Of a stretch of 64,000 nucleotides of DNA, positions 1 through 64,000 are shown piece after piece. The DNA is taken from NCBI RefSeq assembly GCF_040783975.1, contig NZ_CP160631.1:1426001-1490000 (forward strand), read 5' to 3'. The translations under genes and the position numbers were made by a program. This DNA comes from Pantoea sp. Ep11b. Lineage in GTDB: Bacteria > Pseudomonadota > Gammaproteobacteria > Enterobacterales > Enterobacteriaceae. The notes below the pieces were generated by a model. That model was given only the letters and a program-made list of their open reading frames with translations, was not told where the DNA came from and did not search any database. How positions within the stretch are numbered: position 1 is the stretch's first letter; each line of letters opens with the position of its first letter.

Positions 1-926
1 CGATTACCAACACGGTGGAGAGCCTGATGGTCAATCAGCTCGGCCTGGTGCCACCGCCCCGCGCGCTGCTGTCGCTGCTGCTGATTGTCGGACTGATGAC
101 CATTGTGCGCTTCGGCGAAAAGATGATCGTCAAAGCGATGAGCGTGCTGGTTTATCCCTTCGTGGCGGTGCTGATGCTGATGGCCTGCTATCTGATCCCG
201 CACTGGCACGGCGCTGCGTTTTCCACGCTGAGCGTTCAGCCTGCTGGCAGCAGCCTGTGGATGACGCTGTGGCTGGCGATCCCGGTGATGGTCTTTTCAT
301 TCAACCATTCGCCAATCATCTCCTCTTTTGCGCTGGCAAAGCGCGAAGAGTATGGCGACGCCGCTGAGAAAAAATGTTCGCGCATCCTGGCCTGCTCACA
401 CCTGATGATGGTGGTTACGGTGATGTTCTTTGTCTTCAGCTGCGTGCTGAGCCTGTCGCCGGAAGATCTGCATGCCGCCAAGGCGCAGAACATCACCATC
501 CTCTCCTATCTGGCTAACCATTTTCAGGTGCCGATGATCGCCTGGCTTGGGCCGCTGATTGCTATCGTGGCGATCACCAAATCGTTCCTGGGTCACTATC
601 TGGGCGCGCGCGAAGGGTTTAACGGCATAGTAAGTAAGGCGCTGCGCAGCCGGGGCAAAAGCCTTGCGCCCGCCCGGCTGAATCGCCTGACCTCTCTGTT
701 TATGCTGCTGAGCACCTGGCTGGTAGCGACGCTGGACCCGAATATTCTCGGCATGATTGAGACGCTTGGCGGCCCGGTTATCGCCATGATCCTGTTCCTG
801 ATGCCGATGTACGCCATCCAGAAAGTCCCGGCGATGCGGCAGTACAGCGGCAGAATCAGCAACCTGTTTGTCGTGCTGGTTGGGCTGATAGCCATCTCCG
901 CCATCTTCTATTCACTGGTGAAGTAA
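1..926 (+). CDS. HAAAP-family amino-acid:H+ symporter (serine/threonine-type), 3' part only
   Basis: The reading frame is open from the first complete codon (base 3) to a TAA at 926, so the gene starts left of the window and about 308 residues are visible. The product is an inner-membrane protein with many hydrophobic helices. The ITNTVES start of the visible part and the helix pattern resemble the hydroxy/aromatic amino-acid permease family (SdaC, TdcC, YhaO/DlsT, YhjV), whose members import amino acids with protons or sodium. YhjV or YhaO-like is my best guess. The substrate cannot be fixed from the sequence, so no symbol is given. The C-terminus is complete. Confidence 0.8.
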   Translation, partial: ITNTVESLMVNQLGLVPPPRALLSLLLIVGLMTIVRFGEKMIVKAMSVLVYPFVAVLMLMACYLIPHWHGAAFSTLSVQPAGSSLWMTLWLAIPVMVFSFNHSPIISSFALAKREEYGDAAEKKCSRILACSHLMMVVTVMFFVFSCVLSLSPEDLHAAKAQNITILSYLANHFQVPMIAWLGPLIAIVAITKSFLGHYLGAREGFNGIVSKALRSRGKSLAPARLNRLTSLFMLLSTWLVATLDPNILGMIETLGGPVIAMILFLMPMYAIQKVPAMRQYSGRISNLFVVLVGLIAISAIFYSLVK

Positions 927-934
927 CCCGAAAA

Positions 935-966
935 CAGGCACATCCCACCGCGCGGAGGTGTGCCTG
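935..966 (+). terminator. Candidate terminator hairpin after the symporter gene
   Basis: An 8-bp perfect stem CAGGCACA/TGTGCCTG begins 8 bases after the stop codon. It is followed by a pyrimidine-rich but not pure T stretch, so it is a weak intrinsic terminator at best. Confidence 0.35.
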
Positions 967-1131
967 CTGCCTTTCTCCCTTTTCCTGCCTGCAATCTGTC
1001 CCTTCACGACCATTATCACTGGCCGTGCACGCCTTTCAGACGCATCTGGTTAGCAATAGTTACATCTGTTACCGGTTCACATGGTAGAGTAAACGCGAAT
1101 AGTTATTATTTCTTTAAAGGACAGGAGAAAC

Positions 1132-2229
1132 ATGAAACTCAGGATTGTTGCTGCCACCACACTTTTACTCTCTGCCGCCTGTGCCGCGACCACCTATCCG
1201 GTCACGGTGACCGACATGGATGGTCAGAAAATTACGCTGCAGAAAGAGCCGCAGCATGTGATTTTGCAGGATGGCCGCGACGTAATGGCGCTGGCGTTGC
1301 TGGATCGGCAGAACCCGTTTCAGCGGGTCGTGGCCTGGAACAACCTGCCGAAAAAGCAGGACACCCAGACCTGGGATCTGCTGAAGCAGCGCTGGCCACA
1401 GGCGACGTCGATTGTGGATATGGGCTTTAACGATCAGGGGCAGGTTAACCTGGAGAGCGTGCTGGCGAAGCAGCCCGATCTGATGATTGCCCAGCTGCGT
1501 GCAAAACCGGCGCTGGCCCAGTCGGGCGTCCTTGCCACCCTGAAAAATCTGCACATCCCGGTGCTGTTCCTGGATGATGAGCTGCACCCGAAAGAGAACA
1601 CGCTGAAAAGTGTGAAAGTGCTGGGCACCGTGCTGAACCGCGAAACGGAGGCGAAAGAGTACGCCGATTTCTATCAGCAGCGCTGGGAGATGCTTCAGCG
1701 GAAGATTGCTCAGGTGCCGGAGAAGCCGACGGTCTTTATCGAACCGATCGCCGGTAACAGCGATAACTGCTGCTTTACCCACGGTCACAACGGCTGGGGT
1801 GCGCTGGTGGAAGCGGTTGGCGGAAAAAATATCGGCTCTTCGCTGCTGCCCGGCAGCTCAGGCTTTGTGTCGCTGGAGAAGATTATCGCCATGAAGCCGG
1901 ATGTCTACATCATGACCGGATCGAAGCGCCCGAACAGCAACGTGCTGCCGTTTGGCTATGGCGCGAGTCAGACCGATGTGACCGCTACCTTCAACCGTCT
2001 GCAGAGCCGTACGGGTCTGGCGCAGATCGAACCGGTGAAACAGAAACGGGTTTATGGCGTTTACCACCATTTCTATAATCACCCTTACAACATCATCGGC
2101 ATGGAGATCCTGGCAAAAGATCTCTATCCCGGGAGTTTCCGCGATCTCGATCCTGCAGCCGATTACCATCACATTGTGACGCGCTTTACCGGATTACCGG
2201 ATGCCCCGGTGATCCTCAGCACGCCCTGA
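1132..2229 (+). CDS. Periplasmic substrate-binding protein, Fe-siderophore/cobalamin type (PF01497-like)
   Basis: This 365-residue protein has a cleavable N-terminal signal peptide ending near ACAATTY. The fold is recognisable from the VTVTDMDGQKITL opening strand and the later VLAKQPDLMIAQLR and EKIIAMKPDVYIM segments, each of which normally precedes one lobe of the two-lobed class III binding proteins (BtuF, FhuD, FecB). Such proteins hand iron chelates, heme or cobalamin to an ABC permease. No permease or ATPase gene is nearby, so the partner transporter is elsewhere or shared. An unusual DNCCFTHGHNGWG segment near residue 210 could bind a metal. ATG at 1132 follows a good ribosome site (GGACAGGAG). 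The ligand is unknown. Confidence 0.75.
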   Translation: MKLRIVAATTLLLSAACAATTYPVTVTDMDGQKITLQKEPQHVILQDGRDVMALALLDRQNPFQRVVAWNNLPKKQDTQTWDLLKQRWPQATSIVDMGFNDQGQVNLESVLAKQPDLMIAQLRAKPALAQSGVLATLKNLHIPVLFLDDELHPKENTLKSVKVLGTVLNRETEAKEYADFYQQRWEMLQRKIAQVPEKPTVFIEPIAGNSDNCCFTHGHNGWGALVEAVGGKNIGSSLLPGSSGFVSLEKIIAMKPDVYIMTGSKRPNSNVLPFGYGASQTDVTATFNRLQSRTGLAQIEPVKQKRVYGVYHHFYNHPYNIIGMEILAKDLYPGSFRDLDPAADYHHIVTRFTGLPDAPVILSTP

Positions 2230-2264
2230 ACGGAGCGCGCAGGGGCTGAGGCGTTTCAGCGTGA

Positions 2265-2296
2265 CCAGCCGGATGGAAGTTTCTCTGTCCGGCTGG
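2265..2296. repeat. 9-bp inverted repeat between binding-protein and RcnB-like genes
   Basis: CCAGCCGGA and TCCGGCTGG form a 9-bp stem around a 14-base loop. There is no T-run, so it may be a weak terminator or a REP-like palindrome. Confidence 0.4.
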
Positions 2297-2451
2297 CCCT
2301 GAGAGGCCTGGCTCTGTTAAGAAAGCGATAAGCAAGCGTAATTCTTTGTAAGTTAATGGTTTTTAAGACTATTGCCGATGTTTGCTGCCTCAGTGATTGC
2401 CATGATGCCGCTTAACGGTGCCTGAATCGCCGTGATTTCGGAGACAAGATC

Positions 2452-2925
2452 ATGAAAAAAACAACGTTAACGCTTATCGCTTCACTTTTGACATGCAGCA
2501 CACTCTTCTCGCAGGCCGCACAGGCGGATGACCACGATAACGGACACCGTATGCCGGTACCGCATCAGAACAGCGATCGCGGACCGGACAGTCGCGATCA
2601 CACGCCGAATCGTGGCCGCGACAATCCGGGTCATGGCGACAGAAACCCGCATGATCAGGGCCGGGATCGCCATGAAGATCACAGCCGTCGCGACAGAGAC
2701 GATGCGCGCGATCATTTCGCCTGGCAGGGGCACGACTTCCGTCGCGGCCATCCCATCCCGCCGGAATATCGCGGCGACCATTACCGGGTAGACAACTGGC
2801 ATGAACGCGGTCTGCGTGAGCCGCCGCGCGGTTATCACTGGGCAGACATCGACGGCAACTATGTCTTAATTGCGGCCGCAACCGGTGTCATTACCGCCCT
2901 GGTGCTGAACAGTGCCATGAACTGA
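2452..2925 (+). CDS. RcnB-family periplasmic protein
   Basis: This 157-residue protein has a signal peptide (residues 1-25, ending QAAQA). It then has a hydrophilic Arg/Asp/His-rich stretch (about residues 26-95) and a conserved C-terminal domain with PPEYRGDHYRVDNW, PPRGYHW and GNYVLIAAATGVI. That C-terminal block is the hallmark of the RcnB family; E. coli RcnB is a periplasmic protein modulating nickel/cobalt efflux through RcnA. No rcnA or rcnR is adjacent, so a role in metal homeostasis is inferred from family only. The charged linker is longer than in E. coli RcnB and overlaps several open but non-coding frames because of its repetitive codons. Confidence 0.75.
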   Translation: MKKTTLTLIASLLTCSTLFSQAAQADDHDNGHRMPVPHQNSDRGPDSRDHTPNRGRDNPGHGDRNPHDQGRDRHEDHSRRDRDDARDHFAWQGHDFRRGHPIPPEYRGDHYRVDNWHERGLREPPRGYHWADIDGNYVLIAAATGVITALVLNSAMN

Positions 2926-3027
2926 TTCTTCCGGGATGGCATCGGTCATCCCGCTTTCTTTCCGTTTTACGGCCCCAGCGTCTATTCTGAGACTCCATGC
3001 TGAACATTCCCTGTGTAAGGAGTCATG

Positions 3028-3864
3028 ATGACGACGGTTAAGATGGTGGCGGTAGATATGGACGGCACCTTTCTGGACGATAGCAAGCAGTATGACCGAT
3101 CCCGTTTTCTCGCCTGCTATCAGCAACTCATCGCCCGTGACATCAGATTTGTGGTGGCCAGCGGCAATCAGTATTACCAGCTCAAATCGTTCTTCCCGGC
3201 GATCGCCAGCGAGATCGCCTTTGTCGCAGAGAACGGCGCCTGGATTATCGACCGTGATGAGGAGCTGTTTTGCGGTGCCTTTGAACGCCGCGATGTGGAA
3301 GCTGTGATCGCCACCCTGAAAAACGGGGACTATCCGGGCCTGCGCTACCTGCTGTGCGGCCGGGAAAGCGCTTACTACTTCGAGGGCATGGATGAGACGT
3401 GGCTGAAGAAAATGCGGCATTACTGCCACCGGCTGAAGCCGATTAACAGGCTGGATGACGTGCAGGATGACCGGCTGTTCAAGTTCGCGCTGAACCTCTC
3501 GGATGACTACATCGAACCCTTAATGGCGGATATTGAGCGGCTGCATCAGGGCCGCATAGCCGCGACCTCAAGCGGTCACGGTTCGGTGGATCTGATCGTG
3601 CCAGGAAACCATAAAGCGCACGGTCTGGACCTGCTGGCCCGGCGCTGGGGTATTTCGCACGATCAGGTGCTGGCGTTTGGTGACGGTGGCAACGATCTGG
3701 AGATGCTCAGACAGTCGGGCTTCAGTTTTGCGATGGCTAACGCGCCCGAGCGGGTGAAGCAGGCGGCGCGCTATGCGGCCCCCGCCAATAACGAGCAGGG
3801 CGTGCTGCAGGTGATTGAGCAGATGCTGGCTGGCAGCGGACCCTTTAGCGCCACATCGGCTTAG
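3028..3864 (+). CDS. ybiV: HAD-superfamily Cof-type sugar phosphatase, YbiV/SupH-like
   Basis: The product (278 residues from this start) matches the HAD-IIB phosphatase pattern. Motif I is VDMDGTFLDD with the nucleophile Asp, motif II is VVASGNQYYQL, and motif IV is FGDGGNDLEML, with the cap domain between. GNQYYQLKSFFPAI and VAENGAWI are near-identical to E. coli YbiV, a cytoplasmic phosphatase acting on sugar phosphates. Two ATG codons lie in tandem (3025 and 3028). The AGGAG ribosome site is only 2 bases from the first but 5 from the second, so 3028 is preferred. The gene appears monocistronic. Confidence 0.88.
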   Translation: MTTVKMVAVDMDGTFLDDSKQYDRSRFLACYQQLIARDIRFVVASGNQYYQLKSFFPAIASEIAFVAENGAWIIDRDEELFCGAFERRDVEAVIATLKNGDYPGLRYLLCGRESAYYFEGMDETWLKKMRHYCHRLKPINRLDDVQDDRLFKFALNLSDDYIEPLMADIERLHQGRIAATSSGHGSVDLIVPGNHKAHGLDLLARRWGISHDQVLAFGDGGNDLEMLRQSGFSFAMANAPERVKQAARYAAPANNEQGVLQVIEQMLAGSGPFSATSA

Positions 3865-3940
3865 CTGAGCGGCGCGGCAAACCGCGCCACTCTGCAGCCG
3901 GAGATCGGCCTGACCAGCCGATCCCCGGCTATGGGGCGGG

Positions 3941-5089
3941 TTACTCTGTCACGGGCCAGGCCTGGGCGAGCATCTTCTGCATCTGCTCACGGCTGTAATC
4001 AATCAGTGAATTTTTACTGCTGGCGCGCGCCAGAATCCACTCCATCTCCGCATGGCTCAGCGACGGCCCATCCTGCCAGAAAGGCACGATCGCCTGCTGC
4101 TGCAGCCACTGCTTAAGGAACCGGGCCGGAGAATCTGTGGTTTCGTTAAAGAGCTCTGCATGCAGCTCGGCCATCAGCTGGCGCTGAAGCGGATGGCCGC
4201 TGTCGGCCAGCAGCTCCAGGAACGGAAAGAGCAGACGGCCGCACACTTCACCATGATGGAAGGGTTTAATCGCCCCCAGCTCACCGGCAATGCCGTGGAT
4301 CACCCCCAGGCCGGCGCTGCTGAGGCTGACGCCGCCCAGCCAGGAGGCCATCATCATCGCGTCCCGTGCCCGATCGCCTGCGTCATCCTCCCGGTTCAGA
4401 TCGGGCCAGGCCTGAATAAACTGACGCAGGCCGGTCAGGGCCAGCTGGCGAGTGAAGAGATTCCCCTTGCTGGAGAGATAAGCTTCAAACAGATGGGTAA
4501 AGGCGTCGATACCGCAGGTCGCCAGCACCCGATCCGGTGCGCCTTTCAGCAGGTCAGGGTCGAGAATCGCGACTTCCGGCACAAAGACCGGATGGCGCAG
4601 TGACGCTTTGATCTGAATATCACGCTGATCGGTCACCACCGCATTCTGGGTGACTTCACTCCCGGTTCCGGCGGTGGTCGGAATGGCGATCAGCGGCAGG
4701 GTGATGGGCTGGACCGCCGTGTCACCCACTTTTTCCAGATAGCGGGCGACAGGCAACGGATGCTGCACCATCGCGCTGAAAGCTTTCGCCGCATCCAGCA
4801 CGCTCCCTCCGCCAATCGCGACCACCCGATCGACATGGCCGCGCCAGCGCGCCACCCAGCCATCAATGTCGGCGGGAGAGGCTTCATGGCTGACGATCTC
4901 GTAACCGATGATGTGATCGTTGAGTCCGGCTTTCAGCCTGGCGTAGGCCGGGCCCTGCAGAAAAGAGTGCCCGCAAAACAGCAGCGTAGGCTGCGGACGG
5001 GCGGCCAGCAGCGGCACCAGTTTATTCAGGCTCCCGCGGCCAAAGAGGGTTCGTTGATTACTGTACAGCTCACTCAGGTTCTCACTCAC
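3941..5089 (-). CDS. Iron-containing (group III) alcohol dehydrogenase
   Basis: The frame extends to 5212, but the best start is GTG at 5089 with an AGGATG ribosome site, giving 382 residues, typical of the family. The NAD(P)-binding motif GGGSVLDAAKA and the TTAGTGSEVTQNAVV segment are present. Metal-binding residues are visible in CGIDAFTHLFEAYLS (Asp and His) and in GVIHGIAGELGAIKPFHHGEVCG (two His). These enzymes interconvert alcohols and aldehydes or ketones using Fe(II) or Zn. Divergence from gntT over GntR-type operators suggests a link to sugar acid metabolism, but the substrate is not determinable. Confidence 0.85.
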   Translation of the reverse strand: MSENLSELYSNQRTLFGRGSLNKLVPLLAARPQPTLLFCGHSFLQGPAYARLKAGLNDHIIGYEIVSHEASPADIDGWVARWRGHVDRVVAIGGGSVLDAAKAFSAMVQHPLPVARYLEKVGDTAVQPITLPLIAIPTTAGTGSEVTQNAVVTDQRDIQIKASLRHPVFVPEVAILDPDLLKGAPDRVLATCGIDAFTHLFEAYLSSKGNLFTRQLALTGLRQFIQAWPDLNREDDAGDRARDAMMMASWLGGVSLSSAGLGVIHGIAGELGAIKPFHHGEVCGRLLFPFLELLADSGHPLQRQLMAELHAELFNETTDSPARFLKQWLQQQAIVPFWQDGPSLSHAEMEWILARASSKNSLIDYSREQMQKMLAQAWPVTE

Positions 5090-5238
5090 CAGCGCATCCT
5101 TTGTCTGTTTCGCTAAAATCTGAGTGTAACGAAAAGCGCCGGGCGGGCATTGGCAAACTTTCTGATAACGTACCGGCAAAAAGTTGATCACCTTCGCAAA
5201 ACAGAAATTCACCCCGGCGGAGTGGTGCTTTCATGCGG

Positions 5239-5268
5239 ATGTTACCCTTAACATGTTATCGGTAACAG
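5239..5268. promoter_or_regulatory. Two overlapping GntR-like operators between Fe-ADH gene and gntT
   Basis: ATGTTACCCTTAACAT (5239-5254) and ATGTTATCGGTAACAG (5253-5268) both fit the palindromic operator bound by the gluconate repressor GntR (ATGTTA-N4-TAACAT type). They lie 14 bases apart, between the divergent genes, about 112 bases before the gntT start. E. coli gntT also has two GntR operators. Confidence 0.65.
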
Positions 5269-5379
5269 CGTTTGTCGGAATGTGTAAACCTTTTACAGAC
5301 GCTCTGTTTTGTCGCCTTCAGGGGCTCACGATAATAAACGACACCGGATGCTGTCCGGTGCGCAAGGTGGAGAAAAGCT

Positions 5380-6696
5380 ATGCCATTACTCTATGTGGCG
5401 ATCGGCGTCGCGCTACTGCTGCTGCTGATGATTCGCTTTAAGCTCAATGGATTTATCGCGCTGATTCTGGTGGCGCTGGCGGTCGGTGTGATGCAGGGCA
5501 TGCCGGTTAATAAAGTCATCACTTCAATCAAAGCGGGCGTCGGCGGCACGCTGGGCAGCCTGGCGCTGATCATGGGTTTTGGTGCCATGCTCGGGAAACT
5601 GCTGGCCGACTGCGGCGGTGCGCAGCGTATTGCGACCACTCTGATTGAAAAATTCGGTACGAAGCATATCCAGTGGGCGCTGGTGCTGACCGGCTTTATC
5701 GTCGGGTTCGCGCTGTTCTATGAAGTCGGTTTTGTGCTGATGCTGCCGCTGGTGTTCAGCGTGGCGGCCTCGGCGCGCGTGCCGCTGCTCTACGTTGGGG
5801 TGCCGATGGCGGCGGCTCTCTCCGTGACGCACGGCTTCCTGCCGCCACATCCGGGTCCGACCGCGATTGCGACGCTGTTCAACGCCGACATGGGTAAAAC
5901 GCTGCTGTTCGGCACGCTGCTCGGGATCCCGACGGTGATTCTGGCCGGGCCGGTCTACGCCCGTTTCCTGAAAAACATCGACAAGCCGATTCCTCAGGGC
6001 CTCTATAACCCGAAAACCTTTACCGAAGCGGAAATGCCCGGCTTTGGTGTCAGCGTCTGGACGGCGCTGGTTCCGGTGGTGCTGATGGCGCTGCGTGCGG
6101 TGGCGGAGATGCTGTTACCTAAGGGCCACGCGCTGCTACCTTACGCCGAGTTCTTTGGTGACCCGGTGATGGCTACGCTGATTGCCGTGCTGATTGCGAT
6201 TTTCACTTTTGGCCTCAACCGTGGCCGCACGATGGAACAGGTTATGGATACCCTGACCGACTCCATCAAAATCATCGCCATGATGCTGTTGATCATCGGC
6301 GGTGGCGGGGCCTTTAAACAGGTTCTGGTCGACAGCGGCGTGGATAAATATATCGCCAGCATGATGCACTCGACCCAGCTTTCGCCGATCTTTATGGCCT
6401 GGTCGATTGCTGCGGTGCTGCGTATCGCACTCGGCTCGGCGACGGTCGCGGCGATCACCGCGGGCGGGATTGTGGCGCCGCTGATTGTCACCAGCGGTGC
6501 CAGCCCGGAACTGATGGTGATCGCGGTGGGTTCCGGCAGCGTAATCTTCTCTCACGTTAATGACCCGGGCTTCTGGCTGTTCAAGGAGTATTTTAATCTG
6601 ACAATTGGCGAAACCATTCGCTCCTGGTCGGCGCTGGAAACCATCATCTCGGTGTGTGGACTGGTGGGCTGCCTGCTGCTCTCCTGGATGATCTAA
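5380..6696 (+). CDS. gntT: High-affinity gluconate:H+ symporter GntT
   Basis: At 438 residues the product has the same length as E. coli GntT and near-identical blocks throughout, such as SIKAGVGGTLGSLALIMGF, LSVTHGFLPPHPGPTAIAT and GSVIFSHVNDPGFWLFKEY. It is an inner-membrane protein of the GntP family with about 12-14 hydrophobic helices that imports gluconate with protons. No gluconate kinase or gntR lies in the window. The GntR-like operators upstream imply induction by gluconate. ATG at 5380 follows GGTGGAG. Confidence 0.95.
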   Translation: MPLLYVAIGVALLLLLMIRFKLNGFIALILVALAVGVMQGMPVNKVITSIKAGVGGTLGSLALIMGFGAMLGKLLADCGGAQRIATTLIEKFGTKHIQWALVLTGFIVGFALFYEVGFVLMLPLVFSVAASARVPLLYVGVPMAAALSVTHGFLPPHPGPTAIATLFNADMGKTLLFGTLLGIPTVILAGPVYARFLKNIDKPIPQGLYNPKTFTEAEMPGFGVSVWTALVPVVLMALRAVAEMLLPKGHALLPYAEFFGDPVMATLIAVLIAIFTFGLNRGRTMEQVMDTLTDSIKIIAMMLLIIGGGGAFKQVLVDSGVDKYIASMMHSTQLSPIFMAWSIAAVLRIALGSATVAAITAGGIVAPLIVTSGASPELMVIAVGSGSVIFSHVNDPGFWLFKEYFNLTIGETIRSWSALETIISVCGLVGCLLLSWMI

Positions 6697-6790
6697 TCGC
6701 GGCCTGTCTGCACACGGGCGGGAGAGTGGCCTTTCCGGCCGGGATAAGAATGAGCCGATAACGATCGCAGAGCAGGGCACTGACCTGAAA

Positions 6791-6811
6791 CGGGCCGCAA
6801 CGTGCGGCCCG
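6791..6811 (-). terminator. Hairpin between the convergent gntT and 81-residue protein genes
   Basis: A perfect 9-bp stem CGGGCCGCA/TGCGGCCCG with a 3-base loop sits 29 bases past the stop of the minus-strand gene at 6840. Only a short T stretch follows on either strand. It probably ends transcripts from either side. Confidence 0.5.
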
Positions 6812-6839
6812 ACATCTTTATCAGCCTGAATCAGGCGTC

Positions 6840-7085
6840 TCAGTAAGACGGTCCGAAACCGGCTTTCACCATCTCTTCCCGCAGTGCGCGTGCAATCTCG
6901 CGGTTGCCACCGGTGACCGGGTAGATAACGTTGTTCACCACATCATCAAGGTAATGCTCGTCAAATTCCTGCATCGTGAGCTGAGTGCCGCCTTCATCGT
7001 TGATGGCGAATGAACCTTTGATGTGATTACCGCTGTTTTTTGCCTTGAGGCTGTAGCGGCCCATGCTGGTATTAATCGTGCTCAT
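6840..7085 (-). CDS. Conserved small protein of unknown function (81 residues)
   Basis: I do not recognise a named family. The frame opens at 7100, but ATG at 7085 (MSTINTSMG) has AGGAG seven bases upstream and is preferred. The protein is soluble and mixed in charge, with no signal peptide, membrane segment or cysteine. It has a Gly/Lys-containing N-terminal half (YSLKAKNSGNHIKGSF) and an acidic C-terminal half (EFDEHYLDDVVNNVIYP). The strong ribosome site, the normal composition and the downstream hairpin support it as a real gene. It is convergent with gntT. Confidence 0.6.
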   Translation of the reverse strand: MSTINTSMGRYSLKAKNSGNHIKGSFAINDEGGTQLTMQEFDEHYLDDVVNNVIYPVTGGNREIARALREEMVKAGFGPSY

Positions 7086-7341
7086 AAGATCTCCTCGCAA
7101 CTCATTTCTATCTGATCACTATTGAGGGCTGCCTTGCCGCCTAAATTTTAGCCAGGAGTCACCTGATTAACGAAAAAAGCGTGCCACTAAAAAGCGGTGT
7201 TGCGATCCTAATCTCAGAACTGGAATAAAAGCGAAAGTTGCTGAACTTATGAACAGTCGGCCTCTAAGTGAAGCGGCATAACAATTTTTTCTGTCTATAC
7301 TGCTTACAGGAAAAGTGTTTAACCGATGAGGGGCAAAGGAA

Positions 7342-7425
7342 ATGAAAATTATTCTGTGGATTATCGCAATCATCTTTATCGTAGGCTTGCTGACCCTGAC
7401 AGGGGTATTCAAACTGATTTTCTGA
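7342..7425 (+). CDS. yohP: Small inner-membrane protein YohP
   Basis: This 27-residue ORF begins MKIILW and ends GVFKLIF, has AAAGGA just upstream, and is one hydrophobic helix. From memory it matches E. coli YohP closely: same length, same MKIILW start, same LTGVFK-type end with only conservative changes. YohP is a single-span inner-membrane protein of unknown function. It is a monocistronic gene lying between two other small genes. Confidence 0.85.
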   Translation: MKIILWIIAIIFIVGLLTLTGVFKLIF

Positions 7426-7457
7426 TGGCAGATGGCCGGAACAGCAGCAGCGGGCAC

Positions 7458-7664
7458 CTAATCAGGTGCCCGCAATGTTTTCTGGCTGGCCAGGAGACAC
7501 TGGCTGATCGGGTCCATCGGCGTATTGGGTAGCAGATCCTTCAAGCCGAGCGGCTTGTGGCAGCTTGCGCAACAGGCGCCATGAAAATTGCGCTGAGCTT
7601 CGCTGAAATCCGTGAAAACAAACCGGGCACTTCCACACTGCGTGCAGCGTATCTTCATTACCAT
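7458..7664 (-). CDS. Small zinc-ribbon protein (68 residues)
   Basis: The N-terminal CTQCGSARF and the later CCASCHKPLG provide two Cys-x2-Cys knuckles about 21 residues apart, a zinc-ribbon arrangement. The start ATG at 7664 has AGGAGG ten bases upstream; a second ATG lies two codons further on. The C-terminal part is variable and likely disordered. No catalytic motif is seen. It may be a small nucleic-acid or protein-binding factor; function unknown. Confidence 0.6.
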   Translation of the reverse strand: MVMKIRCTQCGSARFVFTDFSEAQRNFHGACCASCHKPLGLKDLLPNTPMDPISQCLLASQKTLRAPD

Positions 7665-8230
7665 TCTGTTTTACCCTCCTTTTTAATGCGCGTTTCTGCT
7701 GCGCGTCCCTGACCGGTTAAGCAGGCGTTATCTATTACCGGACAATATTATTTCGTGCTGCGACCAGAAACGTAATTTTTTCCAGACTGCAATGTTTGCT
7801 GTCAAATGCGAATTTGATGCTTAAAATAGTTTTCTTTGATATTGATCAACGCTTACCCATTGATGGATAAAATATCCGCGAATAGCGCGCCAGCACTGGC
7901 GTAAATGACGCAACTGGTTCATTTCTGGCCGGGCAGAAGCCGATTTGCGCTGAGATAAATCGGAGGGAGATGGCTGCTTTTTGATCTTTCGTGCTATGCC
8001 ATACGTTTAACGTGGAAAAAATGGGCTTGCGTCAGGAAAAAGAGGCGCGCATTAACGGTAAAAAACAGCCTGCTGAGGTTCATCAGTGCCGCTAACCACA
8101 AAAATTCCTCCGAATAAGAATTTTCTTTTTAACATGCACTCCCCTTCACGCTGAAAACGGAAAAGCGCCGCCTTTCCAGCAGGTTAGCCAACAGAACGGT
8201 TAACATCTCATCTTCCTCTTCTGGAGGGTT
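7665..8230. other. Long intergenic stretch ahead of the cspE leader ORF
   Basis: About 570 bases are lower in G+C than the surroundings, with no ORF longer than about 30 codons that has a convincing ribosome site. It presumably holds the cspE promoter and the start of a long 5' leader. No tRNA, palindrome of note or mobile-element end was seen. Confidence 0.5.
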
Positions 8231-8353
8231 ATGCAAGTCGAAAAGCAGGAAAGTGTGATGTGTGCACAGAAAGTCGATATTTATCACTTTTTCATCAAAT
8301 CGTACTGGACAAATCCCTCCGCAATTGCTGTACTAGACCCCGACACAGTTTAG
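8231..8353 (+). CDS. Candidate 40-residue leader peptide upstream of cspE
   Basis: The ORF starts at ATG 8231, four bases after a strong GGAGGG ribosome site, and ends at TAG 8353, 29 bases before cspE. It begins MQVEKQESVM and contains VDIYHFFIKSYW. It has no signal or clear membrane helix. The layout resembles the E. coli yobF-cspC operon, where a small protein gene precedes a constitutive cold-shock gene, but I see only a faint resemblance to YobF and do not claim homology. Either a small protein or a regulatory leader peptide is possible. Confidence 0.5.
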   Translation: MQVEKQESVMCAQKVDIYHFFIKSYWTNPSAIAVLDPDTV

Positions 8354-8382
8354 TGTCCATTTTTCATGTAAAGGTAATATAG

Positions 8383-8592
8383 ATGTCTAAGATCAAAGGT
8401 AACGTTAAGTGGTTTAATGAATCTAAAGGATTCGGTTTCATTACTCCTGAAGATGGCAGCAAAGATGTATTCGTACACTTCTCTGCAATCCAGAGCAACG
8501 GCTTCAAAACTCTGGCTGAAGGTCAGCGCGTTGAGTTTGAAATCACCGACGGCGCGAAAGGCCCATCTGCTGCTAACGTTATCAGTCTGTAA
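8383..8592 (+). CDS. cspE: Cold-shock-domain RNA-binding protein CspE
   Basis: The 69-residue product differs from E. coli CspE at only a few positions. RNP1 (KGFGFITPE) and RNP2 (VFVHFSAI) are intact. CspE is a nucleic-acid chaperone that melts RNA hairpins, acts as a transcription antiterminator and is made at normal temperature. The ribosome site is weak (AAAGGTAATATAG), and the gene is followed at once by an intrinsic terminator, so it ends its transcript. Confidence 0.95.
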
Positions 8593-8610
8593 GTTAACAG
8601 TCAGAATTCT

Positions 8611-8640
8611 AAAAACCCGCCTGATGGCGGGTTTTTTTAT
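8611..8640 (+). terminator. Intrinsic terminator of cspE
   Basis: AAAACCCGCC, a TGAT loop and GGCGGGTTTTTTT make a canonical rho-independent terminator 19 bases after the stop. Confidence 0.9.
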
Positions 8641-8816
8641 GGCTGCCATCCGCGCTTCTCCTCCCCACCTCTCACGCCCGCATCGCTACCACGCCGCACA
8701 AACTGCGTGACGCCTCACAATAAATCCTCATAACATATTTATAACAACCTGAAGTGCAGCTTTTTGGCGGGCAACGCTATATAACTGTGCGACAGAACCC
8801 GGTGTGAGGAGGCAGG

Positions 8817-9239
8817 ATGAAGATACGACAGGCAGAGTTGAAAGACAGTTTTGCGCTGAGCGCCTTGCTGAGCGAGTTAGGTTATGGGAAAACAGAGGGC
8901 TTCATTGAACAGCGCCTGGCGCAATTGTGCAGCGATCCCAGCGAAGCCCTGCTGGTGGCAGAGCATGGCAGCCAGGTGCTTGGCTTTCTCTCCCTGCATT
9001 TCATCCCTCAGCTGGCACTGGCCGGTGATTTCGCCCGCATCAGCTATTTCTGCATCGCCGAGGGGGAACGCAGCAAAGGCGTTGGTCAGCAGCTGATTCA
9101 GCACGCCGAAACGCTGGCGGCGCAGCGTGGCTGCGATCGTATGGAAGTCCACTGTCATCAGTCGCGTCTCAAAGCCAACCAGTTTTACGCCCGCGAAGGC
9201 TACAGTGAGTCTCCCTGTTATCTGATCAAAGCGCTGTAA
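8817..9239 (+). CDS. GNAT-family N-acetyltransferase
   Basis: This 140-residue single-domain protein shows the GNAT layout: MKIRQAELKD as strand 1 and helix 1, a central strand (VLGFLSLHF), the acetyl-CoA loop (ISYFCIAEGERSKGVGQQLI, with the R/Q-x-x-G-x-G/A type motif read as RSKGVG), and a C-terminal NQFYAREGYSE motif. It would transfer an acetyl group from acetyl-CoA to an amine; the acceptor is unknown. A strong GAGGAGG ribosome site precedes ATG 8817. In E. coli the corresponding position holds crcB instead, so this is a local gene difference. Confidence 0.85.
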   Translation: MKIRQAELKDSFALSALLSELGYGKTEGFIEQRLAQLCSDPSEALLVAEHGSQVLGFLSLHFIPQLALAGDFARISYFCIAEGERSKGVGQQLIQHAETLAAQRGCDRMEVHCHQSRLKANQFYAREGYSESPCYLIKAL

Positions 9240-9561
9240 GCGGGGAGGGGGCACAGACGCGTAGCCCCGGTTTCTCTGTCTGCGCTGAAGGCCGAAGCTG
9301 CCGCCGGGTCGCCTCTCAGCCGTTTATGCTTTCCGCAGGGCGCTCAGCCAGCAGAAACCCTCAGCGGCGTTCTGCGGCACGCTTCATTTCCGGCGCTGTC
9401 TGTAACTGCCGCCGGGGGATTGGCCCTTCACAGGCCGTCACGGCAGCAGAGCGGTCACAGGCGAGCGGCTGCCGTAGCCGGAGACAGCATGGAACAGACG
9501 GAATGCTGGCTGCGGTAAGCCATTCCCTTTCATCAGAACGGAGTAACAGGAGAAGAGAACA
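9240..9561. other. Intergenic region before ybeM
   Basis: This stretch of 322 bases is G+C-rich with no supported gene. Open frames present lack ribosome sites and familiar content. It should contain the ybeM promoter, but no clear -35/-10 pair was identified. Confidence 0.4.
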
Positions 9562-10359
9562 ATGAAAGTCGCACTGGGGCAGTTTGCGGTGAGCCGTGAA
9601 TGGCAGGAGAACGCCACAACCTGTCTGGATTTCATGCAGCGCGCGGCAGAGGCTGATGTTGATCTGCTGGTGCTGCCCGAAGCGGTACTGGCGCGCGATA
9701 ACAGCGATCCCGATTTTGTGATTCAGGCGGCGCAGCCGCTGGAGGGTCCTTTTCTGAGCCGGTTGCTCGCCGCCAGCCAGCACAGCGCGCTGACTACCAT
9801 TATGAGCGTGCATGTCCCCACCGGTCAGCAAAAAGTGCTTAACGTACTGGTGGCTATCCGCAACGGAGAAGTCATCGCCGCCTATGAAAAGCTCCATCTT
9901 TACGACGCCTTTGCGATGCAGGAGTCCCGGCGCGTCAATCCGGGCCATGCCGTGCCGCCGCTGATTGAGGTGGCAGGGATGAAGGTCGGTTTAATGACCT
10001 GCTATGACGTGCGCTTCCCGGAGCTGGCACGGCGGCTGGCGCTGGATGGCGCAGAGGTGCTGGTGCTGCCGGCCGCCTGGGTTAAAGGTCCGCTGAAAGA
10101 GATGCACTGGGAGCTGCTGACCCGCGCCCGTGCGCTGGAGAACACCTGCTATATGGTGGCGGTGGGTGAATGTGGCCCACGCAATATCGGCAACAGTCTG
10201 GTTGTCGATCCGCTGGGCGTGGCAATAGCGAATGCGGCTGAGTCGCCTGCGCTGCTGTTTGCCGACATCGATCCGGAACGCATTGCCTATGCGCGTCAGG
10301 TGTTACCGGTGCTGGAGAACCGGCGCTTTGCGCGTCCTGAACTCAACGGATCGCTATAA
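9562..10359 (+). CDS. ybeM: Nitrilase-superfamily amidase YbeM (deaminated-glutathione amidase)
   Basis: The product is 265 residues. The carbon-nitrogen hydrolase triad is visible: Glu in VLPEAVLARD, Lys in YEKLHLYDAF and Cys in GLMTCYDVRFPE. YbeM-type (Nit1-like) enzymes hydrolyse deaminated glutathione, a side product of transaminases, to alpha-ketoglutarate and Cys-Gly. It is cytoplasmic and is immediately upstream of tatE, as in E. coli. The start has AGGAGAAGAG upstream. The gene is intact here. Confidence 0.9.
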   Translation: MKVALGQFAVSREWQENATTCLDFMQRAAEADVDLLVLPEAVLARDNSDPDFVIQAAQPLEGPFLSRLLAASQHSALTTIMSVHVPTGQQKVLNVLVAIRNGEVIAAYEKLHLYDAFAMQESRRVNPGHAVPPLIEVAGMKVGLMTCYDVRFPELARRLALDGAEVLVLPAAWVKGPLKEMHWELLTRARALENTCYMVAVGECGPRNIGNSLVVDPLGVAIANAAESPALLFADIDPERIAYARQVLPVLENRRFARPELNGSL

Positions 10360-10567
10360 AGCCTGCCAGGCGCAGAAACAGGTGGTACACTCTCCACGCC
10401 GGACGCCGTTAGTGCGTTCGTCTGAAAGGGGGGCCGTGTCCCGGTCAGTCTGAGACTCCCCGGTCCGGCGCTGGCGATCTTACTCTGTTACAGATTGCAG
10501 TTGTCGACACTGGCAAACTGCGCGTAAATAACAGTCACCGTGATTCGATAAAGTTAAAAGGTTAAAT

Positions 10568-10771
10568 ATGGAAGGTATCAGTATTGCCAAGCTGCTGATT
10601 ATCGGTGCGCTTATCGTACTGCTTTTCGGTACTAACAAGCTGCGCTCGCTGGGCGGCGATCTGGGCTCTGCCATCAAGGGCTTCAAAAAAGCCATGAAAG
10701 ATGAAGACACCAGCGCAACCCGGACAACAGCCGAAGATGTGCCGGCAGAACGCGTCGTTCATAAAGATTAA
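10568..10771 (+). CDS. tatE: Twin-arginine translocase subunit TatE
   Basis: The 67-residue product has an N-terminal transmembrane helix ([19 protein letters not shown]), the [24 protein letters not shown] hinge and amphipathic helix, and a charged tail. It aligns along its length with E. coli TatE, a minor TatA paralogue that helps form the pore exporting folded proteins. Location between ybeM and lipA confirms TatE rather than TatA. A terminator follows. Confidence 0.93.
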
Positions 10772-10815
10772 TCGGTTATTGGCTGCAAATAACTGTTACT
10801 TTTTATTTCGCGTAC

Positions 10816-10849
10816 ACAAAAAACCAGACCGCAAAGTCTGGTTTTTTGT
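10816..10849. terminator. Bidirectional terminator between tatE and lipA
   Basis: A 14-bp perfect inverted repeat begins ACAAAAAACCAGAC and ends GTCTGGTTTTTTGT around a 6-base loop. A-run and T-run flank the stem, so it can stop transcripts from both converging genes. Confidence 0.92.
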
Positions 10850-10871
10850 TTTCTGGCGTCTGAAAGAGCGC

Positions 10872-11837
10872 TTATTTCACTTCTTCGCCTTTCGCCTGCA
10901 TGTCGGCATGATAAGAGGAGCGGACAAACGGCCCGCATGCCGCATGGGTAAAGCCCATCGCCATCGCCTCTTCTTTCATTTCATCGAATTCAGCCGGGCT
11001 GACATAACGCTGAACCGGCAGATGATGACGGCTGGGCTGCAGATACTGTCCCAGCGTCAGCATGGTGACGCCATGACGACGCAGATCGCGCATCACTTCA
11101 ATGATTTCGGCGTTGGTTTCGCCCAGACCCACCATCAGACCCGATTTGGTCGGGACATCCGGATGTGCTTCTTTGAAACGCTCAAGCAGCTTCAGTGACC
11201 ACTCGTAGTTGGCACCCGGACGCACCTGACGATAAACACGCGGAACGTTTTCCAGATTGTGGTTAAACACATCCGGTGGCGTTGCGGTGAGAATCTCCAG
11301 CGCACGATCCATACGGCCACGGAAGTCCGGCACCAGCGTTTCAATTTTAATGGTGGGGTTTTTTTCCCGGATGGCGCTGATACAGTCGGCAAAGTGCTGC
11401 GCACCGCCGTCTCGCAGATCATCGCGGTCAACCGAAGTGATCACCACGTAACGCAGGCCCATATCGGCAATGGTCTGCGCCAGTTTCGCGGGTTCATTGG
11501 CATCCGGTGCATTAGGGCGACCGTGGGCCACATCGCAGAACGGGCAGCGGCGGGTACAGATCGCGCCGAGGATCATAAACGTGGCGGTGCCGTGGTTGAA
11601 ACATTCTGCGAGGTTCGGGCAGGAGGCCTCTTCACAGACTGAGTGCAGCCCGTTTTTACGCATCGCGGCCTTGATGCCCTGAATACGACTGGAGTCAGCC
11701 GGCAGCTTGATTTTCATCCATTCCGGCTTACGCAACATCTCCTGCCGTTCAACAGCCACGGTTTTCACCGGGATCAGCGCCATTTTGTCTGCGTCACGAT
11801 ATTTGACGCCGCGTTCCATCTGAATTGGTTTACTCAT
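10872..11837 (-). CDS. lipA: Lipoyl synthase LipA
   Basis: At 321 residues it is full length. It shows both [4Fe-4S] cluster motifs: the auxiliary [12 protein letters not shown] (C-x4-C-x5-C) and the radical-[11 protein letters not shown] (C-x3-C-x2-C). The enzyme inserts two sulfur atoms into octanoyl groups on the E2 and GcvH lipoyl domains, consuming its auxiliary cluster. It acts after LipB, encoded next upstream on the same strand. A gap of 169 bases separates the two, so lipA may also have its own promoter. Confidence 0.97.
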
Positions 11838-12006
11838 AAATCAGCGGGTTCCGGTCGGATTGCGATTTGAAAGCTTTCCCACTCAAACCGGGAAGGGGGC
11901 TTTCAACTTTATTTGAAAAAAGTGCAAAAATTATATCATCTCATCGTCTGCGAAGCAGCCACAGTCAGCGCAGATAAGTTACATATTTGTAAATCCGCAC
12001 GCTGCG

Positions 12007-12666
12007 TTAAGGCTCAACAGGCAGATCGCCAGCTACCCATTCAACATCTTCATAACCTGCCAGCCGCGCAAAGGCGCTGACCAGCGGTGCCTGAACCTGA
12101 GCTGTGGTCACCTCAGGCTGAAAATGTTTAAGCTGGGTCATGCTCATTCCGGCATAGCCGCAGGGATTAATGCGCAGGAAGGGCGTGAGATCCATTGCCA
12201 CATTGAGCGCCAGACCGTGAAACGAACAGCCTTTACGGATACGCAAGCCCAGAGAACAGATCTTCTCGTCGCCGACATAGACACCTGGCGCATCGGCACG
12301 CGCCCGGGCGCTGACGCCAAAATCGGCCAGGGTGGCGATGACCGTCTCTTCCAGAATGGTCACCAGCTGACGCACGCCGAGCTTACGGCGTTTCACGTCG
12401 ATCAGCACGTACATCACCTGCTGGCCTGGGCCGTGATAGGTGACCTGGCCGCCACGGTCACTCTGCACCACCGGAATGTCGCCCGGCATCAGCAAGTGCT
12501 CTGCTTTTCCCGCCTGGCCCTGGGTAAAGACCGGAGGGTGTTCGACCAGCCAGATTTCATCGCGACTGTGTTCGTCGCGCTGGTCCGTGTAGGCATGCAT
12601 GGCGTCGGAAGCTGATTGCCAGTCGCACAGACCTGACTGGCGGACGAGAAGAGTTTCAGATGACAA
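12007..12666 (-). CDS. lipB: Octanoyl-[ACP]:protein N-octanoyltransferase LipB
   Basis: The start codon is TTG (12666), as I recall for E. coli lipB; no nearer ATG fits the conserved N-terminus. The product is 219 residues. [13 protein letters not shown] and the catalytic region [22 protein letters not shown] (Lys and, later, the NPCGYAG Cys) are present. LipB moves octanoate from acyl carrier protein to lipoyl domains, the first step of endogenous lipoate assembly. The conserved neighbours ybeD upstream and lipA downstream support the call. Confidence 0.96.
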
Positions 12667-12745
12667 AACAGGAGTCCGTTAAAGGGGATACGTTGAAGAA
12701 AATGTCGGCAAAGCGTCAGGCAGAGGCGTCTTGCCGACCCGCTAA

Positions 12746-13009
12746 TTACAGAACCATCCGCACAATTTCGATTTTGCCCAGCTCTTCATACAGGCGTTCA
12801 ACCTGTTCGATATGGGTGGCGGTGATAGTGATGTTAACGGAGTGATAGTTGCCTTTGCTGCTCGGCTTAACTTCAGGGCTGTAGTCGCCGGGCGCATGAC
12901 GTTGCACCACTTCAACCACTTGATCAACCAGCTCCGGTTGCGCCAGACCCATCACTTTATAGGTAAAGGGGGTAGGAAATTCGAGCAGTTCATTCAGTTT
13001 GGTTTTCAT
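12746..13009 (-). CDS. ybeD: UPF0250 protein YbeD
   Basis: A longer frame reaches 13096, but ATG at 13009 ([11 protein letters not shown]) gives 87 residues, the E. coli length, with nearly identical sequence. YbeD has an ACT-like alpha/beta fold and is thought from its position and structure to serve a regulatory role near lipoate synthesis. This remains unproven. It is 79 bases upstream of lipB in the same direction. Confidence 0.93.
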
Positions 13010-13024
13010 ATTTACTCCGGTGCA

Positions 13025-13054
13025 TAAAAAACAGGCTCCCGCCTGAGCGGGAGC
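13025..13054 (-). terminator. Intrinsic terminator of dacA
   Basis: GCTCCCGC/GCGGGAGC (8-bp stem, 4-base loop) is followed on the minus strand by a T-run. It lies between dacA and ybeD and separates their transcripts. It would sit in the ybeD leader region if ybeD used a distant promoter. Confidence 0.85.
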
Positions 13055-13109
13055 ATCATAATATCTGGTAATGGGGGCGAAGGGGTGATTTTTCAATCAC
13101 CCGCCACGC

Positions 13110-14321
13110 TTAACCGAACCAGTGATGGAACATCAGCTTGATGTAATCCACGATACGGCCAAAGAAGCCCCCTTCCGAAACTTCGTTCAGCACCACCAGC
13201 GGACGCTGTTCGATAGTCTTGCCATCCAGCTGGAAGTTGATGCTGCCGACGACCTGATTTTTCTTCAGCGGTGCATGCAGCTCCGTGTTGGTCAGCACAT
13301 AGCTGGCTTTCAGATCTTTCATCCGGCCACGCGGAATGGTCAGGTAAGCATCTTTCTCCACACCCAGCTGCACACGGTCGTTATCGCCGAACCAGACCGG
13401 CTCAGAGGCAAACTCTTTGCCCGCTTTCAGTGGCGCAACGGTTTCGAAGAAGCGGAAGCCCCAGGTAAGCAGTTTCTTACTCTCGGTTTCACGACCTTTA
13501 AAGGTATGGCCGCCCATCACGGCAGAAATCAGGCGCATCTGGCCTTCGGTCGCCGACGCCACCAGGTTATAGCCTGCGGAGTTGGTGTGACCGGTTTTAA
13601 TGCCATCTACGTTCAGACTGGTGTCCCACAGCAGACCATTACGGTTCATCTGACGGATGTTGTTGAAGGTAAATTCCTTCTCTTTGTAGATGGCGTACTC
13701 ATCCGGCACGTCGCGGATCAGCGCCTGACCAATCAGCGCCATGTCGCGCGCGGAGCTGTACTGACCTTCAGCGTCCAGACCGTGTACGGTGCCGAAGTGG
13801 GTATTCTGCAGGCCAATTGCTTTAACGTAGTTGTTCATCAGGTTAACGAACGCATCCTGACTGCCGGCGACATAGTCCGCCATGGCAACACAGGCGTCGT
13901 TACCAGACTGCAGCACGATCCCACGGGTCAGCTGAGAGACCGGTACGCGGTCGCCAGGCTTCAGGAACATCAGCGAGGAGCCCTTGAATACCGGGTTACC
14001 GGTCGCCCAGGCATCCGGGCCCACGGTGACCATATCGTCCTGATGAATTTTGCCCGCTTTCACGGCCTGGCCAATGACATAGCTGGTCATCATCTTGGTC
14101 AGACTGGCAGGATCGCGGCGCGCATCGGCATTTTTCTCAGCCAGCACTTTGCCCGAGTTGTAGTCGATAAGGACATACGCTTCGGCATCAATGTCCGGCA
14201 CGCCCGGAATCATGGTCTTGAGATTGACGTCATCAGCAATAGCAGCATGGCTGAGAGAGAAGGCGATCAGTGATCCCACTGTCAGGCGTTTCAGAAAACG
14301 AGATGATTTCAGCGTGTTCAT
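13110..14321 (-). CDS. dacA: D-alanyl-D-alanine carboxypeptidase DacA (PBP5)
   Basis: ATG at 14321 gives 403 residues, as in E. coli; the frame runs open further upstream without support. A signal peptide ends near SHAAIA. Penicillin-binding motifs are DPASLTKMM (SxxK nucleophile), SGNDAC (SxN) and GIKTGH (KTG). The C-terminal [14 protein letters not shown] is the amphipathic helix that anchors PBP5 to the outer face of the inner membrane. It trims the terminal D-Ala from peptidoglycan pentapeptides and helps set normal cell shape. Confidence 0.97.
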
Positions 14322-14452
14322 GTGTAGGACTACAACATCCGTGAGTTTAAGGTTAAAAATGTCACTCATCATACCCAATGCCAGTTCATCTGGCACCGGG
14401 CGTGATGATTGGGTTGTTAGCAGACGTAACGTGCAGCGGTCTGATTAACGAT

Positions 14453-15541
14453 TCAGCGACGCGTATTGGTAATAAATGAGGCGGTCTGCCCCTCACTGCT
14501 CAGGCGCTGTTGCAGGGCTGCCGCTTCAGCGCGGGAAGCATAGCCGCCAAGCTGGACGCGATAGACATTGTTGCCTGCCTCTTCGACCTTGCCGGGCACG
14601 CCGTAACGCTGGCTCAGGCTTTTCATCATCTGACGCGCGCGGGCCGGATCGTTCAGCGCACCCACCTGAACCACATAACCTGCGGCTTCACCGCTGCTGG
14701 CGGCGGGCGCACTGCTGGCAGCGGGGGCCGCCGCCGGTGCGGCAACGGCGGCAGGGGCCGCAGCAGGCGGTTCACTGCCTTCCAGCACGCCATTCGCTAA
14801 GGGCTGAGGCGCGCCAAGGAAGCCGCTGCTCTGAACCGGGGCACCCATGTTGTCGCTGCTCTGCAGGGTACTGTTGCTGATGGCATCGACATTCTGCGCC
14901 GGCGGTTCGGCGTTAGCGGCGCTGCCGCCGTTCATCACGTTACCACCGCTCAGATCGGGACGCGCCGGCAGCGAGTAGCTCTGTCTGGCGACCACGGTGC
15001 CGATGGTGCCGGGGCCAGAAAGCGTGCCGTCCGGCGCGACGCTGATATAGTCGACCCGCACGCGCGAATTGTTGGAAATGTTCAGACGATCACCCGCCGC
15101 CCGCGACAGGTCGATAATGCGGCCCGGCGTGTAGGGGCCACGATCGTTGACGCGCACCACAATCTGACGACCGTTTGCCATGTTCGTGACCCGCACATAA
15201 CTCGGCAGCGGCAGAGTAGGATGGGCGGCGGTCAGCGCATCGGGATCGTAGGCTTCGCCGATGGCGGTGCGGCTGCCCTGCGCCTCTTCACCGTACCAGG
15301 CGGCGATGCCGATTTCGCTGTAGTTCGACGGATCCTTGATGATGCGGTAATTTTTGCCGTTTACGCTGTAATCCTGGCTGGTACCCGGATTGATCGGCTC
15401 ATAACGTGGCTCAACGCCTGGGATCTCCACGACCGGCCCATTGTAAGCCGGTTGCGGCGGCGCCGTATTTTGGGGTTCCGGCGTGGTACAGGCCGCCAGA
15501 ACCAGTGATGCCAGTGCAACGCCAAGCCATTCCTTACGCAT
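14453..15541 (-). CDS. rlpA: Septal-ring lytic transglycosylase lipoprotein RlpA
   Basis: ATG at 15541 (MRKEWLG) matches the E. coli start. It leaves a 10-base gap to mrdB, whereas an ATG six codons earlier would overlap it. The lipobox LVLAAC makes Cys the first mature residue. Domains are a double-psi beta barrel (about residues 75-165, with AAWYGEE and VRVNDRGPYTPGRIIDLS), a long Ala/Pro/Ser-rich low-complexity linker (about 240-285), and a C-terminal SPOR domain (VQVGALNDPARARQMM) that binds stripped glycans at the septum. Confidence 0.95.
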   Translation of the reverse strand: MRKEWLGVALASLVLAACTTPEPQNTAPPQPAYNGPVVEIPGVEPRYEPINPGTSQDYSVNGKNYRIIKDPSNYSEIGIAAWYGEEAQGSRTAIGEAYDPDALTAAHPTLPLPSYVRVTNMANGRQIVVRVNDRGPYTPGRIIDLSRAAGDRLNISNNSRVRVDYISVAPDGTLSGPGTIGTVVARQSYSLPARPDLSGGNVMNGGSAANAEPPAQNVDAISNSTLQSSDNMGAPVQSSGFLGAPQPLANGVLEGSEPPAAAPAAVAAPAAAPAASSAPAASSGEAAGYVVQVGALNDPARARQMMKSLSQRYGVPGKVEEAGNNVYRVQLGGYASRAEAAALQQRLSSEGQTASFITNTRR

Positions 15542-15551
15542 CTGCAGCCTC

Positions 15552-16670
15552 TTAGACACTTTTAGATAACATTTTTCGGTGAGTGTGGATCGACATCACA
15601 ATGCCGAATCCCGCCATAAGCACGATCAGCGCGGAGCCGCCATAACTGACCAGCGGCAGCGGTACGCCAACCACCGGTAAGATACCACTAACCATGCCGA
15701 TGTTAACGAAAACATAAACGAATAAAATCAGCATTAAACCCCCGGCCATGACCCGGCCAAAGGTGGTCTGCGCCCGGGCCGCCACCACCAGTCCGCGCAT
15801 AATCAGCAGCAGATAAAGCAGCAGCAGCAGCAGGACGCCCACCAGACCTAATTCTTCGGCCAGAACCGCAAAGATAAAGTCGGTGTGACGTTCCGGTAAA
15901 AACTCCAGCTGAGACTGGGTGCCCTGCAGCCAGCCTTTGCCGCGCAGCCCGCCCGAGCCGATGGCAATTTTCGACTGGATAATGTGATACCCGGCGCCCA
16001 GCGGGTCGGTTTCCGGATCGAGCAGCATCATCACGCGGTCGCGCTGATAATCGTGCATCAGGAAGAACCACAGGATCGGGATAAAGGCCGCAACCAGCAG
16101 CACCGCGACGCCGATCAGTTTCCAGCTCATGCCGGAGAGGAAGAGCACAAACAGACCGGAGGCGGCCACCAGAATCGAGGTGCCGAGATCGGGCTGAGCG
16201 GCGACCAGCAGGGTAGGGACAAAGATCAGCAGCAGCGCAATGCCGGTGTTTTTCAGCGTCGGCGGACAGACGTCACGGTTGATAAAGCGCGCCACCATCA
16301 GCGGCACTGCTATCTTGGCGATTTCCGAGGGCTGGAAGCGGACAAAGCCGAGATCCAGCCAGCGTTGTGCGCCTTTACTGATCTGCCCGAAGGCATCGAC
16401 CGCCACCAGCAGGATGACGCAGACGATATAGAGATAGGGCGCCCAGCCTTCGTAGACGCGCGGTGGCACCTGCGCCAGCACAATCATGATCACCAGACCC
16501 ATCGCGATCTGGCCCAGCTTACGCTCCATCATGCCAGGGTCCTGACCACTGGCACTCCAGATCACCACGGCGCTGTAGGTCAGCAGGCCGAGAATGATCA
16601 GCATAAACAGCGGATCGATATGGATGCGCATCCAGATCGATCGTTTCTGCGGACTATCTTGCATCGACAT
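15552..16670 (-). CDS. mrdB: Rod-shape SEDS glycosyltransferase RodA
   Basis: This 372-residue polytopic protein is very close to E. coli RodA. SEDS hallmarks include [32 protein letters not shown] and the [17 protein letters not shown] loop bearing the essential Asp. RodA polymerises lipid II into glycan strands in the elongasome together with PBP2, whose gene lies 2 bases upstream. Two candidate starts (16670, 16664) differ by two residues. Confidence 0.97.
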
Positions 16671-16672
16671 GT

Positions 16673-18577
16673 TTATTCACCTTCATAACCGGGCGGCACA
16701 GGTGCTGCGTCCGGCAGGACTGTATTGTTATCACCCAGCATGATGTGATCCAGAATCTGGCGCATCACGGTGCCGACAGCCGGACCGGCGCCACCGTTTT
16801 CCAGAATAATGGTCACGGCGACCCGAGGCTTATCAAAGGGGGCAAACGCGGTCATCAGTTTATGGTCGCGTAATCGTTCAGCAATTCTGTGCGCGTTATA
16901 GGTTTCGTTCTCTTTCAGGCCAAAGACCTGCGCCGTACCGGACTTGGCGGCGATTTTATAGGGCGCATCAGCAAAACTCTTGTGCGCGGTTCCGTTGGGC
17001 CGGTTCGCCACGCCATACATGCCATCTTTGGCGATCTCCCAGAAGCCGGAGTGGATATCGCCGATTGGCGCTTCCGGCGGCTGGCGATAGGGCACCAGGG
17101 TGCGCCCTTCGCGGGTCGCCCGCAGCATGTGCGGCACTTTGACCACGCCGTCGTTGATCAGAATCATCATCGCTTTGTTCATCTGCAGCGGGGTAGCTGT
17201 CCAGTAACCCTGACCGATCCCCACCGGAATGGTATCACCCTGATACCACGGCTTTTTAAAGCGTCTCATCTTCCAGTCGCGTGTCGGCATGTTACCGGCG
17301 CTCTCCTGCGGCAGGTCGATGCCGGTGCGGCTGCCGTAGCCGAATTTATTCATCCACTCCGACAGGCGGTCGATACCCATGTCATAGGCGACCTGATAGA
17401 AGAAGGTATCGGCGGACTCTTCGAGCGCCTTGGTGACGTTCAGACGGCCGTGGCCCCATTTCTTCCAGTCGCGGAACCGTTTTTCGGAGCCGGGTAACTG
17501 CCACCAGCCGGGATCGAACAGGCTGGTATTGCGGTTAATGACGCCTGCACTCATGGCGGAGACGGCCACATAAGGTTTCACCGTCGAGGCGGGCGGGTAG
17601 GCGGCCTGAATCGCACGGTTATAGAGCGGACGGTTTTCATCTTCCAGCAGGCCGCGGTAATCCTTACTGGAGATGCCATCAACAAACAAGTTGGCATCGT
17701 AGCTGGGCGTGGAAACCATCGCGAGGATTTCACCGGTGCGCGGATCGCTGACGACCACAGCCGCGCGACTGCCCGCCAGCAGCGTCTCGATATACTGCTG
17801 CAGTTTCAGGTCGATAGTCAGATAGATGTCGCGGCCAGCCTGCGGCGACTCCTCGTGCAGCTGACGGATCACCCGACCCCGGTTGTTGACCTCTACCTCT
17901 TCAAAGCCGGTTTTGCCGTGCAGCAAATCCTCATAATAGGCTTCGATCCCGAGCTTGCCGATATCGTGGGTATCGGCATAGTTGGCCATCTTGCCCTCTT
18001 TGTCGAGGCGGGCCACGTCGCGGTCGTTAATCTTGGAGACGTAGCCGACAACGTGGGTCAGCGTAGCGCCATAAGGGTAGTAGCGGCGCTGATAGCCTCT
18101 GACTTCCACGCCGGGAAAGCGGTACTGATTAACCGCAAAGCGCGCCACCTGAACCTCATTCAGACCCGTCTTGATCGGGATCGAGGTAAAGCGCGGCGCA
18201 CGCTTGCGCTCTTTCTGGAAATTCTCGAGGTCATCATCCGTCAGCTCGAGAATCGGCCGCAGATTTTCCAGCGTCTCCTGCAGGTTATCGACTTTTTGCG
18301 GAACCAGCTCGGCCCGATAGATGGTGCGGTTCAGCGCCAGCGGCGTGCCGGTGCGATCGTAGATAATGCCGCGACTGGGCGCGACAGGCACCAGTTTGAT
18401 GCGGTTCTGGTTGGAGCGGGTGCTGTAATCATCAAAGCGAAGGATCTGCAGATGGTAAAGGTTAACCACCAGGATTGAAGAGAGCAGTAAGATGCCGACG
18501 AAGGCGATAAACGCCCGACGGACAAAGAGTTTCTGTTCGGCGCTGTAATCGCGAAAGGCGTTGCTTTGTAATTTCAT
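16673..18577 (-). CDS. mrdA: Penicillin-binding protein 2 (MrdA), elongation transpeptidase
   Basis: The product is 634 residues. It has one N-terminal transmembrane helix ([19 protein letters not shown]), then a pedestal domain and a transpeptidase domain with SxxK in PPASTVKPY, SxD in EESADTFFY and KSGTAQVFG. It cross-links peptidoglycan during cylindrical growth and activates RodA. The gene order rlmH-mrdA-mrdB-rlpA is conserved across enterobacteria and these genes are likely co-transcribed. Confidence 0.97.
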
Positions 18578-18611
18578 CCGCTACTTGTCATGTCTGAAGT
18601 GGGCTGATCGG

Positions 18612-19082
18612 TCATTCACGATGATAAGGATGATTTGTCGTCACACTCCAGGCGCGATAGAGACTTTCCGCTACCAGCACGCGCACCAGCGGATGGGGCA
18701 ACGTCAATGCTGACAGCGACCAGCTCTGCTCTGCCGCGGCTTTGCAGGCAGGGGCCAGGCCTTCAGGCCCGCCAATCAGCAGGCTGACATCGCGACCATC
18801 CAGCTTCCAGCGCTCAAGCTGCTGCGCCAGCTGCGGGGTTTCCCACGGATGTCCGGGAATATCCAGCGTCACGATGCGATTGCCTTTGCCGACCGCCGCC
18901 AGCATCGCTTCGCCCTCTTTTTCAAGAATGCGTCTGATGTCGGCATTTTTACCGCGTTTTCCCGCGGTCACTTCGGTCAGCTCAAGCGGCATATCTTTCG
19001 GGAAGCGGCGCAGATACTCCATGAAACCGGTCTGCACCCAGTCGGGCATTTTTGTGCCGACGGCAACAAGTTGCAGTTTCAC
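18612..19082 (-). CDS. rlmH: 23S rRNA pseudouridine-1915 N3-methyltransferase RlmH
   Basis: This 156-residue SPOUT methyltransferase has the SAM-binding trefoil-knot motifs [11 protein letters not shown] and [21 protein letters not shown]. It methylates pseudouridine 1915 in helix 69 on assembled 70S ribosomes. It is translated right after rsfS (3-base gap), giving a ribosome-related pair within the cell-wall operon. Confidence 0.96.
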
Positions 19083-19085
19083 CGA

Positions 19086-19403
19086 TTAGCTCCAGAGTTT
19101 TTCCAGCTCATACAGCTGGCGGCTCTCTTCCTGCATCACATGCACGATCACATCACCGAGATCGACCACCACCCAGTCTGCCGCGCTTTTGCCTTCGATA
19201 CCCAGTGGCATCAGGCCCGCTAAACGGGATTCCTGCTCAACGTGTTCTGCGATAGAGGTCACATGACGCGTCGAGGTCCCGGTGCAGATGATCATGAAGT
19301 CGGTGATGCTGGATTTGCCCTGAACGTCGATGGTGACAATGTCCTGGCCTTTGAGATCATCAATCTTATCAATAACGAACTCTTGGAGTGCTTTACCTTG
19401 CAA
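19086..19403 (-). CDS. rsfS: Ribosomal silencing factor RsfS
   Basis: The best start is TTG at 19403, with AAGGGGA upstream, giving 105 residues beginning (M)QGKALQEF as in E. coli. An in-frame ATG at 19463 adds 20 residues that are not conserved. The DUF143 fold is clear from [18 protein letters not shown] and [16 protein letters not shown]. RsfS binds ribosomal protein uL14 and blocks 30S-50S joining in stationary phase or starvation. Confidence 0.94.
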
Positions 19404-19495
19404 AAGGTTCCCCTTGAAATCTGGTAGTAACGAGCCGGCTGTAAGCCCGGAGAGTGCAGCCAAAAAATTAAGCGGCGCAGTATAGCATGCCTGGA

Positions 19496-20140
19496 TCAGT
19501 CGCGATATAAGCCTTCGCGGTCGATATAATCGATAACCGACGCCGGCAGCAGATCGCCACAGGGCTGGTTCTGATGGCGACGGCGGCGAATTTCGGTCGC
19601 CGAAATATCATAGAGTGGGGTGTCCGCCAGCCAGATATGGCCCGCGGGTTGTTCGTGCAGCTGCCGGATATCGCGGGTGACATGGCGATCGAGCCAGTGC
19701 TGCATCGCTGGCGTGTCGAACCGGGTCGCGTAGCCGGGACGCTGGCAGACCAGCAGATGGCAGAGTGACAGCAGATCCTGCCAGCGATGCCATTTTGCCA
19801 GGCTCAGCAGCGAATCCTGACCGATGATAAATCCCAGGGGCTGTGTGGCACCGCGCTCCGCGCGCCAGCTCTCTAGCGTCGTTACCGTCCAGGAGGGGGT
19901 GTCGCGCTGCAGCTCGCGGGTGTCGACGTCAAACAGCGGCAGGTCGCGGATTGCGCAGCGCAGCATCGCCACCCGCTGCGCCGCCGTCGCTTCCGGCTGT
20001 GGCCGGTGCGGTGGCACGTTGTTGGGCAGCAGCGTCACGCGCTGCAGGCCGGTCTGCTGAGCCAGCGCCTCGACCGGACGCAGATGACCAAAATGGATGG
20101 GATCGAAGGTGCCGCCAAACAGCGCGTGTAGCTCAGACAT
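19496..20140 (-). CDS. nadD: Nicotinate-nucleotide adenylyltransferase NadD
   Basis: ATG at 20140 ([10 protein letters not shown]) overlaps the end of holA by 8 bases, the usual arrangement. The nucleotidyltransferase motif [14 protein letters not shown] and the ISATEIR motif are present in 214 residues. It converts nicotinate mononucleotide to deamido-NAD in NAD synthesis. In E. coli cobC follows; here only 92 non-coding bases separate nadD from rsfS. Confidence 0.96.
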
Positions 20141-21164
20141 GGGCGAAGCTCGTCGGGAAAGCACGGCTGCTGAGCAGCAGCGTCAGGGTCTGTAACTGCG
20201 GCCAGACCGACTGGCCATAATCCTGCTTCAGGGTGATCTCAATCTGACTCAGCAGATGGATAGCCCGTTGCAGGCGCGTCCCCTCCAGTCGCTGCAGGGC
20301 ATCGGTAAACAGCGTACGGCGGTTCTGCCAGATACGCTGCTGATCCATCAGCGTGCGCAGCGGCTGTTCATGCTGATGGCGCTGCAGATGCAGCAGCGTC
20401 AGCAGATCGCGCTGCAGCGTGCGCAGCAGAATCACGACTTCGCTCTCCTCTTTTTCCAGCTGATGCAGGATATGCAGGGCGCGACGGCTCTTGCCCGCCA
20501 GAAGGGCATCGACCCAGTGGAACGGCGTGAAGTGCGCCGCATCGCTGACCGCCTCTTCCACCCGGGGCAGGGTCAGTTTGCCGTCGGGCCACTGCAGCGA
20601 AAGCCGCTCCAGCGCCTGCGCCAGTGCCAGCAGATTGCCTTCATAGCAGTAACACAGCAGCTGAATAGCCGCATCATCCACCGACAGTTTCTGAGCCTTA
20701 GCGCGATTAGCGACCCAGCGCGGCAGTTGCGCCTGGTCCGGCGTCTGGCAGGGCACCAGCACCGCGGAGGCGGACAACGCTTTGAACCAGGCGCTGTTCT
20801 CCTGCGCTTTGGTGAGTTTTGGCATCCGGCAGATCAGCAGAATATCGGCGTGCAGCAGCTGAGCGAGCTTTACCAGCTGCTCGGCCATCGCGGCGTTGGG
20901 GCCATTATCGGGGAACTGTAGCGTCATGGTCTGACGCTGGGCAAACAGGCTCAGGGACTGGCAGCTGACGAACAGGCTCTCCCAGTCGGTCTGGGCGTCC
21001 AGCGTAAAACTGAAATGCTCTTCGAAGCCCTGCGCGGTGGCAGCGCTGCGGATCGCATCTGAACTTTCCTGCAACAGCAGCGGTTCATTGCCCGCTAACA
21101 AATAACAGGCGCGCAGCCCCTCACGGAGCTGCGCGCTGAGTTGCTCAGGATAAATCCTGATCAT
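20133..21164 (-). CDS. holA: DNA polymerase III delta subunit HolA
   Basis: The 343 residues match the delta subunit: [34 protein letters not shown] at the start includes the beta-clamp-opening region and the AAA+ like fold. It is the wrench of the clamp loader that opens the beta sliding clamp. The ATG overlaps the lptE stop by 4 bases, so the two are translationally coupled. Confidence 0.95.
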
Positions 21165-21760
21165 TGCAGGCTGGTAGCCGAGGACGACGGCGCTTCCTGC
21201 GAACGCTGACCCGGCACCGGAATCACGGAAGCCGGTAAGGTCTCTTTGCTGTTCATCTGCGCGGCATGCACCGTCAGCAGCTTACGGACCAGCTGTTCGG
21301 CAGCACGCTGACGCATCTCCTGCGCGATCAGATCCTGCTCGGCATCTTTCGCCAGCGCCGCGTTCGGGTTATCGAAGAACGAGCGATAAACCGTGGTGCT
21401 GATAGGGTAGAGGCCTTTGCCCGGCAGCAGAACCTGCGCCGTCAGGGTCATGACCATCTGGTACTCCGCAGAGGTGCCGCTGATAAAGACCGAGGCGGTG
21501 TTTCGTCCCTGCGCCTCAGGGCCCAGACGCAGTGTCGGAATATCGGTGCGATTCTGCTTGCTGTCCTCAACAATGGTGACATTGTTGATACGCAGCTGCT
21601 GACGTACCGTGCGCGCCAGCGGACCATAAGGATCGCCGGATGAAACAATCAGCGTCTTCAGTTCGCTGGGCACCTGCGTGGTGCCGCGCGGATGAAAACC
21701 ACAGCCGGCGGTGATCACCACCGCCAGCATGACAAACAGCCTGATAATCGGATGTCGCAC
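21161..21760 (-). CDS. lptE: LPS-assembly outer-membrane lipoprotein LptE
   Basis: The 199-residue product has a lipoprotein signal with lipobox ITAGC, then [17 protein letters not shown]. LptE plugs the LptD barrel and helps deliver lipopolysaccharide to the cell surface. The Ser-rich C-terminal tail is variable. It begins 14 bases after leuS in the same direction and overlaps holA, forming leuS-lptE-holA-nadD. Confidence 0.95.
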
Positions 21761-21774
21761 AGTTCCTCCTGAAC

Positions 21775-24357
21775 TTAACCTACGACCAGGTTAAGCAGTT
21801 TGCCCGGTACATAAATGACTTTACGGATAGTCACGCCGTCCAGATACTTCGCCACCAGATGCTCCTGGGCAGCGCGTGCCTGAACCTGTTCCTGCGTGGC
21901 ATCGGCTGGTACGGTAATCTTGCCGCGCACTTTGCCGTTCACCTGCACCACGACCAGCAGTGAATCTTCAACCATAGCGGCTTCATCCGCAACCGGCCAG
22001 CTCGCGTCGTCGATGGTGCCTTCACCGCCCAGCGTCTGCCACAGAACATAGCAGGCGTGTGGGGTAAACGGATAGAGCAGACGCACGACCGCCAGCAGCG
22101 CTTCCTGCATCAGAGCGCGATCCTGTTCGCTCTCCTGCGGCGCGCGGGTCAGTTTGTTCATCAGCTCCATGATCGCCGCAATCGCGGTGTTGAAGGTCTG
22201 ACGACGACCAATGTCATCCGCCACCTTGGCGATGGTTTTGTGCAGATCGCGACGCAGCGATTTCTGCTCGTCGTTCAGGCTGTTCACATCCAGCGCCACG
22301 GTCGCACCCTGCTGGGTGTGTTCGTAGATCAGTTTCCAGACACGTTTCAGGAAGCGGTTCGCCCCTTCAACGCCTGATTCCTGCCACTCCAGCGTCATAT
22401 CCGCCGGTGATGCGAACATCATGAACAGACGCACGGTGTCCGCGCCGTAACGCTCAACCATCAGCTGCGGGTCGATGCCGTTGTTTTTCGACTTCGACAT
22501 TTTGCTCATGCCCGCATACACCACTTCGCGGCCCTGTTTGTCGGTCGCTTTGACAATGCGGCCTTTCTCGTCGCGCTCAACCTCTACGTCAACCGGTGAT
22601 ACCCAGTTGCGTTCGCCGTTGGCGCCAGAGTAGTAGAAGGCATCAGCCAGCACCATGCCCTGACACAGCAGACGTTTAGCCGGCTCATCAGAGTTCACCA
22701 GGCCCGCGTCACGCAGCAGCTTGTGGAAGAAGCGGAAGTACATCAGGTGCATGATGGCGTGTTCGATGCCGCCGACATACTGATCGACCGGCAGCCAGTA
22801 GTTGGCCGCAGCCGGATCCAGCATGCCCTCTTTATAACTGGCGCAGGTATAACGCGCGTAGTACCAGGAGGACTCCATAAAGGTGTCGAAGGTGTCAGTT
22901 TCGCGCAGCGCAGGCTGACCGTTGACCGTGGTCTTCGCCCACTCCGGATCGGCTTTGATCGGGCTGGTAATGCCGTCCATCACCACATCTTCCGGCAGGA
23001 TCACCGGCAGCTGATCGTCCGGTGCTGGCATCACGGTGCCATCTTCCAGCGTCACCATCGGGATAGGGGCACCCCAGTAGCGCTGACGGGAGACACCCCA
23101 GTCGCGCAGGCGATAGTTAACTTTGCGTACGCCCACGCCTTTGGCGGCCAGCGAGTCCGCAATGGCGTTGAAACCTGCCGCGTGATCCAGTCCGTTGAAT
23201 TCACCGGAGTTGAACAGCGCACCTTTGTCGGTCATCGCCGCGGCGCTGACGTCAGGGATAGAGCCATCCAGATTGAGGACGACCGGCTTAATCGGCAGAT
23301 CATATTTGGTGGCGAATTCCCAGTCGCGCTGGTCGTGCGCCGGAACGGCCATCACGGCGCCGGTGCCATATTCCATCAGCACAAAGTTAGCCACCCAGAC
23401 CGGGAGCTGTTCGCCGGTCAGCGGATGCGTCACCGCCAGACCGGTCGCCATGCCTTTCTTCTCCATGGTGGCCATATCGGCTTCGGCCACTTTGGTATTG
23501 CGGCATTCAGCGATAAAGTCAGCCAGCGCAGGGTTGTTCACCGACGCCTGGGTGGCCAGCGGATGACCGGCAGCCACGGCCACATAGGTCGCACCGATAA
23601 AGGTGTCCGGACGGGTGGTGTAGACGGTGACCTGCTCTTCGCTGTTGGCGACGTCGAAGGTGATCTCAACGCCTTCGGAGCGGCCGATCCAGTTACGCTG
23701 CATGGTTTTGACCTGTTCAGGCCACTCTTCCAGCGTATCCAGATCGTTCAGCAGCTCTTCCGCGTAATCGGTGATTTTGATAAACCACTGCGGGATCTCT
23801 TTGCGCTCAACTTTGCTGTCGCAGCGCCAGCAGCAGCCATCGATGACCTGCTCGTTCGCCAGCACCGTCTGATCGTTCGGGCACCAGTTCACGGCGGAGG
23901 TCTTTTTATAGACCAGGCCTTTTTCATACAGTCTGGCAAAGAACCACTGCTCCCAGCGATAGTATTCTGGCTGGCAGGTCGCGAGTTCACGACTCCAGTC
24001 ATAGCCAAAGCCCAGCAGCTTGAGCTGGTTCTTCATATAGGCAATGTTGTCGTAGGTCCACGGAGCCGGAGCAGTGTTATTTTTAACCGCCGCGCCCTCT
24101 GCAGGCAGGCCGAAAGCATCCCAGCCGATAGGCTGAAGAACGTTTTTGCCGAGCATGCGCTGATAACGCGCGATTACGTCGCCGATGGTGTAGTTACGAA
24201 CGTGGCCCATGTGCAGGCGGCCAGAAGGATAGGGCAGCATGGAGAGGCAGTAGTACTTCTCTTTCCCTTCCTGCTCAGTCACTTTAAACGTTTCGTTTTC
24301 ATCCCAGTGCTGCTGCACACGGGATTCAATCTCTTCCGGGCGGTATTGCTCTTGCAT
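21775..24357 (-). CDS. leuS: Leucyl-tRNA synthetase LeuS
   Basis: This 860-residue class Ia synthetase is the same length as in E. coli. The HIGH motif reads HMGHVRNYT, the second motif KMSKSKNNG, and the CP1 editing domain between them includes [16 protein letters not shown] zinc-binding CCWRCDS segment is also present. It charges tRNA-Leu, one isoacceptor of which (TAG anticodon) is encoded at 36.6 kb. The opposite strand carries a very long spurious open frame because of codon bias. Confidence 0.98.
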
Positions 24358-24579
24358 GGCTGCCTGTGGTCCTTTGTGAATAACATTTTTCTGGCTCTAA
24401 GATCCGCATAGCATACCCATAAGGCCGCATCTCAACAACACTTCCCACTTTGGCGGCGACGATTTCTGCGGAAAGCGTCAGCGCTCTCACTCTTTTGTAA
24501 TTCACTGTACAGACGACACGGCAACAGCCACATTGCGACTAAACTTACTTCAGCGAGGGTCTGCATAAAGGAGAATAAA

Positions 24580-25062
24580 ATGAATAAAGTGGCTCAGGAA
24601 TATCGCGAGTCGTTAGCCGTGTTGACCGAGCGTCTTCGTCAGGGCGATCGTAACCTTGATGAACTGATTGCCGGACGGCGACAGCAGCTGATGGCGCGCG
24701 AAACGTTAACGGAAGCGGAAATTGATCAGGCGCTGAGTTCCGTGCGCCGCGATCTGGGGGAGTTTGCACGCAGTTATACCGATGTCGAAGAGCCGCTGGC
24801 GGATTCGCTGTTTATGCGCATTATCCGCGAGAGCGTCTGGAAAGAGCTGGCGGACATCACCGATAAAAGTCAGCTGGAGTGGCGCGAGGTCTTTCAGGAT
24901 CTGCATCACCACGGGGTGTATCAGAGCGGAGAAGTGGTAGGGCTGGGCAATCTGGTGTGTGAAAAGTGTCAGTTTACCCGCGCTATTTACACGCCTGAAA
25001 CCCTGTCGCGCTGCCCGGAGTGCGGCCACGATCAGTTCCAGCGTCAGCCATTTGAGCCCTGA
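24580..25062 (+). CDS. ybeL: DUF1451 zinc-ribbon protein YbeL
   Basis: The 160-residue product has an N-terminal helical region rich in charged residues and a C-terminal zinc ribbon with CEKCQFTRA and CPECGHDQF (two Cys-x2-Cys knuckles about 20 residues apart). It matches E. coli YbeL in family and place, divergent from leuS. Its function is unknown. The ribosome site AAGGAGAA precedes ATG 24580. Confidence 0.92.
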   Translation: MNKVAQEYRESLAVLTERLRQGDRNLDELIAGRRQQLMARETLTEAEIDQALSSVRRDLGEFARSYTDVEEPLADSLFMRIIRESVWKELADITDKSQLEWREVFQDLHHHGVYQSGEVVGLGNLVCEKCQFTRAIYTPETLSRCPECGHDQFQRQPFEP

Positions 25063-25085
25063 CAGGATTGCGTGAATGAAAGGAA

Positions 25086-25108
25086 GCGGGTCACGCTGTG
25101 TGACCCGC
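25086..25108. terminator. Hairpin between convergent ybeL and gltL
   Basis: A perfect 9-bp stem GCGGGTCAC/GTGACCCGC encloses a 5-base loop midway between the two stops. No T-run follows, so termination may be only partial. Confidence 0.5.
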
Positions 25109-25120
25109 CGGTTACGCAGA

Positions 25121-25846
25121 TTAGTGCAGGATTTTAGCGAGGAACTCTTTCGCGCGGTCAGACTGTGGGTTATTAAAGAAGTCATCCTTGTTGGTGTCTT
25201 CGATAATTTTCCCCTCATCCATGAAAATGACGCGGTTAGCCACTTTGCGGGCAAAGCCCATCTCATGCGTTACCACCATCATCGTCATGCCCTCCTGGGC
25301 CAGCTCAACCATGACATCCAGCACTTCGTTGATCATCTCCGGGTCCAGCGCCGAGGTCGGCTCATCAAACAGCATCGCGATGGGATCCATGCAGAGCGCC
25401 CGCGCAATCGCCACGCGCTGCTGCTGACCACCGGAAAGCTGGCCGGGGAACTTCTCCGCATGGGCCGCCAGACCTACGCGCTTCAGCAGTTTCAGCCCCT
25501 TTTCACGGGCCTCCGCTTTATCGCGCTTCAGCACTTTTACCTGCGCCAGCACCAGATTGTTGATAATGCTCAGATGCGGGAACAGCTCGAAGTGCTGGAA
25601 AACCATGCCTACCTGGCTGCGAAGCTGCGCCAGATTGGTTTTTTTGTTGTTCACCTCGGTGCCGTTGACGGCGATCACACCCTGCTGAATCGGCTCAAGG
25701 CCGTTCACCGTTTTAATCAGCGTCGATTTACCGGAACCGGACGGTCCGCACACCACTACCACCTCACCGGTTTTGACATCGGTTGAGCAGTCGGTCAGCA
25801 CCTGAAAGTGACCATACCACTTAGAAACATTTTTCAGGCTAATCAT
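25121..25846 (-). CDS. gltL: Glutamate/aspartate ABC transporter ATPase GltL
   Basis: The product is 241 residues with Walker [12 protein letters not shown], signature [15 protein letters not shown] and Walker [13 protein letters not shown], and the H-loop in VVTHEMGFA. It is the ATP-hydrolysing subunit of the GltIJKL importer. It starts directly after the gltK stop codon with no gap, indicating coupling. Confidence 0.96.
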
Positions 25847-26524
25847 TTAAACCGTCCTTTTTCTTTTGAGATAGCTGACCAGCAACGAGGCGCTCAGGCT
25901 GATAACGAAGTAGACCAGACCTGCAAACAGAACCATTTCAACCTGGGTTCCGTCGCGCTCACCGATAGTGGACGCGGTGCGGAAGAAGTCCGCCAGGCTT
26001 AAGACATAGACCAGTGAAGTATCCTGGAACAGCACGATACCCTGGGTCAGTAACAGCGGAACCATGGCGCGGAACGCCTGCGGCAGAATGATCAGCCGCA
26101 TCGACTGCCAGGGTGTCATACCCAGCGCCAGCGCCGCGTTGCCCTGACCGCGCGAGATACTGATGATGCCCGCACGGATAATTTCCGAGTAGTAGGCCGC
26201 TTCAAACAGCGAGAAGGCGACCATGGCGGAAATCAGGCGGATATCGGTCTTTGGCGACAGCCCCAGCACCTGCTGCAGGAAGCTCGGCACCACCAGATAG
26301 AACCACAGCAGCACCATGACCAGCGGCACCGAGCGGAACAGGTTGACATAAATTTTAGCGAACCAGCTGACAGGCTTAATGCTCGACAGACGCATCACCG
26401 CCAGCAGGGTGCCCCACAGAATGCCGAACACCACGGCGGTCAGGGTGATCTTAAAGGTGATCACCAGGCCGTTAAGCAGATAGGGCATGCTGGGTACAAT
26501 GGAACTCCAGTCAAACTCGTACAT
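25847..26524 (-). CDS. gltK: Glutamate/aspartate ABC transporter permease GltK
   Basis: This 225-residue permease of the His/Glu/Gln/Arg/opine type has about five membrane helices. The cytoplasmic EAA loop reads [22 protein letters not shown]. It pairs with GltJ to form the channel. Its ATG overlaps the gltJ stop by one base (TAATG). Confidence 0.95.
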
Positions 26525-27264
26525 TACTTGCCTCCCGCATTGCCTGGCAGCCGGACTTTGCGTTCGACCAGACTCATCAAGAACATAATCACCAGGTTGA
26601 TGGCGATATAGGCCAGCGTAATGGCAGTAAAGGATTCATAGGCGTGCGCAGAGTAGTCGAGCAGTTTGCCCGCCTGCGCCGCCATATCGACCAGACCGAT
26701 GGTGGAGGCGATCGCGGAGTTTTTCACCAGGTTGAGCATCTCCGATGTCATCGGCGGCACAATCACGCGATAGGCATTCGGCAGTAGGACATAGCGATAG
26801 GTCTGCGGCAGGGTCAAGCCCATCGCCAGCCCCGCATTCTTCTGTCCCGTCGGCAGTGACTGAATGGCTGCGCGTACCTGCTCGCAGACGCGGGCGGCGG
26901 TAAACAGACCCAGACAGATCATCGAGGAGAGGAAGAACTGAATATTCGGGTCCAGCTCAGACTTAAACCACATGCCCAGCTTTTCGCCCACCAGTTCGGG
27001 CGCGACCAGATACCAGAAGAAGAACTGGACGATCAGCGGGATGTTACGAAACAGTTCCACATAGCAGGTGCCAAGGGTGGAAAGCAGGCGATTCGGCACC
27101 GTGCGCAGAATGCCGAAAAATGAACCTACGCAGAAGGCGATAATCCAGGCACAGCAGGAGACCGCAATAGTCACCTGAAAACCGGACCACAGCCAGCCAA
27201 GGTAGGTCGTATTACCGAACGGGGCCTGTTCGAGGAAAATGCCCCAGTTCCAATCGATACCCAT
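26524..27264 (-). CDS. gltJ: Glutamate/aspartate ABC transporter permease GltJ
   Basis: The 246-residue permease has its EAA loop in [23 protein letters not shown]. It begins 12 bases after the T-run of an intrinsic terminator, so transcription into gltJKL depends on read-through from gltI. This would keep the membrane subunits at lower levels than the binding protein. Confidence 0.95.
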
Positions 27265-27276
27265 AACGAGCTCCGG

Positions 27277-27440
27277 AAAAAAAGGGTAGCTAAGCTACCC
27301 TGAAGATTGATGAACGGCGTTTTATTGCCTGATTCAGGGGAACGACCCGAATCAGTCTGTCTGTCCATGCCGCGGTTTCAGCAATCGAGAGGGCAGCCAG
27401 GCCGCCCTTGTTATACCCGTTCTCTTTCAGGCTGCGTCTG
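27277..27440 (-). ncRNA. sroC: Candidate SroC sponge RNA from the gltI-gltJ interval
   Basis: In E. coli and Salmonella the gltI 3' region is processed to SroC, an Hfq-binding RNA that titrates GcvB. Here the same 271-base gap ends with a classic intrinsic terminator: GGGTAGCT/AGCTACCC stem (27284-27300) with a T-run (27277-27283) just before gltJ. The 3' end is therefore well placed; the 5' processing site is a guess. I did not align the body to known SroC. Confidence 0.55.
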
Positions 27441-27535
27441 ACCCGGTGCACGTATCCGCCGCGCTGACCTGGGTCACGCGCCGGGATACATGCGCCTGCC
27501 ATAAGGCAACCTGAAATCCATTGGGTATTTTTTTG

Positions 27536-28432
27536 TTAATTCAGTGCCTTGTCATTCGGCGTCTTGAACAGGGCTTTCATGTCGTCAGACAGCTCAAAGT
27601 TCATGTTCAGGTTCTTCGGTGGAATCGGCTGCTTGAACCAGGTATCGAACCATTTTTCGGCCTGACCCGAGGTCTGGGCTTTCGCGATGGTTTCATCGAC
27701 CAGTGCTTTGAACTGCGGGTCGTCTTTACGCAGCATACAGCCGTAAGCTTCTTTCGACTGTGGCGTACCTAAGATCTCCCAGTTGTCCGGCTTTTTAGCC
27801 TTGGCGCGTTCGCCGGCCAGCAGGGCATCATCCATCATAAAGGCCACGGCACGACCGGTTTCCAGGGTACGGAAAGAGTCACCGTGATCTTTTGCGCTGA
27901 TAATGCGCATATCCATTTTCTGTTCGTCATTCAGTTTGTGCAGCAGCACTTCAGAGGTGGTGCCGGACGTCACGACCACGGTCTTGCCTTTCAGGTCGGC
28001 GAAATCCTTGATCGGGCCACCTTTCTTAACCAGCAGACGGGTGCCGATGACGAAGATGGTGTCTGAGAACGCGGCCTGTTTCTGGCGCTCAAGGTTATTC
28101 GTGGTCGATCCACACTCATAATCGTAGGTGCCGTTTTGCAGCAGCGGGATACGGTTTTGTGAGGTGATTGGGATCATTTTGACCTGCAGGTCAGGCTTGT
28201 TCAGCTTCGCTTTGATCGCGTCCACGATAGCATTGGAGTAAGCCTGCGAATAACCCACGACTTTTTGCTGGTTGTCATAATAAGAGAAGGGAACTGATGA
28301 TTCGCGATGCCCGACCACAATGACGCCATTGTCATTGATCTTCTTCAGAGTGCCGCTGAGATCTTCCGCCTGGGCCGCTCCCGCCGCTGCGCCGATCAGC
28401 AGAAGAGATAATGCCACTTTGCGTAATTGCAT
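27536..28432 (-). CDS. gltI: Glutamate/aspartate periplasmic binding protein GltI
   Basis: The product is 298 residues with a signal peptide ending GAAQA, followed by the type 3 solute-binding fold (INDNGVIVVGHRESSVPFSY, GKTVVVTSGTTSEVL, SKEAYGCMLRKDD). It delivers L-glutamate and L-aspartate to GltJK. The leader carries a GcvB-type target site. The start is preceded by AAGGAG. Confidence 0.96.
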   Translation of the reverse strand: MQLRKVALSLLLIGAAAGAAQAEDLSGTLKKINDNGVIVVGHRESSVPFSYYDNQQKVVGYSQAYSNAIVDAIKAKLNKPDLQVKMIPITSQNRIPLLQNGTYDYECGSTTNNLERQKQAAFSDTIFVIGTRLLVKKGGPIKDFADLKGKTVVVTSGTTSEVLLHKLNDEQKMDMRIISAKDHGDSFRTLETGRAVAFMMDDALLAGERAKAKKPDNWEILGTPQSKEAYGCMLRKDDPQFKALVDETIAKAQTSGQAEKWFDTWFKQPIPPKNLNMNFELSDDMKALFKTPNDKALN

Positions 28433-28485
28433 GTTCCAACTCCTTAGTATGGAAAAGGCACAGGTTATAACCTGCGCTGATTATG

Positions 28486-28493
28486 ATGTTGTG
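28486..28493 (-). promoter_or_regulatory. GcvB small-RNA target motif in the gltI leader
   Basis: CACAACAT, an exact fit to the CACAACAY motif recognised by the GcvB R1 region, lies 54-61 bases upstream of the gltI start inside a C/A-rich stretch. Salmonella gltI is a classic GcvB target with a C/A-rich element at a similar distance. Confidence 0.6.
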
Positions 28494-28608
28494 TCTGTTT
28501 TGCTGCGCTTTTGCTCATACTGCGGTTTTCGTCGCCGCAGATGAGTGATTAACATAACGGATTGTTAACGCAATGAAACAAAAAAGTTTCTTTTTTGCGA
28601 GGTGATAC

Positions 28609-28676
28609 GCACCAAAAAAAGGCAGTTTTTTCATTCTGCGCGTTTTGGGTGCAGCAGAAATGACTGTTTTGGTGCA
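28609..28676. promoter_or_regulatory. Three repeated GCACC-AAAA elements upstream of gltI
   Basis: GCACCAAAAA (28609-28618, plus strand) and two inverse copies TTTTGGGTGCA (28643-28653) and TTTTGGTGCA (28667-28676) lie about 180-245 bases before gltI. They resemble half-sites of the nitrogen regulator NtrC (TGCACCA/TGGTGCA). I found no convincing sigma-54 promoter between them and gltI, so the assignment is tentative. Confidence 0.35.
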
Positions 28677-28699
28677 ACCGGCCAGGCGACAGCGCCTGC

Positions 28700-28994
28700 A
28701 ATCCGCCCGTTAGCGAAAAACAGTGAAATATTTAGCAATCATCGTGCCAGAAAGCGGTGCAGCCGGTGAAAGGCAGCAGCGTCTGCGGCCGGAGGAGAAG
28801 GAAATATCGGGAAATCAGTAAAAGTGGCGGGTCGGCGGGTCGGTAAGCGCGGCACGCATCGGGCAGTAACAGGGCTGTCAGGCGTGCGGGCAGAAGAGAA
28901 GCCATTCCGCGCCACAGCAGGCGCGGAATGCAAAAAGCAGTGTCTGAGTGTAAAGCGCCGGCTGCATCGCACAGCCGGCCCCGCGGATGAGCGG
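28700..28994. other. Region between lnt and the gltI promoter, with two strong hairpins
   Basis: No supported gene. Two perfect inverted repeats lie close together: CATTCCGCGCC/GGCGCGGAATG (28903-28930, 11-bp stem) and GCCGGCTG/CAGCCGGC (28957-28979, 8-bp stem). They follow the lnt stop and probably form its transcript end, though neither has a T-run. Confidence 0.5.
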
Positions 28995-30518
28995 TTAGCG
29001 CCGCCGGCGCAGCAGGGCAACCAGCGCCGCCAGCAGCGTCAGTGACCACACCGGCCAGAGGCCCGCGCGCGCATAAGGGGTAATCCCCTCGGTTGGCGTA
29101 ACTTTGCTGGTCAGCACGTCCCGCGTGAACTGGGGCAGCATCGCCTCGGTATCGCCCTGGGCGTTTACCACCGCCGTCACGCCATTGTTGGTGCTGCGCA
29201 GCAGCGGACGACCCAGTTCCAGCGCCCGCATTCTCGCCATCTGGTAGTGCTGCCAGGGGCCGATCGAGTGACCAAACCAGGCATCGTTTGAGACGGTCAG
29301 CAGGAAACTGGTGTCGGGCCGGAAGTTGGCCCGGACCTGCTCACCCAGCACGATCTCATAACAGATGGCGCTGGTCAGGTTATAACCCGCGACGCGCAAC
29401 TGCGGCTGGAGATAGTTACCCCGGCTGAAGGCCGACATCGGCAGATCAAAGAACGGGGCCAGCGGACGCAGCAGGTCGGCCAGCGGCACAAATTCGCCAA
29501 ACGGCACCAGATGGTTCTTCTGGTAACGGTTATCGCTGAAGTAGTTGTAAGGCATCTTGCCGCCCAGCACGATAACGGTGTTGTAATCGTGATAGCGGTT
29601 CTGCTCCAGCCGGGAATCAACGATACCCGTGACCAGCGAACTGCCGCCCGCGCGCAGTTCATCATCCAGCGAACGCAGGAACGGCTGCTGATTGCTCTCC
29701 AGATCGGTAATCGCCGATTCAGGCCAGATGATCATCGGCGCTTTGCCGATCAGCGGCTGGCTCAGACCGGTGTAGATCCGCAGGGTATTGAGCAGCTGCT
29801 GCGGGTCCCACTTCATCGACTGCGGGATATTGCCCTGGACCAGCGCCACCTCGACGGCACGGCCGGGGATCGGCTGAACCCACTGGATGTAGCGTAATGG
29901 CCACGGCAGCGCCAGCAGCAGCAGTGCGGCGACCAGACTTCTGACGTTGCGCTGCTGCAGGGCATACGCCAGCAGGCCCGCAACCACCATCAGCAGAAAC
30001 GTCAGGGTCTCTACGCCCGCCAGCGGCGCGAGGCCTTTCAGCGGGCCATCGATCTGGCTATAACCAAACTGCAGCCACGGAAAGCCGGTCAGCACCCAGC
30101 CGCGCAGAAACTCAGTGATCTGCCACAGCGCCGGTGCCGCCAGCGCCAGACGCCACAGCGTCGTGCGCGGCCACAGGCGGTTCAGGATGCCGGCAAACAG
30201 CGCCGGATAGACCGCCAGATAAGCCGCCAGCAGCGCCACGATAAAGACGTTAACCGGTCCGGGCATGCCGCCGAAAGTGGCGACACTGACGTAGACCCAG
30301 TTGATGCCGCTGCCGAACAGTCCCACGCCCCAGAAAAAGCCGATGGCGCTGGCCTGCGGGCTGGAGCGGTTCAGAGTCAGTAACTGTAAACCGCACAGCG
30401 AAAGCAGGGCGGCGGGCCAGAAATCGTAGGGGGAGAAGGCAAGGGTGCCTGCGGCACCCGTTAATACAGCCAGCAGCAGGCGAACCCGCTGACGCGGGTA
30501 GAGTGAGGCTAAAGCCAT
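28995..30518 (-). CDS. lnt: Apolipoprotein N-acyltransferase Lnt
   Basis: ATG at 30518 gives 507 residues (E. coli 512); an upstream ATG at 30746 would run through corC and is rejected. Several membrane helices come first, then a periplasmic nitrilase-like domain with the triad Glu in IIWPESAI, Lys in NHLVPFGEF region and Cys in SAICYEI. It adds the third acyl chain to outer-membrane lipoproteins such as LptE and RlpA encoded nearby. It lies 4 bases after corC. Confidence 0.96.
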
Positions 30519-30522
30519 AGAC

Positions 30523-31404
30523 TTATTCGTCTTCCAGTTGAGGTTGTGGCGAATTTTCCGGAATAGTGACGTGAACCTGGATGATGCGGCGGCTGTCCGC
30601 CATCGCCACCTTGAACTGATAACCCTCGATCTCGATGCTTTCACCGCGGGCGGGCAGATGGCCGAAGCCCTGCATGACCAGACCACCAATGGTGTCGACC
30701 TCATCATCACTGAACTGCGTGCCGAACACCTCATTGAAATCTTCAATAGCGGTCAGGGCGCGCACCGTGAAAGTGTGGCGGTTGAGCTGACGGATATCAC
30801 GATCTTCTTCATCGTCATACTCATCTTCGATCTCGCCGACGATCAGCTCCAGGATATCCTCAATCGTCACCAGACCGGAGACGCCGCCAAACTCATCAAT
30901 CACGATCGCCATATGGTAGCGCTGTGAACGAAACTCTTTCAGCATCCGATCAACACGCTTACTTTCCGGCACCACGACGGCGGGACGCAGCACTTTTTCG
31001 ATGCTGAAAGGCTCAGACTCGCTGCTCATAAATGGCAGCAGATCTTTCGCCATCAGAATGCCTTCCACATGATCTTTGTCTTCGCTGATCACCGGGAAGC
31101 GGGAGTGGGCGGAGTCGATGATGACATCCAGGCACTCTTCGAGGTTCTGATTGCGTTTCAGGGTGATCATCTGCGAGCGCGGGATCATGATGTCGCGCAC
31201 ACGCTGCTCCGCAATATCCAGCACCCCTTCAAGCATGTCGCGGGTGTCCTGGTCAATCAGCTCTTTGTGATTCGAGTCGCGGATCAGCTCCAGTAGCTCA
31301 TCACGGTTTTTGGGTTCACCGTGAAAAAGCTGGTTGATTAACAGGGAAAAAAATCCCTTTTTACTACTGGGTGCATCGCTGTTTTGAGAATGGTCGTCGC
31401 TCAT
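30523..31404 (-). CDS. corC: CorC/YbeX CBS-domain protein
   Basis: The 293-residue product has two CBS domains ([20 protein letters not shown] and [16 protein letters not shown] regions) and a C-terminal CorC_HlyC transporter-associated domain. It has no membrane helices. It was linked to magnesium/cobalt efflux and, more recently as YbeX, to ribosome maturation, which fits its neighbours ybeY and ybeZ. The acidic segment [11 protein letters not shown] is typical. Confidence 0.93.
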
Positions 31405-31487
31405 GGCGGTTTTTAAAGATCTCTCTGGTGAGGAAAGGGGGGCTGTCAGTCATCGTGACTCACAGCCGGATGGCCTGCGTTCAGCAC

Positions 31488-31961
31488 TCAGGCGTCGTCT
31501 TTCTCCGAAATGTACGGATCAGGATAACCGAGAGCAAGCATTATCTCGGTCTCCAGTCCTTCCATCTCGTCGGCTTCATCGTCGTCGATATGGTCGTAAC
31601 CCAGCAAATGCAGGGTGCCGTGCACCACCATATGCGCCCAGTGGGCTTCGACATGCTTGCCCTGTTCTGCGGCTTCCTGCTCAACCACCTGACGGCAGAT
31701 GATCAGATCGCCCAGCAGGGGCAGTTCAATGCCGGGCGGTGCCTCAAACGGGAAAGAGAGCACGTTGGTCGGTTTATCTTTGCCACGGTAAGTCAGGTTC
31801 AGTTCATGACTCTCCGCTTCATCGACCAGACGCACGGTAACTTCGCTGTCGGGCTGAAATGGGGTGACCGCCGCGGTCAGCCAGCGGTGAAACTGGCTTT
31901 CGTCTGGCAGGTCAGCGCTGTTTTCACAGGCGACCTGCAGATCGAGAATGACCTCGCTCAT
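31488..31961 (-). CDS. ybeY: Endoribonuclease YbeY
   Basis: The 157-residue product has the metal-binding signature [11 protein letters not shown]. It is a single-strand RNase involved in 16S rRNA 3' maturation and 70S ribosome quality control. Its start overlaps the ybeZ stop by 4 bases. Confidence 0.96.
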
Positions 31962-33019
31962 TTGCTCTCCTGCGGGGCGCTCTGGGCAGCCAGCGCGTCG
32001 CGTTTACGTTCTTCTGCCTGCTGGTCACGGCGGGTCTGATCGGCCGCTTCCCAGGCTTCATAGGCGTTGACAATACGGGCAACCACCGGATGACGCACCA
32101 CGTCTTCGCTGTGGAAGAAGTTGAAGCTGATCTCTTCCACGTCCGCCAGCACCTCGATGGCGTGACGCAGTCCCGATTTAACGTGACGCGGCAGGTCAAT
32201 CTGGGTGACGTCGCCGGTAATGACCGCTTTGGAGTTAAAGCCGATGCGCGTCAGGAACATCTTCATCTGCTCGATGGTGGTGTTCTGGCTCTCATCCAGG
32301 ATGATAAACGCATCGTTCAGCGTGCGGCCACGCATGTAGGCCAGCGGCGCCACTTCGATGACGTTACGCTCCATCAGCTTTTCGACCCGCTCAAAGCCCA
32401 GCATCTCGAACAGGGCATCATAGAGCGGACGCAGATAGGGATCGACCTTCTGACTCAGATCGCCTGGCAGGAAGCCGAGCTTTTCGCCCGCTTCTACCGC
32501 AGGACGGGTCAGCAGAATACGGCGGATCTCCTGGCGTTCCAGCGCATCCACGGCCGCCGCAACGGCCAGATAGGTTTTACCGGTGCCCGCCGGGCCGACG
32601 CCGAAGGTGATGTCGTGGTCGAGCACATTCGCGATGTACTGCGCCTGATTCGGCGTACGGGGCTTGATGACGCCGCGCTTGGTCTTGATGTTGACCGCTT
32701 TGCCGTAATCCGGCACGCTCTCGGCGGTCTGCTCCAGCACCCGGCTCTCTTTGATCGCCAGATGGATCTGGTCAGGCTCAATATCCGGAATTTCACCGCG
32801 CACAGGGGCGGTGTCGACATACAGGGTTTTCAGAATATCGGCTGCGGCATTGACGCTGAGCGCACGTCCCACCAGCTTAAAGACGTTGTCGCGACGATTG
32901 ATCTCAATACCCAGACGACGTTCGAGCTGTTTCACATTATCGTCAAACGGTCCGCACAGGCTCATCAGACGACGGTTATCAGCCGGTTCAAGGGCGATTT
33001 CACGAGTTTCGATATTCAA
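31958..33019 (-). CDS. ybeZ: PhoH-family ATPase YbeZ
   Basis: The 353-residue product has Walker [14 protein letters not shown] and Walker [12 protein letters not shown], the PhoH-like NTPase pattern, with an N-terminal KH-like extension. It is thought to work with YbeY in RNA processing. ATG 33019 starts [12 protein letters not shown]. The order miaB-ybeZ-ybeY-corC-lnt is conserved. Confidence 0.94.
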
Positions 33020-33228
33020 ACGAATCCTTTGGGTCCCTCAGGGCCAGTTATGGGATGTGTCTGACGCATCACAGGCGTTAACCGGATGCACCATAACGAA
33101 ATTATTTATGCCGTAACGCCGGGGCGCAAGCTTAAGGAGAGATATTTGGGCAGCACGTCCGGAATCCAAGTGGCGCAGAGTGAAATTGGCGGCAACGCGA
33201 TGCGCGCTGCCGCACAATAAAGCAGGTT

Positions 33229-34653
33229 TCACGGCTGGAAGAGGGCGACGCCGATGTCATTCTCTTTGCGGGTACGGGCAATCACCGAGGCCGGGCTCTG
33301 TGCCATGCGCAGTCCCATCTCCTCTTCGGTTCTGACCAGCCTGCCGCGCAGCGAGTTGGTGTAGACATCGACGATTTCCACATCCACGAAGCGGCCAATC
33401 ATCTCAGGCGAGCCTTCGAAGTTGACCACGCGGTTATTTTCGGTGCGGCCGGAGACTTCCATGACGTTCTTGCGGGAGATGCCTTCCACCAGAATGCGCT
33501 GCACGGTGCCGAGCATACGGCGACTGATGGCCTGCGCCTGCTGGTTGATCCGCTCCTGCAGGATCCAGAGACGCTGCTTCTTCTCTTCTTCGCTGACATC
33601 ATCCGGCAGATCAGCGGCGGGCGTGCCGGGACGGGCCGAGTAAACAAAGCTGAAGCTGACGTCGAAATTAATCTCGCCGATGAGCTTCATGGTCTGCTCG
33701 AAATCCTGCTGAGTCTCACCCGGGAAACCGATGATGAAGTCGGAGCTGATCTCGATGTCGGGACGCGCCGCGCGCAGCTTGCGGATAATCGCCTTGTACT
33801 CCAGCGCGGTGTGCGCACGCTTCATCAGGGTCAGAATGCGGTCTGAACCACTCTGCACCGGCAGATGCAGGAAGCTCACCAGCTCCGGGGTATCGCGATA
33901 AACATCGATAATGTCATCCGTGAACTCAATCGGATGGCTGGTGGTGAAACGGATACGGTCGATACCGTCGATGGCGGCGACCAGGCGCAGCAGCTCAGCG
34001 AAGGTGCAGATCTCACCGTCGAAGGTGGCGCCGCGATAGGCGTTAACGTTCTGACCCAGCAGGTTGACTTCACGGACGCCCTGCGCCGCCAGCTGCGCGA
34101 TTTCCAGCAGAATGTCGTCGCTGGGACGGCTAACCTCTTCGCCACGGGTGTAGGGCACCACGCAGAACGTACAGTATTTGTTGCAGCCTTCCATGATCGA
34201 GACAAAGGCGGTCGGACCCTCTGCCCGTGGCTCCGGCAGACGGTCAAATTTTTCGATTTCCGGGAAGCTGATATCCACTACCGGACTCTTGCTGCCGCGG
34301 ACGGTATTGATCATCTCCGGCAGGCGATGAAGTGTCTGCGGACCAAACACAATATCCACGCAGGGCGCGCGCTGGCGAATATGGTCGCCTTCCTGTGACG
34401 CGACGCAGCCACCCACGCCGATAATGACATCCGGGTTACGCTCTTTAAGCTTTCTCCAGCGTCCCAGCAGATGGAACACTTTCTCCTGCGCCTTCTCACG
34501 AATAGAGCAGGTATTGAGCAGCAGAATATCCGCCTCTTCAGGGACCTCGGTCAGCGTGTAGCCGTGCGTACTGTTCAGCAGATCAGACATCTTGGATGAA
34601 TCATATTCATTCATCTGACATCCCCAGGTTTTGATATGCAGTTTTTTTGTCAT
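33229..34653 (-). CDS. miaB: tRNA-2-methylthio-N6-dimethylallyladenosine synthase MiaB
   Basis: ATG at 34653 ([15 protein letters not shown]) gives 474 residues as in E. coli; earlier in-frame ATGs lack conserved sequence. The three N-terminal cluster cysteines lie in WGCQMN, NTCSIR and GGCVASQ. The radical-SAM motif is CNKYCTFC, and a TRAM domain closes the protein. It methylthiolates A37 of tRNAs reading UNN codons. It is divergent from ubiF across 172 bases. Confidence 0.97.
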
Positions 34654-34825
34654 CGCGCTAGCCATTGATTCAGTGCAGTGAAGTGCGGGGCGCACATTGT
34701 AATGCTTTGATGCTGTGGTGACCAGCCTGAGGGCTTTTCTGCCAGCCATCGGGTTTTCCGGTACACTTTGCTCTATTCAGACCCGGTTTGCGCTGGCAGT
34801 CGGGCTTACGAGAGGGACATTAGCA

Positions 34826-35998
34826 ATGCAGGATAATCAGTTTGATGTGGTGATTGTCGGCGGTGGCATGGTCGGTGCCGCGCTGGCCTGTGGACTGACA
34901 CAGCACCATTTTCGCGTAGCGGTGATTGAACGCGCCGAACCTGCGCCTTTCGATGCCGACAGCGATCCCGATCTGCGGATTTCGGCGATTGGGTCCGCGT
35001 CGGTGGGGCTACTGAAGCAGCTCAACGTCTGGTCACGGGTTGAGGCGATGCGCAGTGCGCCCTATCGTAAACTGGAAACCTGGGAGTGGCAGACGGCGCA
35101 GGTGAGCTTTGATGCGGCCTCGCTGGGGCTGCCGGAGCTGGGCTTTATGGTCGAGAACAGCGTGCTGCAGTGGGCGCTGTGGGAGGAGATGCAGTCGCTG
35201 GGCGTGACCTGCTACTGCCCGACCACGCTGGAGAACCTGCAGCCCGAAAATGGCGGCTGGCGGGTGGATCTCAGCGACAACGTGGTTCTGCATACCCGGC
35301 TGGTGGTGGGTGCGGACGGAGCAAACTCGCAGGTGCGCCAGATGGCTGGTATCGGTATTCATGGCTGGAGCTATGCGCAGTCCTGTTTACTGATTAGCGT
35401 CACCTGCGAACACCCGGCGGGCGACGCCACCTGGCAGCACTTTACGCCTCAGGGACCGCGCGCCTTTTTGCCGCTGTATGGCAACCGGGCCTCGCTGGTC
35501 TGGTATGACGCGCCCGCCCGGGTCCGCCAGTTGCAGGCGATGCCGCTGGCCCAGCTGGAAAAAGAGATTGCCAGTCACTTCCCGGCGCGGCTGGGACGCT
35601 TCAAAGCACATGCGGCGGGCGGTTTCCCGCTGGTGCGGCGTCATGCTTCGCATTATGTTCTGCCGGGACTGGCGCTGGTCGGTGATGCCGCCCATACGAT
35701 TAATCCGCTGGCCGGGCAGGGCGTGAATCTGGGCTATCGCGATGTGGATGCTCTGATTGATGTGCTGGTCAGCGCGCGTGGAGCGGCGGAGGATTGGGCC
35801 TCCGAACGGGTACTGCAGCGTTATCATCGCCAGCGGCGTAAAGACAACATGCTGATGCAGGGGGGAATGGATCTCTTCTACTTCGCCTTCAGCAACCAGC
35901 TCGCACCGCTGCGGTTTGCGCGTAACCTCGGGCTGATCGCGGCAGAACACTCCGGCGTGCTGAAGCGGCAGGTATTGCGTTACGCGCTGGGATTGTAG
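34826..35998 (+). CDS. ubiF: 3-demethoxyubiquinol 3-hydroxylase UbiF
   Basis: ATG at 34826 has GAGAGGGA upstream and gives 390 residues. FAD motifs are VVIVGGGMVGAALACGL near the N-terminus, then DG loop VVGADGANSQVRQ and GDAAHTINPLAGQGVNLG. It hydroxylates the quinone ring at C-6 in aerobic ubiquinone synthesis. A bidirectional terminator follows. Confidence 0.95.
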   Translation: MQDNQFDVVIVGGGMVGAALACGLTQHHFRVAVIERAEPAPFDADSDPDLRISAIGSASVGLLKQLNVWSRVEAMRSAPYRKLETWEWQTAQVSFDAASLGLPELGFMVENSVLQWALWEEMQSLGVTCYCPTTLENLQPENGGWRVDLSDNVVLHTRLVVGADGANSQVRQMAGIGIHGWSYAQSCLLISVTCEHPAGDATWQHFTPQGPRAFLPLYGNRASLVWYDAPARVRQLQAMPLAQLEKEIASHFPARLGRFKAHAAGGFPLVRRHASHYVLPGLALVGDAAHTINPLAGQGVNLGYRDVDALIDVLVSARGAAEDWASERVLQRYHRQRRKDNMLMQGGMDLFYFAFSNQLAPLRFARNLGLIAAEHSGVLKRQVLRYALGL

Positions 35999-36062
35999 TC
36001 GTGCTCTCAGGCTCGCCGCAGGGCGGGCCTGAATCAGGTATCAGGATAAGCAAAGCACAAAA

Positions 36063-36094
36063 ACAACAAAGCCCGCAAAAGCGGGCTTTGTTGT
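36063..36094. terminator. Bidirectional terminator between ubiF and the tRNA operon
   Basis: ACAACAAAGCCCGC, AAAA loop, GCGGGCTTTGTTGT: a 14-bp perfect stem. It lies 64 bases past ubiF and 7 bases from the last tRNA of the opposing operon. Confidence 0.85.
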
Positions 36095-36100
36095 GCAATT

Positions 36101-36175
36101 TGGCTGGGGTGCAGGGATTCGAACCCCGGAATGCTGGTATCAGAAACCAGTGCCTTACCGCTTGGCGACACCCCA
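36101..36175 (-). tRNA. glnX: tRNA-Gln (CTG), last gene of operon
   Basis: 75 bases including encoded CCA. The anticodon loop TTCTGAT is flanked by CTGGT/ACCAG; the T loop is GGTTCGAATCC. The sequence is identical to the next copy. Confidence 0.95.
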
Positions 36176-36202
36176 ATAGGTGTTAATCAAATTGTCTTTG
36201 TA

Positions 36203-36277
36203 TGGCTGGGGTGCAGGGATTCGAACCCCGGAATGCTGGTATCAGAAACCAGTGCCTTACCGCTTGGCGACACCCCA
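36203..36277 (-). tRNA. glnV: tRNA-Gln (CTG)
   Basis: Identical 75-base copy of the preceding tRNA, separated by 27 bases. E. coli also has a tandem glnV-glnX pair here. Confidence 0.95.
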
Positions 36278-36283
36278 ATTATA

Positions 36284-36360
36284 TGGTGGCTACGACGGGA
36301 ATCGAACCTGTGACCCCAGCATTATGAGTGCTGTGCTCTAACCAGCTGAGCTACGTAGCC
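36284..36360 (-). tRNA. metU: tRNA-Met (CAT), elongator type
   Basis: 77 bases with encoded CCA. It starts GGCTACGTAGC, anticodon CAT in TCATAAT. The G-C pairs of initiator tRNA are absent, and position corresponds to E. coli metU. Confidence 0.94.
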
Positions 36361-36382
36361 AAATTGTACTGCATTTCAATGA

Positions 36383-36457
36383 TGGCTGGGATACCTGGAT
36401 TCGAACCAGGGAATGCCGGTATCAAAAACCGGTGCCTTACCGCTTGGCGATATCCCA
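36383..36457 (-). tRNA. glnW: tRNA-Gln (TTG)
   Basis: 75 bases with encoded CCA. The anticodon loop TTTTGAT sits between CCGGT and ACCGG. Identical to the next copy. Confidence 0.95.
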
Positions 36458-36491
36458 TTCGTCCGTTCTCAGCATCGAGAATCATCAAAAT

Positions 36492-36566
36492 TGGCTGGGA
36501 TACCTGGATTCGAACCAGGGAATGCCGGTATCAAAAACCGGTGCCTTACCGCTTGGCGATATCCCA
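36492..36566 (-). tRNA. glnU: tRNA-Gln (TTG)
   Basis: Second identical 75-base copy, 34 bases from the first, in the place of E. coli glnU. Confidence 0.95.
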
Positions 36567-36588
36567 TCCACGCTGCCGAATAATGAAA

Positions 36589-36673
36589 TGGTGCGGGAGG
36601 CGAGACTTGAACTCGCACACCTTGCGGCGCCAGAACCTAAATCTGGTGCGTCTACCAATTTCGCCACTCCCGC
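36589..36673 (-). tRNA. leuW: tRNA-Leu (TAG)
   Basis: 85 bases with the long variable arm expected of leucine tRNAs. It starts GCGGGAGTGGCG and carries anticodon TAG (TTTAGGT loop). It reads CUN codons. Confidence 0.95.
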
Positions 36674-36683
36674 AAAAAAAAGA

Positions 36684-36760
36684 TGGTGGCTACGACGGGA
36701 ATCGAACCTGTGACCCCAGCATTATGAGTGCTGTGCTCTAACCAGCTGAGCTACGTAGCC
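36684..36760 (-). tRNA. metT: tRNA-Met (CAT), first gene of operon
   Basis: 77 bases, the same sequence as the second Met tRNA. It is promoter-proximal, matching E. coli metT. Confidence 0.94.
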
Positions 36761-36801
36761 ATCTTTTTTTTCGCGTTACCTTCATCGGCGTTGCGGGGCG
36801 C

Positions 36802-36830
36802 ATTATGCGGAGTTGACCTGACAGCGTCAA
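36802..36830 (-). promoter_or_regulatory. Promoter of the Met-Leu-Gln tRNA operon
   Basis: TTGACG (36825-36830) and CATAAT (36802-36807) are spaced by exactly 17 bases on the minus strand, 42 bases before the first tRNA. A G+C-rich discriminator (GCGCCCC) follows the -10, typical of stable-RNA promoters under stringent control. Confidence 0.8.
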
Positions 36831-36933
36831 CAATTTTTTTACCGATTTTTGCCAGATAATCGCTGTTTGACTGGCTTATAACCAGCCTGGGTGTTTATTC
36901 GGCAATTTTTCAGTGAATACAACGCCGATCGTC

Positions 36934-36960
36934 AAAAAAATGGGCCGCAGCGGGCCCATT
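36934..36960 (-). terminator. Intrinsic terminator of asnB
   Basis: AATGGGCC and GGCCCATT form the stem, with a run of T on the minus strand, 20 bases past the asnB stop. Confidence 0.85.
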
Positions 36961-36979
36961 CTGACGTCTTTCTGTTGCC

Positions 36980-38647
36980 TTATTTATAGGCGGATTGATG
37001 CACACCGACCGCACGGCCTGATGGGTCATCCATGTTTTTAAATGCTTCATCCCATTCAATCGCTTTGGCAGACGAGCAGGCCACGGATGGACCGCCTGGC
37101 ACACACTCTGCTGCGCTGGCTAACGGGAACAGCTCTTCGAAGATCTCACGATAGAGATACGCTTCTTTTGAACCCGGCGTGTTGAACGGGAAGCGGAAAT
37201 GGGCGGTTGCCAGCTGCTGGTCGCTGATTTGCTTCGCGGCCACCTCTTTCAGTGAGTCGATCCAGCTGTAGCCCACACCGTCCGAGAACTGCTCTTTCTG
37301 ACGCCACGCCACGCTCTCTGGCAGGTAAGATGAGAAACATTCACGCAGGATGTGCTTCTCCATTTTGCCGTTGCTGCCACACATCTTGTCGGCCGGGTTG
37401 ATACGCATCGCCACATCCAGGAATTTTTTGTCCAGGAACGGCACTCGCGCTTCGACGCCCCAGGCGGACATCGCCTTGTTGGCACGGGCGCAGTCAAACA
37501 TATGCAGCGCCTGCAGTTTGCGCACGTTTTCTTCGTGGAACTCTCTGGCGTTGGGGGCTTTATGGAAGTAGAGATAGCCACCAAACACTTCGTCTGCGCC
37601 TTCGCCCGACAGCACCATCTTGATGCCCATCGCCTTGATTTTACGCGACATCAGGTACATCGGCGTCGATGCCCGGATGGTGGTAACGTCATAGGTCTCG
37701 ATGTGGTAGATCACATCGCGGATCGCATCCAGACCTTCCTGAACGGTGAAATGGATCTCATGGTGAACGGTGCCCAGATGCTCCGCTACGGATTTTGCCG
37801 CCTTCAGATCGGGTGAACCTTCCAGTCCGACCGCGAAGGAGTGCAGCTGAGGCCACCACGCATCACTTTTATCCTGATCTTCCACGCGCTTAGCGGCGAA
37901 ACGCTTAGTCACGGCGGAGATGATAGAGGAGTCCAGACCGCCCGACAGCAGGACGCCGTAAGGCACATCGGACATCAGGTGGCTTTTCACTGACTCTTCC
38001 AGCGCATGTTTCAGACCGGCGGCGTCGGTGGTGTTGTGCTCAACGTTTTTGTATTCCATCCAGTCACGCTGCCAGTAACGACGGATTTCGCCATCGGTGC
38101 TGGAGAGATAGCTTCCCGGCGGGAACTCTTTGATTGAACGGCAGACCGGCACCAGCGCTTTCATTTCTGACGCGACATAGAGGTTGCCGTGCTCATCGTT
38201 GCCCATATAGAGCGGGATGATACCGATATGATCGCGACCGATCAGATAGGTCTGTTTCACGCTGTCATAGAGGATAAAGGCGAACATGCCCTCCAGTTCG
38301 TCGAGGAAATCGACACCCTTTTCCTGATAAAGCGCCAGGATCACTTCACAGTCAGAACCGGTCTGGAACGCGTAGCGATCGCTGAGTTCAGCGCGCAGCG
38401 CCTGATGGTTGTAGATCTCACCGTTGACCGCCAGTACGTGGGTGTGGTCGGCGTTATAGAGCGGCTGTGCGCCGTTGTTAACGTCAACAATTGAGAGGCG
38501 TTCATGCGCCAGAATTGCATGGTCATCGGCGTAGACACCTGACCAGTCCGGGCCGCGATGACGCATTAAGCGTGAACATTCCAGCGCTTTCTTGCGCAGC
38601 TCAACAGGATCGCTTTTCAGATCCAGCACACCAAAGATTGAACACAT
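36980..38647 (-). CDS. asnB: Glutamine-hydrolysing asparagine synthetase B
   Basis: The 555-residue product begins MCSIFGVLD, so Cys2 is the glutaminase nucleophile. The class II amidotransferase domain is followed by the synthetase domain with PP-loop SGGLDSSI and GEGADEVFGGY. It makes asparagine from aspartate, glutamine and ATP. It is monocistronic with its own terminator. Confidence 0.97.
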   Translation of the reverse strand: MCSIFGVLDLKSDPVELRKKALECSRLMRHRGPDWSGVYADDHAILAHERLSIVDVNNGAQPLYNADHTHVLAVNGEIYNHQALRAELSDRYAFQTGSDCEVILALYQEKGVDFLDELEGMFAFILYDSVKQTYLIGRDHIGIIPLYMGNDEHGNLYVASEMKALVPVCRSIKEFPPGSYLSSTDGEIRRYWQRDWMEYKNVEHNTTDAAGLKHALEESVKSHLMSDVPYGVLLSGGLDSSIISAVTKRFAAKRVEDQDKSDAWWPQLHSFAVGLEGSPDLKAAKSVAEHLGTVHHEIHFTVQEGLDAIRDVIYHIETYDVTTIRASTPMYLMSRKIKAMGIKMVLSGEGADEVFGGYLYFHKAPNAREFHEENVRKLQALHMFDCARANKAMSAWGVEARVPFLDKKFLDVAMRINPADKMCGSNGKMEKHILRECFSSYLPESVAWRQKEQFSDGVGYSWIDSLKEVAAKQISDQQLATAHFRFPFNTPGSKEAYLYREIFEELFPLASAAECVPGGPSVACSSAKAIEWDEAFKNMDDPSGRAVGVHQSAYK

Positions 38648-38956
38648 AACTGACTCCTGATCTCACCTTACGGCGATGTTATCTTTTACTGTTTGTCCGG
38701 CAGCCTGACGCTGCGTGATACATAAGAAAATGCGCTATTTGGTGTGATCAATGCAAGAGGAATCGTGATTTACTGATAAAAATATTGTTCACATGGCAAT
38801 AAAATTGAATAAACGATAATTAAAACGTTTTTTTATTGTTGGATCGGCAATGAATTGACTTTTTTGCGCAAAAAACAGGCGGCTGAATGGGGCGGGAGAG
38901 GGCGGAAAAGGGGAGACGCATCACAGTGCAGCCGGATGCGTCATAAGCAAACGCAA
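38648..38956. other. Intergenic region between nagD and asnB
   Basis: These 309 bases hold the asnB control region and the end of the nag operon. The middle (about 38750-38870) is strongly A+T-rich, fitting a promoter or nucleoid-protein site. No gene or clear terminator for nagD was seen. Confidence 0.4.
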
Positions 38957-39709
38957 TCAGAACAGGTCAATATCGGCCACGGAAGGGTAGATCCAGTCCG
39001 GTCGGAATGGCATGGCATCAATATCGCTCAGCGTTGAGACACCCGACAGCACCAGCACCGTCTCCAGACCCGCCTGGAATCCGGCCAGAATATCGGTGCG
39101 CAGATTGTCCCCGACGATCACCGTCTCTTCAGAGTGGGCCTGCATTTTGTTCAGGGCGGCGCGCATGATGTAGGGGCTGGGCTTGCCGACCACAAACGGG
39201 CTGCGACCCGATATCTTCTCGATACCGGCACAGAGTGCGCCACAGGCGGGGATAAACCCGCGCGCGTGGGTGTCTGGATTGGTGGCGATAAAGCGCGCGC
39301 CGCTGGCCACAAAGAAAGCGGCTTTATGCATCATGTCCCAGTTGAACGAGCGCGTTTCGCCGACAATCACAAAATCGGGATTGACATCGGTAATGGTAAA
39401 ACCGGCTTTATAGAGTTCATGAATCAGCGCGCCCTCACCAATCACATACGCCTTTTTGCCCTCCTGACGGCGCAGGAAGTCGGCAGTGGCCATGGCGGAG
39501 GTGTAGAAAACGGATTCCGGCACCTCGACGCCCGCCGAGGCAAAGCGGTTAGCTAAATCCTGCTCGGTTTGCGAGGGATAGTTCGTCAGCACCACCAGCG
39601 GCATCTCTTTGGCCAGAATACGCTGTAAAAACTCCTGTGCGCCGGGAACGGCCGTGTTGTCGTGCATCAGCACGCCATCAATATCACAAATTACGCTTTT
39701 AATGGTCAT
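38957..39709 (-). CDS. nagD: Nucleotide phosphatase NagD (UmpH)
   Basis: This 250-residue HAD-IIA phosphatase has motif I ICDIDGVLMHD, motif II VLTNYPS and motif IV VGDNLRTDI. E. coli NagD dephosphorylates UMP and other nucleoside monophosphates. It is the last gene of nagBACD, 39 bases after nagC. Confidence 0.95.
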   Translation of the reverse strand: MTIKSVICDIDGVLMHDNTAVPGAQEFLQRILAKEMPLVVLTNYPSQTEQDLANRFASAGVEVPESVFYTSAMATADFLRRQEGKKAYVIGEGALIHELYKAGFTITDVNPDFVIVGETRSFNWDMMHKAAFFVASGARFIATNPDTHARGFIPACGALCAGIEKISGRSPFVVGKPSPYIMRAALNKMQAHSEETVIVGDNLRTDILAGFQAGLETVLVLSGVSTLSDIDAMPFRPDWIYPSVADIDLF

Positions 39710-39748
39710 AGTCAGATCCGATGTGGCCCGCCATAGCAGCGGGATAGC

Positions 39749-40969
39749 TTAGTCTTCCAGAAGATGTTGCAGCAGAATGCCGTTAAGCATGGCACGTTTT
39801 GCCAGCGCAAACGCGCCAATCGCCGAGCGATGATCCAGGGTGGAGCGCACAACCGGCAGATTCTTACGGAACGCCGCCAGGGCCTGCGTATTGATGCAGC
39901 CCTCAATGGCGGGCAGCAGTACTTTCTCCGCCTCGGTGATCTCGCCCGCCAGCACCACTTTTTGCGGATTAAACAGGTTGATGGCGATCGCAATCGCTTT
40001 ACCCAGATAGCGGCCAACGTGCTCAACCACTTCGCAGGCCAGCGCGTCACCCTGATTAGCCGCTTTGCAGATGTGGGCCATCTGACACGCCTCCAGCGTC
40101 AGCACGCTGGGGTAGCCCTGATTGAGCAGATGCCGTACCCGGTTCTCAATGGCACCATTGGCCGCAATCGTTTCAAGACAGCCAAAGTTGCCACAGTGAC
40201 AGCGCTCGCCAAGCGGATCGACCTGAATATGACCGATTTCGCCCACGTTACCGTTGCTGCCGAGAAAAATATGACCATTGGCGATAATGCCTGCGCCGGT
40301 GCCGCGGTGTAAGCGCACCAGAATCGAATCCGCACAGTCGCGGCTTGCACCGAAGTAGTGCTCGGCCAGCGCCAGGCTGCGGATATCGTGACCGACAAAA
40401 CTGGTGACGTTAAACCGCTTCTGCAGGCTGGCAACCAGCGGCCAGTGGCTGACAGAAATATGGGGCATATAGCGGATCACGCCATTCACCGGATCGACCA
40501 GCCCCGGCAGGATCACCGAAATTGCGATGAGTTCGCGGATTTTCCGCTGATGCTGTTCAGTAAAGCTGGCGATGGCGTTGAACAGCGCATGTTCCAGCGT
40601 CTCCTGCGTGCGCTCCGGCAGCGCATAATCTTCCTGCGCCAGCGATTTGCCGCTGAGATCGAACAGGGTCAGGGTGGCGTCGTGGCGTCCGAGCCGGACG
40701 CCGATGGTGTGGAAGTTGCGGGTTTCAGTGATGATGGAGATGGCGCGGCGACCGCCGGTAGACGCCTGCTGGTCTACCTCTTTTATCAGGCCGCGCTCGA
40801 TCAACTGGCGGGTAATTTTGGTGACGCTGGCGGGCGCGAGCTGGCTGAGTTCGGCAATCTGAATGCGCGATATCGGCCCCTGCTGGTCAATCAGCCGATA
40901 AACCGCTGCGCTATTAAGTTGCTTAACAAGATCGACATTTCCTATTTGTGACTGGCCGCCAGTGGTCAT
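39749..40969 (-). CDS. nagC: N-acetylglucosamine repressor NagC
   Basis: This 406-residue ROK-family regulator has an N-terminal winged helix-turn-helix (RIQIAELSQLAPASVTKITRQL) and a sugar-binding ROK domain with the zinc-type motif CHCGNFGCLE. It represses nag genes and is released by GlcNAc-6-phosphate. Candidate operators flank the nagB/nagE gap. Confidence 0.96.
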   Translation of the reverse strand: MTTGGQSQIGNVDLVKQLNSAAVYRLIDQQGPISRIQIAELSQLAPASVTKITRQLIERGLIKEVDQQASTGGRRAISIITETRNFHTIGVRLGRHDATLTLFDLSGKSLAQEDYALPERTQETLEHALFNAIASFTEQHQRKIRELIAISVILPGLVDPVNGVIRYMPHISVSHWPLVASLQKRFNVTSFVGHDIRSLALAEHYFGASRDCADSILVRLHRGTGAGIIANGHIFLGSNGNVGEIGHIQVDPLGERCHCGNFGCLETIAANGAIENRVRHLLNQGYPSVLTLEACQMAHICKAANQGDALACEVVEHVGRYLGKAIAIAINLFNPQKVVLAGEITEAEKVLLPAIEGCINTQALAAFRKNLPVVRSTLDHRSAIGAFALAKRAMLNGILLQHLLED

Positions 40970-40976
40970 TCAGTGC

Positions 40977-42125
40977 TTACTCGCTCAGGACGTCGTCTCC
41001 GTTGACAAACGTCTTAATGATTTTAAAGTCGCGGGTAAACACAGTCAGGTTCGCGATTTTTCCTGCTTCGATCGAGCCTAACTGCCTTTCCACGCCCATC
41101 GCCCGTGCCGGGTAGAGTGTTGCCATGCGTAACGCTTCATCCAGTGCGATACCCACATGCTCAACGCTGTTCTGTACCGCTTCAATCATCGTCAGGGCAG
41201 AACCGCTCAATGTGCCATTTTCATCAACACAGAGCCCGTCACGATAGTAGATTGTTTTGCCTGCAAAAATAAACTCGCTGATGGCGGCGCCTGCCGGTGC
41301 GGTGGCATCGGTTACCAGCACCAGTTTGTCACCTTTAATCCGTTTTGCATTGCGCACGTTAGCGTAATGTACATGTAAACCATCTGCAATGATGCCGCAG
41401 TATACATCAGGCGCATCAAACAGCGCACCGATAAGGCCCGGTTCACGTCCGGCAAAGGCGGGCATCGCATTGTAGAGATGCGTGGCGAACCGGATCCCCG
41501 CAGAAAAACCCGCTTTCGCCTCTTCATAGGTCGCATTAGAGTGACCGGCTGAGACGATGATCCCGGCGTTGGTCAGCTGACGAATCACGTCGCTGCCGGC
41601 ATTCTCGGGAGCCAGGGTTACTTTAGTAATGACGTCCGCATTGGCGCAGAGATACTCCACCATCTCTGTATCGGGCAGGCGAATCAGCGCCGGATCGTGG
41701 GTGCCTTTTTTCGCCTTGCTCAGCCAGGGACCTTCCAGATGCAGGCCCAGCGCCTGATGCTGATGTTTCTGCAGATAGGCCCGCATGGTCTCAATCGCCC
41801 GCTTCATCAGGGCGTCACTGCTGGTGATGAGCGTGGGTAAAAAACTGGTGCAGCCCGACTTCTCATTCGCGCGCTGCATCGTTTCCAGCGTTTCCACGCT
41901 GAGCGCCTCAAGGCTGTCATTGAACTGCACGCCGCCGCAGCCGTTGAGCTGGAGGTCAATAAAGCCAGGCGCAATCAGCGCGCCCGCCATATCCCGCTGC
42001 TCAATGGTGGCCGGGATCGCCTCACGCGGGCAGACGCGCGCAATACGTCCGTCAGCAATCACGACCGCGTGATTATCCAGAACCTCGTAGCCGCTGTAGA
42101 TTCGGCCGTTTACTAATGCGTACAT
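40977..42125 (-). CDS. nagA: N-acetylglucosamine-6-phosphate deacetylase NagA
   Basis: ATG 42125 ([12 protein letters not shown]) gives 382 residues, the E. coli length. Metal-dependent amidohydrolase motifs include [20 protein letters not shown] and [10 protein letters not shown] with the catalytic Asp. It removes acetate from GlcNAc-6-P, giving the substrate of NagB. It is 7 bases before nagC. Confidence 0.96.
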
Positions 42126-42182
42126 CTCTCTTCTCCCGTCCAGGCCTGCTGTCACTCAGCGTAACAGCAGGTCACTGTTCTG

Positions 42183-42983
42183 TTACACGCCTTTCATATT
42201 TTCCGCTTCCATTTCGCGGAAATATTTCACGGTTTTCACTTTCAGTTCCATAGTGGCGGGTTCATCACACACCACCACCGATTTTGCGTGCAGTTGCAGA
42301 CAGCTGATGGTCCACATGTGGTTGACGTTGCCCTCGACCGCCGCCTGCAGGGCCTGTGCTTTCACATGGCCGGTCACCAGAATCATGACCTCTTCGGCAT
42401 CCAGCAGGGTGCCGACGCCGACCGTCAGCGCATATTTAGGCACCTGATCAACGTCGCCGTTGAAGAAGCGAGAGTTCGCCACGCGGGTGTCATGGGTCAG
42501 CGTTTTAATGCGGGTACGGGAAGCCAGCGATGAAGCCGGTTCGTTAAAGGCGATATGGCCGTCATTACCGACACCGCCCATAAACAGGTGTATTTTACCC
42601 AGCGCGCGAATTTTCTCTTCGTACTGGCGACATTCTGCGTCAATATCGGGTGCATTACCATTCAGCAGATTGATATTTTCCGGTTGAATATCAACATGAT
42701 CGAAGAAATTGCGATACATGAAGCTGTGATAGCTTTCAGGATGCTCTTTTGGCAGACCGACATACTCATCCATATTGAACGTGACAACATGTTTAAAACT
42801 GACCTGGCCCGCTTTGTGCATAGCAATCAGGTGCTTGTACGCCTCCAGGGGCGTGCCGCCGGTCGGCAGCCCCAGGACAAACGGCCTGTCTGCCGTCGGG
42901 TTAAACGCGTTAATGCGGTTAACAATGTGTCGGGCCGCCCACTTGCCTACCTGAGTCGGGGTCGCTAAAGGAATCAGTCTCAT
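42183..42983 (-). CDS. nagB: Glucosamine-6-phosphate deaminase NagB
   Basis: The product is 266 residues with the catalytic NMDEYVGLP and [17 protein letters not shown] motifs. It converts glucosamine-6-P to fructose-6-P and ammonia, joining amino-sugar use to glycolysis. It is first gene of nagBACD, divergent from nagE. Confidence 0.97.
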
Positions 42984-43076
42984 GTTTCACCTCATTGAAA
43001 ACAGAAAGGGGAGTGCTAAGCCGCTGCGTTATTCATCAGCCTGAACCTGGGGCTTATTCTCGCGGCGGCTCGCGCA

Positions 43077-43105
43077 GAATTCAATATTTCGAATCATAAA
43101 ATAAG
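43077..43105. promoter_or_regulatory. Candidate NagC operator, nagB side
   Basis: An A+T-rich, imperfectly palindromic stretch (AGAATTC ... TTCGAA ... AAAATAAG) about 95 bases from the second site. The spacing matches the looped pair known in E. coli; the match is less clear than that of the nagE-side site. Confidence 0.45.
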
Positions 43106-43149
43106 TTTGCGGGCATAGCCAGATGTTGCCGTTCAATACGATGTTTTTT

Positions 43150-43165
43150 AGTGATAAAAATCACA
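43150..43165. promoter_or_regulatory. Candidate CRP site between nagB and nagE
   Basis: AGTGA-TAAAAA-TCACA matches the CRP consensus TGTGA-N6-TCACA at nine of ten positions and lies between the two NagC operators, as in E. coli. Confidence 0.7.
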
Positions 43166-43177
43166 TTTACCAGGGTT

Positions 43178-43199
43178 TTAATTTGCGAGGCGAATTAAT
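43178..43199. promoter_or_regulatory. Candidate NagC operator, nagE side
   Basis: TTAATTTGCGAGGCGAATTAA is almost a perfect palindrome (TTAATT-GC-GC-AATTAA), the expected NagC form, 111 bases before the nagE start. Confidence 0.7.
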
Positions 43200-43309
43200 T
43201 TATCATTACACTTCGCTGCGTGATATGAAGTGTATTAACGATCTTTGCAGCTGACATAACAACATTAAGCGGCGCAAAGCGACAAGTCAGGTTCATAGGG
43301 GGAAGGGGT

Positions 43310-45337
43310 ATGTTAGGTTACTTACAGAAGGTAGGGCGCGCACTGATGGTGCCGGTGGCAACCCTGCCAGCAGCAGCAATCCTGATGGGGGTCGGTTACT
43401 GGATTGACCCGGACAGCTGGGGGGCGGGCAATGCGCTGGCCGCACTGCTGATCAAGTCAGGTGCCGCTATTATCGAAAACATGTCAGTGCTGTTTGCGAT
43501 TGGTGTCGCCTACGGTATGTCAAAGGATAAAGATGGTGCAGCCGCGCTGACCGGTTTTGTCGGCTTCCTGGTCGTTACCACGCTCTGCTCACCCGCCGCC
43601 GTGGCGATGATACAGAAGATGCCGGTCGATCAGGTGCCTGTGGCCTTTGGCAAGATTAACAACCAGTTTGTCGGTATCCTGGTCGGGATTCTGTCGGCTG
43701 AGGTGTATAACCGCTTCAGCCATGTCGAACTGCCCAAAGCACTCTCCTTCTTCAGCGGACGCCGGCTGGTGCCGATTCTGGTCTCGTTCCTGATGATTCT
43801 GGTCGCCTTTATCCTGATGTATATCTGGCCGGTGATCTTTAACGGTCTGGTCGGCTTCGGTGAACATATCCAGAAGCTTGGCTCTGTCGGCGCCGGTATC
43901 TACGCCTTCTTCAACCGTCTGCTGATCCCGGTGGGTCTGCATCACGCCCTGAACTCCGTGTTCTGGTTCGACGTCGCCGGTATCAACGACATTCCGAAAT
44001 TCCTCGGCGGCGCGCAGTCACTGGCGGACGGCACGGCTACCGTAGGGATTACCGGTCGTTATCAGGCGGGCTTCTTCCCGATTATGATGTTCGGTCTGCC
44101 GGGTGCCGCGCTGGCGATCTACCACTGCGCACGTCCTGAGAACCGCGTCAAAGTGGGCAGTATCATGCTGGCTGCGGCATTTGCTGCCTTCTTTACCGGT
44201 ATTACCGAACCGCTGGAGTTCTCCTTCATGTTCGTGGCACCGGTGCTCTATCTGATCCATGCGGTGCTGACCGGGCTCTCCGTCTTCATCGCCGCCAGCA
44301 TGCACTGGATTGCCGGATTTGGTTTCAGCGCCGGGCTGGTGGATATGGTGCTGTCGACCCGTAACCCGCTGGCTACACACTGGTACATGCTGATCCCGCA
44401 GGGGCTGGTCTTCTTCGCCATTTACTATGTGGTCTTCCGCTTCACCATCAAAAAATTCAACCTGATGACGCCGGGCCGTGAGCTGGCTGTAGCGGGTGAT
44501 GAAAGTGATGGTTATGACGTCAACGTGGACAAAACCGGAAACGATGAGACGGCGACTGAATCTCTGGCGCGTCGCTACATCGGTGCAGTAGGGGGCTCGA
44601 CCAACCTGACCGGCATCGACGCCTGTATCACCCGTCTGCGCCTTAACGTGAATGACTCCGCCCAGGTAAATGAGGGTGTGGCGAAACGTCTCGGTGCCTC
44701 CGGCGTGATCCGCCTTAATAAACAGAGCGTGCAGATCATCGTCGGCACCCAGGCTGAAAGCATCGCATCCGCCATGAAAAAAGTGCTGACCAGGGGGCCG
44801 GTTGCGGCGGCTGCGGCCGGCAGCGCGCCAGCAGAGCCGGACGTTAAGCCTCAGGCGGTACTGAACAGTGAGAAGCGGGTCATTGCGACCCTGCTGGCAC
44901 CGGTCTCCGGTGAGGTCGTGGCGCTGGAGGCGGTGCCGGATGAAGCCTTTGCCAGCAAAGCCGTAGGCGACGGTCTGGCGATCAAACCCAGCGGCAAGCG
45001 GGTCGTGGCGCCGATTGCGGGCACCGTAGTGAAAATCTTCAACACCAATCACGCCTTCTGTCTGGAGACGGACAACGGCGTGGAGATTGTAGTGCACATG
45101 GGGCTGGATACCGTTGCGCTCGACGGCAAAGGCTTTACGCGTCTGGTGGAAGAGGGGGCCAGCGTAGTCGCAGGTCAGCCTGTGCTGGAGATGGACCTTG
45201 ATTTCCTTAATGCCAACGCGCGTTCAATGGTGAGTCCGGTCGTGGTCAGCAACAGCGATGATTTCGCCGGTCTGACGCTGCTGGCCCAGGGACAGGTCAT
45301 CGCGGGCGAAACCCCGCTATACGAAGTGAAAGGCTAA
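43310..45337 (+). CDS. nagE: PTS N-acetylglucosamine transporter NagE (EIICBA)
   Basis: The 675-residue product carries three PTS domains. An N-terminal IIC membrane domain (about 1-370) has GLHHALNSVFWFD and GITEPLEFSFMF. The IIB domain (about 415-490) has the phosphocysteine in GIDACITRLRL. The C-terminal IIA domain (about 525-675) has the phospho-His in VVHMGLDTV. It imports and phosphorylates GlcNAc. It is somewhat longer than E. coli NagE (648), mainly in the linkers. Confidence 0.97.
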   Translation: MLGYLQKVGRALMVPVATLPAAAILMGVGYWIDPDSWGAGNALAALLIKSGAAIIENMSVLFAIGVAYGMSKDKDGAAALTGFVGFLVVTTLCSPAAVAMIQKMPVDQVPVAFGKINNQFVGILVGILSAEVYNRFSHVELPKALSFFSGRRLVPILVSFLMILVAFILMYIWPVIFNGLVGFGEHIQKLGSVGAGIYAFFNRLLIPVGLHHALNSVFWFDVAGINDIPKFLGGAQSLADGTATVGITGRYQAGFFPIMMFGLPGAALAIYHCARPENRVKVGSIMLAAAFAAFFTGITEPLEFSFMFVAPVLYLIHAVLTGLSVFIAASMHWIAGFGFSAGLVDMVLSTRNPLATHWYMLIPQGLVFFAIYYVVFRFTIKKFNLMTPGRELAVAGDESDGYDVNVDKTGNDETATESLARRYIGAVGGSTNLTGIDACITRLRLNVNDSAQVNEGVAKRLGASGVIRLNKQSVQIIVGTQAESIASAMKKVLTRGPVAAAAAGSAPAEPDVKPQAVLNSEKRVIATLLAPVSGEVVALEAVPDEAFASKAVGDGLAIKPSGKRVVAPIAGTVVKIFNTNHAFCLETDNGVEIVVHMGLDTVALDGKGFTRLVEEGASVVAGQPVLEMDLDFLNANARSMVSPVVVSNSDDFAGLTLLAQGQVIAGETPLYEVKG

Positions 45338-45357
45338 TCCCCGCAACAGAACCCCAC

Positions 45358-45387
45358 AGGCAGGAAGCGATTCCTGCCTTTTTTGTT
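45358..45387 (+). terminator. Intrinsic terminator of nagE
   Basis: AGGCAGGAA/TTCCTGCCT with a 4-base loop, followed by a T-run. It lies 20 bases after the stop. Confidence 0.9.
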
Positions 45388-45489
45388 TTAAAGGCTTAAC
45401 AAACGGTTGTTTCCCTCAGACGCTTTGTGGATCATACTCCGTTACTTCGTGGTACAAATCACCCGTTATTCGTATTGAGGATTTTTGAG

Positions 45490-47157
45490 ATGAGTGAGGC
45501 TGAAGCCCGCCCAACTAACTTTATTCGTCAGATCATCGACGAAGATTTGGCGAGCGGTAAGCACAGCAGCGTGCATACCCGTTTTCCGCCAGAGCCCAAT
45601 GGCTATCTGCATATTGGTCATGCGAAATCGATCTGTCTGAATTTTGGCATCGCCCAGGATTATCAGGGTCAATGCAACCTGCGTTTCGACGATACCAATC
45701 CGGTTAAAGAGGATATCGAGTTCGTTGAATCTATCAAGCGTGACGTCCAGTGGCTGGGTTTTGAGTGGAGCGGTGAAGTCCGTTACTCATCAGACTATTT
45801 TGATCAGCTCTATCACTACGCCGTTGAGCTGATTTCCAAAGGGCTGGCCTACGTCGATGAACTGAGTCCGGATCAGATCCGTGAATATCGCGGTACCCTT
45901 AAAGAGCCGGGTAAAAACAGCCCCTATCGCGATCGCAGCGTGGAAGAGAACCTGGCGCTGTTTGAGAAGATGCGCAACGGTGAGTTCGCCGAAGGCACCG
46001 CCTGCCTGCGCGCTAAAATCGATATGGCCTCGAACTTCATCGTAATGCGCGATCCGGTGATCTACCGTATCAAGTTCGCGGAACATCATCAGACGGGCAA
46101 CAAGTGGTGCATCTACCCGATGTATGACTTTACCCACTGCATCTCCGATGCGCTGGAAGGCATTACGCACTCGCTCTGTACGCTGGAGTTCCAGGACAAC
46201 CGCCGTCTCTACGACTGGGTACTGGATAACATCACCATTCCGGTGCATCCGCGTCAGTATGAGTTCTCGCGCCTGAACCTGGAGTATGCGGTGATGTCGA
46301 AACGCAAACTCACCCAGCTGGTGACAGAAAAGCATGTCGAAGGCTGGGATGACCCGCGTATGCTGACCGTGTCGGGCCTGCGTCGTCGTGGTTATACCGC
46401 CGCCTCTATCCGTGAGTTCTGCCGTCGCATTGGCGTTACTAAACAGGACAACATCGTGGAGATGGCGTCGCTGGAATCGTGCATCCGTGACGATCTCAAC
46501 GAAAATGCGCCACGCGCCATGGCTGTGCTGGATCCGCTTAAAATCGTCATTGAGAATCTGCCGGCGGGTCATAACGAAATTATCACCATGCCGAATCATC
46601 CGGGTAAGCCGGAGATGGGTACGCGTGACGTGCCGTTCAGCCGCGAAATCTGGATCGATCGGGCTGATTTCCGCGAAGAGGCGAACAAGCAGTATAAACG
46701 CCTGGTGCTGGGCAAAGAGGTGCGCCTGCGCAACGCCTATGTGATTCGTGCCGAGCGCGTCGCCAAAGATGAAGCGGGTAACATCACCTGCATCTACTGC
46801 ACCAGCGACGTCGATACGCTGAGCAAAGATCCGGCCGATGGCCGTAAGGTCAAAGGGGTGATTCACTGGGTTTCTGCCGATCATGCGCAGCCTGCTGAGT
46901 TCCGCCTGTATGACCGTCTGTTCAGTGTGCCAAACCCGGGCGCGGCCGAGGACTTCCTGGCGGTCATCAATCCTGAATCGCTGAGCATCAAAAATGGCTT
47001 TGTCGAGCCGGGCCTGCGCGATGCGCAACCGGGCGAGCCGTTCCAGTTCGAACGCGAAGGCTATTTCTGCGCCGACAGTGTTTACTCGAAGCCGTCGCAG
47101 CTGGTGTTTAACCGCACCGTGGGCCTGCGCGATACCTGGGCAAAAACCGGCGAGTAA
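45490..47157 (+). CDS. glnS: Glutaminyl-tRNA synthetase GlnS
   Basis: ATG 45490 ([11 protein letters not shown]) matches E. coli; the upstream in-frame ATG at 45427 is not conserved. The product is 555 residues. The HIGH motif is in [12 protein letters not shown] and the KMSKS equivalent is VMSKRKL. It charges the four Gln tRNAs encoded at 36 kb. The final 25 residues differ from E. coli around [10 protein letters not shown], but the [10 protein letters not shown] end is kept. Confidence 0.97.
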
Positions 47158-47187
47158 AACATTTTCGGGCTGACCCCATAAAATGGC

Positions 47188-47213
47188 AAAAGGGCGATTT
47201 ATCGCCCTTTTTT
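47188..47213 (+). terminator. Intrinsic terminator of glnS
   Basis: AAAAGGGCGAT/ATCGCCCTTTT, 11-bp stem with 2-base top and T-run, 30 bases after the stop. Confidence 0.9.
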
Positions 47214-47392
47214 ATGGCCCCGATTTTCATCATCACCGACGTTTATTCTGCACTAACTGCAACTCCCCCTGCGCCCCCTGTGAGAGTAATCTGAGTTTAA
47301 AAAAATTAATCAATTTCAGAGTGTGAATTAGCCGCTTTCAGGTAGGCTATGCGCTCTCAACGGTCGCAAAGCGGGTTACAGAAGGAAAAAAA

Positions 47393-47788
47393 ATGAACGC
47401 TCTCGCCCAGGAAGCCAAACACAGTGTCGTCGTTTTACATCAGCTCATTGAACGTATTTTTAATCAGGCAGCAGGCTCTGATGACAGTTTTGAGTTGCTG
47501 ATGTCCTATTTCCATCCCGAATTTCGCATGGTGACGCCGAAGGGTAAAGAGTACAACCTCAATGACGTTGAGGATCTTTTCCGGCAGTTGCAGGGGCAGC
47601 GGGAGGGGATGCGCATCGCCACCTGTGAACATGTGATCCTGTCGCACCATGAAAAAGAGATCACGGTGCAGTATCGCGAAATGCAGATGATGAATGGCAA
47701 TAATCAGAGCCGCATCTCCCTGGCGATTCTGGATTGCAGCAGTACTATCCCGCGCTGGCGTTATCTGCAGGAGACGCTGGTCGCCTGA
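47393..47788 (+). CDS. Small NTF2/SnoaL-like (DUF4440-like) protein, function unknown
   Basis: This 131-residue soluble protein has no signal peptide. The pattern of an N-terminal helix pair, SYFHPEFRMVTPKGKEYNLNDVEDLFRQL, then alternating strands (HEKEITVQYREMQM, RISLAILD) and an aromatic RWRYLQETLV end resembles the NTF2-like fold of SnoaL/DUF4440 proteins. That call rests on pattern only. GAAGGAAAAAAA precedes ATG 47393. In E. coli this site between glnS and fur holds chiPQ. Confidence 0.6.
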   Translation: MNALAQEAKHSVVVLHQLIERIFNQAAGSDDSFELLMSYFHPEFRMVTPKGKEYNLNDVEDLFRQLQGQREGMRIATCEHVILSHHEKEITVQYREMQMMNGNNQSRISLAILDCSSTIPRWRYLQETLVA

Positions 47789-47808
47789 CCCGGCGGCAGT
47801 ACGGACGA

Positions 47809-47838
47809 AAAAAAACCGGTGCATTCACCGGTTTTTTT
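47809..47838. terminator. Bidirectional terminator between the NTF2-like gene and fur
   Basis: An A-run, ACCGGT, a 6-base loop, ACCGGT and a T-run make a symmetric terminator usable from both sides. Confidence 0.88.
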
Positions 47839-47857
47839 GTATCCAGCCGCGCCAGAA

Positions 47858-48301
47858 TTACTGGTCGTGCAGCGTTTCGTTTTCCCGGCAGTCGCCCACC
47901 GTGCAGTGGCCATAAAGATAGAGACTGTGGTTGGTCAGCTTGATGCCATGACGGGTCGCGATTTCGCGCTGACGCGTTTCGATCGACTCATCGCTGAACT
48001 CAATAACCTTGCCGCAATCCAGGCAGATCAAATGATCGTGGTGATGCTGCTGAGTCAGTTCGAAGACAGATTTGCCGCCTTCAAAGTTATGGCGTGTGAC
48101 AATGCCCGCGTCATCGAACTGATTCAGAACACGGTAAACGGTAGCCAGGCCAATCTCTTCGCCAATGTCGATCAGGCGTTTGTACAAATCTTCCGCACTG
48201 ACGTGATGGCACTCAGGTTCCTGAAGCACTTCCAGAATTTTCAGTCTGGGCAGCGTCACTTTCAGGCCAGCCTTCTTTAATGCGGTGTTGTTGTCAGTCA
48301 T
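47858..48301 (-). CDS. fur: Ferric uptake regulator Fur
   Basis: The 147-residue product has an N-terminal winged helix (LKKAGLKVTLPRLKILEVLQ) and a dimerisation domain with metal ligands HHHDHLICLDCG and, near the end, GHCTVGDC, which supplies the structural zinc cysteines. With Fe(II) it represses iron-uptake genes. The start codon overlaps the uof stop, so translation is likely coupled to uof as in E. coli. Confidence 0.97.
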   Translation of the reverse strand: MTDNNTALKKAGLKVTLPRLKILEVLQEPECHHVSAEDLYKRLIDIGEEIGLATVYRVLNQFDDAGIVTRHNFEGGKSVFELTQQHHHDHLICLDCGKVIEFSDESIETRQREIATRHGIKLTNHSLYLYGHCTVGDCRENETLHDQ

Positions 48302-48374
48302 GCGGATTTTGTCCTGTTACTAATATCACTTTTGTGGCTTGTCGCCTTGAATGTCGATCTGCGCTTATTCTCAT
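48294..48374 (-). CDS. uof: Uof leader peptide overlapping the fur start
   Basis: A 26-codon ORF starts at ATG 48374 and ends at TGA 48294-48296, inside the fur start region (ATGACTGA), in a different frame from fur. The translated C-terminal half reads TKVILVTGQNPHD. E. coli fur is translated by coupling to uof, and the small RNA RyhB blocks uof translation. Same position and geometry support the assignment; a RyhB site was not checked. Confidence 0.72.
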   Translation of the reverse strand: MRISADRHSRRQATKVILVTGQNPHD

Positions 48375-48389
48375 TTGCGTCTCATTATA
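48361..48389 (-). promoter_or_regulatory. fur promoter -10 with partial Fur-box-like sequence
   Basis: A perfect TATAAT (48384-48389, minus strand) precedes uof by 9 bases. The downstream AAATGAGAATAAG partly matches the Fur box and would allow autoregulation. The uof start codon lies within this segment, so initiation would be close to the start of the transcript. Confidence 0.5.
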
Positions 48390-48606
48390 GAGCTGAAGCG
48401 ATGAAATGAAAACCAGAGGGCGTGCCTGAATCATCATGGGCGAGAGGGGATACGTCACCGGGCCGGGGAGGATTCTGGCAGAGTCTGTTTGACCATCACT
48501 TCGTCTTACCGCCTGAGAAAATACGCGGAAGATCGATGCGGGTATTCTACAGATTAAACGGAGAAAGTTAAAAAAATGTGGCTATTATTTCTATAGGAAT
48601 TTCCAT

Positions 48607-48640
48607 TGCCTCAATGTGAGCTGGCGCTCACATTGAGGCA
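48607..48640. repeat. 15-bp perfect inverted repeat downstream of fldA
   Basis: TGCCTCAATGTGAGC and its exact complement GCTCACATTGAGGCA enclose TGGC. It starts 8 bases past the fldA stop. There is no T-run on either side, so it may protect the 3' end or end transcripts with Rho. Confidence 0.8.
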
Positions 48641-48647
48641 TGCAGGA

Positions 48648-49178
48648 TCAGGCTTCCAGAATCTCTTTCAGCTGCAGCTCATCGAAAATCTGCTTAACCC
48701 ACTGCTCAACACGCTGGCTGGTCAGTTCAGGCTGGCGGTCTTCGTCGATCGCCAGGCCCAAAAAGTGCTTGTCATCTGCCAGACCTTTTGAGGCTTCAAA
48801 ATGGTAGCCTTCGGTCGGCCAGTGGCCGACGATGACCGCACCGTGGGGTTCGATGATGTCGCGGATGGTGCCCATCGCGTCACAGAAGTACTCTGCGTAA
48901 TCTTCCTGGTCGCCGCAGCCGAACAGCGCCACCAGTTTGCCGTTGAAGTCGATCTCTTCCAGCGTCGGGAAGAAGTCATCCCAGTCGCACTGCGCTTCAC
49001 CGTAATACCAGGTCGGAATACCCAGCAGCAGGATATCAAACGCTTCCAGATCTTCTTTTGTGCTTTTTGCGATGTCATGCACTTCTGCAACGTCTTTACC
49101 CAGCTGCTTCTGGATCATTTTTGCAATGTTTTCGGTATTGCCGGTATCGCTGCCAAAGAAGATGCCTACGAGTGCCAT
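48648..49178 (-). CDS. fldA: Flavodoxin 1 FldA
   Basis: The 176-residue product has the FMN phosphate loop FFGSDTGNTENIAK, the aromatic flank PTWYYGEAQCDWDD and GCGDQEDYAEYFCDA. It is an essential electron carrier to radical-SAM enzymes (LipA and MiaB in this window are typical clients) and methionine synthase. A GATAATGA half Fur-box-like run lies upstream but is weak. Confidence 0.96.
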   Translation of the reverse strand: MALVGIFFGSDTGNTENIAKMIQKQLGKDVAEVHDIAKSTKEDLEAFDILLLGIPTWYYGEAQCDWDDFFPTLEEIDFNGKLVALFGCGDQEDYAEYFCDAMGTIRDIIEPHGAVIVGHWPTEGYHFEASKGLADDKHFLGLAIDEDRQPELTSQRVEQWVKQIFDELQLKEILEA

Positions 49179-49310
49179 GAGTAAAATAACCTCTTAAATC
49201 CTGATAATGAGATGTGTGCCGCAGCACAATTCAGCGAATAATAGCAGACGAGACAAACCCGCGGAACGGTTAAAGCCTCGACATTTGCTCCTGCGTGCGA
49301 TTTGCCCGCG

Positions 49311-49586
49311 TTAATCCAGTTTGAGCTGTGCCAGCAGCATCTGTTCAATCAGTTCGCTGCGGCTGAGATTGCGCTGTTCGGCCAGCGTATTGAGTGCATC
49401 GACGGCTTCACTGTTCATTTTCAGCTCGACACGCCGAAGTCCGCGCCCTTTGTCGCGTTTCAGTTGATTGCGCTTGTTGATGCGCAGCTGTTCATCACGC
49501 GAAAGCGGACTGGTTTTGGGTCGACCCGGGCGGCGCTCATCAGCAAAGAGATCGAGCGTCGTGCGGTCAGTCTGTTCTTTTGCCAT
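49311..49586 (-). CDS. ybfE: YbfE, CopB/ribbon-helix-helix-like regulatory protein
   Basis: The 91-residue basic protein has GRPKTSPLSRDEQLRINKRNQLKRDKGRG and a C-terminal RVELKMNSEAVDALNTLAEQRNLSRSELIEQML, which reads as a ribbon-helix-helix. E. coli YbfE is LexA-regulated; I saw no CTG-N10-CAG box upstream here, so SOS control is unsupported in this strain. Its target is unknown. Confidence 0.9.
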   Translation of the reverse strand: MAKEQTDRTTLDLFADERRPGRPKTSPLSRDEQLRINKRNQLKRDKGRGLRRVELKMNSEAVDALNTLAEQRNLSRSELIEQMLLAQLKLD

Positions 49587-49754
49587 GGCTTAGTAAAACT
49601 GAATGGGTGCGGGTGTCAGACACTCACCGCGCAGATTATAAATTATTGGCCGCTGCCGCAGCAAAACTGACCTGCTGCAAAATTTTAGCGCGACATCATA
49701 CTTCACGCTTACGCCCGACGCCAATCCTAAACCTTTACCGCCATCTGATTGCTT

Positions 49755-50519
49755 TTAAAGCGCAAAAAATCGACGAACTGCGCGCAAAACGGCATCGGGT
49801 TTTTCCGCATGGACCCAGTGTCCTGCGCCACCGATGACGTGCGCCTGCGCCGCCGGAAACTGCTGAAGCAGGGCATCGCGGTAACAATTATCCAGATAGC
49901 TGGACTCCCCGCCGCGAATAAACAGCGCCGGATGCGGCCAGGCGGGCACCGGCTGCCAGCCAGAAATCGTCGTGTAGTTGTCCCACAGCACCGGCACGTT
50001 AAAGCGCCATTCGCCCTCCTGAAACGACTTCAGCAGAAACTGGATGACCCCCTCTTCGTCGATCAGCGTACGCATAATGCGCGCCGCCTCGCTGCGCAGT
50101 GTCACGCCCGCGTCCGTCACGGCACGGATAGCGGCAAAGATGTCGTCGTGGCGGCGGGTCTGATAGTCCACCGGTGCGATGTCAATCATCACCAGCCGAT
50201 CAATGCGGTCCGGTATCAGTGCACTCATCGTCATGGCAATTTTGCCACCCATCGAGTGACCGATCACCGCAACGCGGTTGATGCCGTGGGCATCCAGGGT
50301 ATCGACCATATCCTGCGCCATTACAGCGTAGTTCATCTCGTCAGAACGGGGGGAAAGTCCGTGGTTACGGACATCGACCTGTAGCAGCGGACCAGCATCT
50401 TTCAGCCCGCGCGCCAGCACGCCAAGGTTATCCAGACTGCCAAACAGACCATGAATAAGCAGGATGGGCAGGGAATCAGCAGGAGATTGTTCAGTTTGCA
50501 GACGGGCGTTCAAAATCAT
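49755..50519 (-). CDS. ybfF: Acyl-CoA/ester hydrolase YbfF (alpha/beta hydrolase)
   Basis: The 254-residue product has LIHGLFGSLDNLG (oxyanion region), the nucleophile elbow VIGHSMGGKIAM and the catalytic His in IGGAGHWVHAEKP. E. coli YbfF hydrolyses acyl esters and acyl-CoAs. It is divergent from seqA. Confidence 0.94.
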   Translation of the reverse strand: MILNARLQTEQSPADSLPILLIHGLFGSLDNLGVLARGLKDAGPLLQVDVRNHGLSPRSDEMNYAVMAQDMVDTLDAHGINRVAVIGHSMGGKIAMTMSALIPDRIDRLVMIDIAPVDYQTRRHDDIFAAIRAVTDAGVTLRSEAARIMRTLIDEEGVIQFLLKSFQEGEWRFNVPVLWDNYTTISGWQPVPAWPHPALFIRGGESSYLDNCYRDALLQQFPAAQAHVIGGAGHWVHAEKPDAVLRAVRRFFAL

Positions 50520-50769
50520 AGCAAAGTTCTTAAGTTTGAGACCTGAGCTTAGGTTATCATGGTTTCACCTTTTCAGGCGCGCCGGTTCCGGCGGCATTAG
50601 GACATATTCTGACTTTTGCCCGTAAACCGTTTGATTACTAACAACCCGCCTGAATTTAACTTTATAATCCTGATGTTAGAACCCACACATCCTTTGAATC
50701 GCCCGACTATACTCAGGGCTTTTCAGGCAACAGGTGGTTCTGTCATGAGAAAGAACCGTACGGAATAAG

Positions 50770-51318
50770 ATGAAAACGATCGAAGTTGACGAAGAGCTCT
50801 ACCGTTATATCGCCAGCCACACGCAACATATTGGTGAAAGCGCATCCGACATTCTGCGCCGCATGCTGAAGTTCACCGCCGGTCAGACGGCGCCCGCGTT
50901 GCCTGCGCAGCCCGTTTCAAAAGATGCAGCGAAAGAGTCTCAGCCTGTGTCTGTAGGATCGCGCCCGCAGGATCGTGTTCGCGCGGTGCGTGAGCTGCTG
51001 CTGTCCGATGAATATGCGGAGCAGAAGCGGGCGGTAAATCGTTTTATGCTTATCCTGTCAACGCTCTATCGTCTCGACACCACAGCCTTTGCTGAAGCCA
51101 CTGCCTCTCTGCAGGGCCGCACCCGCGTCTATTTTGCCGGTGACGAGCATACGCTGTTACAGAATGGCACCCATACTAAGCCGAAGCATGTGCCCGGCAC
51201 GCCGTACTGGGTCATCACCAATACCAACACGGGTCGTAAATGCAGCATGGTCGAACACATCATGCTCTCGATGCAGTTCCCTGCGGAACTGACCGAGAAA
51301 GTTTGCGGCACCATCTAA
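50770..51318 (+). CDS. seqA: Negative modulator of replication initiation SeqA
   Basis: The 182-residue product begins [19 protein letters not shown], the oligomerisation domain, followed by a linker and the C-terminal domain that binds hemimethylated GATC pairs ([16 protein letters not shown]). It sequesters the replication origin after firing. It ends 26 bases before pgm, so the two are probably co-transcribed. Confidence 0.97.
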
Positions 51319-51344
51319 AACTTAAGCGTCAGGGAGCAGCGCCA

Positions 51345-52985
51345 ATGGCCAATCACCCACGTGCCGGGCAACCCGCCCAGCAGAGCGATTTGATTAATGT
51401 TGCACAGTTAACGTCACAATATTATGTCCTGAAGCCCGATGTGGCGAACCCGGAACATGCGGTGAAGTTTGGCACCTCTGGCCATCGCGGCAGCGCAGGG
51501 CGTCAGAGCTTCAATGAAATGCATATTCTGGCGATTGCACAGGCCATTGCCGAAGAGCGCAAAAAGAATGGCATCACCGGACCCTGCTACGTTGGTAAAG
51601 ACACCCATGCGCTGTCAGAACCGGCCATGCTCTCGGTGCTGGAAGTGCTGGCGGCTAACGGCGTTGATGTGATTGTGCAGCAGGACAACGGCTACACGCC
51701 GACCCCTGCGATCTCGAATGCGATTCTTGAGCATAACAAAGCGGGTGGCGCGCTGGCTGACGGTATTGTGATTACGCCGTCGCACAACCCACCGGAAGAT
51801 GGCGGCATCAAGTACAATCCACCGAATGGCGGCCCGGCTGACACCAACGTCACGAAAGTCGTGGAAGATCGCGCGAATCAGCTGATGCAGGCGGGACTGA
51901 AAGAGGTGAAACGTCTGCCTCTGGAGCAGGCGCTGGCCAGCGGTCACGTTGTAGAGAAAGATCTGATCCAGCCTTATGTTGAAGGTCTGGCGGAGATCAT
52001 CGACTTCCCGGCAATTCAAAAAGCCGGTCTGAAGCTGGGTGTTGATCCACTGGGCGGTTCCGGTATTGCTTACTGGCAGCGTATCGCCGAGCACTACAAG
52101 CTGGATCTGACGCTGGTGAATGACGCGGTTGATCAGACCTTCCGCTTTATGCACCTGGATAAAGATGGCGTTGTGCGTATGGACTGCTCCTCCGAGAGCG
52201 CCATGGCTGGCCTGCTGGCCTACCGTGACAAGTTCGATCTGGCCTTTGGTAACGATCCTGATTATGACCGTCACGGCATTGTGACCCCGGCGGGTCTGAT
52301 GAATCCAAACCACTACCTGGCCGTAGCGATCAACTACCTGTTCCAGCACCGTCCGCAGTGGGGCCAGGACGTTGCCGTTGGTAAAACGCTGGTGTCCAGC
52401 GCCATGATTGACCGCGTGGTCAACGACATCGGCCGTAAGCTGGTCGAAGTTCCGGTGGGCTTCAAGTGGTTCGTTGATGGCCTCTATGACGGCAGCTTTG
52501 GTTTCGGCGGCGAAGAGAGCGCAGGTGCTTCATTCCTGCGTTTCGACGGCACACCGTGGTCAACCGACAAAGATGGCATCATCATGTGTCTGCTGGCGGC
52601 GGAAATCACTGCCGTGACCGGTAAGAATCCGCAGGAGCACTATGACGAGCTGGCCGCGCGCTTTGGTGCACCGAGCTACAACCGTCTGCAGGCGTCAGCC
52701 ACCTCCGCGCAGAAAGCCGCGCTGTCGAAGCTGTCACCGGAGATGGTGAGCGCGGATACCCTGGCGGGCGATCCTATCACTGCGCGTCTGACCGCGGCAC
52801 CGGGTAACGGGGCTTCGATCGGTGGCCTGAAGGTGATGACGGAGAATGGCTGGTTTGCAGCGCGTCCGTCAGGCACCGAAGACGCCTACAAGATCTACTG
52901 CGAAAGCTTCCTGGGCGCCGAGCATCGCGCGCAGATCGAGAAAGAAGCGGTAGAGATCGTCAGTGAAGTGCTGAAAAACGCCTGA
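51345..52985 (+). CDS. pgm: Phosphoglucomutase Pgm
   Basis: ATG 51345 with AGGGAG upstream gives 546 residues, as in E. coli; the in-frame ATG at 51240 overlaps seqA. The phosphoserine loop is [11 protein letters not shown], the metal loop DPDYDRHG, the sugar loop [10 protein letters not shown] and the phosphate loop [11 protein letters not shown]. It interconverts glucose-1-P and glucose-6-P. Confidence 0.97.
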
Positions 52986-53003
52986 TAAGTCGGGCAGAAA
53001 ACG

Positions 53004-53026
53004 AGGCGCCTCTGGCGCCTTTTTTT
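53004..53026 (+). terminator. Intrinsic terminator of pgm
   Basis: AGGCGCC/GGCGCCT with a 3-base loop and T-run, 19 bases after pgm and overlapping the end of convergent kdpE by two bases. Confidence 0.88.
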
Positions 53027-53699
53027 ATGGCATAAAGCGATAGCCTATGCCGGTTTCGGTCAGCAGATGGGCGGGCTGGGTCGGATTCGCTTCCAGCTTC
53101 TGCCGCAGATGCCCCATGTAGATCCGCAGATAGTGGCTGTGCTCCACTGCATTCGGTCCCCAGACCTGGCTCAGCAGCTGCCGCTGTGTCAGCACCTTTC
53201 CGGCGTTATTGAGCAGAATACTCAGCAGACGGAACTCGATCGGAGTGAGGTGGATCTCGCTGTCACCGCGCTGCACCCGCCGCGCCGCGAGGTCGACGCT
53301 GACGTCGGCAAAATGGATGCGGGCATCCGGCTGCGGGCGGCTGTGACGCCGCAGCGCGACCCGGACGCGCGCCAGCAGTTCACCAATACCAAAGGGCTTG
53401 GTCAGGTAGTCATCCGCGCCAGCATCCAGCGCGGCGATTTTATCCTGCTCATCGCTGCGCGCCGACAGCACGATGACCGGTATGGCGCTCCACTGGCGCA
53501 GGTCGCGAATAAAATCGGTGCCATCCCCATCCGGCAGGCCAAGATCGAGGATCACCAGGTCGGGCTTGCGGGTCGCCGCTTCGATCAGCCCGCGCTGCAG
53601 CGTGTCGGCATCCACTACTTTCAGCGCTTCATTTTCCAGCGCCAGCCGGACAAAGCGACGGATCTCTTTCTCATCTTCAACGATTAACACCGTGGTCAC
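53025..53699 (-). CDS. kdpE: KdpE response regulator, without adjacent kdpD or kdpFABC
   Basis: This intact 224-residue OmpR-type regulator has its receiver domain phospho-Asp in VILDLGLPDGDG and a winged-helix effector domain ending RIYMGHLRQKLEANP and ETGIGYRF. It aligns with E. coli KdpE over its full length. It starts at GTG 53699. In E. coli it is the last gene of kdpFABCDE, which controls high-affinity potassium uptake. Here ybfA follows 257 bases upstream and the five other kdp genes are absent at this locus. What phosphorylates it, or what it controls, is open. Confidence 0.93.
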   Translation of the reverse strand: MTTVLIVEDEKEIRRFVRLALENEALKVVDADTLQRGLIEAATRKPDLVILDLGLPDGDGTDFIRDLRQWSAIPVIVLSARSDEQDKIAALDAGADDYLTKPFGIGELLARVRVALRRHSRPQPDARIHFADVSVDLAARRVQRGDSEIHLTPIEFRLLSILLNNAGKVLTQRQLLSQVWGPNAVEHSHYLRIYMGHLRQKLEANPTQPAHLLTETGIGYRFMP

Positions 53700-53956
53700 G
53701 CATTACCTGCCTTAAGTGAGGGCCGAAGCGTTACTTTATCAAGATTTCAGGTCGTCGTCCGCGTGCCTGGCGGGTGAGAATTTTAAACTCAACCGTAACC
53801 AGACAATAACCATTTTGTAACTTAGTTACAGGCTGATTCTTGAACAATAAAAAAGGCGGTAAATAAGTGGTCAGATGAGTAGTAAAATTACACAACCTGG
53901 CGTAAATTAAGACACAGATCACATTCACAGACTTATCATTGCCGGGAGGAGAAACC

Positions 53957-54157
53957 ATGTATCAGGCTTATCCACGTTACAAAATTATTGCACGACGCAC
54001 GCTGGTGATTCTTCTCGGCGTGCTGGCTCTGCCTGTTATGCTGTTCCGCCAGGACAGAGCGCGCTTCTACAGCTATCTGCATCGCATCTGGTGTAAAACC
54101 AGTGCCAAACCGGTCTGGCTGGCGCAGTCTGAAGCCGGTGGCGGGGCGTTCTGGTAA
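53957..54157 (+). CDS. ybfA: DUF2517 small protein YbfA
   Basis: ATG 53957 follows GGGAGGAG. The 66 residues hold one membrane helix (TLVILLGVLALPVMLF) followed by RQDRARFYSYLHRIWCKTSAKPVW, which matches E. coli YbfA closely. Its function is unknown. In E. coli ybfA is next to kdpF, divergent from the kdp operon, so it marks the right edge of the missing kdp block. Confidence 0.9.
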   Translation: MYQAYPRYKIIARRTLVILLGVLALPVMLFRQDRARFYSYLHRIWCKTSAKPVWLAQSEAGGGAFW

Positions 54158-54177
54158 TCTGCCCGCGCGCACGAGAG

Positions 54178-54205
54178 GCCTGGTCTGCTGACCAGGCTTT
54201 TTTTT
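54178..54205 (+). terminator. Intrinsic terminator of ybfA
   Basis: GCCTGGTC/GACCAGGC with TGCT loop and eight Ts, 20 bases after the stop. Confidence 0.93.
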
Positions 54206-54279
54206 GCGTTTTTTCTGAGAATAAGCAGTTCTGAACTGCGTAATCGGGCTTTATTCCTGTCACTTTTGCGCTACACTTA

Positions 54280-54309
54280 AACCTCTACAAGATTTTGGAG
54301 GTTGTACAA
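54280..54309 (+). promoter_or_regulatory. Leader structure overlapping the ybgA ribosome site
   Basis: AACCTC (54280-54285) can pair with GAGGTT (54298-54303), hiding the GGAGG ribosome site. The same stretch holds the near-repeats TCTACAAG and TGTACAAG, the second containing the palindrome TTGTACAA. Either RNA control or a protein operator is possible. Confidence 0.4.
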
Positions 54310-54311
54310 GT

Positions 54312-55268
54312 ATGGGCAAAAAAATCCCCGTTGGAATCAGTGCATGCCTGCTCGGCGACAGTGTCAGGTTTGATGGTGGCCATAAACGTCTTACTTTTGC
54401 GACTCAGGATCTTACCCCATTTGTCCGCTTCGAACCGATCTGCCCGGAAATGGCGATCGGCCTGCCTACACCGCGTCCGGCGTTACGGCTGGTAAAACAG
54501 GATGATGACGAACTGCATCTCTGTTTCAGCAAAGATGGCGGTGAAGAGGTGACGCAGGAGATGCGTGCCTGGTCTGCCGAACGGGTGAAATCGCTGCACC
54601 ATCTGTCTGGCTATATCCTGTGCGCGAAATCGCCCAGCTGCGGCATGGAGCGGGTGCGGGTTTACGAGCCTGATAATAATAACAACCGCAAAGTCGGCAC
54701 CGGTATTTTTGCGGCGTTCCTGCAGCGTGAGATGCCCTGGCTGCCGCTGGAGGAGGATGGTCGTCTGCATGACCCGGCGCTGCGTGAGAATTTTATCGGC
54801 CGCATCTGCGCGCTGCATGAGTTCAACGAGATGTGGGAAAACGGCCTGACCCGTCACGGACTGATTGCTTTCCACAGCCGCTATAAGCTGATGATGCTGG
54901 CGCACTCGCAGGAAAAATATCGCGAACTGGGTCCGTTTGTTGCATCGATGAGCCAGTGGGAGTCGCTGGATGCCTTCGCTTTTGAGTACCGCAACCGCAT
55001 GATGGCGCTGATGTCCCGTCCGGCGTCACGTCGTAACCATACTAACGTGCTGATGCATGTGCAGGGCTACTTCCGCCGTCAGCTCAGTTCACCCCAGCGT
55101 CAGGAGCTGGCAACGCTGATTGACCGCTATCGTCAGGGGACGCAGCCGCTGCTGGCACCGATTACGATCCTCAAACACTACATGGCAGAGTATCCGCACC
55201 CCTGGCTGGCCCAGCAACGCTATTTCGATCCCTATCCCGAAGCCTTGTGCTTACGCTACGGACAGTAA
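54312..55268 (+). CDS. ybgA: YbgA with N-terminal DUF523 (TudS-like) and C-terminal DUF1722 domains
   Basis: The 318 residues form two domains. Residues about 1-155 are DUF523, the family that includes the thiouracil desulfidase TudS. It keeps three cysteines suited to hold a [4Fe-4S] cluster: ISACLLG, PICPEM and SPSCGM. Residues about 165-310 are DUF1722, with HSRYKLMMLAHSQEKYRELG and HVQGYFRRQLS. E. coli K-12 YbgA has only the DUF1722 part (about 169 residues). Thiouracil desulfuration is inferred from family. It ends 12 bases before phr, so the two are likely translated from one message. Confidence 0.88.
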   Translation: MGKKIPVGISACLLGDSVRFDGGHKRLTFATQDLTPFVRFEPICPEMAIGLPTPRPALRLVKQDDDELHLCFSKDGGEEVTQEMRAWSAERVKSLHHLSGYILCAKSPSCGMERVRVYEPDNNNNRKVGTGIFAAFLQREMPWLPLEEDGRLHDPALRENFIGRICALHEFNEMWENGLTRHGLIAFHSRYKLMMLAHSQEKYRELGPFVASMSQWESLDAFAFEYRNRMMALMSRPASRRNHTNVLMHVQGYFRRQLSSPQRQELATLIDRYRQGTQPLLAPITILKHYMAEYPHPWLAQQRYFDPYPEALCLRYGQ

Positions 55269-55280
55269 TTCAGGAGGCAT

Positions 55281-56705
55281 ATGACCACCCATCTGGTCTG
55301 GCTGCGTAACGATTTACGCATCAACGATAATCTTGCACTGCATGCCGCCTGCCGGGACAGCAAAGCAAAGGTGATGGCGCTTTTCCTTGCCACACCTGAG
55401 CAGTGGCAGCAGCATGATATGTCGCCAAAGCAGGCGGCATTTATTCATGCCAGCCTGACCGCGGTTCAGGATGCGCTGGCCGAACGCGGTATCGAACTGC
55501 ACTACAAAGCGTGTAAAGCTTTTGGCGACAGCGTCGATGCGCTGGTGACGTTCTGCGATGAGCACAAGGTCGATCAGCTTTTCTACAACTATCAGTATGA
55601 AGTGAACGAGCGTGAGCGCGACGCCGAGGCTGAAAAGCGGCTTAACGACGCCGGTGTCACCTGTCAGGGCTTTGATGACAGCCTGCTGCTGCCACCAGGC
55701 AGCGTGCAGAGCGGCGATCGCTCGATGTACAAGGTCTTTACGCCGTTCAGCAAAGCCTTCGTCCGCCGTCTGCAGCAGGGATTGCCGGAGTGCGTACCCG
55801 CACCGAAAGCGCGCGAGGGTGCGCCGCTGAAAACCACCCGGATCCCTGCCTTTGATTGCCCCTGTGAAGCGTTCGACGAGGAACGCTTTCCGGCAGGCGA
55901 AGAGGCCGCGCTGAAACGGCTGCGCCACTTCGCGGGCAAGCCGGTGGTCGATTATCCGGCTCAGCGCGACCTGCCGGCGCTGGATGCGACCAGCCGCCTG
56001 TCGGTCTATCTGTCGACTGGCGTGCTGTCGCCCCGTCAGTGTCTGCATCGTCTCCTGCACGAACATCCCGATGCGCTGGAAAATGGCCGTGCGTTCACCT
56101 GGCTGAATGAGCTGATCTGGCGCGAGTTTTACCGTCATCTGCTGGTCGCCTACCCGGCGCTGTGCCGCCATCAGCCGTTTGTTGACTGGACGCGCAACGT
56201 CGAATGGCAGAAAAACCCGGCCCATTTTGAGGCCTGGAAGGCGGGCAGGACCGGTTTCCCGATTGTGGATGCGGCCATGCGTCAGATGAATCAGCTGGGC
56301 TGGATGCACAATCGTCTGCGGATGATTACCGCCAGTTTCCTGGTCAAAGATCTGCTGATTGACTGGCGCGAAGGTGAACGCTACTTCATGCAGCAGCTGA
56401 TTGATGGGGATCTGGCGGCCAATAATGGTGGCTGGCAGTGGGCGGCCTCGACCGGCACGGACGCGGCTCCCTATTTCCGCATCTTTAATCCGACCACTCA
56501 GGGCGAACGCTTTGATCCGCAGGGAGAGTTTATCCGTCACTACCTGCCGGAGCTGGCCGAGGTTCCCGACAGCGATATTCATCAGCCGCATCAGTGGGCG
56601 GAGAAGCACAAGAAGAAACTCGATTATCCGGCACCAATCGTGGATCATAAGGCAGCCCGTAAAAAGACATTAGACGCCTTTGAGCGCGCGAAAAGCGCCG
56701 CCTGA
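55281..56705 (+). CDS. phrB: Deoxyribodipyrimidine photolyase PhrB
   Basis: The 474-residue product starts THLVWLRNDLRINDNLAL, the class I CPD photolyase N-terminal antenna domain, followed by a helical FAD domain with LNELIWREFYRHLL, FPIVDAAMRQMNQLGWMHNRLRM and DGDLAANNGGWQWAAS. It uses blue light to split cyclobutane pyrimidine dimers. AGGAGG lies just before the ATG. It lies between ybgA and ybgI as in E. coli. Confidence 0.97.
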   Translation: MTTHLVWLRNDLRINDNLALHAACRDSKAKVMALFLATPEQWQQHDMSPKQAAFIHASLTAVQDALAERGIELHYKACKAFGDSVDALVTFCDEHKVDQLFYNYQYEVNERERDAEAEKRLNDAGVTCQGFDDSLLLPPGSVQSGDRSMYKVFTPFSKAFVRRLQQGLPECVPAPKAREGAPLKTTRIPAFDCPCEAFDEERFPAGEEAALKRLRHFAGKPVVDYPAQRDLPALDATSRLSVYLSTGVLSPRQCLHRLLHEHPDALENGRAFTWLNELIWREFYRHLLVAYPALCRHQPFVDWTRNVEWQKNPAHFEAWKAGRTGFPIVDAAMRQMNQLGWMHNRLRMITASFLVKDLLIDWREGERYFMQQLIDGDLAANNGGWQWAASTGTDAAPYFRIFNPTTQGERFDPQGEFIRHYLPELAEVPDSDIHQPHQWAEKHKKKLDYPAPIVDHKAARKKTLDAFERAKSAA

Positions 56706-56723
56706 GGCTTCGAAGGAGCCTGA

Positions 56724-57467
56724 ATGAACCATTACGAACTGGAGACGCTGATCAATCAGCATCTCGACAGCCACAGCTTCAGCGATTATGCGCCCAACGG
56801 ACTGCAGGTCGAGGGACGCAGCGAGATCAAAACCGTCGTCACCGGTGTGACCGCCTGTCAGGCGCTGCTGGATGAGGCGGTGGCCCGCCAGGCCGATGCG
56901 ATCATCGTGCATCACGGCTATTTCTGGAAGAGCGAGCCGGCGGTGATCAAAGGCATGAAGCGTCGTCGTCTGCGGACCCTGCTGGCTAACGACATCAATC
57001 TTTATGGCTGGCACCTGCCACTCGATGCGCACCCTGAACTGGGGAATAACACTCAGCTGGCGAAGCTGCTGGAGATTGAGGTGCAGGGCGAAGTGATGCC
57101 GCTGGTGTTCCACGGTGAGCTGAGTGAGCCGCTTTCCGGCGATCAGCTGGCCCGCCGCATCGCTGAACGGCTGGGCCGCGAACCGCTGCATTGTGGTGAC
57201 AACGCGCCTGCGCTAATCCGTCGCATCGCCTGGTGCAGCGGTGGGGGACAGGGCTTTATTGACCAGGCTGCCGCTGCGGGCGTCGATGCTTTTATCACCG
57301 GCGAAGTCTCCGAGCAGACCATCCATAGCGCCCGCGAGCAGGGGGTGCATTTCTTTGCCGCAGGCCACCACGCCACCGAGCGGGGCGGCGTAAAAGCACT
57401 GGGCGACTGGCTGGCGCAGCATCACGGCCTGGACGTCACCTTCATCGACATCCCTAATCCTGCCTGA
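56724..57467 (+). CDS. ybgI: NIF3/DUF34-family protein YbgI
   Basis: The 247-residue product has metal-binding HHGYFWKSE and a C-terminal HFFAAGHHATERGG. E. coli YbgI forms a hexameric ring with a dinuclear metal site. It is often labelled GTP cyclohydrolase type 2, but the true activity is unsettled, and the gene is linked with radiation resistance. It follows phr by 18 bases and begins after AAGGAG. Confidence 0.93.
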   Translation: MNHYELETLINQHLDSHSFSDYAPNGLQVEGRSEIKTVVTGVTACQALLDEAVARQADAIIVHHGYFWKSEPAVIKGMKRRRLRTLLANDINLYGWHLPLDAHPELGNNTQLAKLLEIEVQGEVMPLVFHGELSEPLSGDQLARRIAERLGREPLHCGDNAPALIRRIAWCSGGGQGFIDQAAAAGVDAFITGEVSEQTIHSAREQGVHFFAAGHHATERGGVKALGDWLAQHHGLDVTFIDIPNPA

Positions 57468-57480
57468 CCCTCTTCCCCGG

Positions 57481-57500
57481 TCCTGCGCGCCTGCGCAGGA
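57481..57500 (+). terminator. Hairpin after ybgI
   Basis: TCCTGCGC/GCGCAGGA with a 4-base loop, 13 bases past the ybgI stop. No T-run follows, so it is a weak terminator that separates ybgI from the next promoter. Confidence 0.4.
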
Positions 57501-57510
57501 CTGAAATCGG

Positions 57511-57539
57511 TTGACACATCTCTGTCACTTTCGCATAAC
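57511..57539 (+). promoter_or_regulatory. Predicted sigma-70 promoter of the pxp operon
   Basis: A perfect -35 TTGACA (57511-57516) and -10 CATAAC (57534-57539) are spaced 17 bases apart, about 90 bases upstream of pxpB. The leader in between is long enough for further control. Confidence 0.65.
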
Positions 57540-57627
57540 TATTTGCTTTAAGTCGATAAGCAAGGGGTCGATCCGGGCATCGGATCCGATCGGCCTGGCG
57601 CGATTTTAACCAGGCGGGAGGTGGCTG

Positions 57628-58284
57628 TTGCAACGAGCACGATGTTATTTATTGGGTGAACGCGCTGTCGTGCTGGAGCTGGAACCGCCGGTCTCGCTGG
57701 AAAGCCAGCAGCGTATCTGGGGGCTGACCCAGCGGCTGCACGCCTACGACAGCGTGCTGGAGGTGATCCCCGGCATGAACAACATCACCCTGCTCCTGCG
57801 TGACCCCCAGCAGAATGCGCTGGATGCCATCGAGCGGCTGCAGCGCTGGTGGGAAGAGAGCGAGGCGCAGCTGCCCGAGTCACGGCAGGTCGCAATCCCG
57901 GTGATCTACGGCGGCGAGGCGGGGCCCGATCTCGCGGTCGTGGCGGACCAGGCCGGGCTGACGCCCCCTCAGGTTGTTGAGCTGCACAGCAGCAGCGAGT
58001 ATGTGGTCTTCTTTATCGGCTTCCAGCCCGGATTTCCCTATCTTGGCGGGCTGGATCCGCGTCTTCACACGCCGCGCCGGGCGGAACCCAGAGTCACTGT
58101 CCCCGCCGGATCGGTGGGTATCGGCGGCAGCCAGACCGGCGTCTATCCGCTCGCCTCGCCGGGTGGCTGGCAGCTGATTGGCCAGACGCGCACGGCACTG
58201 TTTGATCCGCAACGGCAACCGCCCGTTCTGCTCCGTCCCGGCGACCGGGTCCGCTTTGTGCCACAGCAGGAGGGCGTATGTTAA
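57628..58284 (+). CDS. pxpB: 5-oxoprolinase subunit PxpB
   Basis: The start is TTG at 57628 with GGGAGGTG just upstream, and the 218 residues match E. coli PxpB (YbgJ) from MQRARCYL onward. Motifs include [20 protein letters not shown] and [27 protein letters not shown], shared with the KipI family. With PxpC and PxpA it cleaves 5-oxoproline (pyroglutamate) to glutamate using ATP. It overlaps pxpC by 7 bases. Confidence 0.94.
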
Positions 58285-59207
58285 ACATTCTGCGAGCCGG
58301 TCTGGCCGCCACCCTTCAGGATGCGGGACGATACGGCTGGCGCCAGTTCGGGATCAGTCCGTGCGGCGTTCTCGATCAGCCTGCGATGCTGACCGCCAAC
58401 ATGCTGGTGGGCAATGCCCCGGACAGCGCCGTGCTGGAGATCGTGCTCGGCCAGTTCAAAGCGGAGTTTACCCGCGACGGCTGGTTTGCGCTGACGGGCG
58501 CAGGGTGCCAGGCGCAGCTTGACGACAAGCCGGTCTGGACGGGCTGGCGCACCCCGGTGAAACGGGGTCAGGTCCTGTCGCTGGCGATGCCGCTGCGCGG
58601 GATGCGCAGCTATCTGGCGGTGCATGGCGGTTTTGCTATCCCGGCGATGCTGGATTCGGCCAGCACCGACCTGAAAGCGCAGTTTGGCGGGTTTCACGGA
58701 CGCACCCTGCGGGATGGCGATCAGATCCCGCTGGGGAAACCGACGCGTCAGTTCGACCGTCAGGCTGGGGTGCGGCAACTGCTGTGGGGCAACCGCATCC
58801 GCGCACTGCCTGGCCCGGAGTATCACGAATTCAGCCGCGAGGCGCAGCAGGCGTTCTGGCGTACCGGCTGGAAGCTCAGCCCGCAGAGTAACCGCATGGG
58901 TTACCGGCTGGAGGGGCGTAAGCTGAAACGCGAAAGCCCGCGTGAACTGCTGTCGCACGGCGTGATGCCGGGTGTGGTTCAGGTGCCGCCTAACGGGCAG
59001 CCCATCGTGCTGATGGCCGATGCGCAGACCACCGGCGGCTATCCGCGCATCGCCTCGGTTATCGAAGCCGATCTCTATCACCTGGCGCAAATCCGGCTGG
59101 GTGAGCCGATTCACTTTATTCACTGCACCCTGCCGGAAGCGATGCTGGCCCGTCAGCATCAGCAGCGCGCACTGGATCAGATGATGTGGGGACTCAATGA
59201 AGATTGA
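58278..59207 (+). CDS. pxpC: 5-oxoprolinase subunit PxpC
   Basis: The 309-residue KipA-like protein begins [30 protein letters not shown] and contains [30 protein letters not shown]. PxpB and PxpC together supply the ATP-dependent activation of 5-oxoproline. It overlaps both neighbours (7 bases with pxpB, 11 with pxpA), so the three subunits are translationally coupled. Confidence 0.94.
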
Positions 59208-59934
59208 TTTAAATGCTGACCTGGGCGAGGGCTGCGCCAGCGATCAGGCACTGCTGCAGCGGGTGAGTTCGGCCAATATCGCCTGCGGCTTTCACGCCGG
59301 GGATGCGCAGACCATGCTGCAGTCGGTGCGCTGGGCACAGGCTGCCGGTGTCGCGATTGGTGCGCATCCCGCCTTTCCCGATCGGGAGAACTTTGGCCGC
59401 AGCGCCATGCAGCTCCCGCCGGAAACAGTCTACGCCCAGATGATCTACCAGATCGGGGCACTGAAAGCGCTGGCGGAAAGCGAAGGCGCGCGGCTGGTTC
59501 ATGTTAAGCCGCACGGGATGCTGTACAACCAGGCCGCGGCCGATCCGGTGCTGGCTGACGCCATCGCCCGAGCCATCCGCGCGGTCGACAGCCAGCTGAT
59601 CCTGGTGGGGCTGGCCAACAGCGAATCGATTCGGGCCGCGGCGCATTACGGTTTATGCACCCGGGAAGAGGTCTTTGCCGACCGGGGCTATCTCCGTTCC
59701 GGCGCACTGGTGCCACGCAGTGAACCCGGTGCGCTGATTGAAGATGAGCAGCAGGCGATCGAGCAGACGCTGACGATGGTGCAGCAGGGCAGGGTAAAAA
59801 GCATCACAGGAGAATGGGTAGCGGTGAAGGCGCAGACCGTCTGCCTGCACGGTGACGGTGCGCATGCCCTGCAGTTTGCGCAGCGGTTATGTGAGGCGTT
59901 TGCCCGTCAGCAGATTCGCGTCACCAGTGACTGA
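59197..59934 (+). CDS. pxpA: 5-oxoprolinase subunit PxpA (LamB/YcsF family)
   Basis: The 245-residue product begins [16 protein letters not shown] and contains [15 protein letters not shown] and [12 protein letters not shown], the LamB/YcsF signature with metal-ligand His/Asp residues. PxpA completes ring opening in the 5-oxoprolinase complex. An intrinsic terminator begins 12 bases after its stop. Confidence 0.95.
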
Positions 59935-59946
59935 ATAACAACCTTT

Positions 59947-59969
59947 AACCCGGCCCGTGCCGGGTTTTT
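59947..59969 (+). terminator. Intrinsic terminator between pxpA and the DUF969 gene
   Basis: AACCCGGC/GCCGGGTT (8-bp stem, 4-base loop) runs into a stretch of Ts. It is only 17 bases before the next start codon, so downstream genes rely on read-through or a promoter inside pxpA. Confidence 0.85.
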
Positions 59970-59986
59970 CACTCTGAGGGAAAATC

Positions 59987-60715
59987 ATGGAGAGTGCCGT
60001 AAATCTCTGGCCATTACTGGGCATTGCCGCCATCGTGATCGGCTTCGTTCTGCGTTTTAATCCGGTGCTGGTGGTGATCATCGCCGGGTTCGTGACCGGG
60101 CTGGCCGCGCTGATGCCGCTGGCAGATATTCTGGAAAAGCTGGGCGCGGGCTTTCTGAACACCCGCAATCTGCCGCTGATCCTGCTGCTGCCGCTGGCGG
60201 TGATTGGCCTGCTGGAGCGTCACGGGCTGAAAGAGCGGGCTCAGGCGTGGATTGCGCAGATTAAAACGGCCACCGCAGGCCGTCTGCTGATCGTCTATCT
60301 GTTTGTACGCGAAATCACCGCCGCGCTGGGGCTGACCAGCCTCGGCGGCCATCCGCAGATGGTGCGTCCGCTGCTGGCGCCGATGGCGGAAGGGGCAACA
60401 GAGAATCGCTATGGCGAGATCACACCTGAGTTGCGCCACCGTCTGCGCGCGATGTCGGCGGCGACCGACAACGTCGGCCTGTTCTTTGGCGAGGATATCT
60501 TCGTCGCCTTTGGTGCGATTATCTTTATGCATAACTTCATGCAGGAGTCCGCCGGGATCCAGACCGAACCGTTGCACATCGCGTTGTGGGGGATCCCGAC
60601 CGCGGTGGCCGCGTTCCTGATCCACTCGGCTCGTCTGGTGCGACTGGACCGCCAGCTGGCGCGTGAGCTGCAGCGGCTGAACAGCCAGGCGATGAAGACC
60701 AAAGGAGGCGCATAA
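59987..60715 (+). CDS. DUF969 membrane protein, candidate transporter subunit
   Basis: The 242-residue product has about six to seven hydrophobic helices (LWPLLGIAAIVIGFVL, LVVIIAGFVTGLAALMPL, LPLILLLPLAVIGLL and others). LGLTSLGGHPQMVRP and MSAATDNVGLFFGEDIFVAFGAI match my memory of DUF969. Members occur next to DUF979 and pyroglutamyl peptidase genes in other bacteria. A transporter of pyroglutamate or its peptides is inferred from context. GAGGGA precedes the ATG, and the TAA overlaps the next ATG by one base. Confidence 0.82.
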   Translation: MESAVNLWPLLGIAAIVIGFVLRFNPVLVVIIAGFVTGLAALMPLADILEKLGAGFLNTRNLPLILLLPLAVIGLLERHGLKERAQAWIAQIKTATAGRLLIVYLFVREITAALGLTSLGGHPQMVRPLLAPMAEGATENRYGEITPELRHRLRAMSAATDNVGLFFGEDIFVAFGAIIFMHNFMQESAGIQTEPLHIALWGIPTAVAAFLIHSARLVRLDRQLARELQRLNSQAMKTKGGA

Positions 60716-61731
60716 TGTTCCAGCAACAGTATCTGATGTGGCTGGCAGGCATCATGCTGCTGGTGGTGGCGATCCTCTCCTGGCGCGATCGCGCGAATCC
60801 GCGCCGCCTGACGACCGGCCTGTTCTGGGCGCTGTATGGCCTGATATTCCTGATCGGTGACTGGACGGCAGATCTGCTGGGCCAGGGGCTGGGGTCGGCA
60901 GCGGCGGGCACCCGCACGCTGCACATCGCTGTCGGGGTCGTGGTGGTCATCATGGCGCTGATTGCGGGCCTGGGCGGCGTCCGGCTGGGACGCTATCATC
61001 AGCGCAGCGAAGAGGAGAGGCAGGCCAGCGCACAGCGTCTGCGCAATAAACTCTTCCTGCCCGCGCTGGCGATCCCGGTGGTCACCGTGGTCGGCGTGCT
61101 GGTGTTTAACCATATTCCCGGCCTGCAGGATTCGGTATTCGGACCCGGTAATCATGCAACGCTGGTGACGCTCTTTTCGATGATGGTCGGCTGTGTAGCG
61201 GGCTGGCTGGTGGCCCTGAAACTGACCCATGAAAAACCGGTGCAGTCGATGCAGGAGACCCGCCGCCTGCTGGATTCGATAGGCTGGGCCTTTATCCTGC
61301 CGCAGATCCTCGCCACCCTGGGGCTGCTGTTTACCAGCGCCGGTGTTGGCAGCGCGATTTCACATCTGACCCAGACCTGGCTGGCGGTGGACAATCGCCT
61401 GATTGCGGTCATCGTCTATGCCGTGGGCATGGCGCTGTTAACCATGATCATGGGCAACGCCTTCGCCGCCTTTCCGATTATCACCGCCGGCGTCGGCATC
61501 CCGATTCTGGTACTGCAGCACGGCGGCAACCCGGCGGTGATGGCGGCGATCGGCATGTTCTCCGGCTACTGTGGCACGCTGATGACGCCGATGGCGGCCA
61601 ACTTCAATATTGTCCCGGCGGCGCTGCTGGAACTGCCCAACCGAAACGCGGTGATCAGGGCTCAGATTCCGACCGGTGTGCTACTGTTAATCGTTAACAT
61701 TTTTCTGCTCTATTTCCTGATGTTTCTGTGA
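60715..61731 (+). CDS. DUF979 membrane protein, candidate transporter subunit
   Basis: This 338-residue polytopic protein has about nine to ten helices. NAFAAFPIITAGVGIPILV, GGNPAVMAAIGMFSGYCGTLMTPMAANFNIVPAALLEL fit the DUF979 family, and the GYCGTLMTPMAANFN-type loop resembles re-entrant substrate loops of ion-coupled carriers (similarity by eye only). The TAATG overlap with the DUF969 gene implies equal synthesis and a two-part complex. pcp follows 6 bases later. Confidence 0.82.
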   Translation: MFQQQYLMWLAGIMLLVVAILSWRDRANPRRLTTGLFWALYGLIFLIGDWTADLLGQGLGSAAAGTRTLHIAVGVVVVIMALIAGLGGVRLGRYHQRSEEERQASAQRLRNKLFLPALAIPVVTVVGVLVFNHIPGLQDSVFGPGNHATLVTLFSMMVGCVAGWLVALKLTHEKPVQSMQETRRLLDSIGWAFILPQILATLGLLFTSAGVGSAISHLTQTWLAVDNRLIAVIVYAVGMALLTMIMGNAFAAFPIITAGVGIPILVLQHGGNPAVMAAIGMFSGYCGTLMTPMAANFNIVPAALLELPNRNAVIRAQIPTGVLLLIVNIFLLYFLMFL

Positions 61732-61737
61732 GGCAGC

Positions 61738-62385
61738 ATGAAAACGGTCCTGATAACAGCCTTTGAACCTTTTGGCGGTGAAACGATTAATCCTTCATGG
61801 GAAGCGGTGCGGACGCTGGAGGGCAAAGCGATCGGCGGGGCGAAGATCGTCATCCGCCAGTTGCCCGTGATCTTCCGTGAGGTCCTCGGCGTGCTGAACC
61901 AGGCGCTGGAGGAGATCAGACCGGATGCGGTGCTGTCGGTAGGGCAGGCGGGCGGTCGCAGCGACATTACCGTCGAGCGTATCGGTATTAATGTCGACGA
62001 CGCCCGTATCCCGGATAACGCCGGGCATCAGCCCGTCGATGAACCCGTGGTTGCCGGCGGTCCGGCAGCCTATTTTTCGCGGCTGCCGATCAAAGCGATT
62101 GTCGCCGCGGTGCGGGAGGCGGGCATTCCGGCGTCGGTGTCGCAGACGGCGGGCACCTTTACCTGTAACCGGGTGATGTATGGCCTGCTGCACTGGCTTC
62201 AGCAGCAGGAGAGCCCGGCGCGGGGCGGCTTTATCCATATCCCTTATCTGCCTGAACAGGCGGCGCAGCACCCCGGTGCGCCGAGTATGGCGCTGGCGAC
62301 CATTGTTCAGGCGCTGGAGATTGCTGTTCGGGTCACGCTGGAGACCGGTGACGATATTAAACAGGCTGGCGGTGCCACCCACTAA
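61738..62385 (+). CDS. pcp: Pyrrolidone-carboxylate (pyroglutamyl) peptidase I
   Basis: The product is 215 residues, the usual length. The cysteine peptidase C15 triad is visible: Glu in [20 protein letters not shown], Cys in [14 protein letters not shown] and His in [12 protein letters not shown]. It frees N-terminal pyroglutamate from peptides in the cytoplasm, supplying the substrate of PxpABC. E. coli K-12 lacks it. It is tightly packed between the DUF979 gene and nei. Confidence 0.95.
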
Positions 62386-62396
62386 GAGGATGAAGG

Positions 62397-63185
62397 ATGC
62401 CTGAAGGACCGGAAATCCGCCGCGTGGCGGATAAACTCGAAGCTGCCATTGTGGGGCAGCCGTTAACGGAAGCGTGGTTTGCGTTTCCACAGCTCAAAAC
62501 CTATGAACCGGCATTAATTGGTGAGCAGGTGCAGGCCATTGAAACGCGGGGCAAGGCGCTGCTGACACATTTCAGCAACGGCCTGACGCTCTACAGCCAT
62601 AACCAGCTTTATGGCATCTGGCGCATTGTAAAACCCGACACCGAACTCAATACCACCCGTCAGTTACGGGTACGGCTGGCGACAGCAGATAAAGCGATTC
62701 TGCTCTACAGCGCCTCCGATATTGAACTGCTTAACGCCGATACCCTGGGGGCGCACCCGTTCCTGAATCGCATCGGGCCGGATGTGCTGAGCAGTGCCCT
62801 GACCGTTGAAGAGGTGCGGGAGCGGCTGCTGTCGCCCCGTTTCCGGCGTCGTCAGTTCAGCGGTCTGCTGCTGGACCAGGCGTTTCTGGCCGGGCTGGGT
62901 AACTACCTGCGCGCCGAAATTCTCTGGCTGGCGCAGCTGCTGCCGCACCACCGGGCACAGGATCTGAGTGAAGATCAGCTGACTGCATTCAGCGAGGCGC
63001 TGCTGTCGGTGCCGCGGCACGCCTACCGGATGCGCGGCACCATGAAGAAATATCATGAGGAAGCGGCATTTCAGTTTGAGGTGTTTCATCGGCAGGGCAA
63101 AAAATGCCGGCGCTGTGGCACGGTCGTCGAGAAGGGCACGCTGTCGTCCCGGCCGTTCTACTGGTGTCCGGGGTGTCAGCGATAA
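62397..63185 (+). CDS. nei: Endonuclease VIII (DNA glycosylase/AP lyase) Nei
   Basis: The 262-residue product begins (M)[14 protein letters not shown]; Pro2 and Glu3 are the catalytic residues. It has an H2TH region with the [12 protein letters not shown] motif and a zinc finger [25 protein letters not shown]. It removes oxidised pyrimidines from DNA. It starts 11 bases after pcp, as the last gene of the run. Confidence 0.96.
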
Positions 63186-63448
63186 GCTGAGGCGTGAAGT
63201 TAAACGCGCGAAAGGTGCTGACAGCAGACGGCTAATAAACGTCAGACCGGGTGACGTCAGCCGCTACGAAGCAGTATGACGCGCAGGAAACAGGGGGGAG
63301 GAGAGCGTTCCGGTAACGGGCGCATCTCCCGAATGAGGTGCGTAACCGTGCGGATCGTGAATGACGCCTGTTGCCTCTTTGCTCTCTGACCCTGTCCTCT
63401 GCGCAGGTGCAGTATCACAGCGAAGCGTCCAGGCGTGATAAGCGATCA

Positions 63449-63468
63449 GGCGGAGATCGCTCTCCGCC
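63449..63468. repeat. Hairpin between nei and gltA
   Basis: GGCGGAGA/TCTCCGCC, an 8-bp stem with TCGC loop, 8 bases after the gltA stop on its strand. It lacks a T-run and is at best a weak terminator. The 290-base gap holds no other feature I can support. Confidence 0.45.
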
Positions 63469-63475
63469 CTGGATC

Positions 63476-64000
63476 TTACTTCTTCAGCTGTGAGGTAAAC
63501 TCGCGCTCGGTATAACCGGTGTAGAGCTGGCGCGGACGGGCAATCTTCATGCCTTCGTCGTGCATCTCTTTCCAGTGCGCAATCCAGCCAACGGTACGGG
63601 CCATCGCGAAGATCACCGTAAACATGGAGGAAGGAATACCCATCGCTTTCAGGATAATACCGGAGTAGAAGTCCACGTTTGGATAGAGTTTACGCTCGAT
63701 GAAGTAGGGGTCGTTCAGCGCAATGTGTTCCAGCTCCATCGCCACTTCCAGCAGGTCATCCTTCATCCCCAGCTCATTCAGCACTTCATGGCAGGTATCG
63801 CGCATCACGGTCGCACGCGGATCGTAGTTTTTGTAAACGCGGTGACCAAAGCCCATCAGACGGAAGGAGTCATTCTTATCTTTGGCGCGCTTAATAAACT
63901 CAGGAATATGCTCAACGTTGCTGATCTCTTCCAGCATACGCAGGGTCGCTTCGTTGGCACCCCCGTGCGCCGGTCCCCACAGGGAGGCGATACCCGCGGC
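63476..64000 (-). CDS. gltA: Citrate synthase GltA, C-terminal part only
   Basis: The minus-strand frame is open to the right edge, so the 5' part lies outside. The visible 174 residues begin [18 protein letters not shown], with the catalytic His of the GPAHGGAN motif, then [18 protein letters not shown] with oxaloacetate-binding His and Arg, and end SQLKK. It condenses acetyl-CoA and oxaloacetate at the entry of the TCA cycle. Confidence 0.97.

Follow-up and report, generated by a model that had tools for sequence, protein, structure and literature searches.

Gene content and candidate control elements of the locus

The window, a 64,000-nucleotide stretch of Pantoea sp. Ep11b (contig NZ_CP160631.1, positions 1,426,001 to 1,490,000), contained a consecutive run of pxpBCA, DUF969, DUF979 and pcp on the + strand (57628-62385). 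The features of this region were as follows:

57511..57516, + strand: TTGACA box upstream of pxpB, a possible -35 element (candidate, read in the sequence)
57628..58284, + strand: pxpB, 5-oxoprolinase subunit B, TTG start (TIGR00370, 305.9 bits against a cut-off of 145.55)
58278..59207, + strand: pxpC, 5-oxoprolinase subunit C (NF045499, 569.6 bits against a cut-off of 500)
59197..59934, + strand: pxpA, 5-oxoprolinase subunit A (NF003812, 428.3 bits against a cut-off of 378)
59949..59969, + strand: terminator-like hairpin in the pxpA-DUF969 spacer (stem 59949-59964, T run 59965-59969; sequence scan)
59987..60715, + strand: DUF969 membrane protein, proposed 5-oxoproline transporter subunit, E169/D170 subtype (PF06149, 4.5e-89)
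60715..61731, + strand: DUF979 membrane protein, proposed 5-oxoproline transporter subunit, one-repeat ion-transporter-like fold (PF06166, 1.8e-117)
61738..62385, + strand: pcp, pyroglutamyl-peptidase I (NF009676, 324.5 against a cut-off of 199; TIGR00504, 296.7 against 201.75)
62397..63185, + strand: presumably nei (endonuclease VIII), separated from pcp by 11 bases (named from its position)

The gene row on one strand proposed in the initial annotation was borne out by the coordinates and by the NCBIfam and Pfam scores. The three PxpABC subunits were encoded by overlapping genes and scored above their NCBIfam equivalog cut-offs, which identified them as a 5-oxoprolinase. Both membrane proteins matched their families over the full length: DUF969 at 298.1 bits (PF06149 gathering cut-off 32, profile positions 2-215 of 216) and DUF979 at 392.4 bits (PF06166 gathering cut-off 26, profile positions 2-307 of 307). 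The TAATG overlap described between their genes was present at 60713-60717. The catalytic triad of pyroglutamyl-peptidase I is Glu/Cys/His; the window Pcp belonged to family C15, with the motifs ERIGIN, TFTCN and HIPYLP starting at 80, 140 and 167. The pathway logic of the module, in which Pcp releases pyroglutamate and Pxp converts it to glutamate, was judged right.

The statement that E. coli has only pxpBCA and nei at this place also held. Gene order in one E. coli record was ybgI-pxpB-pxpC-pxpA-nei, with no annotated gene between pxpA and nei. Of 5426 E. coli genomes, 5374 matched pxpC-pxpA, whereas none of 20,395 records matched DUF969-DUF979, and Pcp was absent from the E. coli control genome.

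Position 57511, where the initial annotation began, was the first base of the TTGACA box, and no gene started there. The hexamer CATAAC lay approximately 17 bases after the box. The box was absent from the list produced by a promoter scan of the window because the scan rule demands a second hexamer ending in T.

The pxpA-DUF969 spacer was 52 bases long and contained the hairpin, which the initial annotation did not mention. Of 12 Erwiniaceae-type loci, 10 had a hairpin at the corresponding position, against approximately 0.5 expected from shuffles that preserved dinucleotides approximately; these loci had been picked once the pattern had been seen. This set included L085, which is named Enterobacter and was grouped with L084 on near-identical spacers. 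A locus of Rosenbergiella (L105), a genus of the Erwiniaceae, was a likely further member without the hairpin and stood outside the set of 12. Given a hairpin between pxpA and DUF969, one module need not equal one even transcript.

Fold and published assignment of the membrane pair

The predicted structure of DUF979 resembled INDY- and TRAP-type carriers and had the fold of the ion-transporter (IT) superfamily. Both repeats of VcINDY lie within one chain. The DUF979 helix was broken at G247-N248, near the tip of the VcINDY SNT hairpin. Residues 210-336 of DUF979 superposed on residues 114-240 of VcINDY, a Na+/dicarboxylate symporter (4f35, 6ol0), with an rmsd of 3.2 over 120 residues. Since DUF979 is a single repeat, the second half of the fold must come from DUF969 or from another DUF979. 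DUF969 itself matched IT superfamily profiles weakly and had no profile similarity to DUF979; the best result of comparing its profile with those of DUF979 and DcuC was an E-value of 0.007 (probability 5.5%). Long open frames spanning both genes (e.g., L051, L045, L061, and L075) did not share a frame and were interpreted as G+C-rich overlap, not as natural DUF969-DUF979 fusions.

The view that the pair has no assigned function proved out of date, since it has been proposed and partly tested as a pyroglutamate transporter. In the literature, DUF969/DUF979 is a suggested 5-oxoproline (pyroglutamate) transporter, with Niehaus 2017 as the cited source. PMC11467057 (2024) gives a confident predicted heterodimer for the C. 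difficile pair Q186N2/Q186N4. According to PMC12795558 (2026), growth on 5-oxoproline was lost in a C. jejuni cj0552-4 mutant, whose name implies that DUF969, DUF979, and DUF2891 are affected jointly; the mutant had no significant growth phenotype on glutamine or glutamate. In print, this growth result was the only one found that bears on 5-oxoproline uptake by the pair.

The C. jejuni cluster and the C. difficile pair share with the window the adjacent Pfam families and the link to 5-oxoproline. The arrangement differs: the window pair lies between pxpA and pcp, whereas the third gene in C. jejuni is DUF2891 (PMC12795558). PMC13274462 describes C. glutamicum PxpT and B. subtilis YcsG as likewise pxp-linked 5-oxoproline uptake genes; these are single-chain NRAMP-like proteins of the APC superfamily, whereas Pfam scanning of the two window proteins, and of the 32 sequences in each family alignment, listed no NRAMP family, so NRAMP membership was rejected. 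The same paper gives 5-oxoproline as the ligand of the B. pertussis TRAP receptors DctP6 and DctP7. DUF979 is distantly related in fold to the membrane components of TRAP systems. However, the B. pertussis system needs a periplasmic binding protein (PMC13274462), and no gene for one stood beside the window pair, which is flanked by pxpA and pcp.

Genomic linkage and the probable cargo of the pair

DUF969 lay beside DUF979 in 52 of 52 Pseudomonadota loci. A 5-oxoprolinase candidate of either of two unrelated types was found, among the matches listed, in 49 of the 50 genomes with DUF979 and in 215 of the 346 genomes without it. DUF979 matches below the cut-off were dropped (G487 and the second matches of G119 and G165). 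Single-chain candidates were defined as Hydantoinase_B matches, among those listed, in an open frame of approximately 1000 residues or more; their substrate is putative, and one of them (G369) has an internal stop.

At the locus level, pcp or pxpA occurred within approximately 7 kb of the pair in 33 of 52 Pseudomonadota loci, and close to it in 75 of 80 loci of a second set that was biased, having been picked by likeness to the window family. The pairs thus did not lie mostly away from pcp and pxp, the outcome that the initial annotation had named as refuting its proposal. DUF2891 was present in every one of the remaining 19 loci, six of which also held a single-chain hydantoinase-type oxoprolinase candidate. 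These 19 pairs, distant from pxp and pcp, would suit a pair that carries another cargo, such as a metal or glutamine, with an incidental linkage, as would the NRAMP-like character of the pxp-linked YcsG and PxpT in other bacteria (PMC13274462). We consider this highly improbable: every one of the 52 loci had Pcp, PxpA, DUF2891 or a hydantoinase-type oxoprolinase candidate nearby, the oxoprolinase link held across genomes, and the C. jejuni mutant had no significant glutamine or glutamate phenotype.

Among the 52 Pseudomonadota loci, 30 had Pcp near the pair. Of 13 Bacillota loci, 12 had Pcp adjoining it, as judged from the neighbourhood and the coordinates of the matches, including some where no 5-oxoprolinase was found. 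This distribution could reflect import of pyroglutamyl peptides, to be cut by intracellular Pcp, with PxpABC consuming the freed 5-oxoproline. However, 19 of the 50 DUF979 genomes had no strong Pcp match (matches weaker than 1e-60 being excluded), and all 19 had an oxoprolinase candidate among the matches listed, which points to free 5-oxoproline as the cargo. Most fold relatives of DUF979 carry small organic or inorganic anions, and growth on free 5-oxoproline itself was lost in C. jejuni. Peptide import is therefore unlikely. The survey supports 5-oxoproline as the cargo; thus, of the two cargoes first suggested, pyroglutamate stood and pyroglutamyl peptides became less likely.

DUF969 divided into an E-subtype, to which the window protein belongs (E169/D170), and a Q-subtype. 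All 46 E-type genomes of the main survey, and seven of 15 Q-clade genomes, had a 5-oxoprolinase candidate among the matches listed. Two E-type loci, L139 and L150, were without PxpA. The Q-subtype occurred beside Pcp in mostly Gram-positive genomes, half of them with no 5-oxoprolinase of any kind found. In the other eight Q-clade genomes, the pair occurred without PxpA (G011) or PxpB (seven Bacillota), and Hydantoinase_B was not found either; Pcp was encoded in all eight and adjoined the pair in seven. Such genomes, and the structural relative MtrF, whose entry title calls it an antimetabolite efflux pump, would be consistent with export of 5-oxoproline as waste from Pcp and spontaneous cyclisation. 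Because the E-subtype accompanied an oxoprolinase candidate in every E-type genome of the main survey, export there would waste substrate, and C. jejuni needs its cluster for growth on 5-oxoproline; we regard export as very unlikely.

DUF2891 was near the pair in 20 of 52 Pseudomonadota loci, and only one locus had both it and Pcp. This near-exclusion sets DUF2891 in a wider 5-oxoproline context. On the tree, the DUF2891 label needed two changes, and, with three long rows omitted, an AU test did not reject a single DUF2891 clade (p 0.588). The idea that Pcp and DUF2891 had replaced one another repeatedly was rejected on these grounds, and the alternation may be one old exchange. An apparent opposite-strand neighbour in 10 loci (cluster c6) was also rejected: neither of two scanned members matched a Pfam family, and its position was that of an opposite-strand DUF2891. 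DUF2891 has solved structures (8ieu/8iev), for which a literature search found no descriptive paper. Single cases of this context appear in print, in cj0552-4 and in neighbouring clusters in Pontixanthobacter and Allopontixanthobacter, and the published passages naming DUF2891 give no function.

A joint reading of these patterns, which we hold as rather doubtful, would be an old two-protein carrier with two modes marked by the DUF969 motif: inward and tied to 5-oxoprolinase with E/D, and an exporter or exchanger of Pcp-freed 5-oxoproline with Q, where the coupling acids are lost. DUF2891, the substitute for Pcp near the pair in a different branch, would then be an unrecognised enzyme making or freeing 5-oxoproline.

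Proposed function and significance

The explanation that we consider probable is a 5-oxoproline scavenging operon. In this scheme DUF969 and DUF979 would combine into a single heteromeric secondary carrier of the ion-transporter type, with each subunit supplying half of the fold that INDY-like carriers hold in one chain. The carrier would import free 5-oxoproline through the inner membrane, with an ion gradient as the probable driving force, and PxpABC would open the ring using ATP to give glutamate. Pcp would cut pyroglutamyl residues off peptides inside the cell and so feed in extra 5-oxoproline. The gene identities and order, the co-occurrence, and the fold match of DUF979 come from this analysis. 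For the window organism we infer the heterodimer, ion coupling, direction, and substrate.

The locus is an ordinary one, and the Pcp/DUF2891 alternation, the E/Q split of DUF969, and the pxpA-DUF969 hairpin are new and useful leads. Should DUF979 depend on DUF969 for its second half, the two proteins would represent a living intermediate between carriers with one repeat and carriers with two, an idea already suggested in PMC11467057. E. coli, in the genomes searched, has the enzyme without the carrier, and the locus thus offers a compact test. 5-Oxoproline arises spontaneously from glutamine and glutamate, and a dedicated carrier would therefore matter for nitrogen use in plant- and gut-associated bacteria.

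Gene order and published assignments of the locus

Six genes, each with a family score above the curated cut-off, were encoded consecutively on the forward strand of the window:

57628-58284, +, pxpB (TTG start)
58278-59207, +, pxpC
59197-59934, +, pxpA
59949-59969, +, terminator-like hairpin (CCCGGC-CCGT-GCCGGG, then TTTTT) inside the 52-base pxpA-DUF969 spacer
59987-60715, +, DUF969
60715-61731, +, DUF979
61738-62385, +, pcp
62397-63185, +, nei, behind pcp

The pxpB/pxpC and pxpC/pxpA overlaps were 7 and 11 bases, DUF969 and DUF979 shared one base (TAATG), and gaps of 6 and 11 bases separated DUF979 from pcp and pcp from nei. Coordinates and family scores thus agree with the consecutive order and TAATG overlap read in the initial annotation, and pxpBCA-DUF969-DUF979-pcp is a real, well-formed operon. 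Family searches of the Pantoea sp. Ep11b genome returned a single match each for DUF979, PxpA and Pcp, one Hydantoinase_B match, and no match for DUF2891. Among the tree rows, the closest DUF979 was that of Candidatus Pantoea gossypiicola (93% identity).

The initial annotation had taken the DUF969/DUF979 pair to be without assigned function, which is contradicted by passages of PMC12795558, PMC6904757 and PMC11467057. As excerpted, PMC12795558 identifies Campylobacter jejuni cj0552-4 as DUF969, DUF979 and DUF2891, reports a growth phenotype on 5-oxoproline for these genes, and suggests DUF969 and DUF979 as 5-oxoproline carriers because they co-occur with oxoprolinase (sources cited there include Niehaus 2017). 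In the relevant portion of PMC6904757 the pair was entered in a metabolic model as a pyroglutamate transporter. Passages of PMC11467057 assign DUF979 to ion-transporter clan CL0182, predict a DUF979/DUF969 interaction in C. difficile (ipTM ~0.9), and suggest the heteromeric form as ancestral. Hydantoinase B/oxoprolinase, DUF969, DUF979 and DUF2891 appear in an extract of PMC10040529 as nearby clusters tied to halotolerance. Sections of PMC13274462 describe PxpABC as forming glutamate with ATP, and present PxpT/YcsG as 5-oxoproline uptake proteins and TRAP receptors for 5-oxoproline (by ligand structures); both of these uptake types are unrelated to DUF969/DUF979. The locus is an ordinary example of an arrangement already known, and its carrier has been assigned in print.

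Elsewhere in the window, Rfam scans placed a cspA thermoregulator at 8224-8640 (+), sroC RNA at 27270-27421 (-), and seven clustered tRNA matches at 36104-36760 (-), including three pairs with the same scores. A 318-residue ORF (54312-55268, +), which presumably resembles YbgA (DUF523/DUF1722), lay beside a photolyase-like gene (55281-56705).

The Pcp family frees 5-oxoproline from peptides, and the PxpABC family forms glutamate in an ATP-dependent reaction. In the proposed mechanism, a DUF969/DUF979 heteromer would import 5-oxoproline in an ion-driven manner, an inferred step for which others report a growth phenotype in C. jejuni; PxpABC would convert 5-oxoproline to glutamate with ATP; and Pcp would release 5-oxoproline from peptides in the cytosol.

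Neighbourhoods and co-occurrence of the pair

A first set of 52 loci (51 plus the window) was examined ~7 kb either side, or less at contig ends. DUF969 adjoined DUF979 in all 52. The neighbourhood survey proposed in the initial annotation found Pcp near the pair in 30 loci, PxpA in 22, DUF2891 in 20 and a hydantoinase-type oxoprolinase in six, with at least one of these at every locus. The second set, the best 80 of at least 589 relatives, was biased because it was ordered by likeness to the window family; it contained DUF969 in 80 loci, Pcp in 60, PxpA in 61, and Pcp and/or PxpA in 75. The remaining five were from Pseudomonas, with PxpA elsewhere in each genome. PxpA was found in 12 of 14 searched second-set genomes; searches of the L139 and L150 genomes gave no match. 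These two loci, from Duganella and Massilia, were E-type DUF969-DUF979-pcp clusters.

Across 396 Pseudomonadota genomes searched for four families, DUF979 was found in 50, PxpA in 193, Hydantoinase_B in 177 and Pcp in 79 (stronger than 1e-60 in 43). PxpA occurred in 36 of the 50 DUF979 genomes and, among the matches listed, a long single-chain hydantoinase-type frame in 15. Among those matches, 49/50 DUF979 genomes versus 215/346 others encoded one or the other (p 8.8e-9, kinship ignored), G011 being the sole DUF979 genome with neither; the long hydantoinase-type alone was not enriched (15/50 versus 80/346, p 0.19, kinship ignored). Strong Pcp matches occurred in 31/50 DUF979 genomes versus 12/346 others (p 2.0e-23, kinship ignored).

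DUF979 exceeded the cut-off in 13 of 229 Bacillota genomes, all 13 encoding Pcp. In the 12 neighbourhoods examined, DUF969 adjoined DUF979 in every case and Pcp lay beside it in 11; Pcp also adjoined DUF979 by coordinates in the thirteenth genome (G396), giving 12/13. PxpB was present in six of the 13, while seven had neither PxpB nor Hydantoinase_B matches. Loci L163-L166, L170 and L172 were DUF969-DUF979-pcp clusters in genomes of the latter kind.

The hairpin between pxpA and DUF969

The window's spacer had a folding energy of -16.7 kcal/mol (z -2.31), equalled by 3 of 200 shuffles. A hairpin with a T run was found in nine of 47 second-set spacers (three of the 47 too short for the test), eight of the nine being Erwiniaceae-type; the scanned records from Serratia, Yersinia, Klebsiella, Raoultella and Citrobacter had none. 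Among 12 Erwiniaceae-type loci selected after that scan, ten carried hairpins with differing stems (shuffle expectation ~0.5). The spacers of L090 (Pantoea), L067 and, outside the 12-locus set, L105 (Rosenbergiella) had no hairpin; that of L063 had a weak one. Given this hairpin, pxpBCA output may exceed that of the carrier genes in Erwiniaceae-type loci.

Pcp/DUF2891 alternation and DUF969 subtypes

Pcp and DUF2891 (PF11199; solved structures 8ieu/8iev) shared a locus only in L052 among the 52. DUF2891 occurred near DUF979, with pcp missing, at: L034, L041, L045, L047, L050, L051, L053, L055, L060-L062, L065, L066, L074, L075, L077, L078, L081, and L082. Its motifs were strongly kept around HPIFYGSFDWHS and HLDGLNLSRAW.

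Of 64 DUF969 sequences, 48 had E at position 169 and 16 had Q. The Q rows comprised all 12 rows from the Bacillota genome survey, L058, L068, L070, and a lone L039; all except L039 formed one DUF979-tree branch (support 98). L058, L068, L070 and L163-L174 combined Q169 with Pcp in the genome. In the second set (best 80 of at least 589), 80/80 loci had E/D at 169/170. Six of these pairs came from Bacillota (Brevibacillus, Paenibacillus, Pelosinus, and one Sporomusaceae genome), all with pxpA in the same locus, so the E/Q split does not merely follow phylum.

An oxoprolinase candidate was present in 46/46 E-type Pseudomonadota genomes versus 7/15 Q-clade genomes (p 2.2e-6, kinship ignored); no 5-oxoprolinase was found in the other eight. 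Genomes without oxoprolinase also deviated at DUF969 positions 23, 25, 161, 170, 201, 205, 213, and 216 and DUF979 positions 152, 191, and 328, and these further differences, of the kind any separate branch would show, speak against reading anything special into position 169. DUF979 N248, C286, T288, N298, and Q317 and DUF969 E77, Y104, R108, R127, and N162 were invariant in all rows and groups compared. These kept sites argue for one cargo common to E and Q pairs, and the E/Q site may signal different coupling or direction. It is unlikely that the carrier has two modes, with E/D pairs moving 5-oxoproline inward, Q pairs acting as exporter or exchanger, and DUF2891 as an enzyme making or freeing 5-oxoproline. 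The two leads that carry real interest are how Pcp and DUF2891 alternate near the pair and how DUF969 divides into E and Q subtypes.
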